NCBI RefSeq assembly: GCF_020034665.1
Contig: NZ_JAIQDI010000002.1
Location: 1,674,001-1,738,000 of the forward strand
Reading direction: 5' to 3'
Source: Niabella beijingensis
Lineage (GTDB): Bacteria; Bacteroidota; Bacteroidia; Chitinophagales; Chitinophagaceae
DNA: 64,000 nucleotides
The notes under the pieces are model-generated. The model made no database searches. It was given only the letters and a program-made list of their open reading frames with translations, and was not told where the DNA came from. A program made the translations under genes and the position numbers. Below, piece by piece: positions 1-64,000 of the stretch (its first letter is position 1; each line of letters starts with the position of its first letter).

Positions 1-147
<147 letters not shown>

Positions 148-171
148 GCATCATTGAACAGATAGTAAGGA

Positions 172-196
172 ACGGAGCTCTGCGGCTCCGTTTTTT
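172..196 (+). terminator. Rho-independent terminator after the ABC-F gene
   Basis: A 7-bp perfect stem (ACGGAGC / GCTCCGT) with a 6-base loop is followed directly by a run of six T. It sits just after the ABC-F stop codon. Confidence 0.85.
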
Positions 197-285
197 CGTT
201 TTAAACGGCAATGGTCTGGTAAAACAGCAAAATCCGGGTTTTATGTTCACACGGGAAGCGGGATCTTTGGCGGAAATCAACAGAT

Positions 286-795
286 ATGGATATAAGAAAT
301 TGTACCCCGGAAGATCTGGAGGCCATTCAGCAATTGTATACGGCCGCAAGAAACCTGCAGGCCGAGCGGAAAATGGTGGTCTGGCCTGCGTTTGACAACC
401 CGTTCATAAAAAATGAAATCGCAGAAAAACGGCACTGGAAGATAGTTGCAGATGGCGTCCTGGTATGTAACTGGGTCATTACTTATACAGACCCTTCGAT
501 CTGGGGCGACAGGGATAGAAATGATGCTGTATTTATACACCGCATCTGTACTCATCCGGCCTATCGGGGCAACCGGTATATTGATGCCATTACAACCTGG
601 GCCAGGGCACATGCCGCACAACTGGGGCGGCGATACGTGCGCCTTGATACCCTTGGCAATAATCAGAAGCTGGTCCGCCACTATACCGCGGCAGGATTTA
701 CGTTCCTGGGCATCGTAACACTTACAGATACCCGGCAGCTGCCCCTGCATTACCAGCTGGAACCACATTGCTGCCTGTTTGAAATAACAGTGTGA
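286..795 (+). CDS. GNAT family N-acetyltransferase
   Basis: A 169-residue protein with the GNAT fold pattern: the acetyl-CoA binding segment reads HRICTHPAYRGNRYIDAI (about residues 85-102, a Q/RxxGxG/A variant), followed by VRLDTLGNNQKLVRHYTAAGF, the typical late GNAT motif where the acceptor pocket closes. It probably transfers an acetyl group from acetyl-CoA to an amine; the substrate is not predictable. The product is cytosolic with no signal peptide. It stands alone between a terminator and the papain-like peptidase gene. The start ATG is the first in frame and places the beta-1 strand at the N terminus. Confidence 0.85.
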   Translation: MDIRNCTPEDLEAIQQLYTAARNLQAERKMVVWPAFDNPFIKNEIAEKRHWKIVADGVLVCNWVITYTDPSIWGDRDRNDAVFIHRICTHPAYRGNRYIDAITTWARAHAAQLGRRYVRLDTLGNNQKLVRHYTAAGFTFLGIVTLTDTRQLPLHYQLEPHCCLFEITV

Positions 796-936
796 CCGAT
801 ACCGGTTGCGCAGGATGACCGCCGGGCGCAACAGTGCTGCCACTTATAAAAATTTCTCCTGTTGTTTGCGCCAACAACCCTTTCTTTGCGGAATTAAGTA
901 TTGCTTTAGCGGTGATCCGCTTTATAAAACGACCAA

Positions 937-944
937 TAAATTTG
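937..944 (+). promoter_or_regulatory. Bacteroidota -7 promoter element (TAAATTTG)
   Basis: TAAATTTG matches the Bacteroidota TAnnTTTG -7 consensus and lies 7 bases before the chosen ATG at 951. No clear TTG is seen at the -33 position. The spacing implies a very short leader, so the site may be only partly right. Confidence 0.4.
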
Positions 945-950
945 AATAAA

Positions 951-2147
951 ATGCGTAGAAAATTTTTCCTGACTGTTGTGCTGTCCGTAACCGTTGCCGG
1001 CAGCAGCTGGCTGCACGCCCAGGACGACCTGATCAAAAAGATCAGTGGTAACAGCAGCGACAGCACCGGCTTCCGGTTCACCAACAGCATCAATCTTGCG
1101 GTTACACCGGTGGAAAACCAGGGCTCTTCGGGCACCTGCTGGAGCTATTCAACCAACTCTTTCCTCGAGTCTGAGATGATCAAAGCCGGTAAAAAGCCGG
1201 TGCCCCTGGCCAAGATCTACACCGCCCGCAGGTCCTATGAGGACAAAGCAGAAAATTATGTAAAGATGAACGGAGCCGTAAGCTGGGGCGACGGCGGCGA
1301 ACCTCATGATGTCATTAATATGTATGCCAAATATGGCGCGGTACCGGAAGAAGCGTACACCGGTCTGCTGAACGGCGCTACCACCAATAACTTCAGCGAA
1401 ATGCAGGCCCTGTTAAAATCCATGCTGGATGCGGTGATCAAAAACCCTGCAGGTGTTCTTTCGCCCAACTGGAAGAAGGCTTTTTCTGCTACCCTGGATG
1501 CTTACCTGGGGCCTGTGCCTCCGATGTTCACCTATCAGAACAAAAGCTACACACCACAGAGCTTTGCAAAAGAAGTGGTAGGGCTGGATCCCAATAACTA
1601 TATTGAGTTCATTTCCCAGAATAACACAGCTTACTGGCAAAAGGCCATGATGATGGTGCCGGACAACTGGGCCTTCCAGTGGGATTATAATATCCCGCCT
1701 GCGTCCATTACAGACGTGATCGACAATGCGCTGAAAAACGGCTATACCGTTGCCTGGGGCACGGATGTTTCTGAACCCTATTTCAGCTGGCCCAACGGAG
1801 TGGCCTTTGTGCCGCAGAACCCGGCCTCCTATGTAAAGAACATTTCCCCCGCACAGAAAAAAGAGCTGTTCAACGGTCCCAGGACGGAACCCGAGATCAC
1901 ACCGGAACTGCGGCAGCTTGGCATAGAGAACGGACAGACCTCCGACGATCACGGCATGCATATCGTCGGTCTTTCGAAAGACCAGAACGGCAAGGAGTAC
2001 TATATCGTAAAAAACTCCTGGGGCACCGGAAATGATTATAAGGGATACCTGCATGTAACAAAGGCGTATGTGCAATATAAAACCACCAGCATCCTGGTGA
2101 ATAAAAAAGCAGTTCCTCAGTCGGTTGCTTCAAAGATCACGATGTAA
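951..2147 (+). CDS. Secreted papain-like C1 peptidase (bleomycin hydrolase/PepC-like)
   Basis: A 398-residue cysteine peptidase with an N-terminal signal peptide (MRRKFFLTVVLSVTVAGSSW, cleavage near LHAQ). The catalytic triad of the C1 family is visible: Gln-Gly-Ser-Ser-Gly-Thr-Cys63 (oxyanion Gln and nucleophile), His337 in DHGMHIVGL and Asn355 in VKNSWG. The order and spacing fit the PepC/bleomycin hydrolase branch, which usually is cytosolic and trims peptides; here export to periplasm or surface is predicted. An earlier in-frame ATG at 834 would add 39 residues before the signal peptide, so 951 is preferred. It is monocistronic and followed by a strong terminator. Confidence 0.85.
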   Translation: MRRKFFLTVVLSVTVAGSSWLHAQDDLIKKISGNSSDSTGFRFTNSINLAVTPVENQGSSGTCWSYSTNSFLESEMIKAGKKPVPLAKIYTARRSYEDKAENYVKMNGAVSWGDGGEPHDVINMYAKYGAVPEEAYTGLLNGATTNNFSEMQALLKSMLDAVIKNPAGVLSPNWKKAFSATLDAYLGPVPPMFTYQNKSYTPQSFAKEVVGLDPNNYIEFISQNNTAYWQKAMMMVPDNWAFQWDYNIPPASITDVIDNALKNGYTVAWGTDVSEPYFSWPNGVAFVPQNPASYVKNISPAQKKELFNGPRTEPEITPELRQLGIENGQTSDDHGMHIVGLSKDQNGKEYYIVKNSWGTGNDYKGYLHVTKAYVQYKTTSILVNKKAVPQSVASKITM

Positions 2148-2178
2148 CCGGGTACCTGTCTGTAATAATAGAATAGCG

Positions 2179-2212
2179 CCGGGGCTTCTTTTATCGGGAG
2201 CCCCGGTTTTTT
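2179..2212 (+). terminator. Rho-independent terminator after the C1 peptidase
   Basis: An 8-bp GC-rich stem (CCGGGGCT / AGCCCCGG) with a 12-base loop is followed by six T, 32 bases after the stop codon. Confidence 0.9.
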
Positions 2213-2234
2213 CAGGATCTATGGTTTTCGGATG

Positions 2235-2242
2235 TACCTTTG
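2235..2242 (+). promoter_or_regulatory. Bacteroidota -7 promoter element (TACCTTTG)
   Basis: A perfect TAnnTTTG box. Transcription would begin near 2249, giving a leader of about 28 bases to the ATG at 2277 but only about 10 to the ATG at 2259; this favours 2277 as start of the next gene. The -33 element is weak. Confidence 0.55.
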
Positions 2243-2276
2243 CCCCGTTCTTTATTAAATGAATACCGGTTCCAAA

Positions 2277-3044
2277 ATGAAACAACTCCTGCGGCTCAGT
2301 CTGCTCCTTACAATTGTGCTGGGATTTTACAGCGCCTGCCATAACAGCAAAGTGACGGGCCACCCCGGATTTATCCGGGATACGGCAACATGGTATGATG
2401 CAGGACGGAACCGGATCATTCCCGTAGCCATCTACCGGCCTGCGGCAAAAGGTACTGCCGGGCTGACACCGGTGATCCTGAGTCATGGCTATGGTGCCAA
2501 TAAAGGCGGGGACTACCTGGAGTACAGTTATCTGACCGAAGCACTGGCAGAGAAAGGCTATTATGTCCTCAGCATACAGCATGAACTTCCCACCGATTCG
2601 CTGATACCCATGACCGGTATACCACAGGTGGTGCGGAGACCTTTCTGGGAACGTGGTGCCGCCAATATCCGGTATGTGATCGATGAACTGAAGCAACGCA
2701 CACCGGATCTCAATTTTGCGACGCTTACCCTGATCGGTCACTCCAACGGCGGTGATATGACCGCATTGTTCCCGCAACAATATCCGGGTGTTGTTGCAGC
2801 GATCATTACCCTCGATAACCGGAGGATGGCATTGCCACGTGCCCGCCACCCGCGCGTTTATACGCTCCGCTCCAGTGATCAGCCGGCGGATGAAGGGGTA
2901 TTGCCTACTGCAGCAGAACAGCAGCAGTATGGCATCCGCGTTATAAAACTGCCGGATACCATACACAACGATATGGACAATAGCGGGAATACCCGGCAGC
3001 GGCAGGAGATCATCGCCTACCTGCTTGATTTCCTGACGCATTAA
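2277..3044 (+). CDS. Alpha/beta hydrolase lipoprotein (PAF-acetylhydrolase/dienelactone hydrolase-like)
   Basis: A 255-residue protein with a lipoprotein-type signal (hydrophobic stretch ending YSAC, Cys21), so probably anchored in a membrane facing the periplasm or surface. Alpha/beta hydrolase marks: oxyanion segment VILSHGYGAN, nucleophile elbow GHSNGG (Ser156), and a late His in DTIHNDMD. The organisation resembles the PAF acetylhydrolase-like/dienelactone hydrolase group that cleaves esters; the substrate is unknown. An ATG 18 bases upstream (2259) is possible, but the promoter position favours 2277. No obvious operon partner. Confidence 0.75.
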   Translation: MKQLLRLSLLLTIVLGFYSACHNSKVTGHPGFIRDTATWYDAGRNRIIPVAIYRPAAKGTAGLTPVILSHGYGANKGGDYLEYSYLTEALAEKGYYVLSIQHELPTDSLIPMTGIPQVVRRPFWERGAANIRYVIDELKQRTPDLNFATLTLIGHSNGGDMTALFPQQYPGVVAAIITLDNRRMALPRARHPRVYTLRSSDQPADEGVLPTAAEQQQYGIRVIKLPDTIHNDMDNSGNTRQRQEIIAYLLDFLTH

Positions 3045-3290
3045 AAAAGATGGGTTTAGTGAACGGTCGTCAATGGATCTTCCGGCAGCGGTGCCGGTTT
3101 TACCTGATTCCTGTATTTCTCAATAGTTTCGGGAACGTAACCGGATATTCTGATGCGCGCATCAGCGCAATTGGATATCTTTAAGGGCATAACGCATCAA
3201 ATGATGATACAGCGGAGGTTGGAGCCGGTTTTATGCAGGACTGCTGTGCATCTGTAAACCAGAAATGTATTGGTACCTTAAACAAACAAA

Positions 3291-4493
3291 ATGAGTAAAC
3301 GATTTTCACGCCGCGATTTTTTGAAACAAAGTTCTGTAGCCATGGCCGGTTATTCCATTGGCGCCGCCGCATTCACTCCGGGTCTGAATAAGGAAGTAGT
3401 ACGGGTGGGCCTGATCGGTGTAGGACAGCGGGGCCTGGGCCTAGCCGGCACGTTGAAAAAGATAAAGACCGTGCAGCTGGTGGCCTGCTGCGATATCGAT
3501 GAAGCCCATTTGCAGGCAGGAATGAAGCTGGCCGCAGCCGGCGCCCGGTCATACAAGGATTATAAAGCATTGCTGGCAGATAAGAATGTGGAAGCCGTTA
3601 TCATCGCAACACCACTGTACCTGCATCATTCCATGGCCATGGATGCGATCAGTGCCAATAAACATACTTATGTGGAGAAAACGATGACCTATAATATCGG
3701 ACAGGCATTGTCGCTGGCACGCGCCATGAAACAGCATCCCAAACTGGTGCTACAGGTTGGGCACCAGTACCGGTATTATGAAATGTATCCTAAGATAAAA
3801 AAACTGCTGGCGGAGGATATGATCGGGACCGTGACACATTTTGAATCGCAATACAACCGGAACAACAACTGGCGCCGGCCGGTGGATGGCGGTCGTACGG
3901 AGAAGACGGTAAACTGGCGGATGTATAAGGAATACTCCGGCGGGCTGCTTGCCGAACTGGCGGCCCACCAGATCGACCTGGTGAACTGGCTTGCTGGCGC
4001 ACCACCGGAAAGTGTGGTGGCCATGGGGGGGATTAATTTCTGGAAAGATGGCCGCACTACCTATGATAATATTCATGCCGTATATGCTTATCCCGGAGGT
4101 GTCAGGTCCCTGGTTGGTTCGGTACTGAGCAACGAATTCGTAGGGTACCGGATGCGTATTTTTGGCTCTAAAGGCACATTTGAGCTGGGCCGGGATTATG
4201 CGATGTTCTATACCGAAAACCGCGTGAAGACCTATGCCACGGTGGATGGTGTAACGGGTGCTACAAAGGAAGCACTGGAACAGGGTAAAGGAATTTATGT
4301 ATACAAGGATGAGAAAAAAACAGAGCCTACCTTTTTCGCGCTTAGCGGTTTTGCCGATTCCATCATAAACGGAACACCGGTGGCCAGCAGCGTGCTTACC
4401 GGAAAAGATGTAGCCATTGCAGTACATATGGGTAATGCGGCGGCGGAGACCGGTCAGGTGCAACGCTGGCAGCCGGATTACTCAGCAATATGA
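3291..4493 (+). CDS. Tat-exported Gfo/Idh/MocA family oxidoreductase
   Basis: 400 residues. The N terminus MSKRFSRRDFLKQSS contains a twin-arginine motif (S-R-R-D-F-L-K) before a hydrophobic segment, so export in folded form through Tat is predicted. The Rossmann fold follows (VVRVGLIGVGQRGLGLAG), then a cofactor-site EK (VEKTMTYN) and the Gfo/Idh C-terminal domain (QVGHQYRYYEMY...). Family members oxidise or reduce sugars, inositols or related compounds with NAD(P); Tat-exported Bacteroidota members often process glycans in the periplasm with tightly bound cofactor. No neighbouring PUL genes were seen, so the substrate is open. About 245 bases upstream carry no gene. Confidence 0.85.
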   Translation: MSKRFSRRDFLKQSSVAMAGYSIGAAAFTPGLNKEVVRVGLIGVGQRGLGLAGTLKKIKTVQLVACCDIDEAHLQAGMKLAAAGARSYKDYKALLADKNVEAVIIATPLYLHHSMAMDAISANKHTYVEKTMTYNIGQALSLARAMKQHPKLVLQVGHQYRYYEMYPKIKKLLAEDMIGTVTHFESQYNRNNNWRRPVDGGRTEKTVNWRMYKEYSGGLLAELAAHQIDLVNWLAGAPPESVVAMGGINFWKDGRTTYDNIHAVYAYPGGVRSLVGSVLSNEFVGYRMRIFGSKGTFELGRDYAMFYTENRVKTYATVDGVTGATKEALEQGKGIYVYKDEKKTEPTFFALSGFADSIINGTPVASSVLTGKDVAIAVHMGNAAAETGQVQRWQPDYSAI

Positions 4494-4702
4494 TACCGTT
4501 CAAATGAACGATAAAGACACAATCAGCAAATGAAGGACCGTCCAAACGCCTGCGTCTTTTCTATGCTGGCCGGTGCTGTCACAACAAAGTGACGACCGGA
4601 AGATACCGGAAAGGGTGTTGTCCCGGACCTGATTTCCCTGCCATAACGACGGGATCCGTAGAAAGCCGTATCTTGTTCTCCGGAATCTCTAAATGATCTG
4701 GT

Positions 4703-5512
4703 ATGAAACGGTTACTTGTTTTAATGATTTTGTGCGCTGCTTTTGAAACGCAGGCGCAGCAGGATTACGGTTGGGAAAAAGATATTGCCTATTACGCTGC
4801 ATCTTCAGAACAGGACGCCTATCAGCAGCAGCAGTGCCGGCTGGATGTATATTATCCCAAAAATCAAAAGGATGCCACTACCGTCGTGTGGTTTCACGGA
4901 GGAGGATTAAAGGCCGGTAAAAAAGAGATACCGGCAGCACTGATGAACAAGGGTTATATCATCGTGGGCGTGGGATACCGGTTCTCTCCGAATGTGAAAG
5001 CGCCACAATATATCGAAGACGCCGCGGCGGCCGTGGCATGGGTCTTTGAGCACATTGCCCGTTATAATGGTACCCGGTCAAAGATCATTTTATCCGGGCA
5101 TTCGGCCGGAGGCTACCTGGACCTGATGCTGACACTGGATAAAAAATACCTGAAACGCCATCAAATTGATGCCGACAGTTTGCTGGGAGCGGTCCCGTTC
5201 AGTGCGCAATGCATTACCCATTTTACAGTGAGAGAGGAGCGGGGCATGGCGCCGCTGCAACCGGTGATCGATACGCTGGCACCCCTGTATCATGTCCGGA
5301 AAGCAATACCTTCCATTTTGCTTATTACCGGCGACCGGGAAAAAGAATTGTATGGCCGCTATGAAGAAAATGCATACCTGCAACGCATGCTGAAACTGGC
5401 CGGTAATAAGCAGGTACCACTTTATGAACTGCAGGGTTTTGATCATGGCGGCATGGCCGAGCCGGCATTTCCGCTCCTGCTAAGGGAAGCAAAAAGACTT
5501 TCCGGCCTGTAG
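4703..5512 (+). CDS. Secreted alpha/beta hydrolase (BD-FAE/HSL-type esterase)
   Basis: A 269-residue protein with a signal peptide (cleavage near ETQAQQ). It shows the HGGG oxyanion motif (VVWFHGGGLKAGK), the nucleophile elbow GHSAGG and a late FDHGG that can supply the catalytic His. This arrangement is that of the hormone-sensitive lipase/feruloyl esterase-like (BD-FAE) group, so ester cleavage of a carbohydrate- or lipid-linked acyl group is likely. The about 200 bases before it hold no clear gene or promoter. Confidence 0.8.
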   Translation: MKRLLVLMILCAAFETQAQQDYGWEKDIAYYAASSEQDAYQQQQCRLDVYYPKNQKDATTVVWFHGGGLKAGKKEIPAALMNKGYIIVGVGYRFSPNVKAPQYIEDAAAAVAWVFEHIARYNGTRSKIILSGHSAGGYLDLMLTLDKKYLKRHQIDADSLLGAVPFSAQCITHFTVREERGMAPLQPVIDTLAPLYHVRKAIPSILLITGDREKELYGRYEENAYLQRMLKLAGNKQVPLYELQGFDHGGMAEPAFPLLLREAKRLSGL

Positions 5513-5549
5513 CGGGAAAATGTTGTACCTTGTGTAGAATTAAGCTGGT

Positions 5550-6083
5550 ATGCACACCCTCTATACCATAGGCCATTCCACTCATAGCATGGAGGATTTT
5601 ATCGGGATGTTAGCATCCTTCAGCATCCGTATGCTGGCAGATATCCGGCGTTTTCCCGGCTCAAGGAAATTTCCCCGTTTCGGCAGCGAAGTGCTGGCCA
5701 CAGCACTAAAAGACAAAGGCATCGGGTATGTGCACCTGGAGGAGCTGGGTGGCAGAAGGGCGGTGCAGCCGCATTCCAGGAACGACCGCTGGCGCAATGC
5801 GGCATTCCGCGGTTATGCTGATTATATGGAAACCCCGAGCTTTGAAAAGGGAATCGAAAAACTCGAGGCGCTTGCTGTAAAGCAACCTACGGCCTGTATG
5901 TGTTCGGAAGCCGTATGGTGGCGCTGTCACCGTTCGATGGTATCCGATTACCTCAAGGCAAAGGGCTGGGAGGTATTGCATATCATGGCACCCGGAAAAG
6001 CAACGGAGCATCCCTATACCCAACCGGCAAGAGTGGAGGGGGATAAGGTGGTTTATTTCGATGCCGGTTTATTTGATCGGTAA
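5550..6083 (+). CDS. DUF488 family protein
   Basis: 177 residues with the DUF488 hallmarks: N-terminal YTIGHSTHSMEDF, an early ADIRRFPGS segment, and the conserved CSEAVWWRCHRSMV motif with paired Cys near the C terminus. The family is widespread in bacteria, cytosolic and of unknown biochemical role; the conserved Cys/His cluster suggests a metal- or redox-linked site (inference). It is followed after 10 bases by the DUF2945 gene, so the two are probably one operon. Confidence 0.85.
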   Translation: MHTLYTIGHSTHSMEDFIGMLASFSIRMLADIRRFPGSRKFPRFGSEVLATALKDKGIGYVHLEELGGRRAVQPHSRNDRWRNAAFRGYADYMETPSFEKGIEKLEALAVKQPTACMCSEAVWWRCHRSMVSDYLKAKGWEVLHIMAPGKATEHPYTQPARVEGDKVVYFDAGLFDR

Positions 6084-6093
6084 AATAAAAAAA

Positions 6094-6318
6094 ATGGCGA
6101 CACTATTTAAGGTGGGTGATACCGTAAGCTGGAACTCTGAAGCCGGAAGGGTTTCAGGCACTATCATAAAGGTGCACAAAAAAGATTTCGACTATAAAGG
6201 GTATACCCATCATGCCTCGGAAACCGATCCGCAGTATGAGATAAAGAGTGATAAAACGGATCATATCGCCGCCCATAAAGGCAGTGCGCTTACAAAACTG
6301 GGTACCGGTAAAAAATAA
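6094..6318 (+). CDS. DUF2945/HVA1-type TUDOR domain small protein
   Basis: 74 residues starting MATLFKVGDTVSWNSEAGRV. The VGDxVxWNSEAG start, the GTIIKVH segment and the ending IAAHKGSALTKL are typical of the small DUF2945 (hypervirulence-associated TUDOR domain) proteins. Function is unknown. An in-frame ATG at 6061 would overlap the DUF488 gene; 6094 fits the conserved family start and lies after an A-rich leader. Probably co-transcribed with the upstream gene. Confidence 0.8.
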   Translation: MATLFKVGDTVSWNSEAGRVSGTIIKVHKKDFDYKGYTHHASETDPQYEIKSDKTDHIAAHKGSALTKLGTGKK

Positions 6319-6582
6319 CAGGAATCTATTTACCCGACCCGATACCACGCTCAATACATGAAACGCACTTCAAAGGCCGCTGTTAACATAACAACCCTCT
6401 AAACCGTTTGGAAAACACTTTTTTTATTTAGCTGCCGCCCGTTAAAGTACGGATACGGCTCCTTTATAACGGCCCACTTTTGGAGCGTGTCAATCTTCCC
6501 CCATTTTAATCCGTTTTATAGCCTTTCCACCCCCATAGCAGTCAGTGCTAAAAATTTATTTTTCAAACATTTTGATAAAAAA

Positions 6583-6613
6583 TTTGAAAAATAGAAAAAT
6601 AAATCTAGCTTTG
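6583..6613 (+). promoter_or_regulatory. Complete Bacteroidota promoter (TTTG-N19-TAGCTTTG)
   Basis: TTTG at 6583-6586 and TAGCTTTG at 6606-6613 with 19 bases between are a textbook match to the Bacteroidota primary sigma consensus. It drives the TetR-aldehyde dehydrogenase pair and rules out the earlier in-frame ATG at 6545. The rest of 6319-6634 is AT-rich with no gene seen. Confidence 0.8.
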
Positions 6614-6634
6614 GAAGAGCCATTGAATCATCAT

Positions 6635-7240
6635 ATGACCAAGAAAGAAGCATTAAGACAAAAGATCGGAGCGGCGGCCATACAGTGTTTTACAAAGTAC
6701 GGACTTGAAAAGACCACACTGGATGATATCGCAAAAGTGATCGGTCTGAATAAGGCCTCGCTTTATTATTATTATAAAAACAAAGAGGATCTCTTTGTGG
6801 AGACCGCTATTGCAGAAGGTAAAAAATACATCGGCACCCTGCAGCAGAAAACAGCACAGAAGAAAGGGGTGGAGGCCAAGATCTGGTTTTACCTGGATTC
6901 CCGGTTTAAATATTATATCAATGTACTGAATGTGGGCAAGATCTCTCCCGGCACACTCAATAAAGTATTACCGCGATTTTTTGAACTGTATGAGGATTTC
7001 AGGAAACAGGAGCAGGCCTTTCTGGCGGAAATATTAAAAGAAGCCATGCACGAAGGTGTTGTCGAAAAGGGTAATGCATCAAAGATCGCTTCCCTGCTGA
7101 TCGATATCAGCGATGCTTTAAAACACAGTGTGGAACAACGTTCCATCTTAAAAGGAAGTACCGAAGTGGATTATACCCATAGTTTGCAGGACATGAAATT
7201 CCTGGTATCCCTTATTTTTCACAAACCCAAGGCCGGCTGA
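6635..7240 (+). CDS. TetR/AcrR family transcriptional regulator
   Basis: 201 residues. The N-terminal TetR DNA-binding domain is clear: AAAIQCFTKYGLEKTTLDDIAKVIGLNKASLYYYYKNKEDLF, with the recognition helix NKASLYYYYKNKE. The C-terminal ligand domain is helical without recognisable ligand signature. The start at 6635 is set by the promoter just upstream; the longer reading from 6545 would overlap it. The stop codon overlaps the start of the aldehyde dehydrogenase gene by one base (TGATG), so the two are translationally coupled and the regulator probably controls the aldehyde dehydrogenase and perhaps the TonB/cytochrome genes beyond. Confidence 0.9.
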   Translation: MTKKEALRQKIGAAAIQCFTKYGLEKTTLDDIAKVIGLNKASLYYYYKNKEDLFVETAIAEGKKYIGTLQQKTAQKKGVEAKIWFYLDSRFKYYINVLNVGKISPGTLNKVLPRFFELYEDFRKQEQAFLAEILKEAMHEGVVEKGNASKIASLLIDISDALKHSVEQRSILKGSTEVDYTHSLQDMKFLVSLIFHKPKAG

Positions 7241-8631
7241 TGGAAACAACAACGTCATCGGTAATAAGCCCCGTAAGCGATCTGCGCCGTTTCTTTGAAA
7301 GCGGAGCCACACTTTCTTACAGCTTCCGGCTCCGGCAACTGGTGGCGTTCCGCACAGCGCTTGAAGCGCATGAAGAAGATATTTACAATGCCCTGTACCA
7401 TGATCTCCGGAAAAGCAAAACGGAAGCCTTCCTCACGGAATTCGGACTGCTGTTGTCTGAAACAAAAACAGCGATTAAGAGACTGCGCTCCTGGATGCGT
7501 CCGGAGCGGGTAATAACCAACCTGCTTAATATCCCTTCTGCCAGTCGCCTCCACCCACATCCTAAAGGAGTGGTACTGATCATCGGTGCCTGGAACTATC
7601 CGCTGCTGCTGGGCCTGGTGCCGGTGGTTGGTGCTATTGCCGGCGGCAATTGTGTTGTCATCAAACCTTCGGAGCACGCGGCCGCTACTGCAGCAGTGAT
7701 TGGCAGCATCTTTAAAAATAGCTTTCCTGAAAATTACATCCGCGTGGTGCAGGGGGAGGGGGCTGGGGTGGTGCCGGATTTGATGAATGCCATTCGTTTT
7801 GATCATGTCTTTTACACCGGCAGTGGTACCGTCGGGCGGTCGGTATATGAACTTGCTGCTCAAAAGCTGGTGCCCGTAACACTGGAACTGGGCGGCAAGA
7901 GCCCGGCAATTGTTGAAAAGGACGCCGCCCTTGCGGTAAGCGCTCGGAGGATCATCTTTGGTAAATTCATCAATGCGGGTCAGACCTGTGTGGCCCCGGA
8001 TTACCTGCTGGTGCATGCAGACATTCACGACCGTTTCCTGGAAGTATTGAAAGAAAGTATTACTGCTTTCTTTGGGACGGAGGTACAAAGCAGCCCGGAC
8101 TATGGCCGCATCATCAACCGCCGGCGCTTTGATGCACTGATCACCCTGCTTGAAAACAGTGCGGGCCGCGTGGTTACCGGGGGCACTTATGATGCCGCAG
8201 ACCGGTTCATCGCCCCTACGATTTTAAAGGACATTACGGCTACCGATGCGCTGATGCAGGAGGAGCTCTTTGGGCCGTTGCTGCCGGTGCTTTCCTTTCG
8301 TACCAGGGAAGAAGCTGCTGCGATTGTGGAGCAGCATAAAAACCCGCTGGCCTTCTACCTGTTCACTACCAGTAAGAGAACAGAACGGGAATGGCTGGAT
8401 CGTACGGCATTCGGTAACGGGTGCGTCAACAACACCATACAACACCTGGCTAATGCACATCTTCCCTTTGGCGGGGTAGGACAAAGCGGTATTGGTGCCT
8501 ACCGCGGTATCCACAGCTTTAAGCTGTTTACACATGCCCGCGCCGTTATGAAGACACCGGTATGGTTTGATCCCCCGGTGAAATATCCGCCGTACGGGGA
8601 TAAGCTAAAATGGCTGAAACGCATCTTTTAA
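7240..8631 (+). CDS. Aldehyde dehydrogenase (ALDH3-like)
   Basis: 463 residues, the short length of the ALDH3/coniferyl aldehyde dehydrogenase branch. It oxidises aldehydes to acids with NAD(P). Catalytic residues: Glu216 in LELGGKSP and Cys250 in FINAGQTCVAPDYLLV; the cofactor loop FYTGSGTVGR and the conserved IKPSEHA are present. The C-terminal part (FGGVGQSGIGAYRG then a basic, hydrophobic tail ending KWLKRIF) resembles ALDH3 members that act on fatty or aromatic aldehydes at membranes. It is coupled to the TetR gene and lies before a TonB receptor-cytochrome set, suggesting catabolism of an imported hydrophobic substrate (inference). Confidence 0.9.
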   Translation: METTTSSVISPVSDLRRFFESGATLSYSFRLRQLVAFRTALEAHEEDIYNALYHDLRKSKTEAFLTEFGLLLSETKTAIKRLRSWMRPERVITNLLNIPSASRLHPHPKGVVLIIGAWNYPLLLGLVPVVGAIAGGNCVVIKPSEHAAATAAVIGSIFKNSFPENYIRVVQGEGAGVVPDLMNAIRFDHVFYTGSGTVGRSVYELAAQKLVPVTLELGGKSPAIVEKDAALAVSARRIIFGKFINAGQTCVAPDYLLVHADIHDRFLEVLKESITAFFGTEVQSSPDYGRIINRRRFDALITLLENSAGRVVTGGTYDAADRFIAPTILKDITATDALMQEELFGPLLPVLSFRTREEAAAIVEQHKNPLAFYLFTTSKRTEREWLDRTAFGNGCVNNTIQHLANAHLPFGGVGQSGIGAYRGIHSFKLFTHARAVMKTPVWFDPPVKYPPYGDKLKWLKRIF

Positions 8632-8775
8632 AAATTAACGATTGAACCTTTTCTGACCACTGCTAAAAAACGAGTATGAAATGAGGTATAAAATTTTTTG
8701 AGCAAGATCTCGCCCGGGGCGATAAAATTTTATAGGTCATTCCATCCGGCAACTAAAAACTTAAAAAACAGACAG

Positions 8776-11538
8776 ATGAAAAAAAGATTGCTTGCATTGC
8801 TTATTTTATTAGGGGCCGCTCCGGCGGCCGTAAACGCACAGCGCCAGACGGTCAGCGGTGTGGTCACCAATGCCGAAACAAAACAGCCACTGCCCGCCAT
8901 TTCCGTATCCGTAAAAGGGGCAGGGTCCGGTACGTATACGGATGACCGGGGCAGATTTCATTTAACTGCTAAAATGAATTTTCCGCTGACGCTTGTTTTT
9001 TCTTCCACGGGCTATGAAACAAAGGAACAAACGGTTGGTGCGCCCGGTGCGCTGGAAGTGGCGTTAAATCCGGTATCCACGCTGGGGGAGGAAGTGGTGG
9101 TCAATGCCAGTCGCATGGTACAGCGTAAACTTACGGCCCCGGTTACCATCGAACAACTCAGCCGGCGCGACATACAGCAATCGCCGCAGCTCAATTATAT
9201 CGATGCCTTGCAGGGATTACGCGGAGTGGATGTAACCGTGTCTAGTATGGGTTTTACCAGCATTACCACCCGGGGTTTCAATACCAGCGGCAATACCAAT
9301 TTTACACAGATCGTAGACGGAATGGACAACCAGGCGCCGGGGCTCAACTTCCCCCTGGGGTCGGTGATCAGTCCCACGCAGCTGGACGTGGATAATATTG
9401 AATTGCTCACCGGCGCTTCATCGGCGTTGTATGGCTCACGCGGACTGAATGGTACCATGATCACCACCAGCAAGAACCCTTTTAAAGACCAGGGCTTTAG
9501 TTTTCTCATCACACAGGGCGTCAATCATATCAACGGGAAAAAATACGGCGACCCGGTAAAGGCTTCACCGTATTACGACTGGAGCATGCGCTGGGCGCAG
9601 AAACTGGGAGAACGCTTTGCCTATAAGCTGAATGTACAATACACCCAGGGCAATGATTGGGTAGCCACCGATTCCACCAATAAGAACGGACCGGGGTCGC
9701 GCTATACCGATCCGAATTATAACGGCGTGAATTATTACGGTGGGGCAACCTCCGTGGACCTGGTGCCGTTTATGCAGGGCGCGCTGGCCGCAGATCCTTC
9801 ACTGGCGCCGCTGATAGAACCCTTTCTGGCAGAACATCCTTCGTACTATGTGGCCCGTACCGGTTACCCTGAATATGGCTATCTGAATAACAAAGCCTAT
9901 ATGTTCAAAAGCAATGCGGAGCTGCGGTACAAACTAACCCCCGGCATGGAGCTGATCGGATCCGGTACTTTCGGCACCGGGAATATCGTATATACCAATG
10001 ATACCCGGTACCAGATCCGCGGGTTTAAGGTAGGGCAGTACCGGTTGGAACTGCGGGCCAACAACTGGTTTGTAAGGACATATACCACTATGGAAAATTC
10101 CGGTCGCACCTTACTGGCAGGCCCTACGGCGCAGTATCTCAATGAGGCCTGGAAGCCCAGCTACAATGAAAGTACCGGTGACGGCTGGTACCCGCAGTAT
10201 ACCATGGCGTTGCTTACCGCACTGGCCGGAGGATCCAGCCTGGAAGCGGCCAATTTAACGGCAAGAGGCTTTGCGGATCAGGGTATGCCCTTGCAAGGCA
10301 GTGTGTATTTCAACCGCTTAAAAGACAGTATTGCCAACCGGCCGATCTCTGAGGGTGGGACCCTGTTCCTGGACCGTTCCAAATTGTATAACGCAGAAGC
10401 GCAGTATAATTTTTCCGACATGGTCAAATTCATGAACCTGATCGCAGGTGTCAACTACCGCCTGTACCGGTTGAACAGTAAGAATACCCTGTTCCCGGAC
10501 AATGACAAGCCCATCAATGTAAACGAATGGAGCGCTTACCTCCAGGCCTCCAAAAAAGTGATCCGGGAGAAGCTCAACCTCAGCGCTTCCTTCCGCTGGG
10601 ATAAGAATTCATTGTTCACGGATCCAAAGATCACTTCCCGTCTGTCTTCTGTATTTGAAGCCGATCACAATAACTACATCCGCTTTTCCTACCAGAATGC
10701 CTATAGTTATCCCAGCAATATACAGGCTTTGCAAAATACATTGAACGGGTACAACAGCTATTCTTCAGGTGGCTCCAGTTACCTGCTGAACGGCGTGTAT
10801 CATTTTGACCAGTACCCACCTTATACATTGGAAAGCGTGCGGCAGTACCAGAACAGCAATGATCCATCGGTATTAAAAAAGTTTTCCTATGAGGGGATTA
10901 AACCGCAATCGGTAAATGCCTTTGAACTGGGTTATGCCACGGTGATCAATAAATTTATTTTAATTGATGTGCTCGGCTATTATGCCACCTGGAAGAATTT
11001 TATCGGCTATGCCAATGTGGCTAACACACCGGGCACGGATGACGTTACCGCATTTAAGGATCAGAATAAGTATACGGTTTATAACATCGCCTTTAACGGG
11101 GCAAAGGGCGTGGAAACCTATGGTTATGCCGCCAGCATCAGTATCGACTTCCTGCGTAGCTTCCGTTTTAAAGCCAACTATTTCTCCGACCATATCAATA
11201 ATAAGAACAATACGCAGGTCAATAATTTTAATGCGCCTAATTATCATATTAACTTTGATCTGGGCAATTCCGGGTTCGGGTATAACAAGGTATGGTCGTT
11301 CAACACCACATTGCGTTACAAACCGGGTTATTTTTATGTGGTGAACGGCGGCGGGGGTGAAGGTACCGTTCCTTCATCGGCCGTTATTGATGCCCAGATC
11401 AGCTATAAGCTATTGAAGGCGCACTCCGGCATCCGGTTAGGCGGCACGAATATTACTAATAAATACTATTCCACGGGTATTGCCAATCCCATGATCGGTG
11501 CTACCTATTATGTATCCTTTGCATACAATATTTTTTAA
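8776..11538 (+). CDS. TonB-dependent outer membrane receptor
   Basis: 920 residues. A signal peptide (MKKRLLALLILLGAAPAAVNAQ) is followed by a CarboxypepD-regulatory-like domain (TVSGVVTNAETKQPLPAISV..., about 25-105), a plug domain (about 120-230) and a beta barrel ending in aromatic residues (YYVSFAYNIF). It imports a ligand across the outer membrane using TonB energy. No SusD partner follows, so it is not a classical SusC; the next genes are the beta-helix lipoprotein (2 bases later) and the di-heme cytochrome. The start at 8776 follows a purine-rich leader and fits the signal peptide; the upstream in-frame TTG at 8698 is not used here. Confidence 0.9.
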   Translation: MKKRLLALLILLGAAPAAVNAQRQTVSGVVTNAETKQPLPAISVSVKGAGSGTYTDDRGRFHLTAKMNFPLTLVFSSTGYETKEQTVGAPGALEVALNPVSTLGEEVVVNASRMVQRKLTAPVTIEQLSRRDIQQSPQLNYIDALQGLRGVDVTVSSMGFTSITTRGFNTSGNTNFTQIVDGMDNQAPGLNFPLGSVISPTQLDVDNIELLTGASSALYGSRGLNGTMITTSKNPFKDQGFSFLITQGVNHINGKKYGDPVKASPYYDWSMRWAQKLGERFAYKLNVQYTQGNDWVATDSTNKNGPGSRYTDPNYNGVNYYGGATSVDLVPFMQGALAADPSLAPLIEPFLAEHPSYYVARTGYPEYGYLNNKAYMFKSNAELRYKLTPGMELIGSGTFGTGNIVYTNDTRYQIRGFKVGQYRLELRANNWFVRTYTTMENSGRTLLAGPTAQYLNEAWKPSYNESTGDGWYPQYTMALLTALAGGSSLEAANLTARGFADQGMPLQGSVYFNRLKDSIANRPISEGGTLFLDRSKLYNAEAQYNFSDMVKFMNLIAGVNYRLYRLNSKNTLFPDNDKPINVNEWSAYLQASKKVIREKLNLSASFRWDKNSLFTDPKITSRLSSVFEADHNNYIRFSYQNAYSYPSNIQALQNTLNGYNSYSSGGSSYLLNGVYHFDQYPPYTLESVRQYQNSNDPSVLKKFSYEGIKPQSVNAFELGYATVINKFILIDVLGYYATWKNFIGYANVANTPGTDDVTAFKDQNKYTVYNIAFNGAKGVETYGYAASISIDFLRSFRFKANYFSDHINNKNNTQVNNFNAPNYHINFDLGNSGFGYNKVWSFNTTLRYKPGYFYVVNGGGGEGTVPSSAVIDAQISYKLLKAHSGIRLGGTNITNKYYSTGIANPMIGATYYVSFAYNIF

Positions 11539-11540
11539 CC

Positions 11541-12833
11541 ATGAATACTGAAACAATGAGCTACAAACAATCTTTCTTAATCCTCCTGGAATTGGGGCTG
11601 CTGCTCTTTACTTCCTGTCAGACAGGTACCGGTGAAAAGTCAGTATACAAAAATGCCCTCAGTTTTGGCCCGGGTGATGAGGCGAAGATCGTCGAAACTT
11701 TTTTAATGGTCAAAGACAGCACGGATGTACTGCTAAAGGCAGGGGTGTATCATTTCGACAATCTCAGCCTGGCCAATGTAAAGCACATCCGCATCCGGGG
11801 TGAAGGACCGGAAAAGACCATCCTGGATTTTTCTTCCCAGAAAACAGGAGGGGAGGGCATCCGGGTTACGGCCCTTACCGGGTTTACCATTGATAACATG
11901 ACCATACGCGATTCAAAAGGCGATCTTATCAAGATCAATAAGAGCCGGGACGTGGTCGTGACCAATCTGCATGCCGTTTGGAAAACGGCCGATTCTACCA
12001 GCGGCGGCTATGCCATTTATCCTGTGCTCTGTAAAAATGTGCTGGTAGAGAACTGTTATGTGGAAGGTTCTTCCGATGCGGGGATCTATGTAGGACAGTC
12101 GGACTCCGCCATCATCCGCAAGAACAAAGGAGCGAAGAATGTAGCCGGTTGCGAAGTGGAGAATACCACCCATGCAGAAGTGTACGACAATGAGTTTTAT
12201 AACAATACTGCCGGCTTCCTGGTGTTTGACCTGCCCGGGCTTTCGCAGCGGGGCGGTAAAGTGAAGGCCTATAACAATTATATCCATGATAATAATTTCA
12301 GGAACTTTGCCAAGGCAGGCAGCTTCGGCACCGCATGGGGGGTAGGCAATGCGCCTCCGGGCAGCGGCATCATCATCCTGGCCACTTCGGATGTGGAGCT
12401 GTACAACAACCGCATCATCAACAACAATACGTCCGGTATCATCCTGGCATCCGGCTTTGCGGTGGACGACAGCGCGGTGAACCGGATCAGTGACCAGTAT
12501 TTCCCCATTTCCTCCCATATAAAAATTCATGGAAATACATTTGAAATGGCTCCTGATTTTCCGGTTCCGGTACATGAGCACCGTATGGGACCCATGTTTG
12601 TAGCGGTGGAGCAGGCACTGCGGAAGGCCGATCCGAAAATAAAACGCATCCCGTTCATCTTTTACGACGGAGTGTCGTCGAATGTACTAAAGAATGGTAC
12701 AGCCGTCAATCCGGATTCATTGTGTATCCGGCAAAGCGGGGACAATGTGTTTGTGAACGGTGATTTTCTGAACATGGCCAACCCGGCCAGCTGGAAGCCG
12801 AATACGGATGTGGCACCTTTTGTTTGCAAATAG
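11541..12833 (+). CDS. Parallel beta-helix repeat lipoprotein (TIGR03805-like)
   Basis: 430 residues. An N-terminal lipoprotein signal (LLLFTSCQTG) is followed by right-handed parallel beta-helix repeats, visible as recurring N/D-rich turns (GFTIDNMTIRDSKGDLIKINKSRDVVVTNL, VLVENCYVEGSSDAGIYVGQSDSAIIRKNK, AEVYDNEFYNN). The length, the layout and the SO2930-type cytochrome gene right after it fit the family often paired with that cytochrome. Such folds often bind or cleave polysaccharides, but no lyase catalytic set was recognised. It starts 2 bases after the TonB receptor stop, clearly the same operon. A second ATG at 11556 could be the true start. Confidence 0.8.
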   Translation: MNTETMSYKQSFLILLELGLLLFTSCQTGTGEKSVYKNALSFGPGDEAKIVETFLMVKDSTDVLLKAGVYHFDNLSLANVKHIRIRGEGPEKTILDFSSQKTGGEGIRVTALTGFTIDNMTIRDSKGDLIKINKSRDVVVTNLHAVWKTADSTSGGYAIYPVLCKNVLVENCYVEGSSDAGIYVGQSDSAIIRKNKGAKNVAGCEVENTTHAEVYDNEFYNNTAGFLVFDLPGLSQRGGKVKAYNNYIHDNNFRNFAKAGSFGTAWGVGNAPPGSGIIILATSDVELYNNRIINNNTSGIILASGFAVDDSAVNRISDQYFPISSHIKIHGNTFEMAPDFPVPVHEHRMGPMFVAVEQALRKADPKIKRIPFIFYDGVSSNVLKNGTAVNPDSLCIRQSGDNVFVNGDFLNMANPASWKPNTDVAPFVCK

Positions 12834-12910
12834 TAGTACGGGCGTTGAAGTGTGCGACGCAACAGGCTCCCATAGTAGTACTGTTGCCGGGCCCATAAAA
12901 AGATCAAGAA

Positions 12911-13981
12911 ATGAAAAAGGTTTATCGGGTAAGTGCTTTTATCACGCTGTTGCTGGCAGCTGCAGCGGTTCTGCAGCAGGGCTGTAAGAATAAACAGGGG
13001 AGTAAGGAGCTCCCTGTGCAAACCGGGTTTGTGTTCCGGGAAAAACTGTCGGACTACGGGTTCTTTGCCGGGGAACTGAAGACGCTGCAACCCGCCGCCG
13101 GTGTTACCCATTATGAGATCATCACCCCCTTGTTCAGTGATTATACGGTTAAGGACCGGTTCATCGTACTGCCAAAAGGCAAGCCGTTGAAGTATACGGC
13201 CAACGGTGTGCTCGATTTTCCGGACGCCTCTATCATCATCAAAAACTTTGCGTATAAAAATAAAGCCGGCCGGAAGGTCATGATCGAGACCCGGTTGCTG
13301 GTAAAGGATCCGGCGGACGCGCAATGGAAGGTGATGGACTATTTATGGAACCAGGAGCAGACGGAAGCAGTGAAGCATATTACCGGCGCTGCACTGCCCA
13401 TCGCTTTTATTGATGATGCCGGTAATGAGATCCGCACCACCTACCTGGTGCCCAACCTGAATGACTGCAAGCGCTGTCATAATAATAACAATGAGCTGCA
13501 ACCGATCGGACCCAAAGCACGTAACCTTAACTTTATTGTAAAAGGACAAAAAGAGAACCAGCTGGCACATTGGGCCGCACAGGGGATGTTGACGGGAATG
13601 CCTGTGGCGGACAGTATCGGACAACTGCCGGATTGGACGGATGCCCAGCGTTATACCTTGGATCAGCGGGCGCGGGCTTACCTGGAGATGAACTGTGCGC
13701 ATTGCCACCGTGCTACCGGCGATGCTTCCAATACCGGGTTGTTCCTCGATTATGATGAAAAAGATCCTTACCATGTCGGCGTCATGAAGGAACCCGTATC
13801 AGCAGGAGGTGGGGCCGGCGGCCTGAATTATGATATTGTTCCCAGTGATCCGGCGCATTCCATATTTGTATACCGGATGAACAGTGCAGAGCCGAATATC
13901 GCCATGCCGGAGCTGGGCCGTTCCGTGATCCACAAAGAAGGCGTGGCGCTTATTACAGAATGGATCAAAAAAATGAAATAG
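12911..13981 (+). CDS. SO2930-family di-heme c-type cytochrome
   Basis: 356 residues with a lipoprotein signal (LQQGC25). Two heme c sites are visible: CKRCH at 186-190 and CAHCH at 262-266, with candidate distal Met residues after them (NIAMPELG near the C terminus). The first domain (residues 40-180) is a conserved region without heme, as in the SO2930 family. It should accept or donate electrons in the periplasm or at the outer membrane. It follows the beta-helix gene and the TonB receptor; together they suggest an exported oxidative process feeding electrons to the respiratory chain. Substrate unknown. Confidence 0.85.
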   Translation: MKKVYRVSAFITLLLAAAAVLQQGCKNKQGSKELPVQTGFVFREKLSDYGFFAGELKTLQPAAGVTHYEIITPLFSDYTVKDRFIVLPKGKPLKYTANGVLDFPDASIIIKNFAYKNKAGRKVMIETRLLVKDPADAQWKVMDYLWNQEQTEAVKHITGAALPIAFIDDAGNEIRTTYLVPNLNDCKRCHNNNNELQPIGPKARNLNFIVKGQKENQLAHWAAQGMLTGMPVADSIGQLPDWTDAQRYTLDQRARAYLEMNCAHCHRATGDASNTGLFLDYDEKDPYHVGVMKEPVSAGGGAGGLNYDIVPSDPAHSIFVYRMNSAEPNIAMPELGRSVIHKEGVALITEWIKKMK

Positions 13982-14047
13982 TGTGTCTGATCAGGCCGGC
14001 TGACAGGTGTTCACCACCTTTCCTTTTCCATAGTAAGTGGCTTTAAA

Positions 14048-14142
14048 CCCTTTGTGTTTCTTTGTGGTTCTGTGTTTTTGTGGCGAATGAACACAGAACC
14101 ACAAAGTCTCGAAGGCTCAAAGGAACACAAAGGTTTTTTTAT
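14048..14142. repeat. Intergenic inverted repeat, copy 1
   Basis: The left arm (14048-14083) and right arm (14091-14133) are complementary over CTTTGTGGTTCTGTG/CACAGAACCACAAAG and CCTTTGTGTT/AACACAAAGG. The right arm carries an extra 16 bases (TCTCGAAGGCTCAAAG) and ends in a T run, so as RNA it would form a long hairpin. Similar CTTTGTG-type repeats are, in my recollection, common between genes of Bacteroidota. Confidence 0.75.
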
Positions 14143-14323
14143 TGTTGCTTTGAGAACCCCTTGCTTCAGTGACGCTGCGGCAAACGGGGTAAGGCTGCTC
14201 AGGGATTGTGCAGATTTGCACGAGAGGTCTTGGCACCGGTACTTCATATACCAGTCTGTGATCAGCCGTGTTATCTGTGAGAGCAGGCCTTGTGGCTTTG
14301 TATATTCTTTGCGGCGGACGAAC

Positions 14324-14372
14324 GCGGAACCACGAAGTCTCGAAGGCTCAAAGGAACACGAAGGTTTTTTAT
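14324..14372. repeat. Direct copy of the 14.1-kb repeat arm, copy 2
   Basis: About 45 bases nearly identical to 14097-14142, differing by A/G swaps that keep the same pattern (AACCACRAAGTCTCGAAGGC, then a CAAAGGAACAC segment and a T run). Confidence 0.75.
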
Positions 14373-14413
14373 AAGCTTTGTGCAGGTTTGTGTCTTTACG
14401 CTCATGCCGCCAG

Positions 14414-14505
14414 CGAACCCGAAGTCACGAAAGCCACGGGAAACAAGAAGCTCTTTATTCTCTTTGTGCGGCTTTGTGTCTTTCTGTCTTTGTGGCAGAA
14501 GGATA
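14414..14505. repeat. Degenerate third copy of the 14.1-kb repeat
   Basis: It contains GAAGTCACGAAAGCCACGGG then CTTTGTGCGGCTTTGTGTCT and CTTTGTGGC, the same word set as copies 1 and 2 in degenerate form. Open frames that run across 14054-14544 are repeat, not gene. Confidence 0.55.
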
Positions 14506-14544
14506 ACAAAAAATGTTTATCTTCCGTCACTAAACCTCAACCAC

Positions 14545-15006
14545 ATGAAATTAAAAATAATGATTGCCCTGGGCGGTGTTTTGGTAATGTCCTGTACCCA
14601 GCAACAGCAGGAAGAAAAAATTGCGAAACCCAAACTATCATTGGCCGGTACCTGGAAGCTTTTAACCGGAACACTTATTGAAAACGGCGACACCACGATT
14701 ACCGACTATACGAAAGACCGGTCCTTTATCAAGATCATTAACGACAGCCATTTTGCATTTTTGCATCACGGTCTGAACAGCTGGAAGGACTCCGCTGTTT
14801 TTTCTGCAGGGGGCGGCACTTATATATTGAAAGATAGTACCTATACAGAACACCTCGAATATTGCAATGCCCGTAACTGGGAAGGCAATGATTTTAGTTT
14901 TACGATATCTGTTAGAAACGATACGCTGATACAGCAGGGGGTTGAAAAAATTGAAGGCAGCAATGTTAGTCGCTACAATATTGAAAGATACGTGCGCGAA
15001 AGATAA
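14545..15006 (+). CDS. Lipocalin-like lipoprotein
   Basis: 153 residues with a short lipoprotein signal (MKLKIMIALGGVLVMSCTQQ, lipobox VMSC). The body begins LAGTWKLLTG, the GxW signature of lipocalin-like domains, followed by alternating beta strands (DRSFIKIINDSHFAFLHH, GGGTYILKDSTYTEHLEY, FSFTISVRNDTLIQQG), as in Bacteroidota lipocalin-like proteins of unknown ligand. Longer in-frame versions starting at 14290 would include the intergenic repeats and are rejected; the signal peptide decides the start at 14545. No operon partner is obvious; the next gene is convergent. Confidence 0.8.
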   Translation: MKLKIMIALGGVLVMSCTQQQQEEKIAKPKLSLAGTWKLLTGTLIENGDTTITDYTKDRSFIKIINDSHFAFLHHGLNSWKDSAVFSAGGGTYILKDSTYTEHLEYCNARNWEGNDFSFTISVRNDTLIQQGVEKIEGSNVSRYNIERYVRER

Positions 15007-15027
15007 GAGATATTGCTTTTATTTCTT

Positions 15028-16350
15028 TTAAACAGCTGTCGAAGCCCGGAAGCGATGGGTTTGCCGTCGATAATGGCGGATCAATATCAGGAACATTACT
15101 ATATCAAATGCCGCATAAGCATATTGAGAGCGGGAGACGCCCACACCAAAAGGGAACCAAATACCCTGAATGTGAAGCGCTGATAATTCCTGTGCAAACA
15201 AGCCGGTTGAAATCAGCAGTGTGGCCAATAAAACAAGCCATTTATCTTCTGTGTGCTGCCGGATACCGCGGTAGATTATATACAGCATCAATAAAAGAAA
15301 TAACAGGCGGATGATGTTAGAAAGTGTATTAAAAATAGAATGAGAAATTGATTCGGCCATCCAGGGCAGCCCCAGCAGCTGCGAGCACATATAAAGGAGC
15401 ATCAGCACGGCAATGATCCGCGGAATCCAAACAGATTCTTCCAGTTTGTGCCAGTTCCACCAGGCCATCAGCCAGCTGCCCAGCGTCAATGGTATCAGGA
15501 TCACCGGGGTAATAATGTCAAACGTATGAGCGCTTTCTACCTGGAACCAGTAGAAAACCGCCTGGTTGGCGCGCACCAGCGCCAGTAAGATCAACGCAAA
15601 TACAAACCACTGATACTGTTTCCCAGGCTTATAAAAAATGGAGATCAGCAGCGCCAATAACAGGAATATAGCAGGCAAGATCACTTCCGCTATATAGCCT
15701 TTGATGATCTGATCCCATTGGAATTGGTAGATGGCGGCAACGCTGCTTTTTTCACCCAGTACCGGAGCAATATGAATGCCGCCGGCGTCCGGAAGCTGGC
15801 TTAAGGTAGCCTTGCTCATCCAGACTCTGAAAGCGATCGTCACCGATTTTTTGTTCCGGATACTGTCCGGCAACAAAAACAGCCGGGGTTGTACACTGTA
15901 TGCCACAGGCTCCGGTTTTGAAAAATCGCCGGCATTACCAAGCAATGCTCCGTTAAGGAACAATTGATAGGCATCATCAACAGCAGGGGGGCAGGCTATG
16001 GCCAGCTGAGCTCCCTTTACCATATCTAATGAAATTTTTATGCGGTACCAGGCAAATCCGGAATAGTTGCCGTGCCCTTTAGTGGTCCATCCCGGTACAT
16101 AGCCCGAGAATCCTACATCGCCGTCATGCGCACCCGGCGGCGCAGAAAGATCCACAAGCGCCCAATCTGCGTCATCAAGATCCGGGTCGCTCCACTGGGG
16201 ATGATCACCGGTTTTAAATTTCCATGGTCCGTTACAGGTAACGGTGGAAGGATCATCATCAGATACGGCCGCGTTGGCGCCCGGAACGAAAAAGAGCGCC
16301 GCAGCCAATGGCAGCAGCAAAACAAGCTGTATTTTCATTTTGTGTTTCAT
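15028..16350 (-). CDS. Membrane protein with jelly-roll-like extracellular domain and seven TM helices
   Basis: 440 residues. A signal peptide (cleavage near GANAA) precedes an extracellular beta-sandwich region (about 25-200) that resembles the galactose-binding-like N domain of GH2 enzymes (DDADWALVDLSAP, FAWYRIKISL, YQLFLNGALLG). Residues about 210-425 form seven hydrophobic helices. This is the layout of 7TMR-DISM sensors, but the protein ends a few residues after the last helix (RHYRRQTHRF) with no kinase, cyclase or HTH output domain. It may signal through a partner or be a remnant. A perfect 18-bp palindrome lies 19 bases before the start. Confidence 0.7.
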   Translation of the reverse strand: MKHKMKIQLVLLLPLAAALFFVPGANAAVSDDDPSTVTCNGPWKFKTGDHPQWSDPDLDDADWALVDLSAPPGAHDGDVGFSGYVPGWTTKGHGNYSGFAWYRIKISLDMVKGAQLAIACPPAVDDAYQLFLNGALLGNAGDFSKPEPVAYSVQPRLFLLPDSIRNKKSVTIAFRVWMSKATLSQLPDAGGIHIAPVLGEKSSVAAIYQFQWDQIIKGYIAEVILPAIFLLLALLISIFYKPGKQYQWFVFALILLALVRANQAVFYWFQVESAHTFDIITPVILIPLTLGSWLMAWWNWHKLEESVWIPRIIAVLMLLYMCSQLLGLPWMAESISHSIFNTLSNIIRLLFLLLMLYIIYRGIRQHTEDKWLVLLATLLISTGLFAQELSALHIQGIWFPFGVGVSRSQYAYAAFDIVMFLILIRHYRRQTHRFRASTAV

Positions 16351-16368
16351 CAGATAATGCTTAGCCGG

Positions 16369-16386
16369 TTTATAACGCGTTATAAA
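16369..16386. promoter_or_regulatory. Perfect 18-bp palindrome upstream of the 7TM protein
   Basis: TTTATAACGCGTTATAAA is fully self-complementary and lies 19-36 bases upstream of the start of the minus-strand 7TM gene, where an operator is expected. No cognate regulator can be named. Confidence 0.5.
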
Positions 16387-17031
16387 TTTATAGAAACGTT
16401 TTTAAAAGCGCAGCCGGTTAACGTCGTGCTGAGCTTGTCGAAGCAGAATTCAATTATAAAGAGCAGTTTCGTCCGAACAAAGTTCGACCCGGACAGGCTT
16501 CGTCGGGGTCCGTCTGATTAGGGAATTGATGGCGCTGATGCCGGGGAGAGGAGCTTTGGGATAAGGAGGTGTATAGAATATAAAGTGATCGGGTTTTATT
16601 TACAGATCCTTTATCAAATTTATTATTTAACATAATATAAATTATAGGACAAAACGGGCCGCCGGAAATCGGCGCCTGATCCGTTTATCCTATAATTGAA
16701 CGTTATGTCTGCGGCTCCGCTTTAAGGCGGAGCCTTGCCCTGCGGGTAAATAGCCGTAATGGTATGCGCTCCATGGGTTGGTAAAAATTCCTGCGGTGCA
16801 AAAAAACATACGCAGGAGATTTTTACTGCACCCATGTTCACGCAGTCGTTATAGTGTCTTTAAAATTTTTGCCTTTTTTTTGCCCACGCTTCTTTTAAAA
16901 ACATGGCCGCTACGCTGGCCTGTAAAAAATGCAATGTGCGCCGCTTCGCTTTGCATTTGTTTGCATTTTTCCAGGCTGGCGCTGCGCGGGCATTGTTTAT
17001 TTGTTCTTTTGCCTTGATGCAAAAGGACGAA

Positions 17032-17049
17032 TCCCGAAAGCTTTCGGGA
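17032..17049. repeat. Perfect palindrome TCCCGAAAGCTTTCGGGA
   Basis: Eighteen bases, fully self-complementary, in the non-coding stretch before the accessory genes; related in its outer arms to the palindrome at 17187-17204. Confidence 0.7.
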
Positions 17050-17186
17050 CAAGGCCAAACGAATGCTCCGCCGTTTGGCCGGCCAGCGCACACGCACACC
17101 CGGCACGATAAGCAGCCTGCCGGCCTTATTTTAGGTGTAGCTTGAAGCGTCTGCCGCCTGCTTATTGGCGTACCGCTACTGCGCTG

Positions 17187-17204
17187 TCCCGATAACTATC
17201 GGGA
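17187..17204. repeat. Palindrome TCCCGATA-AC-TATCGGGA
   Basis: Perfect 8-bp arms with a 2-base centre. It shares the TCCCGA/TCGGGA ends with the palindrome 155 bases upstream, suggesting a dispersed palindromic repeat family. Confidence 0.65.
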
Positions 17205-17336
17205 TTCTTCGGGGAAATGCACGGTAGCGATAATTATACATGACGAAGAAAATAGGCGCTTTGCACTACCCTGATTTCCGTAGTAGCCATCCTTCTACTT
17301 AACATAATGTAGTCCTCTGCATCTTTTCAAGACTGG

Positions 17337-17729
17337 TTATAACTCGTTTACCGCATCCAGCGCATAATGGCTTAGCTCTTCAATTGCTCTGGTAAAAACT
17401 TTGATCTCCCATGTAGAAAAATGACGCAACGCTGCCGGCTGCTCATGGTTCAGAAATATATTGCCGGGCGTGGTAAATACCATGCTTGGGATGAGGTACA
17501 TTACAGGGTTCGTATTGCTCATATAGACGGTGAGCAATATCAACAGATCCGGGCGCGGTGTATAACCGAAGTCGCGCTGATTGATGCTGACGCTGCGGGC
17601 TTCACCCAGGTTAAGGGAACATAAAACAATTTCGCGCCTGTCGCCATTACCGGATAAAAAACTGATACGATCTGCCGGAACGCTTTCCGGTAAAGGATTA
17701 TAGCCAAACAGTGTTAGTTTATCCCTCAA
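17337..17729 (-). pseudogene. Hypothetical protein, probably lacking its N terminus
   Basis: The reading frame of 130 residues has no ATG near its beginning: it opens directly after an in-frame stop and could start only at a TTG, and the first internal Met is at residue 69. The body has a well-formed alpha/beta pattern (RREIVLCSLN, PDLLILLTVYMSN, PVMYLIPSMVF, EIKVFTRAIEELSHYAL). The PDLLI...YLIPS...W layout recalls nuclease-like domains such as DUF4365, but this is only an impression. Probably a remnant of a longer gene at the edge of the accessory region. Confidence 0.5.
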
Positions 17730-17879
17730 CGCTATTTGCCGCTAAGGTTTATGCTGGGAAAATTTATGTACGCGCCCCATCGCCTCGGGAATCCTTTGCT
17801 GCAAATGGTGAGCCGCCGTGTAGGGTTTATTTTCTTTGGGTGTTTGGGTGTTGTTGTCATAGGAAACTGATTTTTTTTG

Positions 17880-18125
17880 TCAGGGTTTTAATTCTTCGCA
17901 TTTGGTAATGACAAGCCGGCCGGGCCGGCAATCAATTTCGACCACATCGCGATCCCTGAAGCCGAAATCTGTAAGCGTATCGCCCGCCAGCCAAATGATG
18001 GGTGCTTCGGTAGTGCCGCCGCCCCAGCATTGAAACGTTTCGCTGCATACCATCATCCGCTTTATAATGCGGATGCATGGTGGCAATTGTTTTGGTGTTT
18101 TCATATAGCCTGATTTTTCATACAA
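17880..18125 (-). CDS. SymE-like (AbrB-fold) toxin family protein
   Basis: 81 residues. The C-terminal half, PIIWLAGDTLTDFGFRDRDVVEIDCRPGRLVIT, follows the SymE pattern (I-x-L-x-G-x-x-L-x-x-x-G-F-x-x-G/D-x-x-V-x-V-x-x-x-x-G-x-L-V-I-T). SymE of E. coli is an SOS-linked toxin of a type I toxin-antitoxin pair with an AbrB-like fold. No antisense RNA could be recognised here. A second start, Met8 at 18104, is possible. It is divergent from the XRE regulator gene, about 135 bases apart, at the front of the reverse transcriptase module. Confidence 0.6.
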   Translation of the reverse strand: MYEKSGYMKTPKQLPPCIRIIKRMMVCSETFQCWGGGTTEAPIIWLAGDTLTDFGFRDRDVVEIDCRPGRLVITKCEELKP

Positions 18126-18231
18126 AGCAAGGTTGCCCGTTGGCCGTTTCCTACAACAGCACAGATGTATTTCACAAGAATTGATGTGTTTTTTACCTAA
18201 CTTTAGGCCGCTGTTTATGATACGAATAAAG

Positions 18232-18239
18232 TAAATTTG
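18232..18239 (+). promoter_or_regulatory. Bacteroidota -7 promoter element (TAAATTTG)
   Basis: A perfect TAnnTTTG box before the XRE regulator. Transcription would begin near 18245, making the ATG at 18244 unlikely as start and favouring 18262. The -33 region is weak. Confidence 0.55.
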
Positions 18240-18261
18240 CCCTATGACAACTTATAAAACT

Positions 18262-18672
18262 ATGCCAAACAATAAAATACATGAAGGCCGCAATGTGAAA
18301 CGTTTCCGCGAAATGCTGGGTATAAAACAGGATGCTCTTGCCGCCGACCTGGGCGATGACTGGAACCAGCAACGCGTATCCCTGCTGGAGCAGAAGGAAA
18401 CCATTGACACTTCCCTGCTGCAACAAATTTCTGCCATACTGAAAGTGCCTGTAGAGGCTATCCAGAATTTTGATGAAGAGCAGGCGGTGAATGTGATTGC
18501 GAATACAATTAATAATAATGACAATAGTTCGTTCTTTAATCAAGGCACGATAAATATTAATCCTATAGAGGAAATTAAGAAACTACACGAAGAGAAGATG
18601 GCGCTTTATGAACGAATGCTGAAGGAGAAGGATGAAATGATGGCGAGGTTGGAGAAGTTGATCAATAAATAG
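18262..18672 (+). CDS. XRE-family helix-turn-helix regulator
   Basis: 136 residues. The N-terminal XRE HTH reads GRNVKRFREMLGIKQDALAADLGDDWNQQRVSLLEQKETID, ending with IPVEAIQNFDE-like helix V (KVPVEAIQNF). The tail has an N-rich linker and a charged coiled coil (EEIKKLHEEKMALYERMLKEKDEMMARLEKLINK) that likely gives dimerisation. This architecture is frequent in Bacteroidota accessory regions. It lies directly before the reverse transcriptase gene (175 bases apart) and may regulate it, but its GC content is nearer the chromosome average. An ATG at 18244 is an alternative start. Confidence 0.8.
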   Translation: MPNNKIHEGRNVKRFREMLGIKQDALAADLGDDWNQQRVSLLEQKETIDTSLLQQISAILKVPVEAIQNFDEEQAVNVIANTINNNDNSSFFNQGTININPIEEIKKLHEEKMALYERMLKEKDEMMARLEKLINK

Positions 18673-18719
18673 TTTTAGGGCGTGCCCCCTGCCCTACCAG
18701 CGCACAACATCAGTACACG

Positions 18720-18757
18720 GCCGGGGTCGGGCTATCCGCTATATCTTTTGCTCTGCT
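18720..18757 (+). repeat. Dispersed repeat block A (inverted relative to 24472-24509)
   Basis: These 38 bases match the reverse complement of 24472-24509 with three mismatches; the core GGGCTATCCGCTATATCTTT is identical. The two copies face each other around the 5.7-kb region holding the RT, nuclease, GNAT, AraC, DUF6273 and SDR genes. Confidence 0.8.
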
Positions 18758-18847
18758 ACGCTTATGACTTCTCAATTAGTAATTCACTTCTGCAAATACC
18801 AAAACGTATCATTGTTTCAAATACTAGGAGCGTTAAAATTTATATGA

Positions 18848-20443
18848 ATGAGAGAAAATTTTAGAAAAGCCCTTCTTAATATTATAAAACATGGAGACAC
18901 AGATATCTTTCCATTCCCCTTTGAAAGGTATTTGTTTAGCGATAAACTTAACGAGATCTTAGATTTATTAGAAGTCTATCATGCGAATTTGGAGCAAACA
19001 CTTAGTCAATCTCCCCCACTTACTCTGGTTAAATTAAGCCAAGTAGGTTACTATGGTTTTAGGCAAGCAACCATGATAGAACCTTTTTGGAATGCTTATT
19101 TCCTTGGCTTGGTTATTTCGCTGGCCAATAGCATTGAACAGACAAGAATTAATGAGTCTGAAAACAGAATTTTTTCTTATCGTTTTGGATGGGATGAGGA
19201 CAATGGCACCCTTTTTAAGGATACCACCTGGAATGATTATAAGATGCAGTGTATAGAAAATTCAAAGTCTTATAATTTTGTTCTTCAAACGGATATTTCA
19301 AATTTTTATCCAAGGATAAATCATCATAAATTAGAAAATGAGTTAAAGCGGGTAGACACAACAACAGATATTCCTAAAAGAATAATTAAGTTGTTAAGCG
19401 TTTTTTCAGGCACTATTTCCTACGGTCTTCCAGTTGGTGGGCCTGCATCGAGAATACTGGCCGAATTGGCACTAAATCATACAGACTTTCACTTGCGATC
19501 TAGAGGAATAACTTTTTGTAGATATGCTGATGATTATACTATTTTTTGCGACGATGAATCGGAAGCTTACAAAATTCTCATTCTTCTCTCGGAAAAACTT
19601 TCTAATGATCAATTGGGACTACAAAAAGATAAGACCAAGATTATGTCGTCAGAAGAATTTAGAGAAATCAACAGGTTTCTTGATCCAAAACCGACTAATG
19701 ACACTAGTGCCGAAGAAGAACAGAAATTATTGAATATATCTATAAGGTTTGATCCATATTCTGCTACGGCAGTTGAAGATTATGATGCATTGAAAGAAGC
19801 GGTTAAAGAAATTGATATAGTAGGCATTTTGTCAAGAGAGGTTAATAAAACTCGTATTGATCAAACTGTTACAAAGCAGGCAATCAATGCGACTAAAGTG
19901 CTTTCTAAAGCAAATCAGGTACAAGCAGTAAGCATTCTCCTCGATCATAACAATCTTGTAACGCTTTCTCCTGTATTTACTTCAATTATGCGAGCAGTAA
20001 GAAGCATATATGAAGACCTTAACGACGATGGGAAAGAACTTGTGGATAAATCTTTATTAGAACTTTTCGGTAGTCAAAGCTATCTGACTAAAATCGAAAT
20101 GAATTTAAATTACATCGTTCAAATACTTTCATTAAGATATTCGTCTGAGAAAGAGGCATTGTTTATCAAGCTTTTTGAAACTCAGACCAACCACTTACTA
20201 AAGAGGCAAATTATTATTGCAATGGCCAATTGGACTTGCCATTATTGGTTAGTGGATATAAAAAATCAATTTACAACTTTAACTACTTGGGAAAGACGCG
20301 CTGTTATTTACGCCTCATATTTCTTGGGTGATGAGGGCAAGCATTGGAGGACACATAATAAGAGCTTGTTTAGTAGAGAAGAGCACATTATTAGAGATTG
20401 GAGCGAATGGAGAAAGCAACAGAATTCCCTTATACTTGTATGA
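18848..20443 (+). CDS. UG/Abi-type reverse transcriptase (candidate anti-phage RT)
   Basis: 531 residues. RT motifs: LQTDISNFYPRINHHKL with Asp149 (motif A), GLPVGGPASRILAELALN (motif B, 193-210) and CRYADDYTIF with catalytic Tyr-Ala-Asp228-Asp229 (motif C), then LGLQKDKTKI. It lacks group II intron maturase domains, the retron VTG motif and DGR features; motif B and length fit the unknown-group/Abi RTs. Residues about 300-531 are helical and repeat-like, as in the AbiA/AbiK-type RTs with helical-repeat C termini, known for phage defence. The gene is AT-rich relative to its neighbours. Its stop overlaps the start of the nuclease-like gene (ATGA). Confidence 0.9.
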   Translation: MRENFRKALLNIIKHGDTDIFPFPFERYLFSDKLNEILDLLEVYHANLEQTLSQSPPLTLVKLSQVGYYGFRQATMIEPFWNAYFLGLVISLANSIEQTRINESENRIFSYRFGWDEDNGTLFKDTTWNDYKMQCIENSKSYNFVLQTDISNFYPRINHHKLENELKRVDTTTDIPKRIIKLLSVFSGTISYGLPVGGPASRILAELALNHTDFHLRSRGITFCRYADDYTIFCDDESEAYKILILLSEKLSNDQLGLQKDKTKIMSSEEFREINRFLDPKPTNDTSAEEEQKLLNISIRFDPYSATAVEDYDALKEAVKEIDIVGILSREVNKTRIDQTVTKQAINATKVLSKANQVQAVSILLDHNNLVTLSPVFTSIMRAVRSIYEDLNDDGKELVDKSLLELFGSQSYLTKIEMNLNYIVQILSLRYSSEKEALFIKLFETQTNHLLKRQIIIAMANWTCHYWLVDIKNQFTTLTTWERRAVIYASYFLGDEGKHWRTHNKSLFSREEHIIRDWSEWRKQQNSLILV

Positions 20444-21174
20444 TAAGCGAAAGAGACATAGCAGAAAAATTTACGACAATTTGGAAACGAAGCTTTCCAA
20501 TACTTACACCCAATTTTATGCGGGTTTTTAACGAGGCGCAAATAGAAGCAATTAATTCAAACCCAGCAGTAACTATTGACGATGATATAAGATACGACCT
20601 GGTCTCAGAGGTATCGTTTAATCTTTCTCAAATAGTAATTGAAAGAAGTGTAGAAGCTGTTGACTATTTATCTGACGATAATAACGTAATGGAGTTGCTA
20701 AGAAAAACAGCTAAATTTATTTGGAAATCTAAAAATTATTCCGATGATAATTTAGTTCTGACAAATGCAGAAACTAAGGATATTGTAAATATTACAAATA
20801 ATACCGTCGAGTTTATTACTAAAACAAAAAGAGAATCTCTACAATTTAAGCCAACCCTCAAAGGGTATAATTTCATATCAGATTTAGAGGCAGATTTGCT
20901 CATTGACGATACTCTATATGAAGTAAAGACAGTTAACAGGAATTTTAAATCGACTGACCTAAAACAGCTTTTTATTTATTTAGCTCTCAGGCAAGTAAGT
21001 GAACATGGAGCATGGAAGTGGGCTGGTCTATATAACCCAAGGAAGGGGACCTATTGTAAGTTTAATGTAAATAGTTTGATATATAATCTATCAGGTGGAA
21101 ATACGCCTAATGAGGCATTTGAAAGTTTATTGGAAGGATTAGTTAGAGATATGGAACTGGATAGTACATTCTAG
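20440..21174 (+). CDS. PD-(D/E)XK nuclease-like partner of the reverse transcriptase
   Basis: 244 residues. The C-terminal half contains EADLLIDDTLYEVKTVNR: Asp152 followed by Glu161-x-Lys163, the PD-(D/E)XK signature, and then a helix with Gln176 (STDLKQLFIYLALR), as in RecB-like nucleases where a Q-containing helix follows. The N-terminal 140 residues are helical and unrecognised. The start codon overlaps the RT stop as ATGA, so translation is coupled; the longer frame from 20398 would use a non-ATG codon inside the RT gene. It is as AT-rich as the RT. It probably cuts or processes nucleic acid made or sensed by the RT (inference). Confidence 0.75.
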   Translation: MISERDIAEKFTTIWKRSFPILTPNFMRVFNEAQIEAINSNPAVTIDDDIRYDLVSEVSFNLSQIVIERSVEAVDYLSDDNNVMELLRKTAKFIWKSKNYSDDNLVLTNAETKDIVNITNNTVEFITKTKRESLQFKPTLKGYNFISDLEADLLIDDTLYEVKTVNRNFKSTDLKQLFIYLALRQVSEHGAWKWAGLYNPRKGTYCKFNVNSLIYNLSGGNTPNEAFESLLEGLVRDMELDSTF

Positions 21175-21191
21175 TTTCGCCGTTGTTGGTG

Positions 21192-21264
21192 CCGCCCCTT
21201 ACCGGGGACACGCCCAAACCCTGAAAAATACCATCGGCAAGCGCTAAGCCCCTACCCTTGCGGG
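21192..21264 (+). repeat. Dispersed repeat block B, copy 1
   Basis: 73 bases aligned without gaps to 24552-24624 (about 61 identical), including an uninterrupted ACCGGGGACACGCCCAAACC core continuing into CTGAAAA. It begins 18 bases after the nuclease gene stop. The rest of the 260-base gap to the GNAT gene shows no gene. Confidence 0.85.
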
Positions 21265-21434
21265 TTTTAAAGGGTTGGCTATTGTAGCACAACGCAAAAT
21301 TATAATGCAGAACGGGCTTTACTTCACAGGCTGCATTGCCCGGTTGCCGGCTGCAATGCGGCGAATTGCGTATATTTATGTTTGGTGGCCGGGGCTGTAA
21401 TGGCCTTAAATTTTAATAAGCCACATACGAAAGC

Positions 21435-21980
21435 ATGGTAAACAGAACTTTTACACCTTTTCCAATTTTAAGAACGGAAAGGCTTAGCCTCCGGCAACTG
21501 GTAATTAATGACGAGCAGGAAATTTTTGCTTTGCGTTCTGATAGTGAAATAAATAAATACCTGGACAGGCAGGCAAGCCATACTGTTGATGATGCAAGGA
21601 ATTTCATCAATAAGGTTAATGAGCATATTAATAATAATGAGGCTTTATACTGGGCAATAACTTTGCGTGATACAAACATATTGGTTGGGACAATTTGTCT
21701 TTTTGGCTTTTCAGATGAACATGACAGCTGTGAGATCGGCTATGAACTCCAGACAAACTTTCAGGGGCAGGGAATAATGAGGGAGGCTGCAGCAAAGGTT
21801 ATCGGCTATGCATTCCATACACTTAAGGTTCAAAAAATTGAAGCATTCTTGCATAAGGATAATCTGCGCTCTGTAAGACTGCTGGATAAATTTTTGTTTC
21901 AGCGATCAAACAAGCCTGATGAGGCAACACCTGAATTAATAGGTTACGAGCTGACCAATTCAATTGACAAGCCGAAATAA
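21435..21980 (+). CDS. GNAT family N-acetyltransferase (RimJ/RimL-like)
   Basis: 181 residues. It starts FPILRTERLSLRQL, the typical RimJ/RimL-type opening, followed by WAITLRDTNILVGTICL, the acetyl-CoA binding segment YELQTNFQGQGIMREAA (Q-G-x-G-x-x) and the C-terminal KVQKIEAFLHKDNLRSVRLLDKFLF. Members acetylate protein N termini, amino groups of small molecules or antibiotics; the target cannot be told here. It lies between repeat blocks in the accessory region, as if cargo. Confidence 0.9.
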   Translation: MVNRTFTPFPILRTERLSLRQLVINDEQEIFALRSDSEINKYLDRQASHTVDDARNFINKVNEHINNNEALYWAITLRDTNILVGTICLFGFSDEHDSCEIGYELQTNFQGQGIMREAAAKVIGYAFHTLKVQKIEAFLHKDNLRSVRLLDKFLFQRSNKPDEATPELIGYELTNSIDKPK

Positions 21981-22058
21981 AAAAATCGCCGGGCAAAAAA
22001 ACCTGGCCGTTAGCGGTCATGGTAAAGCGATGCACCATTAACCCTGAACAGACAAATT

Positions 22059-22913
22059 ATGCAAGATAGAAACGAAAAACCCGGTACTGTAAAGGAAGAC
22101 AAGCTGAAGATAAAAATTGTCTCCGACAGTAATCCTTATCTTCCTGCTGATATCCGGCAAAAGCTGCTACAGCCCCGCAGGCTGACTTCTTATTTTTTAA
22201 TGCTGGTTGACAGCGGCGCTGTTACCTATAATGTAGATCTGCAGGACATGACGCTTACGGACGGACAATTGCTTTTTGCAATGCCTAACCAGGTATTTGT
22301 ACCCCCGGCTAAAACCGCCGACCTTAAATATTTCAAAGTACTGTTTGATGAGAGCACATTAGCCTTGCTGCCGCAGCAATTTCCTTTTCTGGTGAATCCT
22401 TTAAACACACAAACGATCATTTTTGACAATGCGGCAAGAGAACGGGTGAGCAAAGTTTTTGAAATTTTACACCAGCTGCTTCATGCAGGCGAACAGCCGG
22501 CCGATACAGAAATAGTATTGGCTTACCTGAACGCCCTGTTAACAGAACTGAACAGCGCTTATTTCCAGAATACGGAACCGGCAAATATGCTGAACACCAA
22601 CCTGTCAAAATTTATTGCGTTCAAATTAATGGTGGAAACCCATCTTACCGAGCAGCCTTCTGTAAATGCCATAGCAGAAAAGCTGGCTTTAACCACCAAC
22701 AGCTTATACCGCATCGTAAAGGAATATTCGGGCGTTTCGCCAAAAGATTTTTTCACCAACCGGTTAATGATTGAAGCGCGGCGGAAATTACAGTATGCCC
22801 CCCTTTCTGTAAAAGAGCTGGCGTACGAGCTGGGCTTTAACGACCCTGATTACTTTTCAAGATTCTTCAAAAAATGTACAGGACAAAGCATCAGCGAGTT
22901 TATTAAAAAGTAA
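22059..22913 (+). CDS. AraC family transcriptional regulator
   Basis: 284 residues. The C-terminal AraC/XylS domain is complete: SVNAIAEKLALTTNSLYRIVKEYSGVSPKDFFTNRLMIEARRKL then SVKELAYELGFNDPDYFSRFFKKCTGQSISEF. The N-terminal half is a cupin-like sensor (GQLLFAMPNQVFVPPAKTADLKYFKVLFD). It is transcribed toward a DUF6273 gene and an SDR gene; an AraC regulator next to an SDR oxidoreductase is a frequent Bacteroidota pairing, so the SDR is the probable target. It starts about 80 bases after the GNAT gene. Confidence 0.9.
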   Translation: MQDRNEKPGTVKEDKLKIKIVSDSNPYLPADIRQKLLQPRRLTSYFLMLVDSGAVTYNVDLQDMTLTDGQLLFAMPNQVFVPPAKTADLKYFKVLFDESTLALLPQQFPFLVNPLNTQTIIFDNAARERVSKVFEILHQLLHAGEQPADTEIVLAYLNALLTELNSAYFQNTEPANMLNTNLSKFIAFKLMVETHLTEQPSVNAIAEKLALTTNSLYRIVKEYSGVSPKDFFTNRLMIEARRKLQYAPLSVKELAYELGFNDPDYFSRFFKKCTGQSISEFIKK

Positions 22914-22962
22914 TCCGCTTAGCAGCAAAAATCAAAATGTAGTTTATAAGTACAGGAACAAA

Positions 22963-23538
22963 ATGATGAAAAACGACCTGATCACTTTTGGGACATACAG
23001 CTGGCTGGTGCTTGACATCAAGAAGGACAGGATATTGATTATTACCGAAGACATTATAGCATTGCGTTGGTATCATAGTGATTTTACGGATACGACCTGG
23101 GCCGATTGTGCGTTAAGAAAATATCTTAATACAGAATTTTACAACACATTCAGCCAAGATGAAAAAGCAAGGATCATTGCCGTAGAAAATCATAATCCGG
23201 ACAATGCCTGGTTTAAGACAAAAGGAGGCAAAAATACTACCGACAATATATTTTTACTTAGCCTGGAAGAAGCCTGCGAATACTTTGGCGACAGTAAAGA
23301 AAACCTGAATATTAAAAGTAAACAGAAATGGTTAATAGCTGACGAAAATGACCAGAATAGACGGGCGAAATACGAAAATGAATTCCATTGGTGGCGGCTT
23401 CGCTCACCAGGTTACTATGGAAAAACATCGGCAAGCATTAATGCAAAAGGGAACGTGTACGTTCGTGGTAATGGTGTATACGGACGGCCAAAAGACGGCG
23501 GCGGGCTTCGCCCGGCATTATGGTTAAAATTATCATGA
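22963..23538 (+). CDS. DUF6273 domain protein
   Basis: 191 residues. The pattern TFGTYSWLVLDIKKDRILIITEDIIALRWYHS, WADCALRKYLNTEFYNTF, FLLSLEEACEYF and the ending WWRLRSPGYYG...GGLRPALWLKLS is that of DUF6273, a domain related to formylglycine-generating/C-type lectin-like folds found in Gram-positive and Bacteroidota proteins. Here it stands alone without signal peptide. Function unknown. It is followed by a terminator, so it ends the AraC-side transcription unit. ATG at 22966 is an equally good start. Confidence 0.8.
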   Translation: MMKNDLITFGTYSWLVLDIKKDRILIITEDIIALRWYHSDFTDTTWADCALRKYLNTEFYNTFSQDEKARIIAVENHNPDNAWFKTKGGKNTTDNIFLLSLEEACEYFGDSKENLNIKSKQKWLIADENDQNRRAKYENEFHWWRLRSPGYYGKTSASINAKGNVYVRGNGVYGRPKDGGGLRPALWLKLS

Positions 23539-23556
23539 GGGAATAAAGAGATCACT

Positions 23557-23580
23557 GCCCCCGAAAACCGGGGCTTTTTT
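23557..23580 (+). terminator. Rho-independent terminator after the DUF6273 gene
   Basis: Stem GCCCC/GGGGC with an 8-base loop followed by six T, 19 bases after the stop codon. Confidence 0.8.
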
Positions 23581-23655
23581 ATACAACTATTTAGCTTTAC
23601 AGGATTCGTCAGGATAATAAATTGATTTGTCCATCTCCCCTGCCTTTCAGCCGGC

Positions 23656-23663
23656 TACTTTTG
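23656..23663 (+). promoter_or_regulatory. Bacteroidota -7 promoter element (TACTTTTG)
   Basis: A perfect TAnnTTTG box 20 bases before the SDR start codon. A TTTG lies at 23626-23629, but the 26-base spacing is too long for a standard promoter, so activation by the AraC protein is conceivable. Confidence 0.55.
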
Positions 23664-23683
23664 CTTCATTAATTTAACAGATA

Positions 23684-24421
23684 ATGAAATCAGCATTAGT
23701 AACAGGCTCTAACAAAAGCATCGGCTTTGAAGTTGCACGGCAGCTTGCGCAACAAGGAATTTATGTTTACCTCGGCAGTCGCAGTCTGGAAAACGGCAGA
23801 GCAGCGGTGAATAAATTGAAAGCAGAGGGATTAAGCAATGTAGCGGCTATCCGGCTCGACATTACGGATGATGCATCTGTAAAAAATGCCCGTGCAGCAA
23901 TAGGCAGGCAAACAAGAACACTGGACATACTGATCAATAACGCCGGCATTTTTGGCGGCTATCCACAAGCGGCGCTTGATGCCACCATAGACCAGTTCAA
24001 AGCTGCATACGATGCAAATGTTTACGGGGTTGTAAGGGTGACACAGGCATTTATTGATTTATTGAAAAATGCTGCTGAGCCCCGTATTGTCAATGTTAGC
24101 TCAAGCCAGGGCTCTATTACTTTGCACAGCGACCCTTCCTATAAGTATTACGACTACAAAGGAGCGGTTTATCTTTCTTCCAAATCGGCCATGAATATGT
24201 ACACCGTTGTACTGGCATACGAGCTGAGGGATAGTAATTTCAAAGTAAATGCCGTTTGCCCGGGATTTACAAAAACGGATTTCAACGGGCACAGGGGCAC
24301 TGGAACTTTAGAAGACGCCGGAAAGCGCATTGTAAAATATGCTTTGATTGACAAAGACGGACCAACCGGAAAATTCTTCAGTGAAGAAAATAATCCGGTA
24401 ACAGGAGCAATACCGTGGTAA
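23684..24421 (+). CDS. Short-chain dehydrogenase/reductase
   Basis: 245 residues, classical SDR. The NAD(P) site is TGSNKSIGFEVA, the NNAG motif is present (ILINNAG), a Ser-containing IVNVSSSQG precedes the active site YLSSK (Tyr-x-x-x-Lys), and the C-terminal CPGFTKTDF fits. The TGSNKSIG start and the Tyr-containing insertion resemble carbonyl reductase-like SDRs that reduce ketones or quinones with NADPH. The AraC gene two genes upstream is the likely regulator. Repeat blocks lie just after the stop codon. Confidence 0.9.
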   Translation: MKSALVTGSNKSIGFEVARQLAQQGIYVYLGSRSLENGRAAVNKLKAEGLSNVAAIRLDITDDASVKNARAAIGRQTRTLDILINNAGIFGGYPQAALDATIDQFKAAYDANVYGVVRVTQAFIDLLKNAAEPRIVNVSSSQGSITLHSDPSYKYYDYKGAVYLSSKSAMNMYTVVLAYELRDSNFKVNAVCPGFTKTDFNGHRGTGTLEDAGKRIVKYALIDKDGPTGKFFSEENNPVTGAIPW

Positions 24422-24471
24422 TTAAACAACGAACCGTCTGGCACCGATTGAAAACCCAAACGGTGGAGCGC

Positions 24472-24509
24472 AGCGGAGCAAAAGATATAGCGGATAGCCC
24501 GGCCCCGGT
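24472..24509 (-). repeat. Dispersed repeat block A, copy 2 (inverted)
   Basis: Reverse complement of 18720-18757 with three mismatches. It lies 50 bases after the SDR gene, beside block B copy 2. The remaining intergenic sequence to 24713 has no gene. Confidence 0.8.
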
Positions 24510-24551
24510 ATGGGGCGTTTGTTGGTTATCCTTTTTATTTTGCACAGTCTA

Positions 24552-24624
24552 CCGCCCATTACCGGGGACACGCCCAAACCCTGAAAACTGCAATCGGTAA
24601 ACGATAAGCTGCCATCCTTGCGGG
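24552..24624 (+). repeat. Dispersed repeat block B, copy 2
   Basis: Gap-free direct copy of 21192-21264 at an offset of exactly 3360 bases. Together the two copies bracket the GNAT-AraC-DUF6273-SDR set. Confidence 0.85.
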
Positions 24625-24713
24625 AGGTAAAGGCATCAGGAAGAGTGTTTTGCTTCAATGGATTTTGGACAACCCCTGCCCTTCGGGTAAATAATCAATC
24701 ACGGTTGCGCCTC

Positions 24714-25430
24714 TTATTGATTCGCTATTTTATTATACGCGTTCAGGCACTCACCAAGCGGTTTTCCCTGGTTATAAATACAATCGCAAAATGCTTCGCA
24801 GGCCTTTGGGTTTCTATTGCCGGGACATCCGTTGGTGCATTCCTCCGGGGAATTTCCCGGCCGGATATCATATATATACAGGTTTGTGATGATTACCGCT
24901 GCTATCATGCCGACAACAGATCCGAAAAACAGGAAGGGAAATTTATTGCTCAGCGGTTTTTTCCTTGCAGGACGATCATTCTCTTTACCTTGTTTGAATT
25001 GTAACAGGTATTTTAACCGGTCATAGTCCCACCATAACAAATAAATATTGCCAAGCAGGAATATGGTCGTTATGCGGGTACCCTCGAACCGGACGGCATA
25101 AGTAAGGATACAAATGTTCAGGATAATGGGAAAATACGACAATGCCCCCAGGAATGCTGTTCTTGGAATGAGCAATAAAACGCCGATTACTAACTGCGAT
25201 ATCCCGATAAATGTATAGTAGTATTCGGTGTGGTACAAGGCTTCCAGATAATGCCCCATTGGGTTGTTAACGGATAAGCCGGCGGCAAACCGTTCTCCCC
25301 TGATTTTTACAATGCCTGATATAAAGAATGCCAGCGCCAGTACGATGCGGCAGAAAACAGCAAAGTAATAAAACCATTTGTTCCCTTTTGCTTCATCATA
25401 CAGATGGGTAAGCCTGCCTGCTTTGCTCAT
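24714..25430 (-). CDS. DoxX/MauE-like membrane protein with a Cys-rich tail
   Basis: 238 residues. Four to five hydrophobic helices (YYFAVFCRIVLALAFFISGIVKI, YTFIGISQLVIGVLLLIP, LGALSYFPIILNICILTYAV, TTIFLLGNIYLLWWDY) form a DoxX-like module; a further helix (FLFFGSVVGMIAAVIITNLYIY) leads to an exported-looking tail with six Cys (EECTNGCPG, ACEAFCDCIYNQ, GECLNAY). DoxX-type proteins are linked to redox and quinone chemistry; the Cys tail could form disulfides or bind metal outside the membrane (inference). A palindromic site lies about 95 bases upstream of the start. Confidence 0.75.
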   Translation of the reverse strand: MSKAGRLTHLYDEAKGNKWFYYFAVFCRIVLALAFFISGIVKIRGERFAAGLSVNNPMGHYLEALYHTEYYYTFIGISQLVIGVLLLIPRTAFLGALSYFPIILNICILTYAVRFEGTRITTIFLLGNIYLLWWDYDRLKYLLQFKQGKENDRPARKKPLSNKFPFLFFGSVVGMIAAVIITNLYIYDIRPGNSPEECTNGCPGNRNPKACEAFCDCIYNQGKPLGECLNAYNKIANQ

Positions 25431-25523
25431 ATAATAAAAGTTGCGTTGCCGGTTACGAATAATTTTGTGCTTTACTTTGCCTGTTGCGTTTCCCTATGTA
25501 CTCTGCTATTCTAATCTAAAAGC

Positions 25524-25544
25524 ACTTTGAACTACAAAGTTCAA
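25524..25544. promoter_or_regulatory. Operator-like palindrome ACTTTG-N5-CAAAGT
   Basis: ACTTTG-AACTA-CAAAGT (25524-25540), overlapping TTGAACT-ACAA-AGTTCAA (25527-25544), two nested inverted repeats. It lies about 95 bases upstream of the DoxX-like gene on the minus strand. The whole 25431-25866 gap otherwise holds no gene. Confidence 0.5.
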
Positions 25545-25866
25545 GAAAATAACTTATCCTCCAAAAATTATTTTTAAGGCGTTCGTTTTCCTGCCGCGCC
25601 CCGGTACTATCCGATTTATGAAGAAAAACGGTCGCCACCACCCTATTTCAATATGCCGGTGACCGATAAAGAGAATGGCCTGGCTTTAACCGGCAGGACC
25701 CTGCCCGGTCCATCGTGAAGCATTTTTAAGAAAACTAAAAAATGTTACGTGCTCCGCCTCTATCGGGTTGACTGCCTTTTTATGTTAGCCGGTTTTATGT
25801 TTGCTGGAAATAACTAGCTCCGGAAGTGTTGAAATATCTTATGCAGGATTTCATTCCGGAGAATGA

Positions 25867-26436
25867 TCATTTTTTCAATGATCCAAGGTGTTGATACCTG
25901 TTTATGAGCAAACCGGTGGGCGTTGTCTTTGAATCTATAAAAGCAAGTTCGCGGGCATCAATGCCGTTTGCCAATAAACGTTTACCACTGCCCAGCAGAA
26001 CCGGGTAAGTGATGAGTACCACTTCATCTGCCAGTCCCTGGTCGAGCAATACAGAGGTTAACGTTGAACTTCCCACAACAATCAGATCGGGGCCGTCCGT
26101 TGATTTGAGATCACGGATCGCAGCTACTACTTCTCCTCTCAGTCCTTTTACCGGTCCCCATTCCAGGCTCTCGGGCCGGTGGGTGACAATGTATTTTGTT
26201 GCGGCATTTATAGCATTGGCCATTGGAAAATCCCCGGCATTGGGCCAAAAGCCGCTAAATATATCGTAGGTGTGGCGGGCAAGCAGCAGGTCGAAATCCG
26301 GACCATAGGCCTCCAGGAGGGCCGCTGCCCCCGCCGGGCTTCGGTAAGGTGTTGTCCACGCACCATAAGTGTAGTCTCCGTCATGCTCGATTACGCCATC
26401 CAGCGAGATGTGTTCAAAAATCCGGATCTTTCTCAT
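25867..26436 (-). CDS. Dihydrofolate reductase family protein (RibD C-terminal type)
   Basis: 189 residues with the DHFR/RibD-C pattern: KIRIFEHISLDGVIEHDG at the N terminus, DLLLARHTYDIFSGFWP, TKYIVTHRPESLEW, and the C-terminal GPDLIVVGSSTLTSVLLDQGLADEVVLITYPVLLGSGKRLL. These stand-alone proteins bind NADPH and are called DHFR-like; few have real folate activity. It is monocistronic with its own promoter box about 24 bases upstream. Confidence 0.9.
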   Translation of the reverse strand: MRKIRIFEHISLDGVIEHDGDYTYGAWTTPYRSPAGAAALLEAYGPDFDLLLARHTYDIFSGFWPNAGDFPMANAINAATKYIVTHRPESLEWGPVKGLRGEVVAAIRDLKSTDGPDLIVVGSSTLTSVLLDQGLADEVVLITYPVLLGSGKRLLANGIDARELAFIDSKTTPTGLLINRYQHLGSLKK

Positions 26437-26459
26437 TTTATTTCTTTTTAATTATTGTT

Positions 26460-26467
26460 CAAAGTTA
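26460..26467 (-). promoter_or_regulatory. Bacteroidota -7 promoter element (TAACTTTG on the minus strand)
   Basis: TAACTTTG on the minus strand fits TAnnTTTG, 23 bases before the DHFR-like start codon. No clear -33 element. Confidence 0.5.
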
Positions 26468-26624
26468 AAAAGGATGAGGACCTCCGGTAAGGTGCGATCA
26501 TGACAACATAAGGGTGTTTTTAGCCCGGCACGGGAAGCCGCGACAATGGGGCCATGATCACGCCCGCGCATAAAACAGGTGGTAAAGACTGCGTATAAAA
26601 AGGTAAATGCCCAGGCATCCGCCC

Positions 26625-28220
26625 CTATTCCTTCCCCACTTTTACGATTTTGGAGTAGGTTACGGTACCATCAAGATCCTGCTGGGCTACCCGGATAAAA
26701 GCGATGCTGCCTTGTTCTTCTCTTAACGCTGCATTTTGTTTGCCGCAGGAAAGACCAAATGCAACAGTTGCAAGGATCGTTAACAATAAGGCCGTTCTTC
26801 GTCGCCCCGCCGGTAATAACAGCAGGCTTAATAAGCCTATTGCAGATAAAGCAATGCCGTTACCGGTATAGCTATAATTTAATGGTTGGCTGGCATTGCC
26901 GGAGATGGCTTTTGATGGAATCGTGCTGATCGGCTTCCAGGTATTACCATCTAATGAGCCCTGCACTATAAAGAAATCTACGTTTTTCTCCGAAAGCGTT
27001 TGCCAGTTTACTTCCAGTGTGCTATTGGTATACCGGGCGCTGATGCTGCCAAACACCACCGGCAAGACCTGGGCATAGCACACTCCATTATCGGTAGCAT
27101 CCCCCGCGATCGTCCATCCCAGTCCGCCGGATGCGGTGGCGTTCATGAGTTTTTGACGGCCATTAGCGGCCGCCGCATCGGAATAAAGCATGTCTGCCTG
27201 CCTTTCAAAATTTACGCCCGTGCTGGTGCTGGTATTCGCAGCCCATCCGTTGAGGGTATTGGTGTAGTTCACACAGCTCATGCCTGAGTTCTCAAACATA
27301 AAGGTTGCCAGTTGCAGCGATGGCAGTGCCCAATGCCCCAGGTTTTGGTTAAAACTGGTGGCACGCCAGAACATCGCGGACATATCAGTAACTGCAGCCG
27401 TATTAAAATTCAGCGGCTGGTTAAAGCTGCTGGCATTGGAAAGCATGTTGGCCATATTAGTGACCTTAGCAGTATTGAAATTCAGCGGCTGGTTAAAACT
27501 GGTGGCGCCGAGAAACATGTAGTTCATATTGGTAACTGCAGCGGTATTGAAATTGAGCGGCTGATTGAATTTAGCAGCGTAGGAAAACATTTGTGCCATA
27601 TTTGTGACATTCGCTGTATTAAAGTTCAGCGGTTGATTAAAGTTGGCAGCATTGGCAAACATTCCCTGCATATTGGTAATGGTGGCGGTATTAAAATTGA
27701 GCGGTTGGTTAAATTTAACGGCGTTGAAGAACATAAATTGCAGGTCTGCTACCCCCGTAAGATCCGGGCTATCGGCTGTGGGAATGGTTTCTAAATTAAC
27801 ACAGGTGCTAAATGCCCTGTCAAATGTGGTCCAGTGGGTATTGCCCCATTGGGTTACCGCTACCAGGGCCTTCACAGACGATTCTACATCTGTATTGCCA
27901 CAATAGAATCTTGAAAAGTTGCCGGTGCCCTTATGTGCCTTTACCCGGTAGATGGTGCCGGCGGCAGGAAAATTAATGGTTGTAAACCCATTGCCGGTCA
28001 GGGCCCCCTGAACGGCAGGATTGTTCTTCTGTTCCCACTCAATAGAATATCCGGCACCCTGTCCCGGGAACTGGATAGACGCGGTACCGGCCGGGAGCTT
28101 GCTTAAGTCCCATTCCGTTATAAACCAGTCTGCCGGAGCCTGGGCACTTGCCGGTAATACGGCGGTTAAGAATAGAACGAAAAAGAGTACATGCGCTAGT
28201 GTTTGTTTTGTTGACTTCAT
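26625..28220 (-). CDS. BspA-type DUF285 repeat surface protein
   Basis: 531 residues. A signal peptide (cleavage near ASAQAP) is followed by five perfect 24-residue repeats of the form FNQPLNFNTAxVTNMxxMF, plus partial units, the DUF285/BspA pattern that forms a leucine-rich-like solenoid on cell surfaces. After the repeats comes a segment typical of Bacteroidota secreted proteins before a sorting domain (LEVNWQTLSEKNVDFFIVQGSLDGNTW), then two hydrophobic helices (IALSAIGLLSLLLLP; RRRTALLLTILATVAFGLSC) and a final VAQQDLDGTVTYSKIVKV. It probably mediates adhesion or binding. The helical insert is unusual. Confidence 0.85.
   Translation of the reverse strand: MKSTKQTLAHVLFFVLFLTAVLPASAQAPADWFITEWDLSKLPAGTASIQFPGQGAGYSIEWEQKNNPAVQGALTGNGFTTINFPAAGTIYRVKAHKGTGNFSRFYCGNTDVESSVKALVAVTQWGNTHWTTFDRAFSTCVNLETIPTADSPDLTGVADLQFMFFNAVKFNQPLNFNTATITNMQGMFANAANFNQPLNFNTANVTNMAQMFSYAAKFNQPLNFNTAAVTNMNYMFLGATSFNQPLNFNTAKVTNMANMLSNASSFNQPLNFNTAAVTDMSAMFWRATSFNQNLGHWALPSLQLATFMFENSGMSCVNYTNTLNGWAANTSTSTGVNFERQADMLYSDAAAANGRQKLMNATASGGLGWTIAGDATDNGVCYAQVLPVVFGSISARYTNSTLEVNWQTLSEKNVDFFIVQGSLDGNTWKPISTIPSKAISGNASQPLNYSYTGNGIALSAIGLLSLLLLPAGRRRTALLLTILATVAFGLSCGKQNAALREEQGSIAFIRVAQQDLDGTVTYSKIVKVGKE
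27345..27715 (-). repeat. Tandem 72-bp repeats inside the BspA-type gene
   Basis: Five units of exactly 72 bp, each coding for a 24-residue FNQPLNFNTA unit; unit starts recur as GGYTGRTTRAA near 27416, 27488, 27560, 27632 and 27704 on the plus strand. The units differ at many third positions, so the array is old, not a recent expansion. Confidence 0.85.
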
Positions 28221-28251
28221 GAACAAAGTTTTAAAATAGAGGATAAGACAA

Positions 28252-28452
28252 TCAAAAATAGGGGTTGTTTTCTATAAAATTTTGAAAGGAGCATTTAGCA
28301 GGCTTTTCAGTAAAAACAAGTACACAGGCCATTAACAGGAAGTTCAGCGCAAAAGCGAAGGAAAGACCTCCCATTCCGGTATAGTGAATCCGGGGATAAA
28401 CAAGGGCAATAGTAATTAGTGCAATAAAAACGACACTAAAGATTTTTCTCAT
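28252..28452 (-). CDS. Small membrane protein, hypothetical
   Basis: 66 residues with two hydrophobic helices (FSVVFIALITIALVY and GLSFAFALNFLLMACVLVF) and a short Cys-containing tail (KPAKCSFQNFIENN). No family recognised. It lies just upstream of the BspA-type gene in the same direction (about 30 bases between), so co-transcription is possible. Confidence 0.5.
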   Translation of the reverse strand: MRKIFSVVFIALITIALVYPRIHYTGMGGLSFAFALNFLLMACVLVFTEKPAKCSFQNFIENNPYF

Positions 28453-28678
28453 CGATGACTTCCGTTTTGATGCAGCGAGCTCACATCACTGTTTTATATT
28501 TCTTAACCGGTAAATATAGCAACTATTTGTATTGAAATATACGATAGTGCCCACAGCGGTCTTCTGACCTGTTAACAGAAAATATCACCCATTAAGGCAG
28601 CAATTAGTTGTTTGTAATGAGCGATCTGCGGGAAACACGGCTATCGGAGCGGCGTGAGAGTATGTCGGGTAATCAGCA

Positions 28679-29461
28679 TTACCACATCAGGTCTTCAAGT
28701 GATTTGGCGCCGGCCAGATTAAGATTGGTCAGGTTGCAATACAGGCAGTAAAATGCCTTTAATTTATCCAATCCCCTTATTTCTACTGAAGGAAGATGGT
28801 TTTTACTGGCATCGAAAAATACCAGGTCCGGAAAAACCGTGAGATCCAGGGCTGTTGCAATGTTGTTTGTACTAATATCCAGCCACTGAAGCCTGGGGCA
28901 CCTGGATATCCGAAACTCACTCATGTTATTATCATCAATCAATACCTTTTTCAGCCCGGGGTGATCATTTATTTCAAGCTTCGTAAAACGGTTATAACTC
29001 AGATCCAGGTCCTTTAGTTTTTTAAGCGCCGAAAGATCGATAGTTGTCAGATGGTTCTTGGTAAAACCAAGCAATTCCAGGTTTACACAACCTTTAAGAT
29101 TGACGGATTCGATATCCCCGTCCAGCAGATACAACGAGGTAAGACTTGTCATCCCCTCGAGATCCACCTGTTTTATTTTATTCTGAAAAGTTCCGAATTC
29201 CACCAGATTGGTAAAGCTTTTGATGCCTTCCAGGGAAGTAAACGGTAGGGCTTCCAGATATAGTTTAGTAACCTTTTTAGCCTCGGATACCTGGATTTCA
29301 CCATCTCCGTTGATATCCACCTTATTTTGAATGAGCGCATTTTTGAAATTGGGATCAGGAATTTTTACTACCTGGCCCGTTAAAGCAGCGTTCAGTACTA
29401 TCAACAGCCAGGCTGTCATGCATATTTTCAGAACCATAAGGATAGATTTGTTCGGTATCAT
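28679..29461 (-). CDS. Secreted leucine-rich repeat protein
   Basis: 260 residues. A hydrophobic N-terminal segment is followed by DPNFKNALIQNKVDINGDGEIQVSEA, an EF-hand/dockerin-like DxNxDGxI calcium loop often seen before LRRs in Bacteroidota surface proteins, then about eight LRR-type repeats (LTSLYLLDGDIESVNLKGC, LKDLDLSYNRFTKLEI, LQWLDISTNNIATALDL). The protein stops abruptly in the last repeat (AKSLEDLMW) without a sorting domain, so the C terminus may be lost. Its ATG overlaps the previous gene's stop by 4 bases, an operon with the carboxypeptidase-regulatory-like gene. Confidence 0.75.
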   Translation of the reverse strand: MIPNKSILMVLKICMTAWLLIVLNAALTGQVVKIPDPNFKNALIQNKVDINGDGEIQVSEAKKVTKLYLEALPFTSLEGIKSFTNLVEFGTFQNKIKQVDLEGMTSLTSLYLLDGDIESVNLKGCVNLELLGFTKNHLTTIDLSALKKLKDLDLSYNRFTKLEINDHPGLKKVLIDDNNMSEFRISRCPRLQWLDISTNNIATALDLTVFPDLVFFDASKNHLPSVEIRGLDKLKAFYCLYCNLTNLNLAGAKSLEDLMW

Positions 29462-30054
29462 AATTTAACAGTTACGATCTCGCCGTCTTTTGTAATTTCC
29501 ACAAAGGCTTTTTCCAGATCATTGGTTTCATAAAATAATTTAAACTCTTCGTAAATCGGTTCCCGGTAATGTGAAATCGTTTGGCCCATAACATTAAACG
29601 TATATGTATCAGACTCCCCTACCTGGTTCAGCATTTTTTTCATGCGCTGCTGTCTTACCATCGTCTGCAAATAATACCTTCCCGGTTTCAAATTTCTAAA
29701 TGAAAATGCCCCGTCTTTATCCCCGGCTTTGGCAAGAATGCGATAAGAATAGGCTTCCGGCGACATTACTGCGAATGTTTTGCCTTTTCTGTTCTTCTTC
29801 TGTAACTCATACCATTCATTAAAATAAGGTGTACAGGGAAAAAGTGTCACCTCAATTCCCAGGTAGGTGTTATCGGGTCTTTTTTTGAGTTTTTTGACTA
29901 CACCGTTTATTGTACTGGTACCCGGTTCCAGCATACTCCTGGCTTCGGTCTCATTAAAAGTGCTGCTGGGGAGAACAGGTTTCGGATCATCCTGTGCTGA
30001 TACGGGGACACAATAAAAAATAAAAAGCGACAGAAATATACATGTCTGCTTCAT
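29458..30054 (-). CDS. Secreted protein with carboxypeptidase-regulatory-like fold, hypothetical
   Basis: 198 residues, signal peptide (MKQTCIFLSLFIFYCVPVSAQ). The middle shows a prealbumin-like segment: NGVVKKLKKRPDNTYLGIEVTLFPCTPY ... DKDGAFSFRNLKPGRYYLQTMV, the usual G-x-F-x-F-x-x-L-x-P-G-x-Y of transthyretin-like domains. The role is unknown; it may be an extracellular binding domain. It overlaps the LRR gene by ATGA on the same strand and has a promoter box about 21 bases upstream. Confidence 0.65.
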   Translation of the reverse strand: MKQTCIFLSLFIFYCVPVSAQDDPKPVLPSSTFNETEARSMLEPGTSTINGVVKKLKKRPDNTYLGIEVTLFPCTPYFNEWYELQKKNRKGKTFAVMSPEAYSYRILAKAGDKDGAFSFRNLKPGRYYLQTMVRQQRMKKMLNQVGESDTYTFNVMGQTISHYREPIYEEFKLFYETNDLEKAFVEITKDGEIVTVKL

Positions 30055-30074
30055 AAGCTATATCTTTTAACAAT

Positions 30075-30082
30075 CAAATTTA
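30075..30082 (-). promoter_or_regulatory. Bacteroidota -7 promoter element (TAAATTTG, minus strand)
   Basis: TAAATTTG on the minus strand, 20 bases before the start of the gene ending at 30054. The 345-base gap up to 30399 otherwise shows no gene. Confidence 0.5.
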
Positions 30083-30399
30083 CCTGATTCTATATCCGAA
30101 AAATATACCGAAAAGCAGGTATTTTACCGGTTGGTGGTTGTATACTCTTTTTATCAAATAATGATATTTCTTAGATGGCCGGGCACGGCAAATCCGCTTC
30201 TCCCCCGGGTTTTGCCTCAACATATACTATATTCTGTCATGGAGGGAAGGTTTTGGCTAAATATTTTTAGTAAAAGTTGAAATAATCAGTAATTTTATCC
30301 CTTTGAAAATCAGAATATCTAAAGCAGATCTGTTATCGCCGGAAACTCTATTCAAAATAATAAATACGCTCCGTTTCTTTATATCAAAACAAAGCCTTT

Positions 30400-31680
30400 A
30401 TGAACTGCATCTCTGACCATCCCGTAGAAAAGTCTGTTTCCAAACTGATCCTTCTGCTCGTATTCATTGGTATATTTTCTTTTAGCACCCATGCCCAAAC
30501 AACTCGTGATTAGCTTACCCGTTTGTTAAATGAGGAATATCACCGATCAGGATTTCCCGGCTTTAGTGTAGCTATTATAAATAAGGACAGCATTCTGTAT
30601 GAACATGCTTTCGGGTTTGCAGATATTGAGAAGAAAATACCGTATAGCACCAACACGTTGCAGCCGATCGCTTCCATAAGTAAATTATTCATAGGCATGG
30701 CAGTGATGAAGGCTGTAGAACAGGGGTTGTTTACGCTGGAGACCAGCATCGATGATATTTTACCGTTTAAAGTGGCTGCTCCATATATGCAGGAAATGCC
30801 GGTTCGCATAAAACATTTGGTCACGCATACGTCTGGGATAACAGATAATCAGGACATCTATAAAAAAACATACATTTATACACCTCCTGCAGAGAAGGAT
30901 AACGCGCTCTATAAATTAATTATATCTAAAGGTTATGGTGCAACAGGAACAGATACCAGCCTGGCCTTGTTTCTAAAGAATTACCTGGCGGCAGATGGCC
31001 ATTTTTATAATAAAAAGAATTTCAATAAGGCTGCACCCGGTAAACGATACGACTATTCCAATATTGCTTCCGACCTTGCGGCTTACCTGGTAGAGGTAAA
31101 GTCGGGACTTTCTTTTGCAGCCTATACGGAAAAATATATTTTAAATCCGCTGCAAATGAATCATTCAGGATGGTTTAGAACAGCAGTAGACCCAAGCAAC
31201 ATCGCTACTTTATATACCGGATTAAAAGCGGCTTATCCATCCTACGGTTCCGTTTGTTATCCTGACGGAGGACTTATTTCCTCCTGTCACGATTTAAGTA
31301 TCTTTCTTAAGGAAAATATTGCGGGGTATGAAGGCAAAGGAACACTCCTGACACCTGCGTCATTTTCCACGATGATGCAACCCGCTTTTTCCGCAACTTA
31401 TACACCAAAAGATATCGATCCTAATGAGCCCAATATCGGCGTATTTTATACAATAAAAAAGAATGGAATTATTGGTCACAGCGGCAGCGATGGCGGTGTT
31501 ACATCATTCCTTTTCTTTAACGCGGAAAAAGGATTCGGCATGCTCTTTATTGCCAATACAGAACTGGAAGGACTAAATGGGATTAATAAAAACCTGTTAT
31601 CCGATTTTCAAAAAATATGGAATATAATGGGACAGTATGGAGGCAAAATGCAAGCAACAGCTCGTGGGCGGCTCCCATAG
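30400..31680 (+). pseudogene. Serine hydrolase (beta-lactamase/Pfam00144 type) with in-frame TAG after the signal peptide
   Basis: Read from the ATG at 30400, codons 1-37 code for a signal peptide (SKLILLLVFIGIFSFSTHAQTTRD), codon 38 is TAG (30511-30513), and the same frame continues without further interruption for a full class C-like serine hydrolase. Catalytic residues are intact: Ser92-x-x-Lys (SISK), Tyr-x-Asn (YDYSN) and HSGSDGG in place of KTG. The downstream part could start only at a TTG (30523) and would then lack export. Either a recent nonsense mutation, a sequencing error or stop readthrough. Such enzymes hydrolyse beta-lactams, D-peptides or esters. Confidence 0.8.
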
Positions 31681-31759
31681 CGATCTGCGGCAGCTATTTT
31701 TCTCCGGTTAGGCCGGTTCTTCCATAAGACACCGTACCCATTTGTGTTGATCCTGGTTT

Positions 31760-32734
31760 TTATCGCGTGGCCCTGTTCTCTTCTTCAGAAACAGTGGTCT
31801 TTTTGTTATTTTGATTGGTTTTGCCTAAGGAGTAGCTGATCGTGATCTGCAACCGCTGAGCACCCCACCAGTGAGAAAATTGATTGTTGATGATTTCCTT
31901 ATACCTGAAAATGAGCTGCTGGTAGTAGGTATCAAAGATATCGGTAAACGCGAGCTTGGTATTGAGCTTGTTTGCAAACCACCCTTTTTGCAGTGCAAGA
32001 TCCACATTATACATGGGTTTAATAATATACAGGCTGTTGCCGGAGCGGGATTCGTAATTGGCAAAAACAGTGGCGGAAAAATTGTTCTTAAACGTAAACG
32101 TCTGGTTCAGTTTTAAAACATAATTATAAATACCGGGACTGTATACCTTACCCAGGTAAGGGCGTTGTTCTTTATTATAATACCCCATGGCCTGCAGGTT
32201 GACCTGCCATAATTTGCTGATCGTAAAAGGTGCAACGATTGACACATGGGCAAATTTGCGATAAGGCAGGTTGGTGCCCAAAAAAGCCATTTCGTTGGTG
32301 ACTGTATCGTACATCGGGTATCTGGTGATTACATCCGATTCCTTACCTGCATTGAGCTCAAACAGGTACGATCTGAAACGATAGTTGATTTTAAACTGGC
32401 TGGTAGTGGAAGGATCAAGATAGGGGTTGCCGATCCAGTAGTTCAAAGCGCTTAAGTAGAACCGGAAGGGATTTAGCTGGCTGAACGGAGGCCGGGTGAT
32501 GCGCCGGGTATAAGAAAAAGAAAGATCCTGCCGTTTGTCGATGGGATAACTGACGGTGGCGGAAGGCAACCATTTTATATAAGATTTCCGTACCCGCGAA
32601 GCGGTGGTAACCGAGTTGGCAAGCGATCCCGTATGCTCTCCCCTGAGGCCGGCATTTACCTGGATCCTTCCGATTTTCCCGGTTGCAGCCAGATAAGCGG
32701 CGCTTATATCTTCGTAATAAATAAAAAGATTACA
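31760..32734 (-). pseudogene. C-terminal remnant of an outer-membrane beta-barrel (OMP_b-brl_3, TonB receptor type)
   Basis: About 324 residues of the C-terminal half of a Bacteroidota outer-membrane barrel: FIYYEDISAAYLAATGKIGRIQ, VNAGLRGEHTGS, SYTRRITRPPFSQLNPF, YNVDLALQKGWFANKLNTKLAFTDIFDT and the final ITISYSLGK. Homologues usually have 700-800 residues with a signal peptide, CarboxypepD-reg and plug domain; none of these exist here. The frame opens from an in-frame TGA exactly where the truncated regulator gene stops. No start codon or promoter suits it, so it is a gene fragment. Confidence 0.85.
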
Positions 32735-33479
32735 TCATATACAGTTTTTCTTCCAGGACAATTTTTTCCAGTTTCCGGATCAGTTGGCCGGCCTGTTCTT
32801 CCGGGATCTTTTTATGCTGATATTTTTCGGACTTTTTTGCCAAAAGGCGATGCGCCTGGTTATTACGGAAGACCTCATAGATTTTTAAATAAGTCAATAC
32901 GGCAAGAGCAATGGCTCCTATAATACAAACAGGTCCTTTCATAATTCCGGAAAACCCGGTATAATAAATGATATTTCCGATGAGTATATAACCGAAATAG
33001 GATGCTTTCCCGAATTTGCTTTTATGCTTCCAGTAAAAAATACAGGTAACCGTCAGACTGGAAAACCAAACGGCATATACAAATTTTACAACATATTGTC
33101 TCCATATTTCAGCATACTGTTGCATTGGGAATATAAGCCCCGCTGCAATCAGTATGATAAAAGGCAGGTAGGAAACTTTCCAGTTTTTAAAAAAGATATG
33201 TTGTGGAAAAATACAGGACCGGGTATAAAAGAACAGCGTGGGGCCAATAAGTAAACAGGCACTCAACCCCATCTGGATATAACTCAGGGCCAGCTCCGGG
33301 TGAAAATAGCTGAATACCGCATCACCCAGCTTTACGGATAGCAGTAACAGCAGTATACCCAGCAGTAAATGATGCGTTACCCTGGATTTATTTAAAAACA
33401 GCAAATAGCTACCGAATAAAAATCCGTTTAACGTACTTAATCCGCTTATAAAATAAAACAACCCTTGTGACGCATTCAT
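32730..33479 (-). pseudogene. AraC-type membrane regulator lacking its HTH domain
   Basis: 249 residues: seven hydrophobic helices (residues about 5-200), then a charged linker, HKKIPEEQAGQLIRKLEKIVLEEKLYMM, and a stop. In this Bacteroidota family the linker of this form leads into an AraC-type HTH (LEEEKLYxxPxLxLxxLA...). Here the protein ends exactly at that point, so the about 100-residue DNA-binding domain is missing. The remnant of the barrel gene starts at the same place on the same strand; see finding on a deletion scar. Without the HTH it is unlikely to regulate transcription. Confidence 0.75.
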
Positions 33480-33689
33480 AGCATAGTTCTAATTAAAACC
33501 GGGAACAGAAATTAAAGATATCCAATATTATTTAATTATCATACAACTGACGGTCCGGGTTATAAGTTGCAATTGTTTATCGGCAGATAACATCAATCCG
33601 TTGCAAAAACCACCCCGGCTACAGGCCGGTTGGATCATGCTCGGATGAATCATCTGGCTTTTCTTATGTTTCTTCTGTAAAATTTTATG

Positions 33690-33697
33690 TAGGTTTG
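33690..33697 (+). promoter_or_regulatory. Bacteroidota -7 promoter element (TAGGTTTG)
   Basis: A perfect TAnnTTTG box 17 bases before the ATG of the class A beta-lactamase-like gene. The -33 region has only a partial match. Confidence 0.55.
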
Positions 33698-33714
33698 TCA
33701 AAACCCGTCTATTC

Positions 33715-34614
33715 ATGCTAAAATACATTCTGCTTGCGAGTGCGTTTTTTATATACACACTGGGTCATGCTCAAAAGGAAGATAAGAAACTAAAGGTGCT
33801 GATTGAAAAAGCGGTCAGTGGTTTCAATGGCGATATTGGAATATATGTACATCATTTGAAAAAGAACCGGTCGGTAGCCGTGAATGCGGATACTGTTTTT
33901 CCTACTGCCAGTATTGTAAAAGTGCCCATATTAGCGGGGATATTTACGAAAATTGCGCAGAAGGAATTAAAGTTATCGCAGGAGTTTGTGTATGATGCCA
34001 AACGCGTATACGGCGGTTCAGGGTTGATGCAGTTTTATAAGGACAGTGCCCGTACGGATCTGTCTACCATGATCTCATTAATGCTAACTTACAGCGATAA
34101 TGTGGCGTCCATCTGGCTGCAGGAGCTGGCAGGTGGCGGCGCGGCGATCAATACGATCATGGATCAGTTGAAGCTGCCTCATACAAAGGTGAACTCCCGC
34201 ACTGCAGGCCGCCAGGATATCTGGAAGAAATACGGCTGGGGGCAAACCACGCCCAGGGAAATGGCACAGCTTTTTACGTTGATCCGGCAGGGAAAGGTGG
34301 TGGATGCCCGGCACTCCGATAAAATGTACCGCTATTTAAAAAACCAGTTCTACAATGGCCGCTCCTTATCGCAGCTCCCGGCAACCGTAAGCACCATCTG
34401 CAAAACCGGATCAATTGATGATGCCCGCGGCGAAGTGGTGCTGGTAAACGCTCCGGGCGGCGATATCGCTTTTTGCATCCTCACAAAGAACAATAAGGAC
34501 CGGAGCTGGACGGATACCAACGAAGCAGAAGTATTGACCCGAAAGCTGGCAAATATTATCTGGAATTACTACGAGCCAAAACATCAATTCACCGCCTTTG
34601 AAAAAATAGATTAA
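33715..34614 (+). CDS. Class A beta-lactamase-like serine hydrolase
   Basis: 299 residues with a signal peptide (cleavage near LGHAQ). Ser66-I-V-Lys69 (TASIVKV), SDN at 127-129 (YSDNVAS) and Lys230-Thr-Gly (CKTGS) are all in the class A order. The omega loop reads GRQDIWKKYGWGQTTPREMA: the TTP-x-x-MA part is kept but the usual ExxLN with the deacylating Glu is not visible. It may therefore be a slow beta-lactamase, a penicillin-binding-like enzyme or another serine hydrolase. Periplasmic. The promoter is strong and no operon partner is seen. Confidence 0.8.
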   Translation: MLKYILLASAFFIYTLGHAQKEDKKLKVLIEKAVSGFNGDIGIYVHHLKKNRSVAVNADTVFPTASIVKVPILAGIFTKIAQKELKLSQEFVYDAKRVYGGSGLMQFYKDSARTDLSTMISLMLTYSDNVASIWLQELAGGGAAINTIMDQLKLPHTKVNSRTAGRQDIWKKYGWGQTTPREMAQLFTLIRQGKVVDARHSDKMYRYLKNQFYNGRSLSQLPATVSTICKTGSIDDARGEVVLVNAPGGDIAFCILTKNNKDRSWTDTNEAEVLTRKLANIIWNYYEPKHQFTAFEKID

Positions 34615-34644
34615 GCAGTGGTTTTGCCGCTCTTTCCTGTTAAT

Positions 34645-34683
34645 ATGCACAGATTGGCGAAACCATCCGCATCAATCTGCGGG
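34645..34683. repeat. CAGAT-type dispersed repeat, short copy
   Basis: TGCACAGATT then CATCCGCATCAATCTGCGG; the second part recurs as CATCCGCGTCAATCTGCGG at 38041-38059. Part of a family of degenerate intergenic repeats also seen at 37995-38060 and 42235-42390. Confidence 0.6.
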
Positions 34684-34769
34684 GAAAAATAATCAACCCT
34701 TAAAGGGGCTGTCTTAAATGCCCCGCTGTAATGTCGTTTTTACAATAGCAACCCCCGGGTTTTAAATAA

Positions 34770-34777
34770 TAGCTTTG
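34770..34777 (+). promoter_or_regulatory. Bacteroidota -7 promoter element (TAGCTTTG)
   Basis: A perfect TAnnTTTG box 15 bases before the ATG of the VOC gene; no clear -33 element. Confidence 0.55.
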
Positions 34778-34792
34778 TGAAAAATAAATACT

Positions 34793-35182
34793 ATGCACCC
34801 AAAAATGATATGGGCCAACCTGCCCGTCGACAATTTAGAGCGGACAACAAAATTCTATACAGATCTGGGCTTTAAACAGAATGGCACGCCCAACAGCCAG
34901 CTGACCAGTTTTATTATAGCGGAAAATGAATTTATCATCCACTTCTTTTTGAAGGAGGTATTAAAATCAAATATGAAAATAGAAATAGCGGATGCACATG
35001 CCGCTGCTGAAATAATGTTTACGCTTTCCGCTGAAAACAAAGAAGAAGTAGACGAATGGGCAGCAGTAGTTACAAAAGCAGGAGGAAAGCTCCTCTCCCA
35101 GCCTGAGACATTTGGTGACAGCTATTATGGATTTGCGTTTGCCGATCCCGATGGCCACCGGTTTAATGTGTTTCAAATGTAA
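34793..35182 (+). CDS. VOC family protein (glyoxalase/bleomycin resistance-like)
   Basis: 129 residues. Two beta-alpha-beta-beta-beta units: MIWANLPVDNLERTTKFYTDLGF and, after a loop, EVDEWAAVVTKAGGKLLSQPETFGDSYYGFAFADPDGHRFNVFQM. The FADPDGHRFNV motif is typical of the VOC superfamily (glyoxalase I, dioxygenases, bleomycin- and fosfomycin-resistance proteins). The usual first metal His is absent (residue 8 is Asn, ANLPV), so it may bind rather than convert a ligand. Cytosolic, monocistronic. Confidence 0.85.
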   Translation: MHPKMIWANLPVDNLERTTKFYTDLGFKQNGTPNSQLTSFIIAENEFIIHFFLKEVLKSNMKIEIADAHAAAEIMFTLSAENKEEVDEWAAVVTKAGGKLLSQPETFGDSYYGFAFADPDGHRFNVFQM

Positions 35183-35235
35183 AGGACCATCCGATCACAT
35201 TCTTATGCGGGTCTTTGAGGGAATCGGACGGAAAA

Positions 35236-35898
35236 TTATGTGCCCGGAATAACCACCGAGGTATAGGGACTATAAAGCTCCCAGCCAAGCGACCGGTATA
35301 AGAATTGGCCTTCATCCGTGGCCACCAGGAAATTCTTAAACGCATTTTTTGCCAGGGCCAGCTCTTCAAGCGCTTTCATTACTATGGTAGCAAGCCCTTT
35401 TCGCCTGTGGTTTTCCCCGGTTAGGATCCGGTCGTAAACCGCCATGTCATCTACCAGTACCACCCGGCCAATGGATGCGGATTCGCCGCTCTGTGTAACA
35501 ACGCGCACGATATAGACAGCTGATGATTGGCGCGCTGTCGTCAATGTATAACCCGGGGGTAGGCGCAGATCCGGAATAAGCATCCGGTGCAGGCAGTGCA
35601 TCATATAACCGGGCGGCTGAAGCACCCATTTATGAGAGACGACGTGTTTTACCTGATCGGGAGTGGCGCACACTTTCAGAAATATCCAGGGTGTATTTAT
35701 GCGTTCAGACAGCCGTATAAAAGCAATATCCAGCCTGGGAAATACATAACGCGCCCGTTGCTGTTGGTGCCCCACATCCACCCGGAAGCCGGACTGAAAA
35801 GGAACCGGTAAGGGTAATGCTCTTGATAACGACCAACCGCTGAGCCATTTTTCAACAATATCCGGGGCAACCTGATCCATCATAAACATAACATTCAT
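35236..35898 (-). CDS. GNAT family N-acetyltransferase
   Basis: 220 residues. The GNAT domain is in the C-terminal half: VRVVTQSGESASIGRVVLVDDMAVYDRILTGENHRRKGLATIVMKALEELA, with the R-x-x-G-x-A acetyl-CoA loop RRKGLA, and GQFLYRSLGWELYSPYTSVV as the last strands. The N-terminal half (MDQVAPDIVEKWLSGWSLSRALPLP...) is a second, degenerate GNAT-like or partner domain. The substrate is not known. Start codons at 35898 or 35883 are both possible. It lies convergent to the VOC gene. Confidence 0.8.
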   Translation of the reverse strand: MNVMFMMDQVAPDIVEKWLSGWSLSRALPLPVPFQSGFRVDVGHQQQRARYVFPRLDIAFIRLSERINTPWIFLKVCATPDQVKHVVSHKWVLQPPGYMMHCLHRMLIPDLRLPPGYTLTTARQSSAVYIVRVVTQSGESASIGRVVLVDDMAVYDRILTGENHRRKGLATIVMKALEELALAKNAFKNFLVATDEGQFLYRSLGWELYSPYTSVVIPGT

Positions 35899-36004
35899 TA
35901 CAGCAACATAAAACCCCGATCCGTTATGCAGTTAACGATATTTTTTGAATCGAAGGTAAAGGCAAAACGCCTGAGCAACGGTCTGCATCAACGTAGCTGC
36001 TTTC

Positions 36005-36373
36005 CTATTTCTTAGCATCGCATTCCTTCTCCCTGAACTTTATAAGACGCTTCACAAATGCTGCAGGCAGCGGCTTGTCGGCAGGAAGCTGGATGGCCGA
36101 TTTAGATACCTGCAATCCTTTCAGATCCGTTTCAAACTCCTTAAGCAAGGCCGGGCTCCAGGGACTGGATAGGGAAATATGCCTGGCATAAGCTGAATAA
36201 TAGATGAGAAACTGTTTGCTGGTCCTGAAAGCCGGTATCTGGTAGCTGATCACTTCTTCCGCTTCAGGCACCGCGTCCTTTATTATCTTCCGGATCTGCT
36301 GCATCCGCTGCTGTACCTCCGCCGGGAATGTGCTTTGGTATTCGTCAATCGTTTTGAAATCTGTCTTCGCCAT
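36005..36373 (-). CDS. DUF1801 family protein
   Basis: 122 residues. The order FKTIDEYQSTFPAEVQQRMQQIRKIIKDAVPEAEEVISYQIPAFR, then YSAYARHISLSSP and KSAIQLPADKPLPAAFVKRLIKFRE is the DUF1801 (YdhG-like) pattern. Some members of the wider YjbR/CyaY-like fold act in iron handling, but DUF1801 has no settled function. Cytosolic and monocistronic. The 375-base gap that follows up to the MarR gene holds only the MarR promoter. Confidence 0.9.
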   Translation of the reverse strand: MAKTDFKTIDEYQSTFPAEVQQRMQQIRKIIKDAVPEAEEVISYQIPAFRTSKQFLIYYSAYARHISLSSPWSPALLKEFETDLKGLQVSKSAIQLPADKPLPAAFVKRLIKFREKECDAKK

Positions 36374-36709
36374 TGGTTTTCATTTTTGCTGTATAAATAT
36401 AATCGTTTAGCGGCAAATCTTAGCAGGCAGGCAATACATTGCTTGCGTCCTGTGCCGAAAGCTTATTCCTGCAGATTGGGTAAAAGAGGAGTGGCATTAC
36501 CAAAACTAAAAGGCCTGATGATATTGTACTGCTTACGGGTATCGTTAAAGCGGCGCAGTACCGAACTGGTACAGACAAAGCGGATGGCTGCTTGCGGGAT
36601 CAACTGCCCTGCTATTGTCTACCCAGATCGCTTGGCCACCTGATAACACGCAAAAAAAAGTTATAACATTCTGTTTCTCTCTTTTAGATCGGTTTTCCGG
36701 AAAATTATT

Positions 36710-36730
36710 TTATCTTTGCAACTAAGATAA
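36710..36730 (+). promoter_or_regulatory. MarR-type operator overlapping the -7 box
   Basis: The perfect inverted repeat TTATCTT-N7-AAGATAA includes the promoter -7 box TATCTTTG (36711-36718), and AAGATAA occurs once more at 36740-36746. A repressor dimer here would block the promoter, so autoregulation of the MarR-Arr operon is likely. Confidence 0.65.
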
Positions 36731-36748
36731 TCAGTTAAGAAGATAAAA

Positions 36749-37201
36749 ATGAAGGACAAGGTACTCCAATTAAGAAAGCTCAGCCAGCAGTATGCCTATA
36801 CTTCCATCCGCATGCACGAGGCCGTGGGGCGCAAGGCCGGGCTGTCGGGCACCGACCACAAGTACCTGGGCTTCCTGTTGCAGAAGGGGCCCATGACGGC
36901 GGGTGAGCTGGCCGGTATTACCGGCCTGACCACCGGGGCGGTGACGGGCCTGGTTGACCGGTTTGAAAAGAAAAAGCTGCTGAAGCGGCAACCTGATAAA
37001 GCCGACCGGCGCAGGATCATCATTGTCCCCAATACCGATAAAATACGGGCCTTGCTGCAGCCACTGTACCAGGATTTCCAGGATGATACCGACCGGCTTT
37101 TTGCCTCCTTTTCCGCCGCCGGGTTAAAGACCCTGGAAACGTTTTTTTCAAAGGCGCTGGATATGATGCAGCATAAAACAGATCAACTCAATCAACAATA
37201 A
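36749..37201 (+). CDS. MarR family transcriptional regulator
   Basis: 150 residues, a typical MarR length. The winged HTH is complete: LSGTDHKYLGFLLQKGPMTAGELAGITGLTTGAVTGLVDRFEKKKLLKRQPDKADRRRIIIV, including the wing DRRR. Terminal helices form the dimer interface. MarR proteins sense small phenolic or antibiotic-like ligands. It lies 4 bases before the Arr gene and has an operator-like inverted repeat over its own promoter, so it most likely represses both genes until a ligand appears. Confidence 0.93.
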   Translation: MKDKVLQLRKLSQQYAYTSIRMHEAVGRKAGLSGTDHKYLGFLLQKGPMTAGELAGITGLTTGAVTGLVDRFEKKKLLKRQPDKADRRRIIIVPNTDKIRALLQPLYQDFQDDTDRLFASFSAAGLKTLETFFSKALDMMQHKTDQLNQQ

Positions 37202-37205
37202 TCCA

Positions 37206-37949
37206 ATGGAATTTAACCCCAACAATCCCGTTATACAACGCTGTATGCAAGGCATGGAACTGGCAGAAAAAGGTCAATCCGGAGCAGCGGCCGCGGTGTT
37301 CCTGCAGGCCTGGAACGAAGCAGGCAACGATTTTGAAAAATTTATCGCGGCACATTTTTTGGCGCGGCATCAGCAGGATACCCGAGACAAATTAACCTGG
37401 CTGCATACCGCTTTGCAGCATGGACGAAGCGTTAACAGCGATGCGGTGAAGAGCGCATTGCCGTCGTTGTACACCAATATGACGCAATGCTATGCCACCC
37501 TGGGCGATGCAGACAACGAAAAAAAGTACCGGGAGCTGGCCGTATCGGCCGGTGAGCAGCTGCCGGACAAAGGACCTTTTTACCACGGCACCCGGGCCGA
37601 CCTGCAGCCGGGCGATCTGCTTATAGCGGGGGGCATATCCAATTACCAGAGCGATGTGGTGATGAACCATATTTACTTTACCGGCCTGGCCAATGGCGCG
37701 GGGCTGGCGGCTGCGCTGGCTAAAGGCGAAGGGCGCGAGCGGGTGTATATCGTGGAGCCGACAGGCAGCTTTGAAAATGATCCCAATGTAACGGACAAAA
37801 AATTCCCGGGAAATCCTACGCGCTCCTACCGCAGCACGGCACCGCTTAAGATCCTTGGCGAGGTCACCGATTGGGACCGGCTGACACCGGAGCAGCTGCG
37901 CCAATGGCGGGAAAAACTGGCGAATAACAAAGGGACTATTATTAATTAA
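37206..37949 (+). CDS. arr: Rifamycin ADP-ribosyltransferase (Arr) with N-terminal helical domain
   Basis: 247 residues. Residues about 123-247 match Arr, which inactivates rifamycins by ADP-ribosylation: GPFYHGTRADLQPGDLLIAGGISNYQ (His127), IYFTGLANGAGLAAALAKGEGRERVYIVEP, FENDPNVTDKKFPGNPTRSYRS and LGEVTDWDRL. Arr is usually about 140 residues alone. Here about 115 extra residues form a helical, TPR-like domain (ELAEKGQSGAAAAVFLQAWNEAGNDFEKFIAAHFLARHQ), which elsewhere occurs as a separate small protein. Coupled to the MarR gene. Resistance itself is untested. Confidence 0.9.
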   Translation: MEFNPNNPVIQRCMQGMELAEKGQSGAAAAVFLQAWNEAGNDFEKFIAAHFLARHQQDTRDKLTWLHTALQHGRSVNSDAVKSALPSLYTNMTQCYATLGDADNEKKYRELAVSAGEQLPDKGPFYHGTRADLQPGDLLIAGGISNYQSDVVMNHIYFTGLANGAGLAAALAKGEGRERVYIVEPTGSFENDPNVTDKKFPGNPTRSYRSTAPLKILGEVTDWDRLTPEQLRQWREKLANNKGTIIN

Positions 37950-37994
37950 AACTATCCCGGGCCTGCATTGGCTGACCATGCAACGCCGGAGATG

Positions 37995-38060
37995 CCCACA
38001 GACGAAACGCAGATCAAATGAGTGTTGGTCGGTAAAAAATCATCCGCGTCAATCTGCGGC
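37995..38060. repeat. CAGAT-type dispersed repeat overlapping a gene end
   Basis: Contains CACAGACGAAACGCAGATCA and CATCCGCGTCAATCTGCGG, the latter shared with 34663-34682. Its right end overlaps the 3' end of the ANT(6)-like gene and provides that gene's last codons and stop (GCC GCA GAT TGA). Confidence 0.65.
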
Positions 38061-38957
38061 AAACCCCTCCCCTCCATAGACGCTTACGGCATCCTTTGGC
38101 AGCTGCTGTACGTGCTGCATATAGGCCGTTACGTTTTGATCCCAGTCTGCCGGGTAAGCATAACCCAGTTCTTTAGCCACAAATTGTGCTGAATCTCTAA
38201 AAAGGGCCTGCATCCTATATACTGCCTGCCAGATCTGCTGCAGGGTAGCAACGGGATAGGTGGCCAGCAGCTTTTCATACACATCCGGTTCAAGGTAGCG
38301 CTGGTAATACTTTCCAAATTTTCCGGTGTTTACACTGAAATCGTACCGGCAACCAATATACCAATCCATCATTTGCAGCAGTGCGCCACGGATCACCTGG
38401 TTGATGAGTTCCTGGGCCAGGATCACCTCCCCTCTCCACAGCCCTTTTGCCAGACCGGCATTGGTATACCAGAATTCGTTGCAGCAATCGGTGAAAGAGC
38501 GTTTCGGGGGTCTTTGTACGATATAGCTGGCATCGCTGCTGGGAGGAAGCGGGTTATTGCTGAAGATCCCGGTCTTATCCCATAGTACTTTACAAAGACT
38601 GTCGCTGGTAAACTGCCCGAGCCGTTCAATGGGCGCCATGGTGAGATCGATCCGGTTGCCATCCCTGAATTGTAACAGATAGGAAAAAGCGCCTTCCAGC
38701 TCCGGTGTGGGGGGATATAACTCCATATCTTCAGGCAGCTGCATAATCATCTGCTCCCCGAATACATCCACCCAGCTGTGATCCTGCAAAAAAGAATGGA
38801 GTTCACTTACTACATAGATGATATCATAATCCTGGAAAATATCCGGCCTCACATTGGGATTGGAGCGTGATCCATCCTGTAATACGGCCAGTATCCGGGG
38901 ATCCGTTGCTACCTCCATTATTAATTCCTTCATTTCCGCTTCGCTCCTGCTTGTCAT
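38049..38957 (-). CDS. Aminoglycoside 6-adenylyltransferase-like (ANT(6)/AadS family)
   Basis: 302 residues. The nucleotidyltransferase motif VLQDGSRSNPNVRPDIFQDYDIIYVV has the G-S-R-x-N and D-x-D pattern of ANT(6) enzymes, and NRIDLTMAP gives the third acidic residue. C-terminal helices with FWYTNAGLAKGLWRGEVILAQELINQVIRGALLQMMDWYIG match the AadS/AadK family, which adenylylates streptomycin in Bacteroidota. The last residues (F-A-A-D) lie in a dispersed repeat, so the C-terminal end may have been replaced. Next to the Arr operon, convergent. Confidence 0.85.
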   Translation of the reverse strand: MTSRSEAEMKELIMEVATDPRILAVLQDGSRSNPNVRPDIFQDYDIIYVVSELHSFLQDHSWVDVFGEQMIMQLPEDMELYPPTPELEGAFSYLLQFRDGNRIDLTMAPIERLGQFTSDSLCKVLWDKTGIFSNNPLPPSSDASYIVQRPPKRSFTDCCNEFWYTNAGLAKGLWRGEVILAQELINQVIRGALLQMMDWYIGCRYDFSVNTGKFGKYYQRYLEPDVYEKLLATYPVATLQQIWQAVYRMQALFRDSAQFVAKELGYAYPADWDQNVTAYMQHVQQLPKDAVSVYGGEGFAAD

Positions 38958-39166
38958 TATATTACGGCTTTATTCAAATTTATGATTTTTTTGGTGGCGA
39001 TTGGCAACGAGCATGTATGGTTACTACCTGTAGATTCCGCGTGATCTGTGTTTTCTGTGAGCACAAATAACGAAAGATGATTCCTGCCGATACTTGCGGG
39101 AACTGAAGAGATCATCAGAATTAAAAATTAAGGTCTGAGATGTAGGCTATGAAAGATGGTTTTGCC

Positions 39167-39174
39167 TAATTTTG
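39167..39174 (+). promoter_or_regulatory. Bacteroidota -7 promoter element (TAATTTTG)
   Basis: Perfect TAnnTTTG box 27 bases before the ATG of the small membrane protein gene at 39202. Confidence 0.5.
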
Positions 39175-39201
39175 ACAGTAAAACATCTTAAATTTTAACC
39201 A

Positions 39202-39456
39202 ATGCCTCAAAAACCGCTTTCCATATCTACAACAGAAGAACTGCACAAACAACGCTCTACACTTAAAGCTATGATGATTGTTTTTGGATTATTATGGATG
39301 CTGCTGCTGGCATTCAATATTTACCTGCTGGTGACCAAAAGACCCAACTTTCCGCTCCTGACTGTTTTATCGGCACTGATACCTGTCATGATTCCTATGC
39401 TGATTTCGTTGAATAAAGTAAACGCCGAACTGAAGTTGCGGGATGAAGGTGAATAA
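39202..39456 (+). CDS. Small two-helix membrane protein
   Basis: 84 residues with a charged cytosolic N terminus (STTEELHKQRSTLKAM), two hydrophobic helices (MIVFGLLWMLLLAFNIYLLV and LLTVLSALIPVMIPMLI) and a charged C terminus (LNKVNAELKLRDEGE). The layout is common in Bacteroidota; some databases label similar proteins redox-active disulfide protein 2, although no Cys is present here. Function unknown. A promoter box precedes it. Confidence 0.65.
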   Translation: MPQKPLSISTTEELHKQRSTLKAMMIVFGLLWMLLLAFNIYLLVTKRPNFPLLTVLSALIPVMIPMLISLNKVNAELKLRDEGE

Positions 39457-39497
39457 TGCTGCTTCCTGAGCGCTGAAAATAGCAGAGAATAAATTTG

Positions 39498-40148
39498 CTA
39501 TAGTTTTTTCACTTTCTGAATTAGCTGTGGTTTTAGTGTTTCGTCTATATCAAGCATATGAATGATTTCAATCGCTTTCTGGTGCTCTTTTGTCTTAGCG
39601 TAAAGGAACGCCAGGATCCATTGCGGATCAGGGTTGTGAAACTTATAGATTTTCCCTTCTGCTACCTGATATTCTGCTATTTTTATCACATCTTCTAAAG
39701 TATAGGCCGCGTCAAACCATTTAAAAATACGCGCTTCATATTTATCCATGAGTTTTTTGACAGATTGTTTGGCATTGTATGCCCCCCAATGGGTTACATT
39801 ACTTTCACTCTTATCATCACTGTTTTTATTAAATGAAGCGGCATATTCGTCTGTCCATTCAAACAACTGTAGCTTTACCGATTTATCGGTCCGATGCAAA
39901 CGGAGATTATTTCCGCTAAGCGTTGGAATAAAATCCAGACAAACACCCCAGGTAAATGTCCCCTGCCCTCCTTTTAAAAGCGAATAGCCAAAAACTCTTC
40001 TTACTGAATTTCGAAACCCGTCAAACCATAAATAAGAGCCATTCCATAAAAGTCCTCTCGCTTTTAATCTTGGTGACAAATTCTGATCCAGGATCTCTAG
40101 TAGCTGTCCGGTATTAATCAGGTCCCTATTTTTGAATAACTGAAGCAT
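39498..40148 (-). CDS. Hypothetical protein (possibly DUF4304-like)
   Basis: 216 residues, no signal peptide or membrane helix. The N-terminal half begins with INTGQLLEILDQNLSPRLKARGLLWNGSYLWFDGFRNSVRRVFGYSLLKGGQGTFTWGVCLDFIP, an opening that recalls DUF4304-type proteins (K-x-G-F/L ... W/F-x-R). The C-terminal half is helical (LEDVIKIAEYQVAEGKIY, WILAFLYAKTKEHQKAIEIIHML), like a TPR pair. It is a single gene and functionally unknown; the domain label is only a suggestion. The 180 bases between it and the next gene hold nothing clear. Confidence 0.55.
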   Translation of the reverse strand: MLQLFKNRDLINTGQLLEILDQNLSPRLKARGLLWNGSYLWFDGFRNSVRRVFGYSLLKGGQGTFTWGVCLDFIPTLSGNNLRLHRTDKSVKLQLFEWTDEYAASFNKNSDDKSESNVTHWGAYNAKQSVKKLMDKYEARIFKWFDAAYTLEDVIKIAEYQVAEGKIYKFHNPDPQWILAFLYAKTKEHQKAIEIIHMLDIDETLKPQLIQKVKKL

Positions 40149-40329
40149 CCGGGATTATTTATATATAGGAAGATAGGTTATTCTTGTTGTTTTCCTATGG
40201 CAGCACTTCATAATTCTTATCCCTATCGATTAAGCAATCCGCCACTGATCAGTCCTGACAAATAAATGATCAAAAAAGACACACCTTACCCGTTACAACT
40301 ATTGATACTACGTTTCTGCTTTGCCAGTG

Positions 40330-40818
40330 TTATTGTCTCTTCCGTTTGAACGGGCCCTGCGGGGCGATCAGCTCAAGGTTGGTACCGTCCGGATCCCGGA
40401 AGTATACCACGGCAGTACCAAAACCCGACTTTAACCCGTCTTCTTTTTCAAACACCATGGGCGCGCCTTCTGGCTCCACTCCTATTTCTTTTAGCCGTTC
40501 CAGGGCTGTATTGATGTCATCTACTTCAAAACAAAGATGCATCGCACTGATCTGGTTATTCCGGTAGGAAGCGGTTTCTGATTCCGGAATCGCATATTCC
40601 AGTATATCGATATTTAAATTATCCAGATGCAGGTTAGCATAGCGAATAAGGGTATCATCGAGCCCCTGTACACGGGCCATCCGTGCACCACCGATCTCAT
40701 CCCGGTTGGATACTTTAAGCCCCGTCAGCGCTTCATAGAATGTGATTGATTTTTCAAGATCTTTTACCGTAATACCTACATGATTGGCGCGGGAAAGTCC
40801 TGTTGTTTTGCGTTCCAT
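40330..40818 (-). CDS. VOC family protein (methylmalonyl-CoA epimerase/glyoxalase-like)
   Basis: 162 residues. Metal ligand pattern of an active VOC enzyme: His in RANHVGITVKDLEKSITFYEALTGL, His in AMHLCFEVDD, and Glu in YFRDPDGTNLELI. It could be a dioxygenase, epimerase or glyoxalase; the motif set is closest to ring-cleavage/glyoxalase types. It is the last gene of a minus-strand run with an aldo/keto reductase (29 bases apart), a quinol monooxygenase-like protein and an MdaB-like reductase. Confidence 0.85.
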   Translation of the reverse strand: MERKTTGLSRANHVGITVKDLEKSITFYEALTGLKVSNRDEIGGARMARVQGLDDTLIRYANLHLDNLNIDILEYAIPESETASYRNNQISAMHLCFEVDDINTALERLKEIGVEPEGAPMVFEKEDGLKSGFGTAVVYFRDPDGTNLELIAPQGPFKRKRQ

Positions 40819-40847
40819 CGGGATCTGTTTTTACAGCCGCCATATTA

Positions 40848-41831
40848 TTAAATACCGGTCAGCTGCTGGTTAATAAATTGCAGTTCTTCGGCGCTAAGCT
40901 GCAGCTGCATTGCTGCCGCATTGGAAATAGCCTGTACGGCATTCCGTGCACCGGCGAGCACTACGCTGATACCCGGTTGCAAGGTGGTCCAGCGCAAAAC
41001 CAGCTGTGTAACGGTAGCACCTTTATTGATGGCGATCGGTTCAATGGCCTGCAGCAGACTTTTTACCCGTTCCAGGTCAAATTGTGTAAAATAACCGTTC
41101 CGGTGATCATCGCTCTTCAATGTATTTTCCTTAAAATATTTTCCGGTGAGAAGACCGCGCTCCATAGGACTGTACACAATGATGCCGGTATGTGTTTCCT
41201 GTGCGTAGGGCACCAGATCTTTTTCGATGCTGCGATTGAGCATACTGTAAGATACCTGGTTGCTGGCCGGTTTCAGTGTTTGAGCCGCTTCCTGCAACCG
41301 GGCCACACTGTAATTACTTACCCCTGCCGCACGTATCTTACCCTGTTGTATCAGGAGTTCCAGCGCTTCCATGGTCTCACTGATGGGGGTTGTGGCATCC
41401 GGCCAGTGTAGCTGCAACAGGTCGATATAATCGGTGCCTAGCCGTTTCAGACTTTCTTCCGTTTCTTTGATCACATTGTCCTTTGAAGCATATTTATAAA
41501 CCGGGAGGGTTTTGTCATTGTCTTTTGCATCAAAGAAGAAATCCCCTTTTCCGTTGTTGCTGCCATCCCATACCAGTCCGAATTTGGTAAGCAATTGTAT
41601 TTTAGACCGGTCTTTTCCTTTAATGGCGGCACCTACCAGCTCCTCGCTTGCACCAAAACCATAAAAAGGAGCCGTATCAATGGATGTTACGCCGTTGTCC
41701 AGCGATGCATGAATAGAGCCGATCGAATCCTGCTTTTCATTTCCCCCCCACATAGTACCGCCAATGGCAAAGGCTCCGTGTGTAATAACCGATAATTCCA
41801 GTGCTGTATCTCCTAATTTTCTGTATTCCAT
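40848..41831 (-). CDS. Aldo/keto reductase
   Basis: 327 residues with a (beta/alpha)8 AKR pattern. Catalytic tetrad: Asp in SIDTAPFYGFG (with Tyr), Lys in LLTKFGL and His in LLQLHWPD. NADPH-binding features follow (VSNYS, QVSYSMLNRSIE, YSPMERGLLTGKY). It reduces aldehydes or ketones; the exact substrate is open. The start at 41831 (MEYRKLGDTALELSV) is the conserved one; a longer frame from 41933 is spurious. It sits between the YgiN-like and VOC genes in the LysR-linked detoxification set. Confidence 0.9.
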   Translation of the reverse strand: MEYRKLGDTALELSVITHGAFAIGGTMWGGNEKQDSIGSIHASLDNGVTSIDTAPFYGFGASEELVGAAIKGKDRSKIQLLTKFGLVWDGSNNGKGDFFFDAKDNDKTLPVYKYASKDNVIKETEESLKRLGTDYIDLLQLHWPDATTPISETMEALELLIQQGKIRAAGVSNYSVARLQEAAQTLKPASNQVSYSMLNRSIEKDLVPYAQETHTGIIVYSPMERGLLTGKYFKENTLKSDDHRNGYFTQFDLERVKSLLQAIEPIAINKGATVTQLVLRWTTLQPGISVVLAGARNAVQAISNAAAMQLQLSAEELQFINQQLTGI

Positions 41832-41922
41832 GATGATTGTTATTGTCTTTGTTTTAAGAATTGTTTTTTTAATCCGGTTGAAATCGCTTTCCGTTAATAC
41901 TCTTGTTAATAATAGCCTGTTT

Positions 41923-42213
41923 TCAGGGCTCAAGAACAGCTGTTTTATAGATCCGGGGTTGTTCCTGTAGCTGGTCTCTTAATCCGCCGAAGGCCTTGAT
42001 ATAGGGTTGCCGGTTGTGTTCTTCCAGCCCTTCCGCACTGCTCCAGATCTCATAAAATACAAACCGGTTTTCGTCTTCCAGGTCCTGGTGCAGCCGGTAA
42101 CATTCACAGGCAGCTTCTTTGCGCGTTTGCTTTACCATGTCTTGTAACGCTTCCAGTATTCCGGTCCTGTATTCCGGTTTCGCTGTTATAATGGCGGTGA
42201 GATAGATTTTCAT
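41923..42213 (-). CDS. Putative quinol monooxygenase (YgiN-like, ABM domain)
   Basis: 96 residues, the dimeric alpha/beta ABM fold: IYLTAIITAKPEYRTGILEALQDMVKQTRKEAACECYRLHQDLEDENRFVFYEIWSSAEGLEEHNRQPY. The pattern E-x-G-C-x-x-Y...F-x-x-x-E-x-W...H matches YgiN. In E. coli MdaB and YgiN lie together and form a quinone redox pair; here the MdaB-like gene is the next one upstream, with a 150-base repeat in between. A role in menaquinol or toxic quinone handling is therefore plausible. Confidence 0.85.
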   Translation of the reverse strand: MKIYLTAIITAKPEYRTGILEALQDMVKQTRKEAACECYRLHQDLEDENRFVFYEIWSSAEGLEEHNRQPYIKAFGGLRDQLQEQPRIYKTAVLEP

Positions 42214-42234
42214 ATTTATATATTGTTATTTGTG

Positions 42235-42390
42235 CTGTATCCTGGTTCTTTTCCCGTTGATATTCTGTGGCTGATCTGCGGACTGTTTTTTCCCACTGAT
42301 TACAGCTGATTGTATACGCTGATCTGCACGAGGTTTCCTCTTCGTTTTATCTGCAGGAATCTCATGCGGCTATCTGTGGTTCTGCCACGG
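42235..42390. repeat. CAGAT-type dispersed repeat, long copy
   Basis: Degenerate repeat made of words such as CAGATCAGC, CACTGATTACAGCTGATT and CTGTGGTTCTGCC between the MdaB-like and YgiN-like genes, and reaching into the 3' end of the MdaB-like gene (stop at 42362). In my recollection such sequences are frequent between Bacteroidota genes. Confidence 0.6.
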
Positions 42391-42979
42391 ATCCGAATAC
42401 TGTTTCAAGGTGTGCGTTGTAACGTTTCATATCCCGCTCCAGGTCGGCGTTTTTCTCTACGTCATGAAAATGAAAACTTTTTAATGGCTGCATGCCGGTA
42501 AAGGCATTCATCCGGTGAAAACCGAAAAGCGGTCCTTCATCCACACTGTGCTCGTTAAAAAATTCTCCCGGCAGCGTAAAAGCAGTCTCCGGTGCATTCC
42601 AGCTGCTGGTGAGCATATAGGTCCTTCCCTGCAGCATCCCTCCTGTTCCGTAATTGATATCAGGATTGGCCGATGAACGGCCATCACTGCGATAGATGCC
42701 TTTCTGATGCCCCGCAGTGAACACTTCGTCCAGGTATTTTTTAAATCCGAAAGGCAGCTGGAACCACCAGATCGGTGTATGATAAATAATGGTATCGGCC
42801 CACACAAATTTTTCTACTTCTGCCTCGGGGTTGTATCCGCCGGCAATAACGGTCTCCCGCACTTCCACTCCCGGCCGGCTGTTAAAAAATGCAGCGGTTG
42901 CTGCTGCTACGGTATTGTTGAACCGGCCACCGGAGTGCCCGAAATGTTGCCCTGCATTAATGATGAGTATTTTTTTCAT
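42362..42979 (-). CDS. MdaB-like NAD(P)H-dependent quinone reductase
   Basis: 205 residues, flavodoxin-like fold: KKILIINAGQHFGHSGGRFNNTVAAATAAFF (FMN/FAD phosphate loop), WADTIIYHTPIWWFQLPFGFKKYLDEVFTAGHQKG (MdaB/NQO1 signature with W-W-F-Q-L-P), GRTYMLTSSWNAPETAFT. MdaB reduces quinones by two electrons, avoiding semiquinone radicals. The last residues (A-E-P-Q-I-A-A) fall in the dispersed repeat. Divergent from a LysR gene with palindromes between, so LysR probably activates it in response to electrophiles or quinones. Confidence 0.9.
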   Translation of the reverse strand: MKKILIINAGQHFGHSGGRFNNTVAAATAAFFNSRPGVEVRETVIAGGYNPEAEVEKFVWADTIIYHTPIWWFQLPFGFKKYLDEVFTAGHQKGIYRSDGRSSANPDINYGTGGMLQGRTYMLTSSWNAPETAFTLPGEFFNEHSVDEGPLFGFHRMNAFTGMQPLKSFHFHDVEKNADLERDMKRYNAHLETVFGSVAEPQIAA

Positions 42980-43004
42980 TGCTTGTTTTTTATTGACATG
43001 ACAA

Positions 43005-43056
43005 AATTATTGCACAAATAATTATCAGTAAAATAGTATAATTTATACATTTGTAT
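43005..43056. promoter_or_regulatory. Divergent promoter/operator region between MdaB-like and LysR genes
   Basis: AATTATT-N5-AATAATT (43005-43023) is a perfect 7-bp inverted repeat of the T-N11-A LysR-box type. ATACA-TT-TGTAT (43045-43056) is a second one and contains TACATTTG (43046-43053), a -7 box for the LysR gene. This layout suggests LysR binding and autoregulation. Confidence 0.6.
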
Positions 43057-43076
43057 CATAAAAATGATAGTTTGAT

Positions 43077-43973
43077 ATGGTCAATCTTGAATGGTACCGC
43101 ACTTTTAAAGCCATCTACCAGCATGGAACCCTTACCGGTGCAGCAGAATCCCTGTTCATTTCCCAGCCGGGCGTCAGTCTGCACCTGGGCTCATTGGAAA
43201 GTTATGTGGGTTATAAATTATTTGAACGGGCAGGTCGAAAAATGGTGCCTACCGAGCGCGGAAAGATCCTGTATAACGCTATAGCGGAAAGCTTGATCAC
43301 CCTGGAAGAAGCAGAGCAGAATTTCCAGCGGAGTACAGAGCGGCATACGCCTACCATCAGCATCGGTATGTGCTTTGAAACCTTCCAGATCACGCTGGAG
43401 CAGTATATTTCCACCCTTCCCTTTAATGTGATCATCCGTTTTGGTGATTATCATGAAATGCTGGATAGCCTGGACAAGGGGATCCTGGACCTGATCATTA
43501 CTCCTCACAAAGGTACCTCGACCAAGATCGAGCACCAGCCTTTTTCTTCTGAAACAATCGTACTGGTGGCGGGGGAAGAGCTGGAAGATCTGCCTTTTCA
43601 AAAACTGGTCAAACAAAAAAAATATGCGGCCGCAGAAGACTGGCTGAAACAACAGAAATGGTATGGCACCACGGGAGATATGGAACACCTCTTCCGCTTC
43701 TGGCAGCTGAATTTCGGATCGACTCCCGATTTTCGTCCCAATTATATCGTACCCAACCTGAATTCAATTGTCCGGTGCCTGAGCAGCGGCAGCGGCCTGG
43801 CAGTGATACCGGATTTTTTATGTCATAAGGAAATTGAAAGCGGGCCGGTAAAACTGGTTTGGAAGGGGCACAAACTATTGAAGAATACGCTTTACTTTGC
43901 CTGCAGGAAAAATACTACTTATGCAAAGGAGATCGAATTGATCAAAAGCCTGTTCCGGAAAGTAATGAAATGA
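43077..43973 (+). CDS. LysR family transcriptional regulator
   Basis: 298 residues. The N-terminal HTH is canonical: LEWYRTFKAIYQHGTLTGAAESLFISQPGVSLHLGSLESYVGYKLFERAGRKMVPTERG. The C-terminal effector domain (TISIGMCFETFQITLEQYI ... VIIRFGDYHEMLDSLDKGILDLIITP) is a type 2 periplasmic-binding fold. It is divergent from the MdaB-like gene; LysR proteins next to such reductases generally sense electrophiles, so control of the minus-strand set is likely. The next gene on its own strand (IlvD-type dehydratase) starts 58 bases later and may or may not belong to it. Confidence 0.92.
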   Translation: MVNLEWYRTFKAIYQHGTLTGAAESLFISQPGVSLHLGSLESYVGYKLFERAGRKMVPTERGKILYNAIAESLITLEEAEQNFQRSTERHTPTISIGMCFETFQITLEQYISTLPFNVIIRFGDYHEMLDSLDKGILDLIITPHKGTSTKIEHQPFSSETIVLVAGEELEDLPFQKLVKQKKYAAAEDWLKQQKWYGTTGDMEHLFRFWQLNFGSTPDFRPNYIVPNLNSIVRCLSSGSGLAVIPDFLCHKEIESGPVKLVWKGHKLLKNTLYFACRKNTTYAKEIELIKSLFRKVMK

Positions 43974-44031
43974 CCCGTACAGCCGTTTCCAAAAAATAAA
44001 TAGTAGATTGCAGCACAACGATGCCCCAACT

Positions 44032-45744
44032 ATGAAAGAAGAACAACTCAGAAGCAGTAACTGGTTTGGCCGTACCGGGAAAGATGGATTTATTTACCGC
44101 GCGTGGATGAAGAACAACGGCATTCCCGGTCATGAATTTAAAAAACCGGTGATCGGTATTTGTAATACCTGGAGTGAGTTAACCCCCTGTAATGTGCATT
44201 TCAGGGACCTGGCGGAGCACGTAAAACGCGGCGTGCTGGAGGCTGGTGGTTTCCCCGTGGAGTTCCCGGTTATGAGCCTGGGTGAAACATTGATGAAACC
44301 GACCACCATGCTGTTCCGCAACCTGGCCAGCATGGATGTGGAAGAAAGCATCCGTGCCAATCCTTTGGATGGTGTGGTGTTGCTTTGCGGGTGTGATAAA
44401 ACGACCCCTTCCCTGCTGATGGGCGCCTGTAGCGTCAACCTGCCGACCATCATCGTTTCCGGCGGCCCCATGCTCACCGGTAAATACAAAGGGAACAGCA
44501 TCGGCACCAGTGATGTGTGGCGGCTGGCGGCCGGTTTGCAGACCGGCACTGTAAATGAAGCACAGCTTCATTCAATGGAAGATGCACTCTGTCGCAGCCA
44601 GGGACATTGTGCCGTAATGGGTACGGCTTCCACTATGGCCTGCATGGTGGAAAGTCTGGGGCTTTCCCTGCCGGGCAATGCCGCTATTCCCGCAGTGGAT
44701 GCGCATCGTAAGGTACTGGCGCAACATTCGGGGAGCCGTATCGTGGAAATGGTACGTCAGCAACTATGCCTGTCCGATATCCTTACCCGGGAAGCATTTG
44801 AGAATGCCATCATGGCCAATGCAGCGATCGGCGGTTCTACCAATTTTGTGATCCACCTGCTCGCCATCGCGGGACGTATTGGCGTGCCGCTGACGCTTCA
44901 GGACTTTGACCGGCTTTCCCGGAATATTCCGCTACTTGTGAACCTGCAGCCTTCCGGCGCATTCTTTATGGAAGACTTTTATTATGCAGGCGGACTGCCG
45001 GTGGTATTAAAAGAGCTGGATGGTTTGCTGCACGGAGGTACGCTTACGGTTAATGGAAAAACCATCGGTGAAAATTATAAGACGGCTGAATGTTACGACC
45101 GCAATGTTATTGCCACAGCAACTGATCCGGTGAATACGGTTACCGGCCTGGCGGTTTTAAAAGGCAATATCTGCCCGGACGGAGCCGTGATCAAGCCTTC
45201 CGCCGCAAGTCCGCACCTGATGCAGCATACGGGTCCGGCGCTGGTCTTTGAATCGATCGATGATTATAAGAACCGCATCAATGATGACAAACTTGAAGTG
45301 GATGCCAATACCATACTGGTATTAAAGAACGTGGGACCAAAAGGCTATCCCGGGATGCCGGAAGTGGGCAATATGACCCTCCCTAAAAAAATACTGGAAC
45401 AGGGCATTACCGACATGGTACGGATCTCCGATGGCCGCATGAGTGGTACGGGCTTCGGAACCGTAGTACTGCATGTATCGCCGGAGGCCGCAGCAGGCGG
45501 GAATTTCAGCGTGCTCCAAACCGGGGACCTGATCACCCTGGATGTTGAACAACGAACCCTCGAAGTACACCTGACAGAAGAAGAATTGCAGCAACGGAAA
45601 ACCGCATGGCAGCCATTGCCGCCCCATGTTTCCAGGGGTTATGTGCAATTGTATACGCAACAGGTGCAGCAGGCGCATTTGGGTGCTGATCTTGATTTTC
45701 TGACCGGCAGCAGCGGCGCCGGGGTAAGCAAAGATTCTCATTAA
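44032..45744 (+). CDS. IlvD/Edd family dehydratase (sugar-acid dehydratase, L-arabinonate type)
   Basis: 570 residues. IlvD/Edd signatures are clear: CNTWSELTPCNVHFRDLAEHVKRGVLEAGG, GVVLLCGCDKTTPSLLMGA (Fe-S cluster Cys), GHCAVMGTASTMACMVE, GGSTNFVIHLLAIAGR and ISDGRMSGTGFGTVVLHVSPE. The early ELTPCN and the shorter length resemble L-arabinonate/D-xylonate-type dehydratases rather than branched-chain amino acid IlvD. It would turn an aldonic acid into a 2-keto-3-deoxy acid. A following SDR could make the lactone or reduce the product, a non-phosphorylative sugar route. The first frame codon TTG at 44008 is not used as start here. Confidence 0.85.
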   Translation: MKEEQLRSSNWFGRTGKDGFIYRAWMKNNGIPGHEFKKPVIGICNTWSELTPCNVHFRDLAEHVKRGVLEAGGFPVEFPVMSLGETLMKPTTMLFRNLASMDVEESIRANPLDGVVLLCGCDKTTPSLLMGACSVNLPTIIVSGGPMLTGKYKGNSIGTSDVWRLAAGLQTGTVNEAQLHSMEDALCRSQGHCAVMGTASTMACMVESLGLSLPGNAAIPAVDAHRKVLAQHSGSRIVEMVRQQLCLSDILTREAFENAIMANAAIGGSTNFVIHLLAIAGRIGVPLTLQDFDRLSRNIPLLVNLQPSGAFFMEDFYYAGGLPVVLKELDGLLHGGTLTVNGKTIGENYKTAECYDRNVIATATDPVNTVTGLAVLKGNICPDGAVIKPSAASPHLMQHTGPALVFESIDDYKNRINDDKLEVDANTILVLKNVGPKGYPGMPEVGNMTLPKKILEQGITDMVRISDGRMSGTGFGTVVLHVSPEAAAGGNFSVLQTGDLITLDVEQRTLEVHLTEEELQQRKTAWQPLPPHVSRGYVQLYTQQVQQAHLGADLDFLTGSSGAGVSKDSH

Positions 45745-45760
45745 ACCGTGAAACAGAATT

Positions 45761-46522
45761 ATGGAGTTTACAAATAAAACAGCTATTGTTACGGGAGCTG
45801 GTCAGGGTATCGGCTTTGAGCTGTGCCGTCAGCTGGCGGCCAGTGGGGCTAAGGTGATACTGAACGACCAGGATGAAACGCTCGCCCAAAAGGCCGCAGC
45901 AACCATCAATACGCAATACGCCGGTCAGGTACAGGCTGTAGCGGGCGATTGCAGCGATCCTGAAGTAATCCGCAACCTGGTGGATACAGCACTACAACAG
46001 TATGGAAGTCTGGATATCGTGATCGCCAATGCCGGGATCACCCTGTTTGGCGATTTCCTGGATTACGATCCCGGTGCCTTCTATAAAGTACTTCAGGTCA
46101 ATCTGGGTGGTTCTTTTTTTCTTGCCCAGGCTGCTGCCCGTAAAATGAAGGAATCCGGTTCTGGCGGCTCGATCCTGTTTATGTCTTCTGTAACCGGGCA
46201 CCTGGCGCATAAGGGGCTGGTAGCTTATGGCATGACCAAGGCTGCACTTGAAATGCTGGCGCGGAACCTGGTGATCGAACTTTCCTCCTATGGCATCAAC
46301 ATCAACTCGATCGCCCCCGGTGCCACGCTTACAGAGCGCACTATGGCCGATACCGATTATGCTTCCAAATGGCAGAAAATAACACCCGGCGGCAGACCGG
46401 CTACCGTGGAGGATATTGCACAGGCGGCATTGTTTCTTGTACATGAGAAAGCCCGGCATATCAATGGCCAGAATATCGTGATTGACGGCGGCTGGAGCTG
46501 TGTGGGCATCCAGCCGGAATAA
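45761..46522 (+). CDS. Short-chain dehydrogenase (sugar 1-dehydrogenase-like)
   Basis: 253 residues, classical SDR: TGAGQGIGFELC, NAG (IANAGITLF), Ser in LFMSSVTGH, Tyr-x-x-x-Lys in AYGMTKAAL, and the C-terminal INGQNIVIDGGW. NAD preference is suggested by Asp at the end of beta-2 (LNDQDE). It is separated by 16 bases from the dehydratase gene and surely shares its transcript. A role as L-fucose, L-rhamnose or D-galactose 1-dehydrogenase or keto-acid dehydrogenase is a reasonable guess from this context. Confidence 0.88.
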   Translation: MEFTNKTAIVTGAGQGIGFELCRQLAASGAKVILNDQDETLAQKAAATINTQYAGQVQAVAGDCSDPEVIRNLVDTALQQYGSLDIVIANAGITLFGDFLDYDPGAFYKVLQVNLGGSFFLAQAAARKMKESGSGGSILFMSSVTGHLAHKGLVAYGMTKAALEMLARNLVIELSSYGININSIAPGATLTERTMADTDYASKWQKITPGGRPATVEDIAQAALFLVHEKARHINGQNIVIDGGWSCVGIQPE

Positions 46523-46649
46523 ACCGGTTATGCCGGCGGTCATTACCGCTGCTCATTTGATGATTTGATAATGGTTTGATAATAATCCGGAAACATATAA
46601 TATAAACTTTTGCAGCGTCATTTTCATACACATACCCTGACGTTATACT

Positions 46650-49478
46650 ATGCAAAAGTTCCTGCTGTTTACGATTCTCCTGATGGTTGCCTTTATTGCC
46701 CGGGCGCAGCAAAAGGTAGTGGTAACCGGTACCATTGTCGACGCCAATAATTTTTCCCTTCCCGGTGCCTCGGTAAAACTCCTGCCGGGCGGGCAGCACA
46801 CTGTTACGGACGCCTACGGCAAATTTGAGTTTCTGAATGTTGCAGCGTTGGATAAGTTCCAGATCGAAGTCTCTTACCTGGGATACCATACTTTTAACAA
46901 GACCTATCCCGCGGGCAGCAAAGGAAATCTGGACGTAAAGATCACACTGAACGATACTGCCGGTACTATGAAGGAGGTGGTCATTATCGGAGACCGGCTG
47001 AGTGGTCAGGCCCGGGCCTTTAACCAGCAAAAGAACAAAGCGAATATCAGTAATATCATCTCCTCCGACCAGGTGGGCCGTTTTCCGGATGCCAACCTGG
47101 GTGACGCGCTGAAACGGGTGCCCGGGATCACCATTCAGAATGACCAGGGGGAAGCCCGGAACCTGATCATCCGCGGTCTGGCGCCCAATCTGAACTCAGT
47201 GACATTGAACGGTGACCGCATTCCTTCCGCGGAAGGCGATAACCGGAATGTGCAGATGGACCTGATCCCCTCAGATATGGTAGCAACTGTGGAAGTGAAC
47301 AAGACACTGACACCGGATATGGATGCCGATGCCATCGGAGGCTCAGTGAACCTGATCACCCGCGCTTCTCCCAACGGGCAGCGGCTTTCTGCCACACTCG
47401 CCGGCGGATTGAACCCGATCCGGAACACCGGGAATTATACAGCGGGACTGGTGTACGGCAACCGTTTCTTCCATAATAAACTGGGAGCGGTGGCCAGTTT
47501 TTCCTATAACAACAACCAGTTCGGCTCCGATAATATTGAAGCTTCCTGGAAAAAGGCGGATGATCCCGGCAAGACGGTATATGTGGATGAACTGGGTATC
47601 CGTTATTATAACGAGCACCGCATCCGGCACAGCCTGGATCTGAACCTGGACTATACGTTCAATCCGGCCCATAAGATCATTGCAAGCGTAATGCACAACT
47701 GGCGTACCGACCGGGAGAACCGTTTTGCCCTGGTATATGAGAACGAACCGGAATACGATGACAACGACCAGATCACCGGGTGGAAGGGTAATATCATCCG
47801 CGAGGACAAAGGCGGTACAGGAACCGACCAGGTAAAGAACAAACGGCTTGAGCTGCAAAAAGTGACCAACTACGCCTTGAGGGGTGAACACCTGTTAAGT
47901 CCCAAATGGGATATGGACTGGTCCGTAAACTATGCAAGGGCCAGTGAACAAAAGGTTGACGAACGGTATATTGAATTTGAACAGGAGGATGTCACGTTCA
48001 GGACCGATTTTGCCAATACACGCCACCCGCTGATCACTCCTCAGAATGAAGACCTGTCGAGCTATTCGTTAAGCAACCTGTCTGAAGGTGATAGCTGGAC
48101 CAGGGAGAACGAGCTGGGTGCGAAGATCAATTTCCGCACCCCGTTCTCGGTAATTGACGGACAGAAAGGCCGGCTCCGTTTTGGTGTAAGACTACGGAGG
48201 AAGGACAAGCTGCGCGAAAATAATTATTTTGAATACGAACCGGTAAATGACCTGGGAAGCCTGCCGGAACTGCCTGTGGTCTATTACGGTGGCAAAAATT
48301 TTCAACCCGGTTCACAATATGTTCCCGGCACTTTTGTCAATCCTTCCTATCTGGGCGGACTGGACCTGAACAACGGAGCGCTGTTTGAAAAAGAAGATAA
48401 ACCCGATGAATACCTGGCTGAGAATTACACGGCCAAAGAAAATATTGTGGCGGGCTACCTGCGCTGGGATCAGCATTTCAGCGACAAACTCTCTGCTGTA
48501 ATTGGTGTTCGTGTAGAAAACACGCACATCAACTACACCGGAAATTATGTAAAAGATGAAGAAGAGCTGCTGGGCTCCATCAGCAATACCAACGCTTATA
48601 CCAATATCCTGCCGAGTATCTCATTCCGCTATGAACCGCAACAATACCTTGTTCTCAGAGCTGCATATACCACATCCCTGGCCCGTCCTAACTATTACAA
48701 CCTGGTGCCTTATCTCAATGTGCTCTCTGAAGACGAAGAGCTCTATGCCGGTAATCCCGATCTGAAGGCGACCTATGCACACAACTTTGATCTTATGGCC
48801 GAAAGGTATTTCAGATCGGTGGGCATCCTGTCGGGCGGCTTGTTTTACAAAAGCCTGAAGAATTTCATCTATACGTTTACCAGACAGAATTATACCACTG
48901 AGAATTTTGCCGCAGATTTCCCGGGACAGGCCAATCCTGTTCCTGCCGGAGAGAACAACTGGAAATTTACGCAACAACGTAACGGCGAAAACGTCAACAT
49001 CTATGGCTTTGAAGTGGCCCTGCAACGCCAGTTCGATTTTATACCCGGCAGCTTCTGGAAGGGACTGGGCATTTATCTTAACTATACGTTTACGGGCTCA
49101 ACAGCCAGGGGCATTACCAATGAGGATGGCGAAGAACGCACAGATGTAAATTTGCCGGGCACTGCGCCGCATATGTTCAACAGCTCCCTTTCCTGGGAGA
49201 ACAAACGTTTCTCGGCACGGGTGTCGCTCAACTATGCGGCCAGTTATATTGACGAGCTGGGCGGCAACGATTTTGAAGACCGGTATTACGACCGGCAGTT
49301 ATTCCTGGATGCCAATGCCTCTTATAAATTTACCCGCAATTTCCGCCTGTTTGCCGAAGCGAATAACCTTACCAACCAGCCCCTGCGGTATTACCAGGGA
49401 ATCGCTGTCCGCACCATGCAGGTGGAATATTACCGTCCGCGGTTTAACTTGGGGATCAAATTTGACTCATTCAGATAA
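46650..49478 (+). CDS. TonB-dependent receptor (TIGR01782-like), upstream of phytase
   Basis: 942 residues. Signal peptide (cleavage near ARAQQ), CarboxypepD-regulatory domain (VVVTGTIVDANNFSLPGASVKL), plug with ISSDQVGRFPDANLGDALKRVPGITIQND and NLIIRGLAPNLNSVTLNGDRIPS, then a long barrel ending FNLGIKFDSFR. The FPDAN-x-x-x-AL-x-R-x-PG motif is that of the Xanthomonas/Caulobacter-type receptors. It ends 8 bases before the phytase gene; the pairing suggests uptake of phytate or its breakdown products. Confidence 0.92.
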   Translation: MQKFLLFTILLMVAFIARAQQKVVVTGTIVDANNFSLPGASVKLLPGGQHTVTDAYGKFEFLNVAALDKFQIEVSYLGYHTFNKTYPAGSKGNLDVKITLNDTAGTMKEVVIIGDRLSGQARAFNQQKNKANISNIISSDQVGRFPDANLGDALKRVPGITIQNDQGEARNLIIRGLAPNLNSVTLNGDRIPSAEGDNRNVQMDLIPSDMVATVEVNKTLTPDMDADAIGGSVNLITRASPNGQRLSATLAGGLNPIRNTGNYTAGLVYGNRFFHNKLGAVASFSYNNNQFGSDNIEASWKKADDPGKTVYVDELGIRYYNEHRIRHSLDLNLDYTFNPAHKIIASVMHNWRTDRENRFALVYENEPEYDDNDQITGWKGNIIREDKGGTGTDQVKNKRLELQKVTNYALRGEHLLSPKWDMDWSVNYARASEQKVDERYIEFEQEDVTFRTDFANTRHPLITPQNEDLSSYSLSNLSEGDSWTRENELGAKINFRTPFSVIDGQKGRLRFGVRLRRKDKLRENNYFEYEPVNDLGSLPELPVVYYGGKNFQPGSQYVPGTFVNPSYLGGLDLNNGALFEKEDKPDEYLAENYTAKENIVAGYLRWDQHFSDKLSAVIGVRVENTHINYTGNYVKDEEELLGSISNTNAYTNILPSISFRYEPQQYLVLRAAYTTSLARPNYYNLVPYLNVLSEDEELYAGNPDLKATYAHNFDLMAERYFRSVGILSGGLFYKSLKNFIYTFTRQNYTTENFAADFPGQANPVPAGENNWKFTQQRNGENVNIYGFEVALQRQFDFIPGSFWKGLGIYLNYTFTGSTARGITNEDGEERTDVNLPGTAPHMFNSSLSWENKRFSARVSLNYAASYIDELGGNDFEDRYYDRQLFLDANASYKFTRNFRLFAEANNLTNQPLRYYQGIAVRTMQVEYYRPRFNLGIKFDSFR

Positions 49479-49486
49479 TTAACACT

Positions 49487-50527
49487 ATGCATCAATCCTA
49501 TCGTCTTCTGTTATTGCTGATCCTTTGCTCCTGTAAAAATCCGGCGGCAACCACCGCACCAGATGCGCTGAAACCCGCTGTGGTTACAGATTCTACCGAT
49601 TTCGACACCGACGACCCCGCCATCTGGATCAACCCTGCCGATGCTTCCAAAAGCCTGGTGATCGGCACGGACAAGGAAACCGGCGGCGGATTGTTTGTCT
49701 TTGATCTTAATGGAAAGATCGTAAACAAATTCACCGGTATGAAACGCCCTAACAATGTGGACATTGCCTACGGTTTTTCTTATAATGGTCAGCTAATTGA
49801 TATTGCCGTGGCAACAGAACGGGAGACCAATAAGATCCGTGTGTTCTCCCTGCCGGAGCTGAAACCGGTCGACAATGGCGGACTGGATGTTTTTACAGAT
49901 ACACCCGAGCGGTCTCCCATGGGGATCGCACTTTACACCCGCCCTTCCGATCATGCCATCTTTGCGATCGTTGGACGGAAGACCGGACCTGCAGATGGCT
50001 ATCTTTACCAATATCGTTTAACAGACAGTGCCGGCCAGCTCAATGCCATGCTGGTACGTAAATTTGGTAAATACAGCGGCAAAAAAGAGATCGAGTCCAT
50101 TGCTGTAGACAACGAGCCAGGTTATGTTTATTATAGTGATGAACAATACGGGGTACATAAATATTATGCTGATCCGGATAAAAAAGACAATACGGAGCTG
50201 GCGCTTTTCGGACAAAGCGATTTTAAAGAAGACATTGAAGGCATCTCTATTTATAAAAGCACCGACAGCACCGGCTACCTGCTGATATCCAATCAGCAGG
50301 CTAATACCTTTGTGGTATATAAACGGGAAGGAACAAACGGCCGGGTGCATGAGCATCATAAAATAGCAGAGATCCCGTTATCCACGATCGAAAGCGACGG
50401 CTCAGATGTGACCAGCATTAACCTGGGTGAGCGTTTCCCCAAAGGCCTGTTTGTAGCCATGAGTAACGGGAAGGTATTTCACTACTATGACTGGAGCGAC
50501 ATCGCCCGAAAAGGGGGACTGCAATAA
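49487..50527 (+). CDS. Beta-propeller phytase (3-phytase)
   Basis: 346 residues with a lipoprotein signal (LLLLILCSCKN). The phytase propeller is clear: DFDTDDPAIWINPADASKSLVIGTDKETGGGLFVFDLNGKIVNKF, DIAVATERETNKIRVFSL, DIEGISIY and TSINLGERFPKGLFVAMSNGKVFHYYDW. Acidic Ca2+-binding residues (DDPAIW, DIEG, ESIAVD) are conserved. Beta-propeller phytases release phosphate from inositol hexakisphosphate. Probably attached to the outer membrane and working with the TonB receptor just upstream. Confidence 0.93.
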   Translation: MHQSYRLLLLLILCSCKNPAATTAPDALKPAVVTDSTDFDTDDPAIWINPADASKSLVIGTDKETGGGLFVFDLNGKIVNKFTGMKRPNNVDIAYGFSYNGQLIDIAVATERETNKIRVFSLPELKPVDNGGLDVFTDTPERSPMGIALYTRPSDHAIFAIVGRKTGPADGYLYQYRLTDSAGQLNAMLVRKFGKYSGKKEIESIAVDNEPGYVYYSDEQYGVHKYYADPDKKDNTELALFGQSDFKEDIEGISIYKSTDSTGYLLISNQQANTFVVYKREGTNGRVHEHHKIAEIPLSTIESDGSDVTSINLGERFPKGLFVAMSNGKVFHYYDWSDIARKGGLQ

Positions 50528-50602
50528 GTTGCAATACGGCTGAAATCTTACCAGCCGGATGATCCGCTGATATATGCTGCAATTCGTTTTTATAAAAACA
50601 GT

Positions 50603-50610
50603 TATTTTTG
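50603..50610 (+). promoter_or_regulatory. Bacteroidota -7 promoter element (TATTTTTG)
   Basis: Perfect TAnnTTTG box 16 bases before the ATG at 50627, showing that the DUF7079-like gene has its own promoter. Confidence 0.5.
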
Positions 50611-50626
50611 TCTTTCTACTGTTTTT

Positions 50627-51022
50627 ATGAAAAGCCGATTGAATATAGAAGAGCGGAGGCCGGTCTGGATCGCACTTTCTGAATTTTATCTGGATACGGA
50701 ACCCGATGCAGCGGATTTTCACCGGCTTGCTGTGGTCCTGTTAAAGAGTCCTTACAGTTTTGCTGAGATCGGCATCATTAACAAATATGAAGTGTTTCCC
50801 GTTCTTCAAACCAATTTGCTGAACCCTGCGGGAGAATGGGCAGGTATCGATCCGGACCGGTTGGAAGTACAGATCCTGGAGTCGCTGGAAAAAAGAAACC
50901 GTGTACGCAAAATGGCGATCGAAAGTGCTTTTAAAGCATTTAAGTGGATGTGTGACGACTATTGGGAGCAACTGGAAGAAGCATACGGTAAAATAAAGAA
51001 CGCCCCCGGCCGGTCTACTTAA
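50627..51022 (+). CDS. Hypothetical protein (DUF7079-like)
   Basis: 131 residues, no signal peptide. The sequence RRPVWIALSEFYLDTEPDAADFHRLAVVLLKSPYSFAEIGIINKYEVFPVLQTNLLNPAGEWAGID is a conserved small protein pattern (W-x-A-L-S-x-x-F-L-D ... E-x-x-x-I-x-x-x-E-V-x-P-x-L), which I associate with DUF7079. The C-terminal half is helical (ILESLEKRNRVRKMAIESAFKAFKWMCDDYWEQLEEAY). Function unknown. It lies 41 bases before the nucleotidyltransferase gene and may be co-transcribed. Confidence 0.65.
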   Translation: MKSRLNIEERRPVWIALSEFYLDTEPDAADFHRLAVVLLKSPYSFAEIGIINKYEVFPVLQTNLLNPAGEWAGIDPDRLEVQILESLEKRNRVRKMAIESAFKAFKWMCDDYWEQLEEAYGKIKNAPGRST

Positions 51023-51063
51023 AAGCAAGATTGCCCGCCTTGCGGTATTAAATCCAAAAGAAT

Positions 51064-51846
51064 ATGATACAGGTTGCCTTTGCAAATAATGTCAAAAAGA
51101 TCCTTGAACCCGACGAACAGGTGATCGGACTGGCCATCGGCGGGTCCTGGCTAGAGTCCCAGATGGATGAATTTTCCGATCTGGATCTCATTCTTATAAC
51201 CGCGGATAAGTTATCCGGGGATAAGGATAAAATGATGAGCTATGCCCGCCGACTGGGAGATCTGTTGTCGGGCTTTACAGGAGAGCATGTGGGTGAACCC
51301 CGCCTGCTGATCTGTCTTTATGACAACCCGTTGCTGCATGTGGATCTTAAATTTTTAACACTGGAAGAATTTAAAACCCGTGTGGAAACTCCCGTGATCC
51401 TGTTGGATAAAGGGAACCGGTTGCAGGTCATTCTTGAACAGACCAGCGCCGGGTATCCCTATCCCGATCACCAGTGGATCGAAGACCGCTTCTGGATCTG
51501 GATACATTATGCACTGCTTAAAATAGGCCGCGGCGAATATTTTGAAGCCTTTGACTTTTTGGGATTTCTGCGATTGGCGGTACTCGGCCCTTTATTGCAG
51601 ATCAGGAACGGCCAGTTACCAAGAGGAGTAAGAAAAGTAGAAACGGCATTGCCTGCGGACGATTTCAACCGTTTGAAACAAACCTTACCCCTGTATGACC
51701 GGCAATCCCTGTTAACCGCCTTACATCATTGCGTAGCGTTGTATCGCGAACTGCGGGCTGCCGTTTTTAATACGGGGGTGCAGTTTCACCACGAAACCGA
51801 GACACGCGTCCTGCAATATTTTGAGGTCATCAGCAACAAAACATAA
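51064..51846 (+). CDS. Nucleotidyltransferase domain protein (aminoglycoside/lincosamide transferase-like)
   Basis: 260 residues. The pol-beta-like nucleotidyltransferase core is visible: GLAIGGSWLESQMDEFSDLDLILITADKL (G-G-S ... D-x-D) and LLHVDLKFLTLEEF, which carries the third Asp. The C-terminal helical domain (DRFWIWIHYALLKIGRGEYFEAFDFLGFLRL) suits substrate binding. Close proteins are found among antibiotic nucleotidyltransferases and unstudied relatives; resistance is not proven. It follows the DUF7079-like gene on the same strand and is convergent to the SRPBCC operon. Confidence 0.8.
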   Translation: MIQVAFANNVKKILEPDEQVIGLAIGGSWLESQMDEFSDLDLILITADKLSGDKDKMMSYARRLGDLLSGFTGEHVGEPRLLICLYDNPLLHVDLKFLTLEEFKTRVETPVILLDKGNRLQVILEQTSAGYPYPDHQWIEDRFWIWIHYALLKIGRGEYFEAFDFLGFLRLAVLGPLLQIRNGQLPRGVRKVETALPADDFNRLKQTLPLYDRQSLLTALHHCVALYRELRAAVFNTGVQFHHETETRVLQYFEVISNKT

Positions 51847-51862
51847 TGGCGAAGCCGGCCGT

Positions 51863-52306
51863 CTACGCTTTATTTTCCACGCCGGTTTCGGCATAGGTTT
51901 TCAACTGGGTTCCGATAAGTGCTGTCCAGCCTTCCACAAAGTTTTCCCGGGCAAAGGCTTTTCCAGCGGGAAAGGTTTCCGTACCGGTATGTATGAGTCG
52001 TATATGTGTTCTATTGCCCTCGGCTTTCAGCTCATAGGTAACCAGAGAGATCCCTTCAGCGCCCTCGTACCGCCAGCTGTAAGCCAGTTTATGAGGCGCA
52101 TCGGCTTCTGTGACCACGCAATGGTGCAAATAGGGTTCTCCCTCCTTTCCTTTCCCGGTGAATTCAAAGGCAAAGCCCACCCGGGGTTCAAAAGCCGGCA
52201 CATCAAAAAACCACTGGCGCAATGCAGCCGCCTGTGTCAGCGCGTTCCATACCTGCTGTATGGGCGCATTGTAAGTTCGTTCAACAACGATTGGTTCGTG
52301 TAACAT
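51863..52306 (-). CDS. SRPBCC (AHSA1-like) protein 2
   Basis: 147 residues with the helix-grip START-like pattern: PIVVERTYNAPIQQVWNALTQAAALRQWFFDVPAFEPRVGFAFEFTG, LAYSWRYEGAEGISLVTYELKAEGNRTHIRLIHTGTE and the long C-terminal helix ENFVEGWTALIGTQLKTYAE. Binds an unknown hydrophobic ligand. It is third in an ArsR-SRPBCC-SRPBCC operon (11 bases after SRPBCC 1), a very common Bacteroidota and actinobacterial layout. Confidence 0.9.
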   Translation of the reverse strand: MLHEPIVVERTYNAPIQQVWNALTQAAALRQWFFDVPAFEPRVGFAFEFTGKGKEGEPYLHHCVVTEADAPHKLAYSWRYEGAEGISLVTYELKAEGNRTHIRLIHTGTETFPAGKAFARENFVEGWTALIGTQLKTYAETGVENKA

Positions 52307-52317
52307 AAGATCAATTT

Positions 52318-52779
52318 TTATACGGTTAAACGTGATACATATAGATTCAGTTTGTCCAGGTTCTGTTTCAGTCCTTCATCCGCTTTGAAGGTTTTCACCG
52401 TCTGGATAAATACTTCAGAACTTTCAAAGAGCATGTGCCAGTCGATGACCGTCTGATCACCACGGCTTTCAAAAGTGATGGTCGCCAGAAACCGCGGACC
52501 GGAAACATGGTCATATACGATCTTTTTAAAAGGGACCACTTCTTTAAAGATGCTTTTGTTCTTATAATCTGTTCCGTCCGGACCATGCATAACCAGGTTC
52601 CACGCACCGCCGGGTTGCAGGTCCATTTTACTGATCGTATTGGTAAATCCTTCCGGCCCCCACCACTGCTTCAGGTGCTCCGGATCCGTCCACACTTCCC
52701 AAACCAGCTCCAAAGGAGCATTCAGCACACGGGTCAGCCGCAGTTCCCCGTCTGCGGTGTTATTTCCTTCGTTTTGCAT
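52318..52779 (-). CDS. SRPBCC (AHSA1-like) protein 1
   Basis: 153 residues. GELRLTRVLNAPLELVWEVWTDPEHLKQWWGPEGFTNTISKMDLQPGGAWNLVMHGPDGTDYKNKSIFKEVVPFKKIVYDHVSGP is a classical AHSA1/SRPBCC opening with the WWGP motif, followed by ITFESRGDQTVIDWHMLFES. Its start overlaps the ArsR gene by 20 bases, so they are translationally coupled. Such proteins bind or sequester lipids or other hydrophobic molecules; the ligand is unknown. Confidence 0.92.
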   Translation of the reverse strand: MQNEGNNTADGELRLTRVLNAPLELVWEVWTDPEHLKQWWGPEGFTNTISKMDLQPGGAWNLVMHGPDGTDYKNKSIFKEVVPFKKIVYDHVSGPRFLATITFESRGDQTVIDWHMLFESSEVFIQTVKTFKADEGLKQNLDKLNLYVSRLTV

Positions 52780-53104
52780 TTTTTTTTGTTTTTTGTATAG
52801 TGGATAAATAATTTTCCAGTGCGTCCAGTTTATTTTCCCAGAACCGTTTGTATTGTTCCACCCAGGTATTGATCTCGCTCAGTGGTTCGAGCTTTGCTTC
52901 GCAATAGCGTTCCCTGCCCTGTTGTTTTATTTCGATCAGACCGCATTCCGCCAGTATCTTCACATGCAGGGATACCGCCTGTCGTGTCACCCGGAACTTT
53001 TCTGCGATGGTGTTTACATTCAGCGGCTGTTCTGCCACCAAACCGATAATGGCCCTTCGGGTAGGATCGGCTATCGCCTGAAATACATCACGCCGTGCTT
53101 CCAT
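52760..53104 (-). CDS. ArsR family transcriptional regulator
   Basis: 114 residues. MEARRDVFQAIADPTRRAIIGLVAEQPLNVNTIAEKFRVTRQAVSLHVKILAECGLIEIKQQGRERYCEAKLEPL is a complete ArsR winged HTH; the metal-binding Cys box is absent, so it is one of the non-metal SRPBCC-linked ArsR proteins. The start at 53104 (after the palindromes) is preferred to the longer frame from 53209, which would run over the promoter and both operators. It regulates its own operon with the two SRPBCC genes. Confidence 0.9.
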   Translation of the reverse strand: MEARRDVFQAIADPTRRAIIGLVAEQPLNVNTIAEKFRVTRQAVSLHVKILAECGLIEIKQQGRERYCEAKLEPLSEINTWVEQYKRFWENKLDALENYLSTIQKTKKNAKRRK

Positions 53105-53109
53105 TTTAT

Positions 53110-53156
53110 GCAAGTATTTACTTGCAAATTTAAAGGCAAGTATTTGCTTGCGCAAA
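53110..53156 (-). promoter_or_regulatory. ArsR operon promoter with two palindromic operators
   Basis: On the minus strand: TTTG (53153-53156), 20 bases, TAAATTTG (53125-53132). Operator 1 GCAAGT-ATTT-ACTTGC (53110-53125) abuts the -7 box; operator 2 GCAAGT-ATTT-GCTTGC (53136-53151) fills the spacer between -33 and -7. The two are 26 bases apart, about 2.5 helical turns. Confidence 0.8.
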
Positions 53157-53240
53157 TTTATTTTTCGTGCGACATGCTGTGCCCTCTCGATGGTTTCCAA
53201 AAAGGTCAAGTATATTTCGCTGCATAAACAGGAAGTTAAA

Positions 53241-53299
53241 ATATTTAAACTAAAACGATAAAAAATATTTGTTTTAGTTTAAATATAGTTTTATGTTTG
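53241..53299 (+). promoter_or_regulatory. Promoter with a perfect 16-bp inverted repeat before DUF2975
   Basis: ATATTTAAACTAAAAC (53241-53256) and its exact complement GTTTTAGTTTAAATAT (53271-53286) with 14 bases between. The promoter elements TTTG (53268-53271) and TATGTTTG (53292-53299), 20 bases apart, flank and overlap the right arm, so a protein bound to the repeat would control access of RNA polymerase. Confidence 0.8.
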
Positions 53300-53317
53300 C
53301 TTTATAAAAACAAAACG

Positions 53318-54505
53318 ATGATGATCCAATCAAAGCGGGCTTCTCTTATCACTATTGGTCCCTGGTTGCTGACTGCAATAGCTTTTATTAAGGCGGTTTT
53401 CTTAATAAGCGCAATTACCGGCCCCCGGTCCCGGTTGGGAAATTGCCCGGATGTTAAATGGGGAACTTTCTCGATCAGTATCCTGTTCCTTGCTGCTATC
53501 GTTATGGCATCCTACCTGCTCCAGCGCCTTTTAGCGAAGTCCGGCCGGTTAAAAACATGGCCGCCGTCTTTCAGATGGAAGCTGCTGGCCATATATGGTA
53601 TCTGCCTTTTTGCGGTATATATTTCCTCTGTTGCGGAAGAGATCATAGATGGATTCCGGTCCAGCTCAGTAACGGAGGATTGTCCGCCATTCGGCGCTTA
53701 TTTCATGCTGCCGCTTTTCCTCGGCTTTTCTTTCCTTAAATTTATTATAAACCCTGTAGTGTGGGCCCTTGTTTTATGTCTCTTTTTAACCGTCGACTAC
53801 TTTAAATACACACTGCTCAAAAGTGCTCAAAAGAACAGGGATACCCGGCAGACGATAGCGGACACTTATATCATCCGGCTATTGAACGGACTGGCGACCT
53901 GTGCATTCATCGGTGCGTGCATCTTTCTGGCCTTTAAGGTCTTTAGCAGCAATTCTCCGGCACTCAGCAACAGCATCAGAAGTTACGAAATGAGCGATAT
54001 CCGTCTTACAAACCCGGCGAAGCTGTACCGGCCCGGTGGCGATGGACTGGACCGGTGGTTCAAGGATTCTGTGATTGTAACACCTTATACCGATAAGGCC
54101 AGCGTTATCCTGCGGTTCAGATCGAAACAGGAGCTTTTCAGTGCACCTGCATTGGTCTTCCAGCTTTCTTATTACATTTACTTTATCATGATCGTTGTTA
54201 TTATCTATCTGATCAAACGGTTTATTAACGCACTTGCAAAGAATGACATATTTATTGCAAGAAACATAAGATACCTGCAATGGGTGGCAGTATTACTGAT
54301 CGCCCTGCCGGTGATCCGGTGGATCACTCAGAAACTATTGCTCCGCTGCATCGAAGCGCTTAGAATGAATGATTCCGGACTGGAAATGGTTCCCGGCTCT
54401 TCCTGGTACTCTTCCACAACATATATTGGTTTTTTGGTCCTGGCCTTAGCCCTGGTTTTTAAAGCGGGCCGGTCCATTCAGCAGGAAAACGAAGATTTTG
54501 TATAG
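53318..54505 (+). CDS. DUF2975 family membrane protein
   Basis: 395 residues with about eight hydrophobic helices. The C-terminal third (LVFQLSYYIYFIMIVVIIYLIKRFINALAKNDIFIARNIRYLQWVAVLLIALPVIRWITQ) is the DUF2975 pattern F-x-x-x-N-I-x-x-L, here FIARNIRYL. DUF2975 genes commonly precede a small XRE regulator, as here (2 bases to the next gene), and the pair is thought to act as a membrane-linked transcription switch. Start at 53318 (MMIQSKRASL) fits the promoter; an upstream TTG at 53297 is inside it. Confidence 0.85.
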   Translation: MMIQSKRASLITIGPWLLTAIAFIKAVFLISAITGPRSRLGNCPDVKWGTFSISILFLAAIVMASYLLQRLLAKSGRLKTWPPSFRWKLLAIYGICLFAVYISSVAEEIIDGFRSSSVTEDCPPFGAYFMLPLFLGFSFLKFIINPVVWALVLCLFLTVDYFKYTLLKSAQKNRDTRQTIADTYIIRLLNGLATCAFIGACIFLAFKVFSSNSPALSNSIRSYEMSDIRLTNPAKLYRPGGDGLDRWFKDSVIVTPYTDKASVILRFRSKQELFSAPALVFQLSYYIYFIMIVVIIYLIKRFINALAKNDIFIARNIRYLQWVAVLLIALPVIRWITQKLLLRCIEALRMNDSGLEMVPGSSWYSSTTYIGFLVLALALVFKAGRSIQQENEDFV

Positions 54506-54507
54506 TA

Positions 54508-54714
54508 ATGCCTATTGTAATAAATCTGGATGTGATGCTGGCCAGGCGAAAAATGAGCCTGACAGAGCTGGCAGAGAAAGTGGATCTGACCATAGTAAAT
54601 TTATCCAAACTCAAAACGGGTAAAGCCAGGGGGGTGCGTTTTGATACGCTTGAGGCGATCTGTAAGGCACTGGACTGCAGGCCCGGAGACATCATTGACA
54701 TTGAACCGGAATAA
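54508..54714 (+). CDS. Small Cro/CI-type XRE regulator (YozG-like)
   Basis: 68 residues, one HTH: MPIVINLDVMLARRKMSLTELAEKVDLTIVNLSKLKTGKARGVRFDTLEAICKALDCRPGDIIDIE. Typical of the tiny XRE proteins following DUF2975. It starts 2 bases after DUF2975 and is probably kept inactive or tuned by that membrane partner. The long inverted repeat in the operon promoter is the natural candidate for its operator. Confidence 0.92.
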   Translation: MPIVINLDVMLARRKMSLTELAEKVDLTIVNLSKLKTGKARGVRFDTLEAICKALDCRPGDIIDIEPE

Positions 54715-54809
54715 CTAATCCCGAATAATATATAAAACAACCTGCTCTTATATTGATGTAAACACATCATGAGGCATCCTTTTATCCATTCATTTTCAAC
54801 TTAACTATT

Positions 54810-56132
54810 ATGAAAGTTTTATTCTTAAGCATTCTGTTTTTTATTGGCGGCGGATGTGCTGCTCAACATCCGGTTTCCTGGCTGAAGGAACATATAATAC
54901 CTATTGCTTTAGACGATTCCCTTTCAAACACAGGCAATGATTTTAATAAGCTGAAAAAATACATAGGTGATGCACCAATCGTACTGCTGGGAGAAGAAAC
55001 CCATGGAGACGGAACTGCTTTTAAAACCAAAGCAGCACTGGTCCGGTTTTTACATGAGGAAATGGGCTTTGATGTGCTGGCCTGGGAAGGAGGATTGTTC
55101 CAGGCGGAAAAAGCATGGGAACTGGCCTTTGATGACCCCGGACAGGGCGTAGCACACCTGCAGCAATGCACCTGGCCGCTCTGGACATGGGCCCGTGAAG
55201 TGCAACCGCTCCTCCTTTATACTACCGAAACGTTTAAGACCAACAGGCCATTAAAGATGACGGGGATCGACGTCCAGCTCAGGAGTATGATCGATCAGGT
55301 ATACTTTCCCAAAGCATTCTCCGCATATTTAGTGAAAAATAATATTGATTTTGAAAACCAGGCTGAACGGGACAGTTTCTTTAATTGTTACAATGCGGTT
55401 AATACAGGTATTGCTGTTTGGGGCGAGGGAAAAAAAACGGATGAGATCAGTGCACTGGCCGTGAATTTAAAGCAGCAACAAAGTACCTTCAAACGCCTTT
55501 TAGCAAAAAAAGCAGCACAGCTGGAACGGATACCCGGTCAGGAAGCGGCCCTGTTTAGCCGGCATCTCAGATCCGTACAGGCCTATCTGCCACAATTGCT
55601 GCTGACCAATCGTATAGACACTACCATCACACCGGAAGAAGGAAATATCCTGCGGGACTCCCTGATGGCAGAAAATATCATCTGGCTTCATCAGAAAATG
55701 TACCCGGGCAAAAAGATCATTGTGTGGACCGCCAGTGCGCATTTGTCCGTGGGATCGACGCTCCGGTTAAATGGTACGGTACTTCCCCGCGTAGGTGATT
55801 TTTTAAAAGAGCGGATTCCCGGGAAGTTCTATGGCATTGGCTTTGTTGCCGCCAGGGGGTACTGGGGAACTGTTTTTATGAGATCGCCTGTCCCGATTGA
55901 AAAGACCGGGGCAAGCTCCTTTGAAACGATCTTCTCACAAATCGGGGTAGCGCATTTCTTTCTGGATCTGAAAACACTGAGCAGGACCAGGGGCGGAAGC
56001 TGGTTAAACGACAGCCGGGAAATGCGGCCCTTTGGTTATACGGGAGGGTTTGAAAAAAGCTGGCCTGCAGTTTTTGATGCGGTGATTTTCAATCACACAA
56101 TGGCGCCTGCAACACAGATCCCTGGCCCCTAG
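54810..56132 (+). CDS. Erythromycin esterase family protein
   Basis: 440 residues with a lipoprotein/signal sequence (FFIGGGCAAQ). Family marks: VLLGEETHGDGTAFKTKAALVRFLHEEMGFDVLAWEGG (Glu-x-x-His metal- and catalysis-linked residues), WTWAREVQPLLLYTTE, MTGIDVQ, and KIIVWTASAHLSVGS. EreA/EreB open the macrolactone of erythromycin; many chromosomal relatives have other, unknown esterase roles. This one is exported, unlike EreA/EreB. Resistance is not proven. Nothing operonic follows; 155 bases separate it from the convergent efflux operon. Confidence 0.85.
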   Translation: MKVLFLSILFFIGGGCAAQHPVSWLKEHIIPIALDDSLSNTGNDFNKLKKYIGDAPIVLLGEETHGDGTAFKTKAALVRFLHEEMGFDVLAWEGGLFQAEKAWELAFDDPGQGVAHLQQCTWPLWTWAREVQPLLLYTTETFKTNRPLKMTGIDVQLRSMIDQVYFPKAFSAYLVKNNIDFENQAERDSFFNCYNAVNTGIAVWGEGKKTDEISALAVNLKQQQSTFKRLLAKKAAQLERIPGQEAALFSRHLRSVQAYLPQLLLTNRIDTTITPEEGNILRDSLMAENIIWLHQKMYPGKKIIVWTASAHLSVGSTLRLNGTVLPRVGDFLKERIPGKFYGIGFVAARGYWGTVFMRSPVPIEKTGASSFETIFSQIGVAHFFLDLKTLSRTRGGSWLNDSREMRPFGYTGGFEKSWPAVFDAVIFNHTMAPATQIPGP

Positions 56133-56287
56133 TAGGCTGTTGAACCAGCCGGGTACCTGCTGTACCGGAACGGGTGCTTTGGCTGATGAAATAAAGCCAG
56201 GCCGGGATCCGCTGTTGGCGGAAGCGCCAGCCCGGCTTCATTTAGCCGCGATAAATACCGGTTGCCGCTGCGAATTGTTATCCCTCC

Positions 56288-57724
56288 TTATTTCCATCCG
56301 CCACCCAGGGCGCGGTAAATATGGGTCACTGCACTGAATTGCTGTTCGCGGGTCTCTACCAGGTCCAACCTGGATTCCAGTGCATCCCGCTGTGTCATCA
56401 GCACTTCCAGGTAGTCGGCGCGCGCAGCCTTGTATAATTCATTGGATACGGTGATGGATCTTGCCAGCGCATCAACCTCCTTTTTCTTCAGCTGGTATTT
56501 CTGTTCCAGGTTGCTGATGTTAGAAAGCTCATTGGATACTTCCCGTACGGCATTTAAAATGGTCTTCTCGTATTCATACAGGGCCTGCTGCTGGCGGGCA
56601 TCGGCGCTGTTAAACTCCGCCTTGATGGCATTTTTATTGATCAGCGGCCCGGCCAGTTCACCTGCGAGGGAAAACAAAACGGATTCCGGCAGCCTGGCGA
56701 GATAAGAAGGTTTGAATGCCTGCAATCCTACAGCAGCAGAAATATCCAATGACGGATAAAAAGCTGCCCGGGCTACTTTCACATCCAGGCGTGCAGCTGC
56801 CAGCGCCAGCTCTGCCTGCCGGATATCGGGCCGGTTGGCCAGTAATTGTGAAGGGATGCCGGTACTTACCTGTTGTGGCAATGCGGTAAGAAAACCACCG
56901 GAAGACCGCTCTACCGGCTGTGGATTGCGCCCCAGCAGAAAGTTGATCTTATTCTCTCCTTCCTTTATCTGCTGTAAGATTTCGTATTCCCGGCTTTGCG
57001 AATTCAGCACTTCGGCTTCAAATTTTTTGACCGCCAGCTCCGTTGCCCTTGCGGCTTCTTTCTGGACTTTTACTATTTCCAGTCCATTCTTTTGTAGCTG
57101 TATGCTTTCCTTTACAATGACCAGCTGGTTATCCAGTCCCAGCAGCTCATAGTAGGTATCTGCAATTTCTGCAATGAGGTTGGTTATTACAAAATTTTTC
57201 CCTTCCACGGTGGCCAGGTAGCGGTCTGTTGCCGCCTGTTTGCCATTGCGGAGTTTTTTCCAGATGTCGGCCTCCCAGGTGGCATAAAGCCCCAGTTCAT
57301 GGTCGGGCAAAATATCCGGCACCTCTTTTCCCGGTTCTATATCGGTGGAGGCATCTCCTGCACCCTGGCTGGTATAACGGCCTACTTTTTCTATCCCGCT
57401 TCCTGCTTTTGCAATAACACTGGGCAGCAGCTCTCCTTTCTTTACACGGATATCATTGCGTGCAATTTCTATTTCCTGAAGGGTGCCCAGCAGCTCCCGG
57501 TTATTGTGCAGTGCAGTATCCACCAGTTTTAAAAGATACGGATCCGCAAAGAAATCCTGCCATTTTACGGCAGCGCTGTTCAGCGTATCGGCCGCTGGCG
57601 CTTCAAAAGACGCCGGTGGCTCAGTTGTTATTCCGTGGTTCACCACTGCAGGCACTTTACAGCTTTCAATGCCTGTAAGAACAAGGGCGGCTGTACCGAT
57701 AAGATATTTCTTAATGTTGTTCAT
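56288..57724 (-). CDS. RND efflux outer-membrane lipoprotein (OprM/NodT family)
   Basis: 478 residues. Lipoprotein signal (ALVLTGIESCKVP) and two TolC/OprM-type repeats: WQDFFADPYLLKLVDTALHNNRELLGTLQEIEIARNDIRVKKGELLPSV and RPDIRQAELALAAARLDVKVARAAFYPSLDISAAVGLQ, with the long helical segments (YDYEKTILNAVREVSNELSNISNLEQKYQLKKKEVDAL). It forms the outer-membrane duct of a drug efflux pump. Its start overlaps the pump gene end by 14 bases. Confidence 0.93.
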   Translation of the reverse strand: MNNIKKYLIGTAALVLTGIESCKVPAVVNHGITTEPPASFEAPAADTLNSAAVKWQDFFADPYLLKLVDTALHNNRELLGTLQEIEIARNDIRVKKGELLPSVIAKAGSGIEKVGRYTSQGAGDASTDIEPGKEVPDILPDHELGLYATWEADIWKKLRNGKQAATDRYLATVEGKNFVITNLIAEIADTYYELLGLDNQLVIVKESIQLQKNGLEIVKVQKEAARATELAVKKFEAEVLNSQSREYEILQQIKEGENKINFLLGRNPQPVERSSGGFLTALPQQVSTGIPSQLLANRPDIRQAELALAAARLDVKVARAAFYPSLDISAAVGLQAFKPSYLARLPESVLFSLAGELAGPLINKNAIKAEFNSADARQQQALYEYEKTILNAVREVSNELSNISNLEQKYQLKKKEVDALARSITVSNELYKAARADYLEVLMTQRDALESRLDLVETREQQFSAVTHIYRALGGGWK

Positions 57725-60700
57725 GATGATCAATTTCTTCTGTTAACGGATTCTCTTCTTCATCTTCCACAAGGATATGGCGCTCCGATATACGGGCAAA
57801 AATGTAGTACAGTCCCGGAATAATAAGCACCCCGAAGATGGTACCAAACAACATACCTCCTGCTGCGGCGGATCCGATGGTATGATTGGCGATCGCTCCC
57901 GGACCTGTTGCTATCATCAGCGGAATAACGCCGGCGATAAAGGCAAAGGAGGTCATCAATATCGGACGCAGCCGCGCTGCCGCACCTTCAATGGCGGCCT
58001 GCGCGGGTGTATGTCCATCACGATGCCGCTGCACTGCATACTCCACGATCAGTACGGCGTTCTTACCCAGGATACCGATCAGCATTACCATGGCGATCTG
58101 CGCATAGATATTGTTTTCCAGCCCGAAGATCTTCAGAAAACAAAAAGCGCCGAAGATCCCGATGGGCAGCGATAACAGAATGGGCAACGGCAGTACAAAA
58201 CTCTCGTACTGCGCCGACAGTACCAGGTATACGAATACCAGGGAGATCAGGAAGATATAAATGGCCTGGTTGCCCCTGCGCGTCTGGTCTTTGGAGATCC
58301 CCGCCCAATCGATACCAAAGCCCCGCGGCAGCTTTTCTTTGGCCACCCTGTTAATGACGTCAATTGCCGTTCCGCTGCTCACACCCGGTGCCGACCCGCC
58401 GCTGATCTCAGAAGCATTGTACATATTGTGCCGGGTGATCTCCGACAGGCCATAGGTCTTCTTCATGGTCATAAAGGCCGAATACGGAACCATTTCATCA
58501 TGGTCGTTCTTTACATAATAGTTAAACACATCTTCCGGCAACTGACGGTACTGCGGTAATGCCTGTACCATTACTTTATAAGGCCGGTCGAATTTGATGA
58601 ACCCGGTTTCATAGTTACTGCCCACCAACGTGGAAAGGTTGTCCATGGCGTTTTCGATGGACACCCCTTTCTGTTTGGCCTTGTCGTTATCCACCGCCAG
58701 CTGGTATTGCGGAAAGCTGGCGCTGTAAAAGGTGAACACCGAGCGCAGCTCGGGTTGTTTGTTCAGTTCTTTTACAAAATCCCGGCTCACCGTTTCCATC
58801 AGCTTGTAGTCGCCGGTACCGGCCTTATCCAGCAGCCGCAGTTCAAAGCCTCCGGCCGCGCCATAGCCCGGTACTGCGGGCGGCGGAAAGAATTCCAGCG
58901 TAGCCCCTTTAATACCTCTGGCTTTTTCTTCCAGCTCTTCCATGATCTCCTGCATGGAATGTTTGCGCTCGCTCCAGTCTTTCAGGTTGATCAGGCAGGT
59001 GCCGGAGTTGGACCCCGTTCCTTCCGATAACACCTCATAACCGGCAGTGGTAGATACCGACTGGATGTCTTCCATCCCTGAAGCAATTTTCTGTAATTCT
59101 GCCGCCACGGCATCTGTACGCTCCAGGGTGGAACCGGGTGGGGTTACAATGATGGCATAAAACATTCCCTGATCTTCACCGGGTATAAAACCGGAAGGCA
59201 CTGAAGTACTGAAACCCCAGGTGCCGGCAATAAAGACCACCAGTATCAGGAACGTGACCGCACGCCGGTTCACAATAAGCGATACCAGTTTTTTATACCA
59301 GCCCTGCAAATTATTGAACCAGTTATTAAAACCGTCGATCGCACGGTTCACAACGGTATTTTTCTTTTTCCCATGTGTGTTCTTTAAGATCATGGCACAC
59401 ATGGCTGGTGTGAAGGTAAGCGCCACAATACCGGAGAGGATAATAGCAGTTGCCATGGTAACAGAAAATTGCCGGTAGAACACCCCCACAGGGCCCGACA
59501 TAAAGGCGATAGGGATAAATACCGCAGCCATAATCAGCGTGATGGCAATGATGGCGCCTCCTATTTCCTTCATCGCCGCCATGGTAGCAGCTTTGGGCTT
59601 GAGCCCCTCGCTTTCCATCTTCGCATGAACAGCCTCCACCACCACAATGGCGTCATCCACTACGATACCGATCGCAAGCACCAGCGCGAAAAGCGTGATC
59701 AGGTTTAACGTGATACCCAGGAACTGCATAAAAAAGAACGTGCCGATCAATGAAATAGGAACAGCCAGGATGGGAATAAGTGTCGACCGCCAGTCGCCCA
59801 GGAACAGGAATACCACAAATCCTACAAGGATAAAAGCTTCCACCAGGGTGTGCACCACTTTTTCCATGGAGGCGTCCAGGAACTTGGATACATCATAGCT
59901 GAGCTCATAATGCATGCCTTTGGGGAAGGAGGATTCCTGGATCTCTTTCAGTTTGGCCTTTACATTTTTGATCACCTCACTGGCGTTACTTCCATAGGAT
60001 TGTTTGATCACAATGGCCGCCGAAGTGCGCCCGTTCAGCTTTGAATAGATATTATAAAATGCGCTTCCCAGCTCAATATCGGCAATGTCTTTCAGATGGA
60101 GCAATTGCCCGTCGGGACCGGTTTTCAGCACTATGTTCTCATAATCCTCTTTCTTATTGTAGCGACCGGTATATTTGAGCACATATTCAAATGCCTGTGA
60201 TTTTTTGCCCGAGCTCTCCCCCAGCCGGCCCGGAGAGGCTTCCAGACTCTGATCGCCCAGTGCTTCCATCACTTCATTGGCGGTGATCTTATACGCCAGC
60301 ATCCGGTCGGGCTTCAGCCACACCCGCATGGAGTATTCCTTGTCGCCCAGGATGTCTGCGAATCCCACGCCATTTACCCGTTTCAGTTCTGCAAGCAGGT
60401 TCAGGTCGGCAAAATTGTATATAAAATTACCGTCCAGCTTGGGATCATCGCTGTACAGGTTCACATACATCAGCATGTTGGATTCCTCACGTGTGATCTT
60501 TACTCCTTCACGTACTACCAGCGGCGGGAGTTTGTTTACCACTGCGGCCACCCGGTTCTGAACGTTTACAGATGCCAGGTTGGGATCGGTGCCCAGTTCA
60601 AAAACCACCTGGATGCTGGCTTCCCCGTCGTTACCGGCATCGGAGGCCATATACTTCATACCCGGAATCCCGTTGATGGCCTGTTCCAGGGGGATAACAA

Positions 60701-60881
60701 CCGCTTTGATCATCAGCTCACTATTGGCTCCGGGATATTCGGCCGTTACGTTCACCTTGGGCGGTGATACAGATGGGAACTGGGTTACCGGCAATTGGGT
60801 CAATGCCAGGATACCCAGAAAAAGTATGATCAACGAAATAACAATAGAAAGTACGGGCCTGTTAATAAATTTACTAAACAT
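57711..60881 (-). CDS. RND multidrug efflux permease (HAE1/AcrB family)
   Basis: 1056 residues, full length for AcrB. N-terminal FINRPVLSIVISLIILFLGILALTQLPVTQFPSVSPPKVNV, TM4 Asp pair in LALVLAIGIVVDDAIVVVEAVHAKM (proton relay), PGSTLERTD and the VYLVLSAQYESFVLPLPILLSLPIGIFGA TM stretch are conserved. The hydrophobe/amphiphile type (HAE1) suggests export of drugs or bile-like compounds, not metals. It is the middle gene of a periplasmic adaptor-pump-duct operon; no local regulator gene adjoins it. Confidence 0.96.
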   Translation of the reverse strand: MFSKFINRPVLSIVISLIILFLGILALTQLPVTQFPSVSPPKVNVTAEYPGANSELMIKAVVIPLEQAINGIPGMKYMASDAGNDGEASIQVVFELGTDPNLASVNVQNRVAAVVNKLPPLVVREGVKITREESNMLMYVNLYSDDPKLDGNFIYNFADLNLLAELKRVNGVGFADILGDKEYSMRVWLKPDRMLAYKITANEVMEALGDQSLEASPGRLGESSGKKSQAFEYVLKYTGRYNKKEDYENIVLKTGPDGQLLHLKDIADIELGSAFYNIYSKLNGRTSAAIVIKQSYGSNASEVIKNVKAKLKEIQESSFPKGMHYELSYDVSKFLDASMEKVVHTLVEAFILVGFVVFLFLGDWRSTLIPILAVPISLIGTFFFMQFLGITLNLITLFALVLAIGIVVDDAIVVVEAVHAKMESEGLKPKAATMAAMKEIGGAIIAITLIMAAVFIPIAFMSGPVGVFYRQFSVTMATAIILSGIVALTFTPAMCAMILKNTHGKKKNTVVNRAIDGFNNWFNNLQGWYKKLVSLIVNRRAVTFLILVVFIAGTWGFSTSVPSGFIPGEDQGMFYAIIVTPPGSTLERTDAVAAELQKIASGMEDIQSVSTTAGYEVLSEGTGSNSGTCLINLKDWSERKHSMQEIMEELEEKARGIKGATLEFFPPPAVPGYGAAGGFELRLLDKAGTGDYKLMETVSRDFVKELNKQPELRSVFTFYSASFPQYQLAVDNDKAKQKGVSIENAMDNLSTLVGSNYETGFIKFDRPYKVMVQALPQYRQLPEDVFNYYVKNDHDEMVPYSAFMTMKKTYGLSEITRHNMYNASEISGGSAPGVSSGTAIDVINRVAKEKLPRGFGIDWAGISKDQTRRGNQAIYIFLISLVFVYLVLSAQYESFVLPLPILLSLPIGIFGAFCFLKIFGLENNIYAQIAMVMLIGILGKNAVLIVEYAVQRHRDGHTPAQAAIEGAAARLRPILMTSFAFIAGVIPLMIATGPGAIANHTIGSAAAGGMLFGTIFGVLIIPGLYYIFARISERHILVEDEEENPLTEEIDHHEQH

Positions 60882-60907
60882 AAAAACTGTTTTGGAATAC
60901 CATCATT

Positions 60908-61993
60908 TTATTGGTTCAGGAGTTGTAGTTTGCTGACCACCTGATCAGGTGCCGTGTAGGCCGGCTTTATTTTCTGATCTTCTTTAATGGTCTGTAATCC
61001 TTCCAGCAGGATGTGGTCGTTTTCGGAAAGACCGCTGTCGACCACATATAAATTGGGCAGCTCATACTTCACCGTGATATTTCTGGACCGTACCTTGTTG
61101 TTTTTATCCACGACATATACATAGATCTTATCCTGTAGTTCATAAGTGGCCTTTTGCGGGATCACCAATGCATTTTTCAGCGGGATCTGCATCAGCACCT
61201 TACCGGTTTCACCATGTTTTAAAAGCCCTTCAGGATTCGGGAATTTTGCGCGGAAGGCAATATTGCCTGTGGTGTTGTCAAACTCGCCTTCAATGGTTTC
61301 GATCATTCCGGGGTATTTGTAGCGTTCCGCGTTGGCCAGTGTAAGCGCCAGCGGGGTTTTGGTGGTACCGGTGGTATCCGTTTTAAAGTTGAGGTATTCA
61401 CTTTCCGACACATTGAAATAGGCATAGATCCCGCTGTTATCGGATAAAGTGGTCAGCAGCGTGCCTTCGTCGATAAGGCTTCCCTGTTTGAACCGGATCC
61501 GGTCGATGACCCCGCTAAAGGGCGCGCGGATATCCGTAAATGATAAATGCGTTCCGGCAAGGGCCATTTCGGCCTTGGCCACATCATACTTTGCTTTGGA
61601 CAATGCAAGCTCATTCTGAGAAACGATCTCTTTATCGGCCAGCAGATGGGTGTTCTGCATCTCCAGCTCGGCGGAATGTGCTTCAGCCTTTGCCTTCTGG
61701 TATTCCGCCTGGTAAATCCTGGGCATGATGCGAAACAACAGCTGACCTGCCTTAACATACTGCCCCTCGTCCACATAACTCTTTTCCAGGTATCCCTTTT
61801 CCTGTGCGCGTACCTCCACATTGCGCAACGATTGTAACTGGGATACATATTCTTTTACATAAGTGGTATCCATTTTTAACGGACTGGTAACGGAAAAGGA
61901 TTCCGGCTCCGTTTTTTCTTCTTTGTTCGACTTACAGCTTGTTGTCCCGTATGTGATCATGCACAAGCTGATCAGCAATGCTATTCTGTTCAT
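60908..61993 (-). CDS. RND efflux periplasmic adaptor (membrane fusion protein)
   Basis: 361 residues. Lipoprotein signal (MITYGTTSCKSN) and the adaptor pattern: SLRNVEVRAQEKGYLEKSYVDEGQYVKAGQLLFRI (lipoyl-like half motif), a helical hairpin (YQAEYQKAKAEAHSAELEMQNTHLLADKEIVSQNELALSKAKYDVAKAEMAL) and THLSFTDIRAPFSGVIDRI. It connects the AcrB-type pump to its duct. The frame from 62065 would add an unlikely N terminus before the lipobox signal, so 61993 is chosen. First gene of the operon, 27 bases before the permease. Confidence 0.95.
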   Translation of the reverse strand: MNRIALLISLCMITYGTTSCKSNKEEKTEPESFSVTSPLKMDTTYVKEYVSQLQSLRNVEVRAQEKGYLEKSYVDEGQYVKAGQLLFRIMPRIYQAEYQKAKAEAHSAELEMQNTHLLADKEIVSQNELALSKAKYDVAKAEMALAGTHLSFTDIRAPFSGVIDRIRFKQGSLIDEGTLLTTLSDNSGIYAYFNVSESEYLNFKTDTTGTTKTPLALTLANAERYKYPGMIETIEGEFDNTTGNIAFRAKFPNPEGLLKHGETGKVLMQIPLKNALVIPQKATYELQDKIYVYVVDKNNKVRSRNITVKYELPNLYVVDSGLSENDHILLEGLQTIKEDQKIKPAYTAPDQVVSKLQLLNQ

Positions 61994-62260
61994 TGTTGAA
62001 ATGGGAATTTTTAAATAATGCCGGCTGTTTTCAGCAGGTAGACTGAAAGCTGCCGGAAGCGGCATTGTCCGCCGGATCTATCATCACCGGAACAACAGCC
62101 TTTTAAAAGGCAGTAGCCGGCAATAACCTGTTTCCGGCCCGTAAGGTATTGCCGGGGTTGGTAATTTTGATTTATGTATTTTGTAAAATGCAGAAGCTTT
62201 CTCTTAAAAGAGCACTTCTTTATACCTCCATGCAGGGTGTCTGACACAGGACAGGACCTG

Positions 62261-62635
62261 TCATACACGTATGGAACGGAAAAAAATGTATTTCTCCTGT
62301 GTTAAGTAAGTGAGATAAGGTGGCTGGCAGGGTTTCCCCTCAGAAAAATTCCTGTAGTGGTTGGTGATCCAGCTGAAGACCCATTGGGGAAGATCGGCAA
62401 AAGAATGCTCATACAGGCCCGGCGCAGCATCTTCCTCTTTATCGTCCGTCCGATCCCAGAACAGATCAGGGGGAAGGACAGGAAGATCCGGTGTAGCGGT
62501 ATAACAACCGGCATCTTTTTGGAGGGATATACGAGCAGAAGAAGCAGGAACCGCCTTTTGCGTTGAATTAAATAATAAAAATCCCCCGGCAAAAAGCAGA
62601 CTGTAAACAAATATTAATACACTGCCCCGCTTCAT
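62261..62635 (-). CDS. Small secreted or membrane-anchored hypothetical protein
   Basis: 124 residues: one N-terminal hydrophobic helix (VLIFVYSLLFAGGFLLF), then a soluble part with aromatic and acidic clusters (DLPVLPPDLFWDRTDDKEEDAAPGLYEHSFADLPQWVFSWITNHY). No known domain recognised. It lies about 270 bases upstream of the efflux operon on the same strand and might be exported. Small proteins of this kind upstream of Bacteroidota efflux genes have been seen before in my recollection, but there is no defined function. Confidence 0.5.
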   Translation of the reverse strand: MKRGSVLIFVYSLLFAGGFLLFNSTQKAVPASSARISLQKDAGCYTATPDLPVLPPDLFWDRTDDKEEDAAPGLYEHSFADLPQWVFSWITNHYRNFSEGKPCQPPYLTYLTQEKYIFFRSIRV

Positions 62636-62754
62636 AAAACCGTAAAATTACTGGTTCCCGGGGTTTTCAGAAAAATTTGTTTTCAATTTAATTATTTTAT
62701 AACAGTTGTGTGCATCACAGTTAAATTATAACAGGTATCAAGAACAGGACACCC

Positions 62755-63390
62755 TTATTTTTTTTCAATGGTCAGGGCGCCGCTGGGGCACCGGTATACC
62801 TGCTCTGTGATCTGCGCTGCCGGAGCGCCGTTTATATCCACCCATTTTTTTTCCTTTGGCCGGAAAACCTGTGGCAGTTCTTTCCAGCAACGGGTGGCAT
62901 GCTGACAAAGCTCCGGCTGCCACACTACGGCAATCGTTTCATTTTGATAGACGATCTTCCTGGTATTTTCCGGATCCCGCTGTATAAATGTGCGGACACT
63001 GACCTGGTTTTCCAGGATCTTTGATATCGGGCAGGCTTTGGCAATCTCCTGCAAACGCAGTTTTTGATCATCCGGTACCGGTTGAGGGAAATAAATATCC
63101 CGGTCGATGACCGTGATCGTATTTCCGTCTTTTATTTCGCTGTACATATTGGTATTGACCCGGATCTCCGGTATATCCCACCCTTTGCGCTCAATATACA
63201 TACGCAATGTGATCAGCGTACAGGAAGCCAGCGAGGAAAGCAGCAAGGTATAGGGATCCGGGCCGCTGTCCTGTCCACCCTGACTTACAGGTTCATCGGC
63301 AATAAAGCCACCGTTGCGCCAGGTGATGGTGCACCTGTATTTCTCCATACCGATGCCGGCGTTTACCGGTTTTTCAAATTTATATTTCAT
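62755..63390 (-). CDS. OsmC domain fused to a Fer4_19 (4Fe-4S-like) domain
   Basis: 211 residues. Residues about 15-135 are OsmC-like: EPVSQGGQDSGPDPYTLLLSSLASCTLITLRMYIERKGW and AKACPISKIL, with the two Cys of the peroxidase type (LASC and KACP). Residues about 150-210 match the small Fer4_19 domain: IAVVWQPELCQHATRCWKELPQVFRPKEKKWVDINGAPAAQITEQVYRCPSGALTIE, with Cys for an iron-sulfur cluster. The combination suggests an organic-hydroperoxide protein with an electron-carrying module. It stands alone, divergent to the HMA gene. Confidence 0.88.
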   Translation of the reverse strand: MKYKFEKPVNAGIGMEKYRCTITWRNGGFIADEPVSQGGQDSGPDPYTLLLSSLASCTLITLRMYIERKGWDIPEIRVNTNMYSEIKDGNTITVIDRDIYFPQPVPDDQKLRLQEIAKACPISKILENQVSVRTFIQRDPENTRKIVYQNETIAVVWQPELCQHATRCWKELPQVFRPKEKKWVDINGAPAAQITEQVYRCPSGALTIEKK

Positions 63391-63560
63391 ATGCTTTTAA
63401 ATTAACGGCAAACTACATCATTTCTTTCTTTTCGGAGTTAATCCAGATTAAGCGGTTTTATCCCTAACGGTAAAAGTTGCAACAATTACCCATAATGATG
63501 TAACAGCGCAGCAGCGGATCGGGGCGAAATTTGTACTCTAAACTTTTTAAAATTATAGTT

Positions 63561-63995
63561 ATGAAAACAATTCGGATCTCTATTCCTGATATGCAAAGTG
63601 CCCACTGCCAGGCCCGCGTTCAGCAGGCGCTCAGCGGCATTGAAGGCGTTGCTGTAAAAGAAATAAAAGCCGGCGAGGCAGGTGTTATCCTTCATGATGT
63701 GCAACAACAGACGGCCGTTACCCAGGCCATTGAAAAAGCGGGATATGCTATAGCCGGTATTGCAACCGGAGCAGAAGATGACGGTGCCGTGCTGAGCTTT
63801 AAAACCAATATCAATTGCGGGGGGTGTGTCGCTTCCGTAAAACCGGCACTCGACGGCAACAACGGTATTGCCGAATGGCATGTGGACACGGCGAGCAGGG
63901 ACAAGATCCTTACCGTTAAAACTGCGGGGGCTACCGCAGAAAATATTATCGATACAGTTAAAAGTACCGGGTTTAGAATAGAGCCTGTTCAATAA
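63561..63995 (+). CDS. Two-domain HMA (heavy-metal-associated) protein
   Basis: 144 residues. The first HMA-like unit (RISIPDMQSAHCQARVQQALSGIEGVAVKEI) has H-C in place of C-x-x-C, so it keeps only one Cys. The second unit (SFKTNINCGGCVASVKPALDGNNGIAEWHVDTASRDKILTV) has an intact CGGC metal site. Such proteins carry copper or similar soft metals in the cytosol. Start at 63561 fits the RISIPDM opening; the earlier TTG at 63531 is unlikely. The gene ends 5 bases before the window end, and no following gene is visible. Confidence 0.85.
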   Translation: MKTIRISIPDMQSAHCQARVQQALSGIEGVAVKEIKAGEAGVILHDVQQQTAVTQAIEKAGYAIAGIATGAEDDGAVLSFKTNINCGGCVASVKPALDGNNGIAEWHVDTASRDKILTVKTAGATAENIIDTVKSTGFRIEPVQ

Positions 63996-64000
63996 TAATA

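Follow-up and report, generated by a model that had tools for sequence, protein, structure and literature searches.

The two adjacent genes studied here, coding for a reverse transcriptase (RT) and a nuclease-like partner, almost certainly belong, as far as sequence can tell, to DRT8, a catalogued anti-phage system; the pair is a two-gene unit of that type, spread by horizontal transfer. They lie in the window, i.e. the whole stretch of 64,000 nucleotides of Niabella beijingensis DNA that was analysed. As regards the mode of action, the account that we prefer, with a probability of about 0.4, is that of a DRT8 system whose RT would work untemplated and tyrosine-primed, with the nuclease as the effector.

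DRT8 bears on the question of mechanism since it is listed, in a 2026 commentary (PMC13213688) and a 2026 review (PMC13314766), as an anti-phage type whose mechanism is not established; a search of the open-access literature, with most subscription papers outside its scope, found no paper on the mechanism of DRT8. Comparison with other systems serves to frame the alternatives: untemplated or RNA-templated synthesis, Y304 as the primer, and the nuclease as reader or eraser.

Identity and layout of the locus

Both genes match the two PADLOC models of DRT8 over nearly their full length. The RT scores 537 bits against Drt8 (residues 2-520) versus 131 bits for the next family, RT_UG21, while the partner reaches 212 bits against RTasPDDEXK (E values in Table 1). 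All 31 of the RT sequences that were scanned, one of them the window's, match Drt8, and each of the two models has a single match in the source assembly (6.6 Mb, three contigs). RVT_1 was the only Pfam family recognised in the RT, no family was recognised in the partner, and no NCBIfam model scored above its cut-off for either protein. The PD-(D/E)XK domain of the partner is the one by which DRT8 is characterised in a 2025 paper (PMC12596737); in addition, a review lists a Cap17 effector together with DRT8 (PMC10952713).

The preliminary description, made from the letters alone, had supposed that perhaps no described type held such a pair, and had asked whether the RT might fall in a known DRT type already including such a partner. 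It does, because the Drt8 and RTasPDDEXK matches, together with PMC12596737, place the partner in DRT8. An undescribed RT-nuclease type is ruled out on the same grounds; the pair already has a name, and the locus is one more DRT8 member. Compared with the PADLOC family, no feature was found that sets the window's member, a predicted anti-phage system, apart. We take DRT8 to be the same as UG7.

The coordinates of the system are collected in Table 1. The overlap of the second start with the first stop, and the AT-richness of both genes, had been correctly described: the G+C content is 0.349 in the RT gene and 0.332 in the partner gene, against 0.47 in the whole window, in which just 108 of 61,674 stretches of the same length have a lower G+C content than the pair.

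Table 1. Features of the DRT8 locus, with positions counted from the first letter of the window
Feature	Position	Strand	Basis
DRT8 reverse transcriptase, 531 aa	18848..20443	+	PADLOC Drt8, E 1.8e-161; AlphaFold2 model, pLDDT 91.4; fold comparison
Motif A aspartate D149	19292..19294	+	identical in 96/96 sequences
YADD box, residues 226-229	19523..19534	+	D228 and D229 identical in 96/96 sequences
Y304, within the linker motif DPYS; inferred candidate for the priming tyrosine	19757..19759	+	identical in 96/96 sequences; loop with the lowest pLDDT; equivalent loop in AbiA
ATGA, shared by the end of the RT gene and the beginning of the partner gene	20440..20443	+	sequence; 4-bp NTGA overlap in 75/78 loci
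RT-associated PD-(D/E)XK nuclease-like partner, 244 aa (counted from the ATG at 20440)	20440..21174	+	PADLOC RTasPDDEXK, E 1.9e-63; AlphaFold2 model, pLDDT 93.8; fold matches
Catalytic-type core of the partner: D152 (20893), E161 (20920), K163 (20926), Q176 (20965)	20893..20967	+	identical in 79/79 partners

The reverse transcriptase

The RT is made up of an RT domain (residues ~1-275), a linker loop (~275-310) and a C-terminal helical repeat. The motifs already seen in the preliminary description are all present, namely motif A (QTDISNFY, with D149), motif B (GLPVGGPASRILAE) and the YADD box (with D228 and D229), and the three aspartates are invariant in all 96 aligned sequences, the window included. 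The closest named relative is the RT of Longitalea arenae, with 81% identity.

The suspicion that the protein ends in helical repeats is borne out by the AlphaFold2 model, which was built on an alignment of 27 of the 120 listed RT matches plus 69 of the 75 usable loci and places helices from about residue 308 to 524; this C-terminal (HEAT-like) repeat is a feature of class 1 UG/Abi enzymes. By model alignment, 385-462 residues can be aligned with DRT6, DRT4, AbiK, AbiP2 and AbiA, so that both the RT domain and the C-terminal helical domain are held in common with class 1, a class that PMC13174585 describes as combining an RT with a helical repeat and as working untemplated. With the class 2 enzymes DRT9 and DRT2, on the contrary, some 250 residues are aligned, all of them in the RT domain; DRT8 further differs from these two in that no conserved flanking RNA was seen by sequence comparison and its C-terminal part aligns with class 1.

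Within class 1, the priming tyrosines of AbiA sit in the loop between RT and helical domains (PMC11077055), as does Y304 of DRT8, which lies in the part of the model with the lowest pLDDT. DRT8 departs from class 1 in having a separate nuclease gene: AbiA carries a HEPN domain instead, and DRT4 consists, by the account in PMC13213688, of one gene.

The nuclease-like partner

The residues D152, E161, K163 and Q176, proposed beforehand as a D...ExK...Q pattern, proved to be exactly placed and are identical in all 79 partners compared, a set that includes the window's and draws its relatives from the best 80 of 157. The partner was modelled with AlphaFold2 from an alignment of P0002, 17 further listed partner matches and 72 of the 75 usable loci. 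In the model, E161 and K163 are on the strand 158-162 and Q176 is in the helix 171-186, and fold matches agree in placing the pattern on the common PD-(D/E)XK core, so that the core proposed in the preliminary description is present in the model.

The closest folds include AdnA, MGME1, AddAB chain A, Dna2 and lambda exonuclease, according to which the partner would have a fold of the RecB/MGME1/Cas4-like exonuclease kind and is a predicted nuclease. It differs from the RecB/AdnA/AddAB, MGME1, Cas4/ACE1 and Dna2 domains in being a free-standing protein of 244 aa tied to an RT, and no solved structure matches it by sequence at E <= 0.001.

Residues 100-213 of the partner (20737-21078) also match PDC-S61, a candidate defence family of PADLOC (E 1.5e-8), which is possibly a relative of the nuclease core in another system.

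Conservation and spread of the pair

Scanning the GTDB contigs with an RT alignment gave 157 relatives, of which the best 80 (L002-L081), with best-segment RT identities of 36-81%, were compared. A partner homologue was found by HMM directly downstream of the RT in 78 of these 80; for L003 and L040, which have one in-frame stop in the RT, the partner was detected by tblastn. Thus the two genes, damaged or intact, are side by side in 80/80 of these best relatives, a recurrence that excludes chance adjacency and answers in the negative the question of whether RT homologues always occur alone. With L003 and L040 outside the count, the 4-base overlap is found in 75 of 78 loci (56 ATGA, 14 GTGA and 5 TTGA), being absent in L026, L034 and L039.

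The two proteins have also diverged in step (Pearson r 0.856, Spearman 0.546, 76 loci), the best of 999 permutations reaching 0.089, and the partner is less conserved than the RT in each of the 2850 pairs of these loci. In the phylum of the window the partner was found in 4 of 395 genomes, the window's own included, and an RT lies just upstream of it in the three others, one of which (L136) seems to be the same contig as L004. The flank counts (77 loci) exclude, besides the two loci with RT stops, two at contig ends (L015 and L079), and the co-inheritance test also excludes L056. No third gene recurs in the flanks of the 77 loci. The proposal that RT and nuclease form one defence module is well supported on the predictions from sequence and model: pairing, overlap, correlated divergence (r = 0.86), a PD-(D/E)XK-type model and matches to PADLOC defence models all point the same way.

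The clusters that most often flank the pair in the 77 loci are, as identified by eye, tyrosine integrases, in 8 loci, and serine recombinases, in 5. Of 5426 E. coli genomes, 105 carry a match; every one is chromosomal and spans 80% or more of the two-gene query. Three of these 105 loci were examined (L130, L133 and L134, two of them picked for their irregular listing), and their annotated order is integrase, RT, nuclease, phage polarity suppression protein (psu) and ogr/Delta, the RT gene in all three beginning within the last 8 bases of the integrase gene; moreover, a primase-helicase gene follows further on in two of them and a tRNA-Thr lies beside the start in one. This integrase-DRT8-psu/Delta arrangement is presumably that of a P4-like satellite. 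Viral contigs gave 17 loci with 27-36% identity over part of the query, which were kept out of the counts, and plasmids gave three records with 28-30% identity.

Proposed mechanism and alternatives

Since the RT aligns over most of its length with the untemplated, protein-priming class 1 enzymes, no conserved RNA was seen (see below) and Y304 is invariant, we infer that the enzyme probably behaves like the class 1 Abi/DRT enzymes, writing single-stranded DNA without an RNA template and primed on its own tyrosine, to which the product would stay covalently bound; the most likely candidate is Y304 in the linker loop. The nuclease would act together with this RT-made DNA: once a phage perturbs the complex, the DNA would license the nuclease, which would then cut phage or cell DNA. 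The role of the nuclease as an effector licensed by RT-made DNA is put forward tentatively, at somewhat under even odds, and is supported by DRT1 (class 3), where the RT's own DNA adducts are reported to regulate the attached nitrilase effector (PMC13275509).

A close second to the effector role, conceivable though we would bet against it, is that the RT constantly makes toxic untemplated single-stranded DNA and that the partner, as a single-strand exonuclease, removes it, until a phage blocks the nuclease or coats the DNA, whereupon single-stranded DNA would build up and infection would stop. The exonuclease folds closest to the partner model (AdnA, MGME1, AddAB chain A, Dna2, lambda exonuclease) are consistent with such an eraser, as are the reports that host RecBCD and ExoI curb the products of DRT3 and DRT9 (PMC13174585) and that the single-stranded DNA of DRT4 becomes toxic when its 3' end is shielded by a protein of the phage (PMC13213688). 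It also agrees with the nuclease core never having been lost beside an open RT in five damaged copies of the system, but five copies are few, two of them were picked for irregular listing, and the length of the RT gene exceeds twice that of the partner gene.

In these five copies, the RT is damaged and the nuclease open in L003 and L040 (one in-frame stop each, which could be errors, both being draft assemblies), L133 (IS3 insertion) and L134 (frameshift), while in L056 the RT is open and the nuclease breaks off past its catalytic core. Such copies help little in separating effector from eraser, the excess of RT damage being too small to weigh.

Given the RecB-like fold, the eraser reading would mean that the job reported for RecBCD and ExoI in DRT3 and DRT9 is built into the DRT8 operon, and a same-operon nuclease controlling the RT product would link DRTs to the control by host nucleases reported for those two systems. 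The more specific idea of a self-contained write-and-erase (or write-and-read) circuit, made of an untemplated, tyrosine-primed class 1 writer of single-stranded DNA and a dedicated exonuclease, in which the defence would be triggered by phages disabling or titrating the nuclease, is rather unlikely.

Search for a flanking RNA

It is improbable that the RT, as in DRT2, DRT3, DRT9 and DRT10, copies an undetected non-coding RNA, leaving the nuclease to process the cDNA. This reading has in its favour that those class 2 UG RTs which have been studied rely on cis ncRNAs (PMC13174585), and the comparison that speaks against it is one of flanks at the sequence level only. Among the 77 loci there are 399 pairs with RT identities of at least 50%, and shared DNA was found in the upstream 600 nt in just 4 of the 399, and downstream in 4 of 391. 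Upstream, the window shares a regulator gene with L006, L046 shares an integrase gene with L057, and two further pairs have 19 and 23 nt in common; the downstream cases measure 18, 21, 32 and 294 nt. Even L024 and L025, whose RTs are 90% identical, have only 21 nt of flank DNA in common.

As a control, DRT2 was used in place of the UG17 model, which had been tried and had given one strong full-length match. A search of 369 genomes for DRT2 gave two loci, of which L131 served as query and control and L132 was left out. In the DRT2 control set (9 loci, 36 pairs), upstream DNA is common to 3/3 pairs with RT identities of at least 50% and to 0/33 pairs below 45%, the three pairs sharing 399 nt (94% RT identity), 225 nt (86%) and 34 nt (52%); this control is small, was run on 400-nt flanks and leans on the two close pairs among its three informative ones.

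Furthermore, no clear peak of codon conservation was found inside the genes (maxima of 0.57 and 0.59 against means of 0.48 and 0.49, SD 0.05, 12 loci), no Rfam family matches positions 18000-22000, and in some loci (e.g. L046 and L057) another ORF ends at the start of the RT. Flank comparison, codon conservation and Rfam thus gave no sign of a cis ncRNA, as judged against a small DRT2 control, and we regard the two genes by themselves as the probable conserved unit, an RNA that escaped detection being conceivable. The two Citrobacter loci L046 and L057 have about 294 nt in common downstream of the pair, at 71% identity.

Least probable is a restraint of the retron kind, in which the nuclease would be a standing toxin that the RT, or the DNA it makes, would keep inactive as long as no phage upsets the complex: the two-gene layout of RT plus effector-like nuclease and the description of retron msDNA as an antitoxin (PMC13275509) would suit it, but the four copies with a damaged RT beside an open nuclease (L003, L040, L133 and L134) argue against a nuclease in need of restraint by the RT.

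Surroundings in the window

For the ORFs between ~14.3 and 24.4 kb, six neighbour genes gave no PADLOC defence match, three further neighbours had no PADLOC match, and one gene matched HTH_VI; a defence island around the pair was accordingly rejected for this span. The HTH_VI match (E 5.9e-8) belongs to an XRE-type HTH gene upstream of the pair (18244-18672, + strand), which also matches Pfam HTH_3 and, at chance level, ZorA in PADLOC. A homologue 5' of the pair was found in Flavobacterium supellecticarium (L006) alone, among the 77 loci compared, and the gene may code for a regulator that accompanies the module in a few hosts. Further upstream, on the minus strand, an 81-aa ORF (17880-18125) resembles the SymE toxin with a match below the Pfam cut-off (E 0.012).

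Finally, the gaps flanking the pair (18673-18762 and 21192-21273), as well as 24467-24508 and 24552-24633, contain dispersed repeat sequence of the source genome, and the module may have landed among such repeats: the 5' gap has 9 more partial copies in the genome, and part of the 3' gap recurs at 24552-24633.
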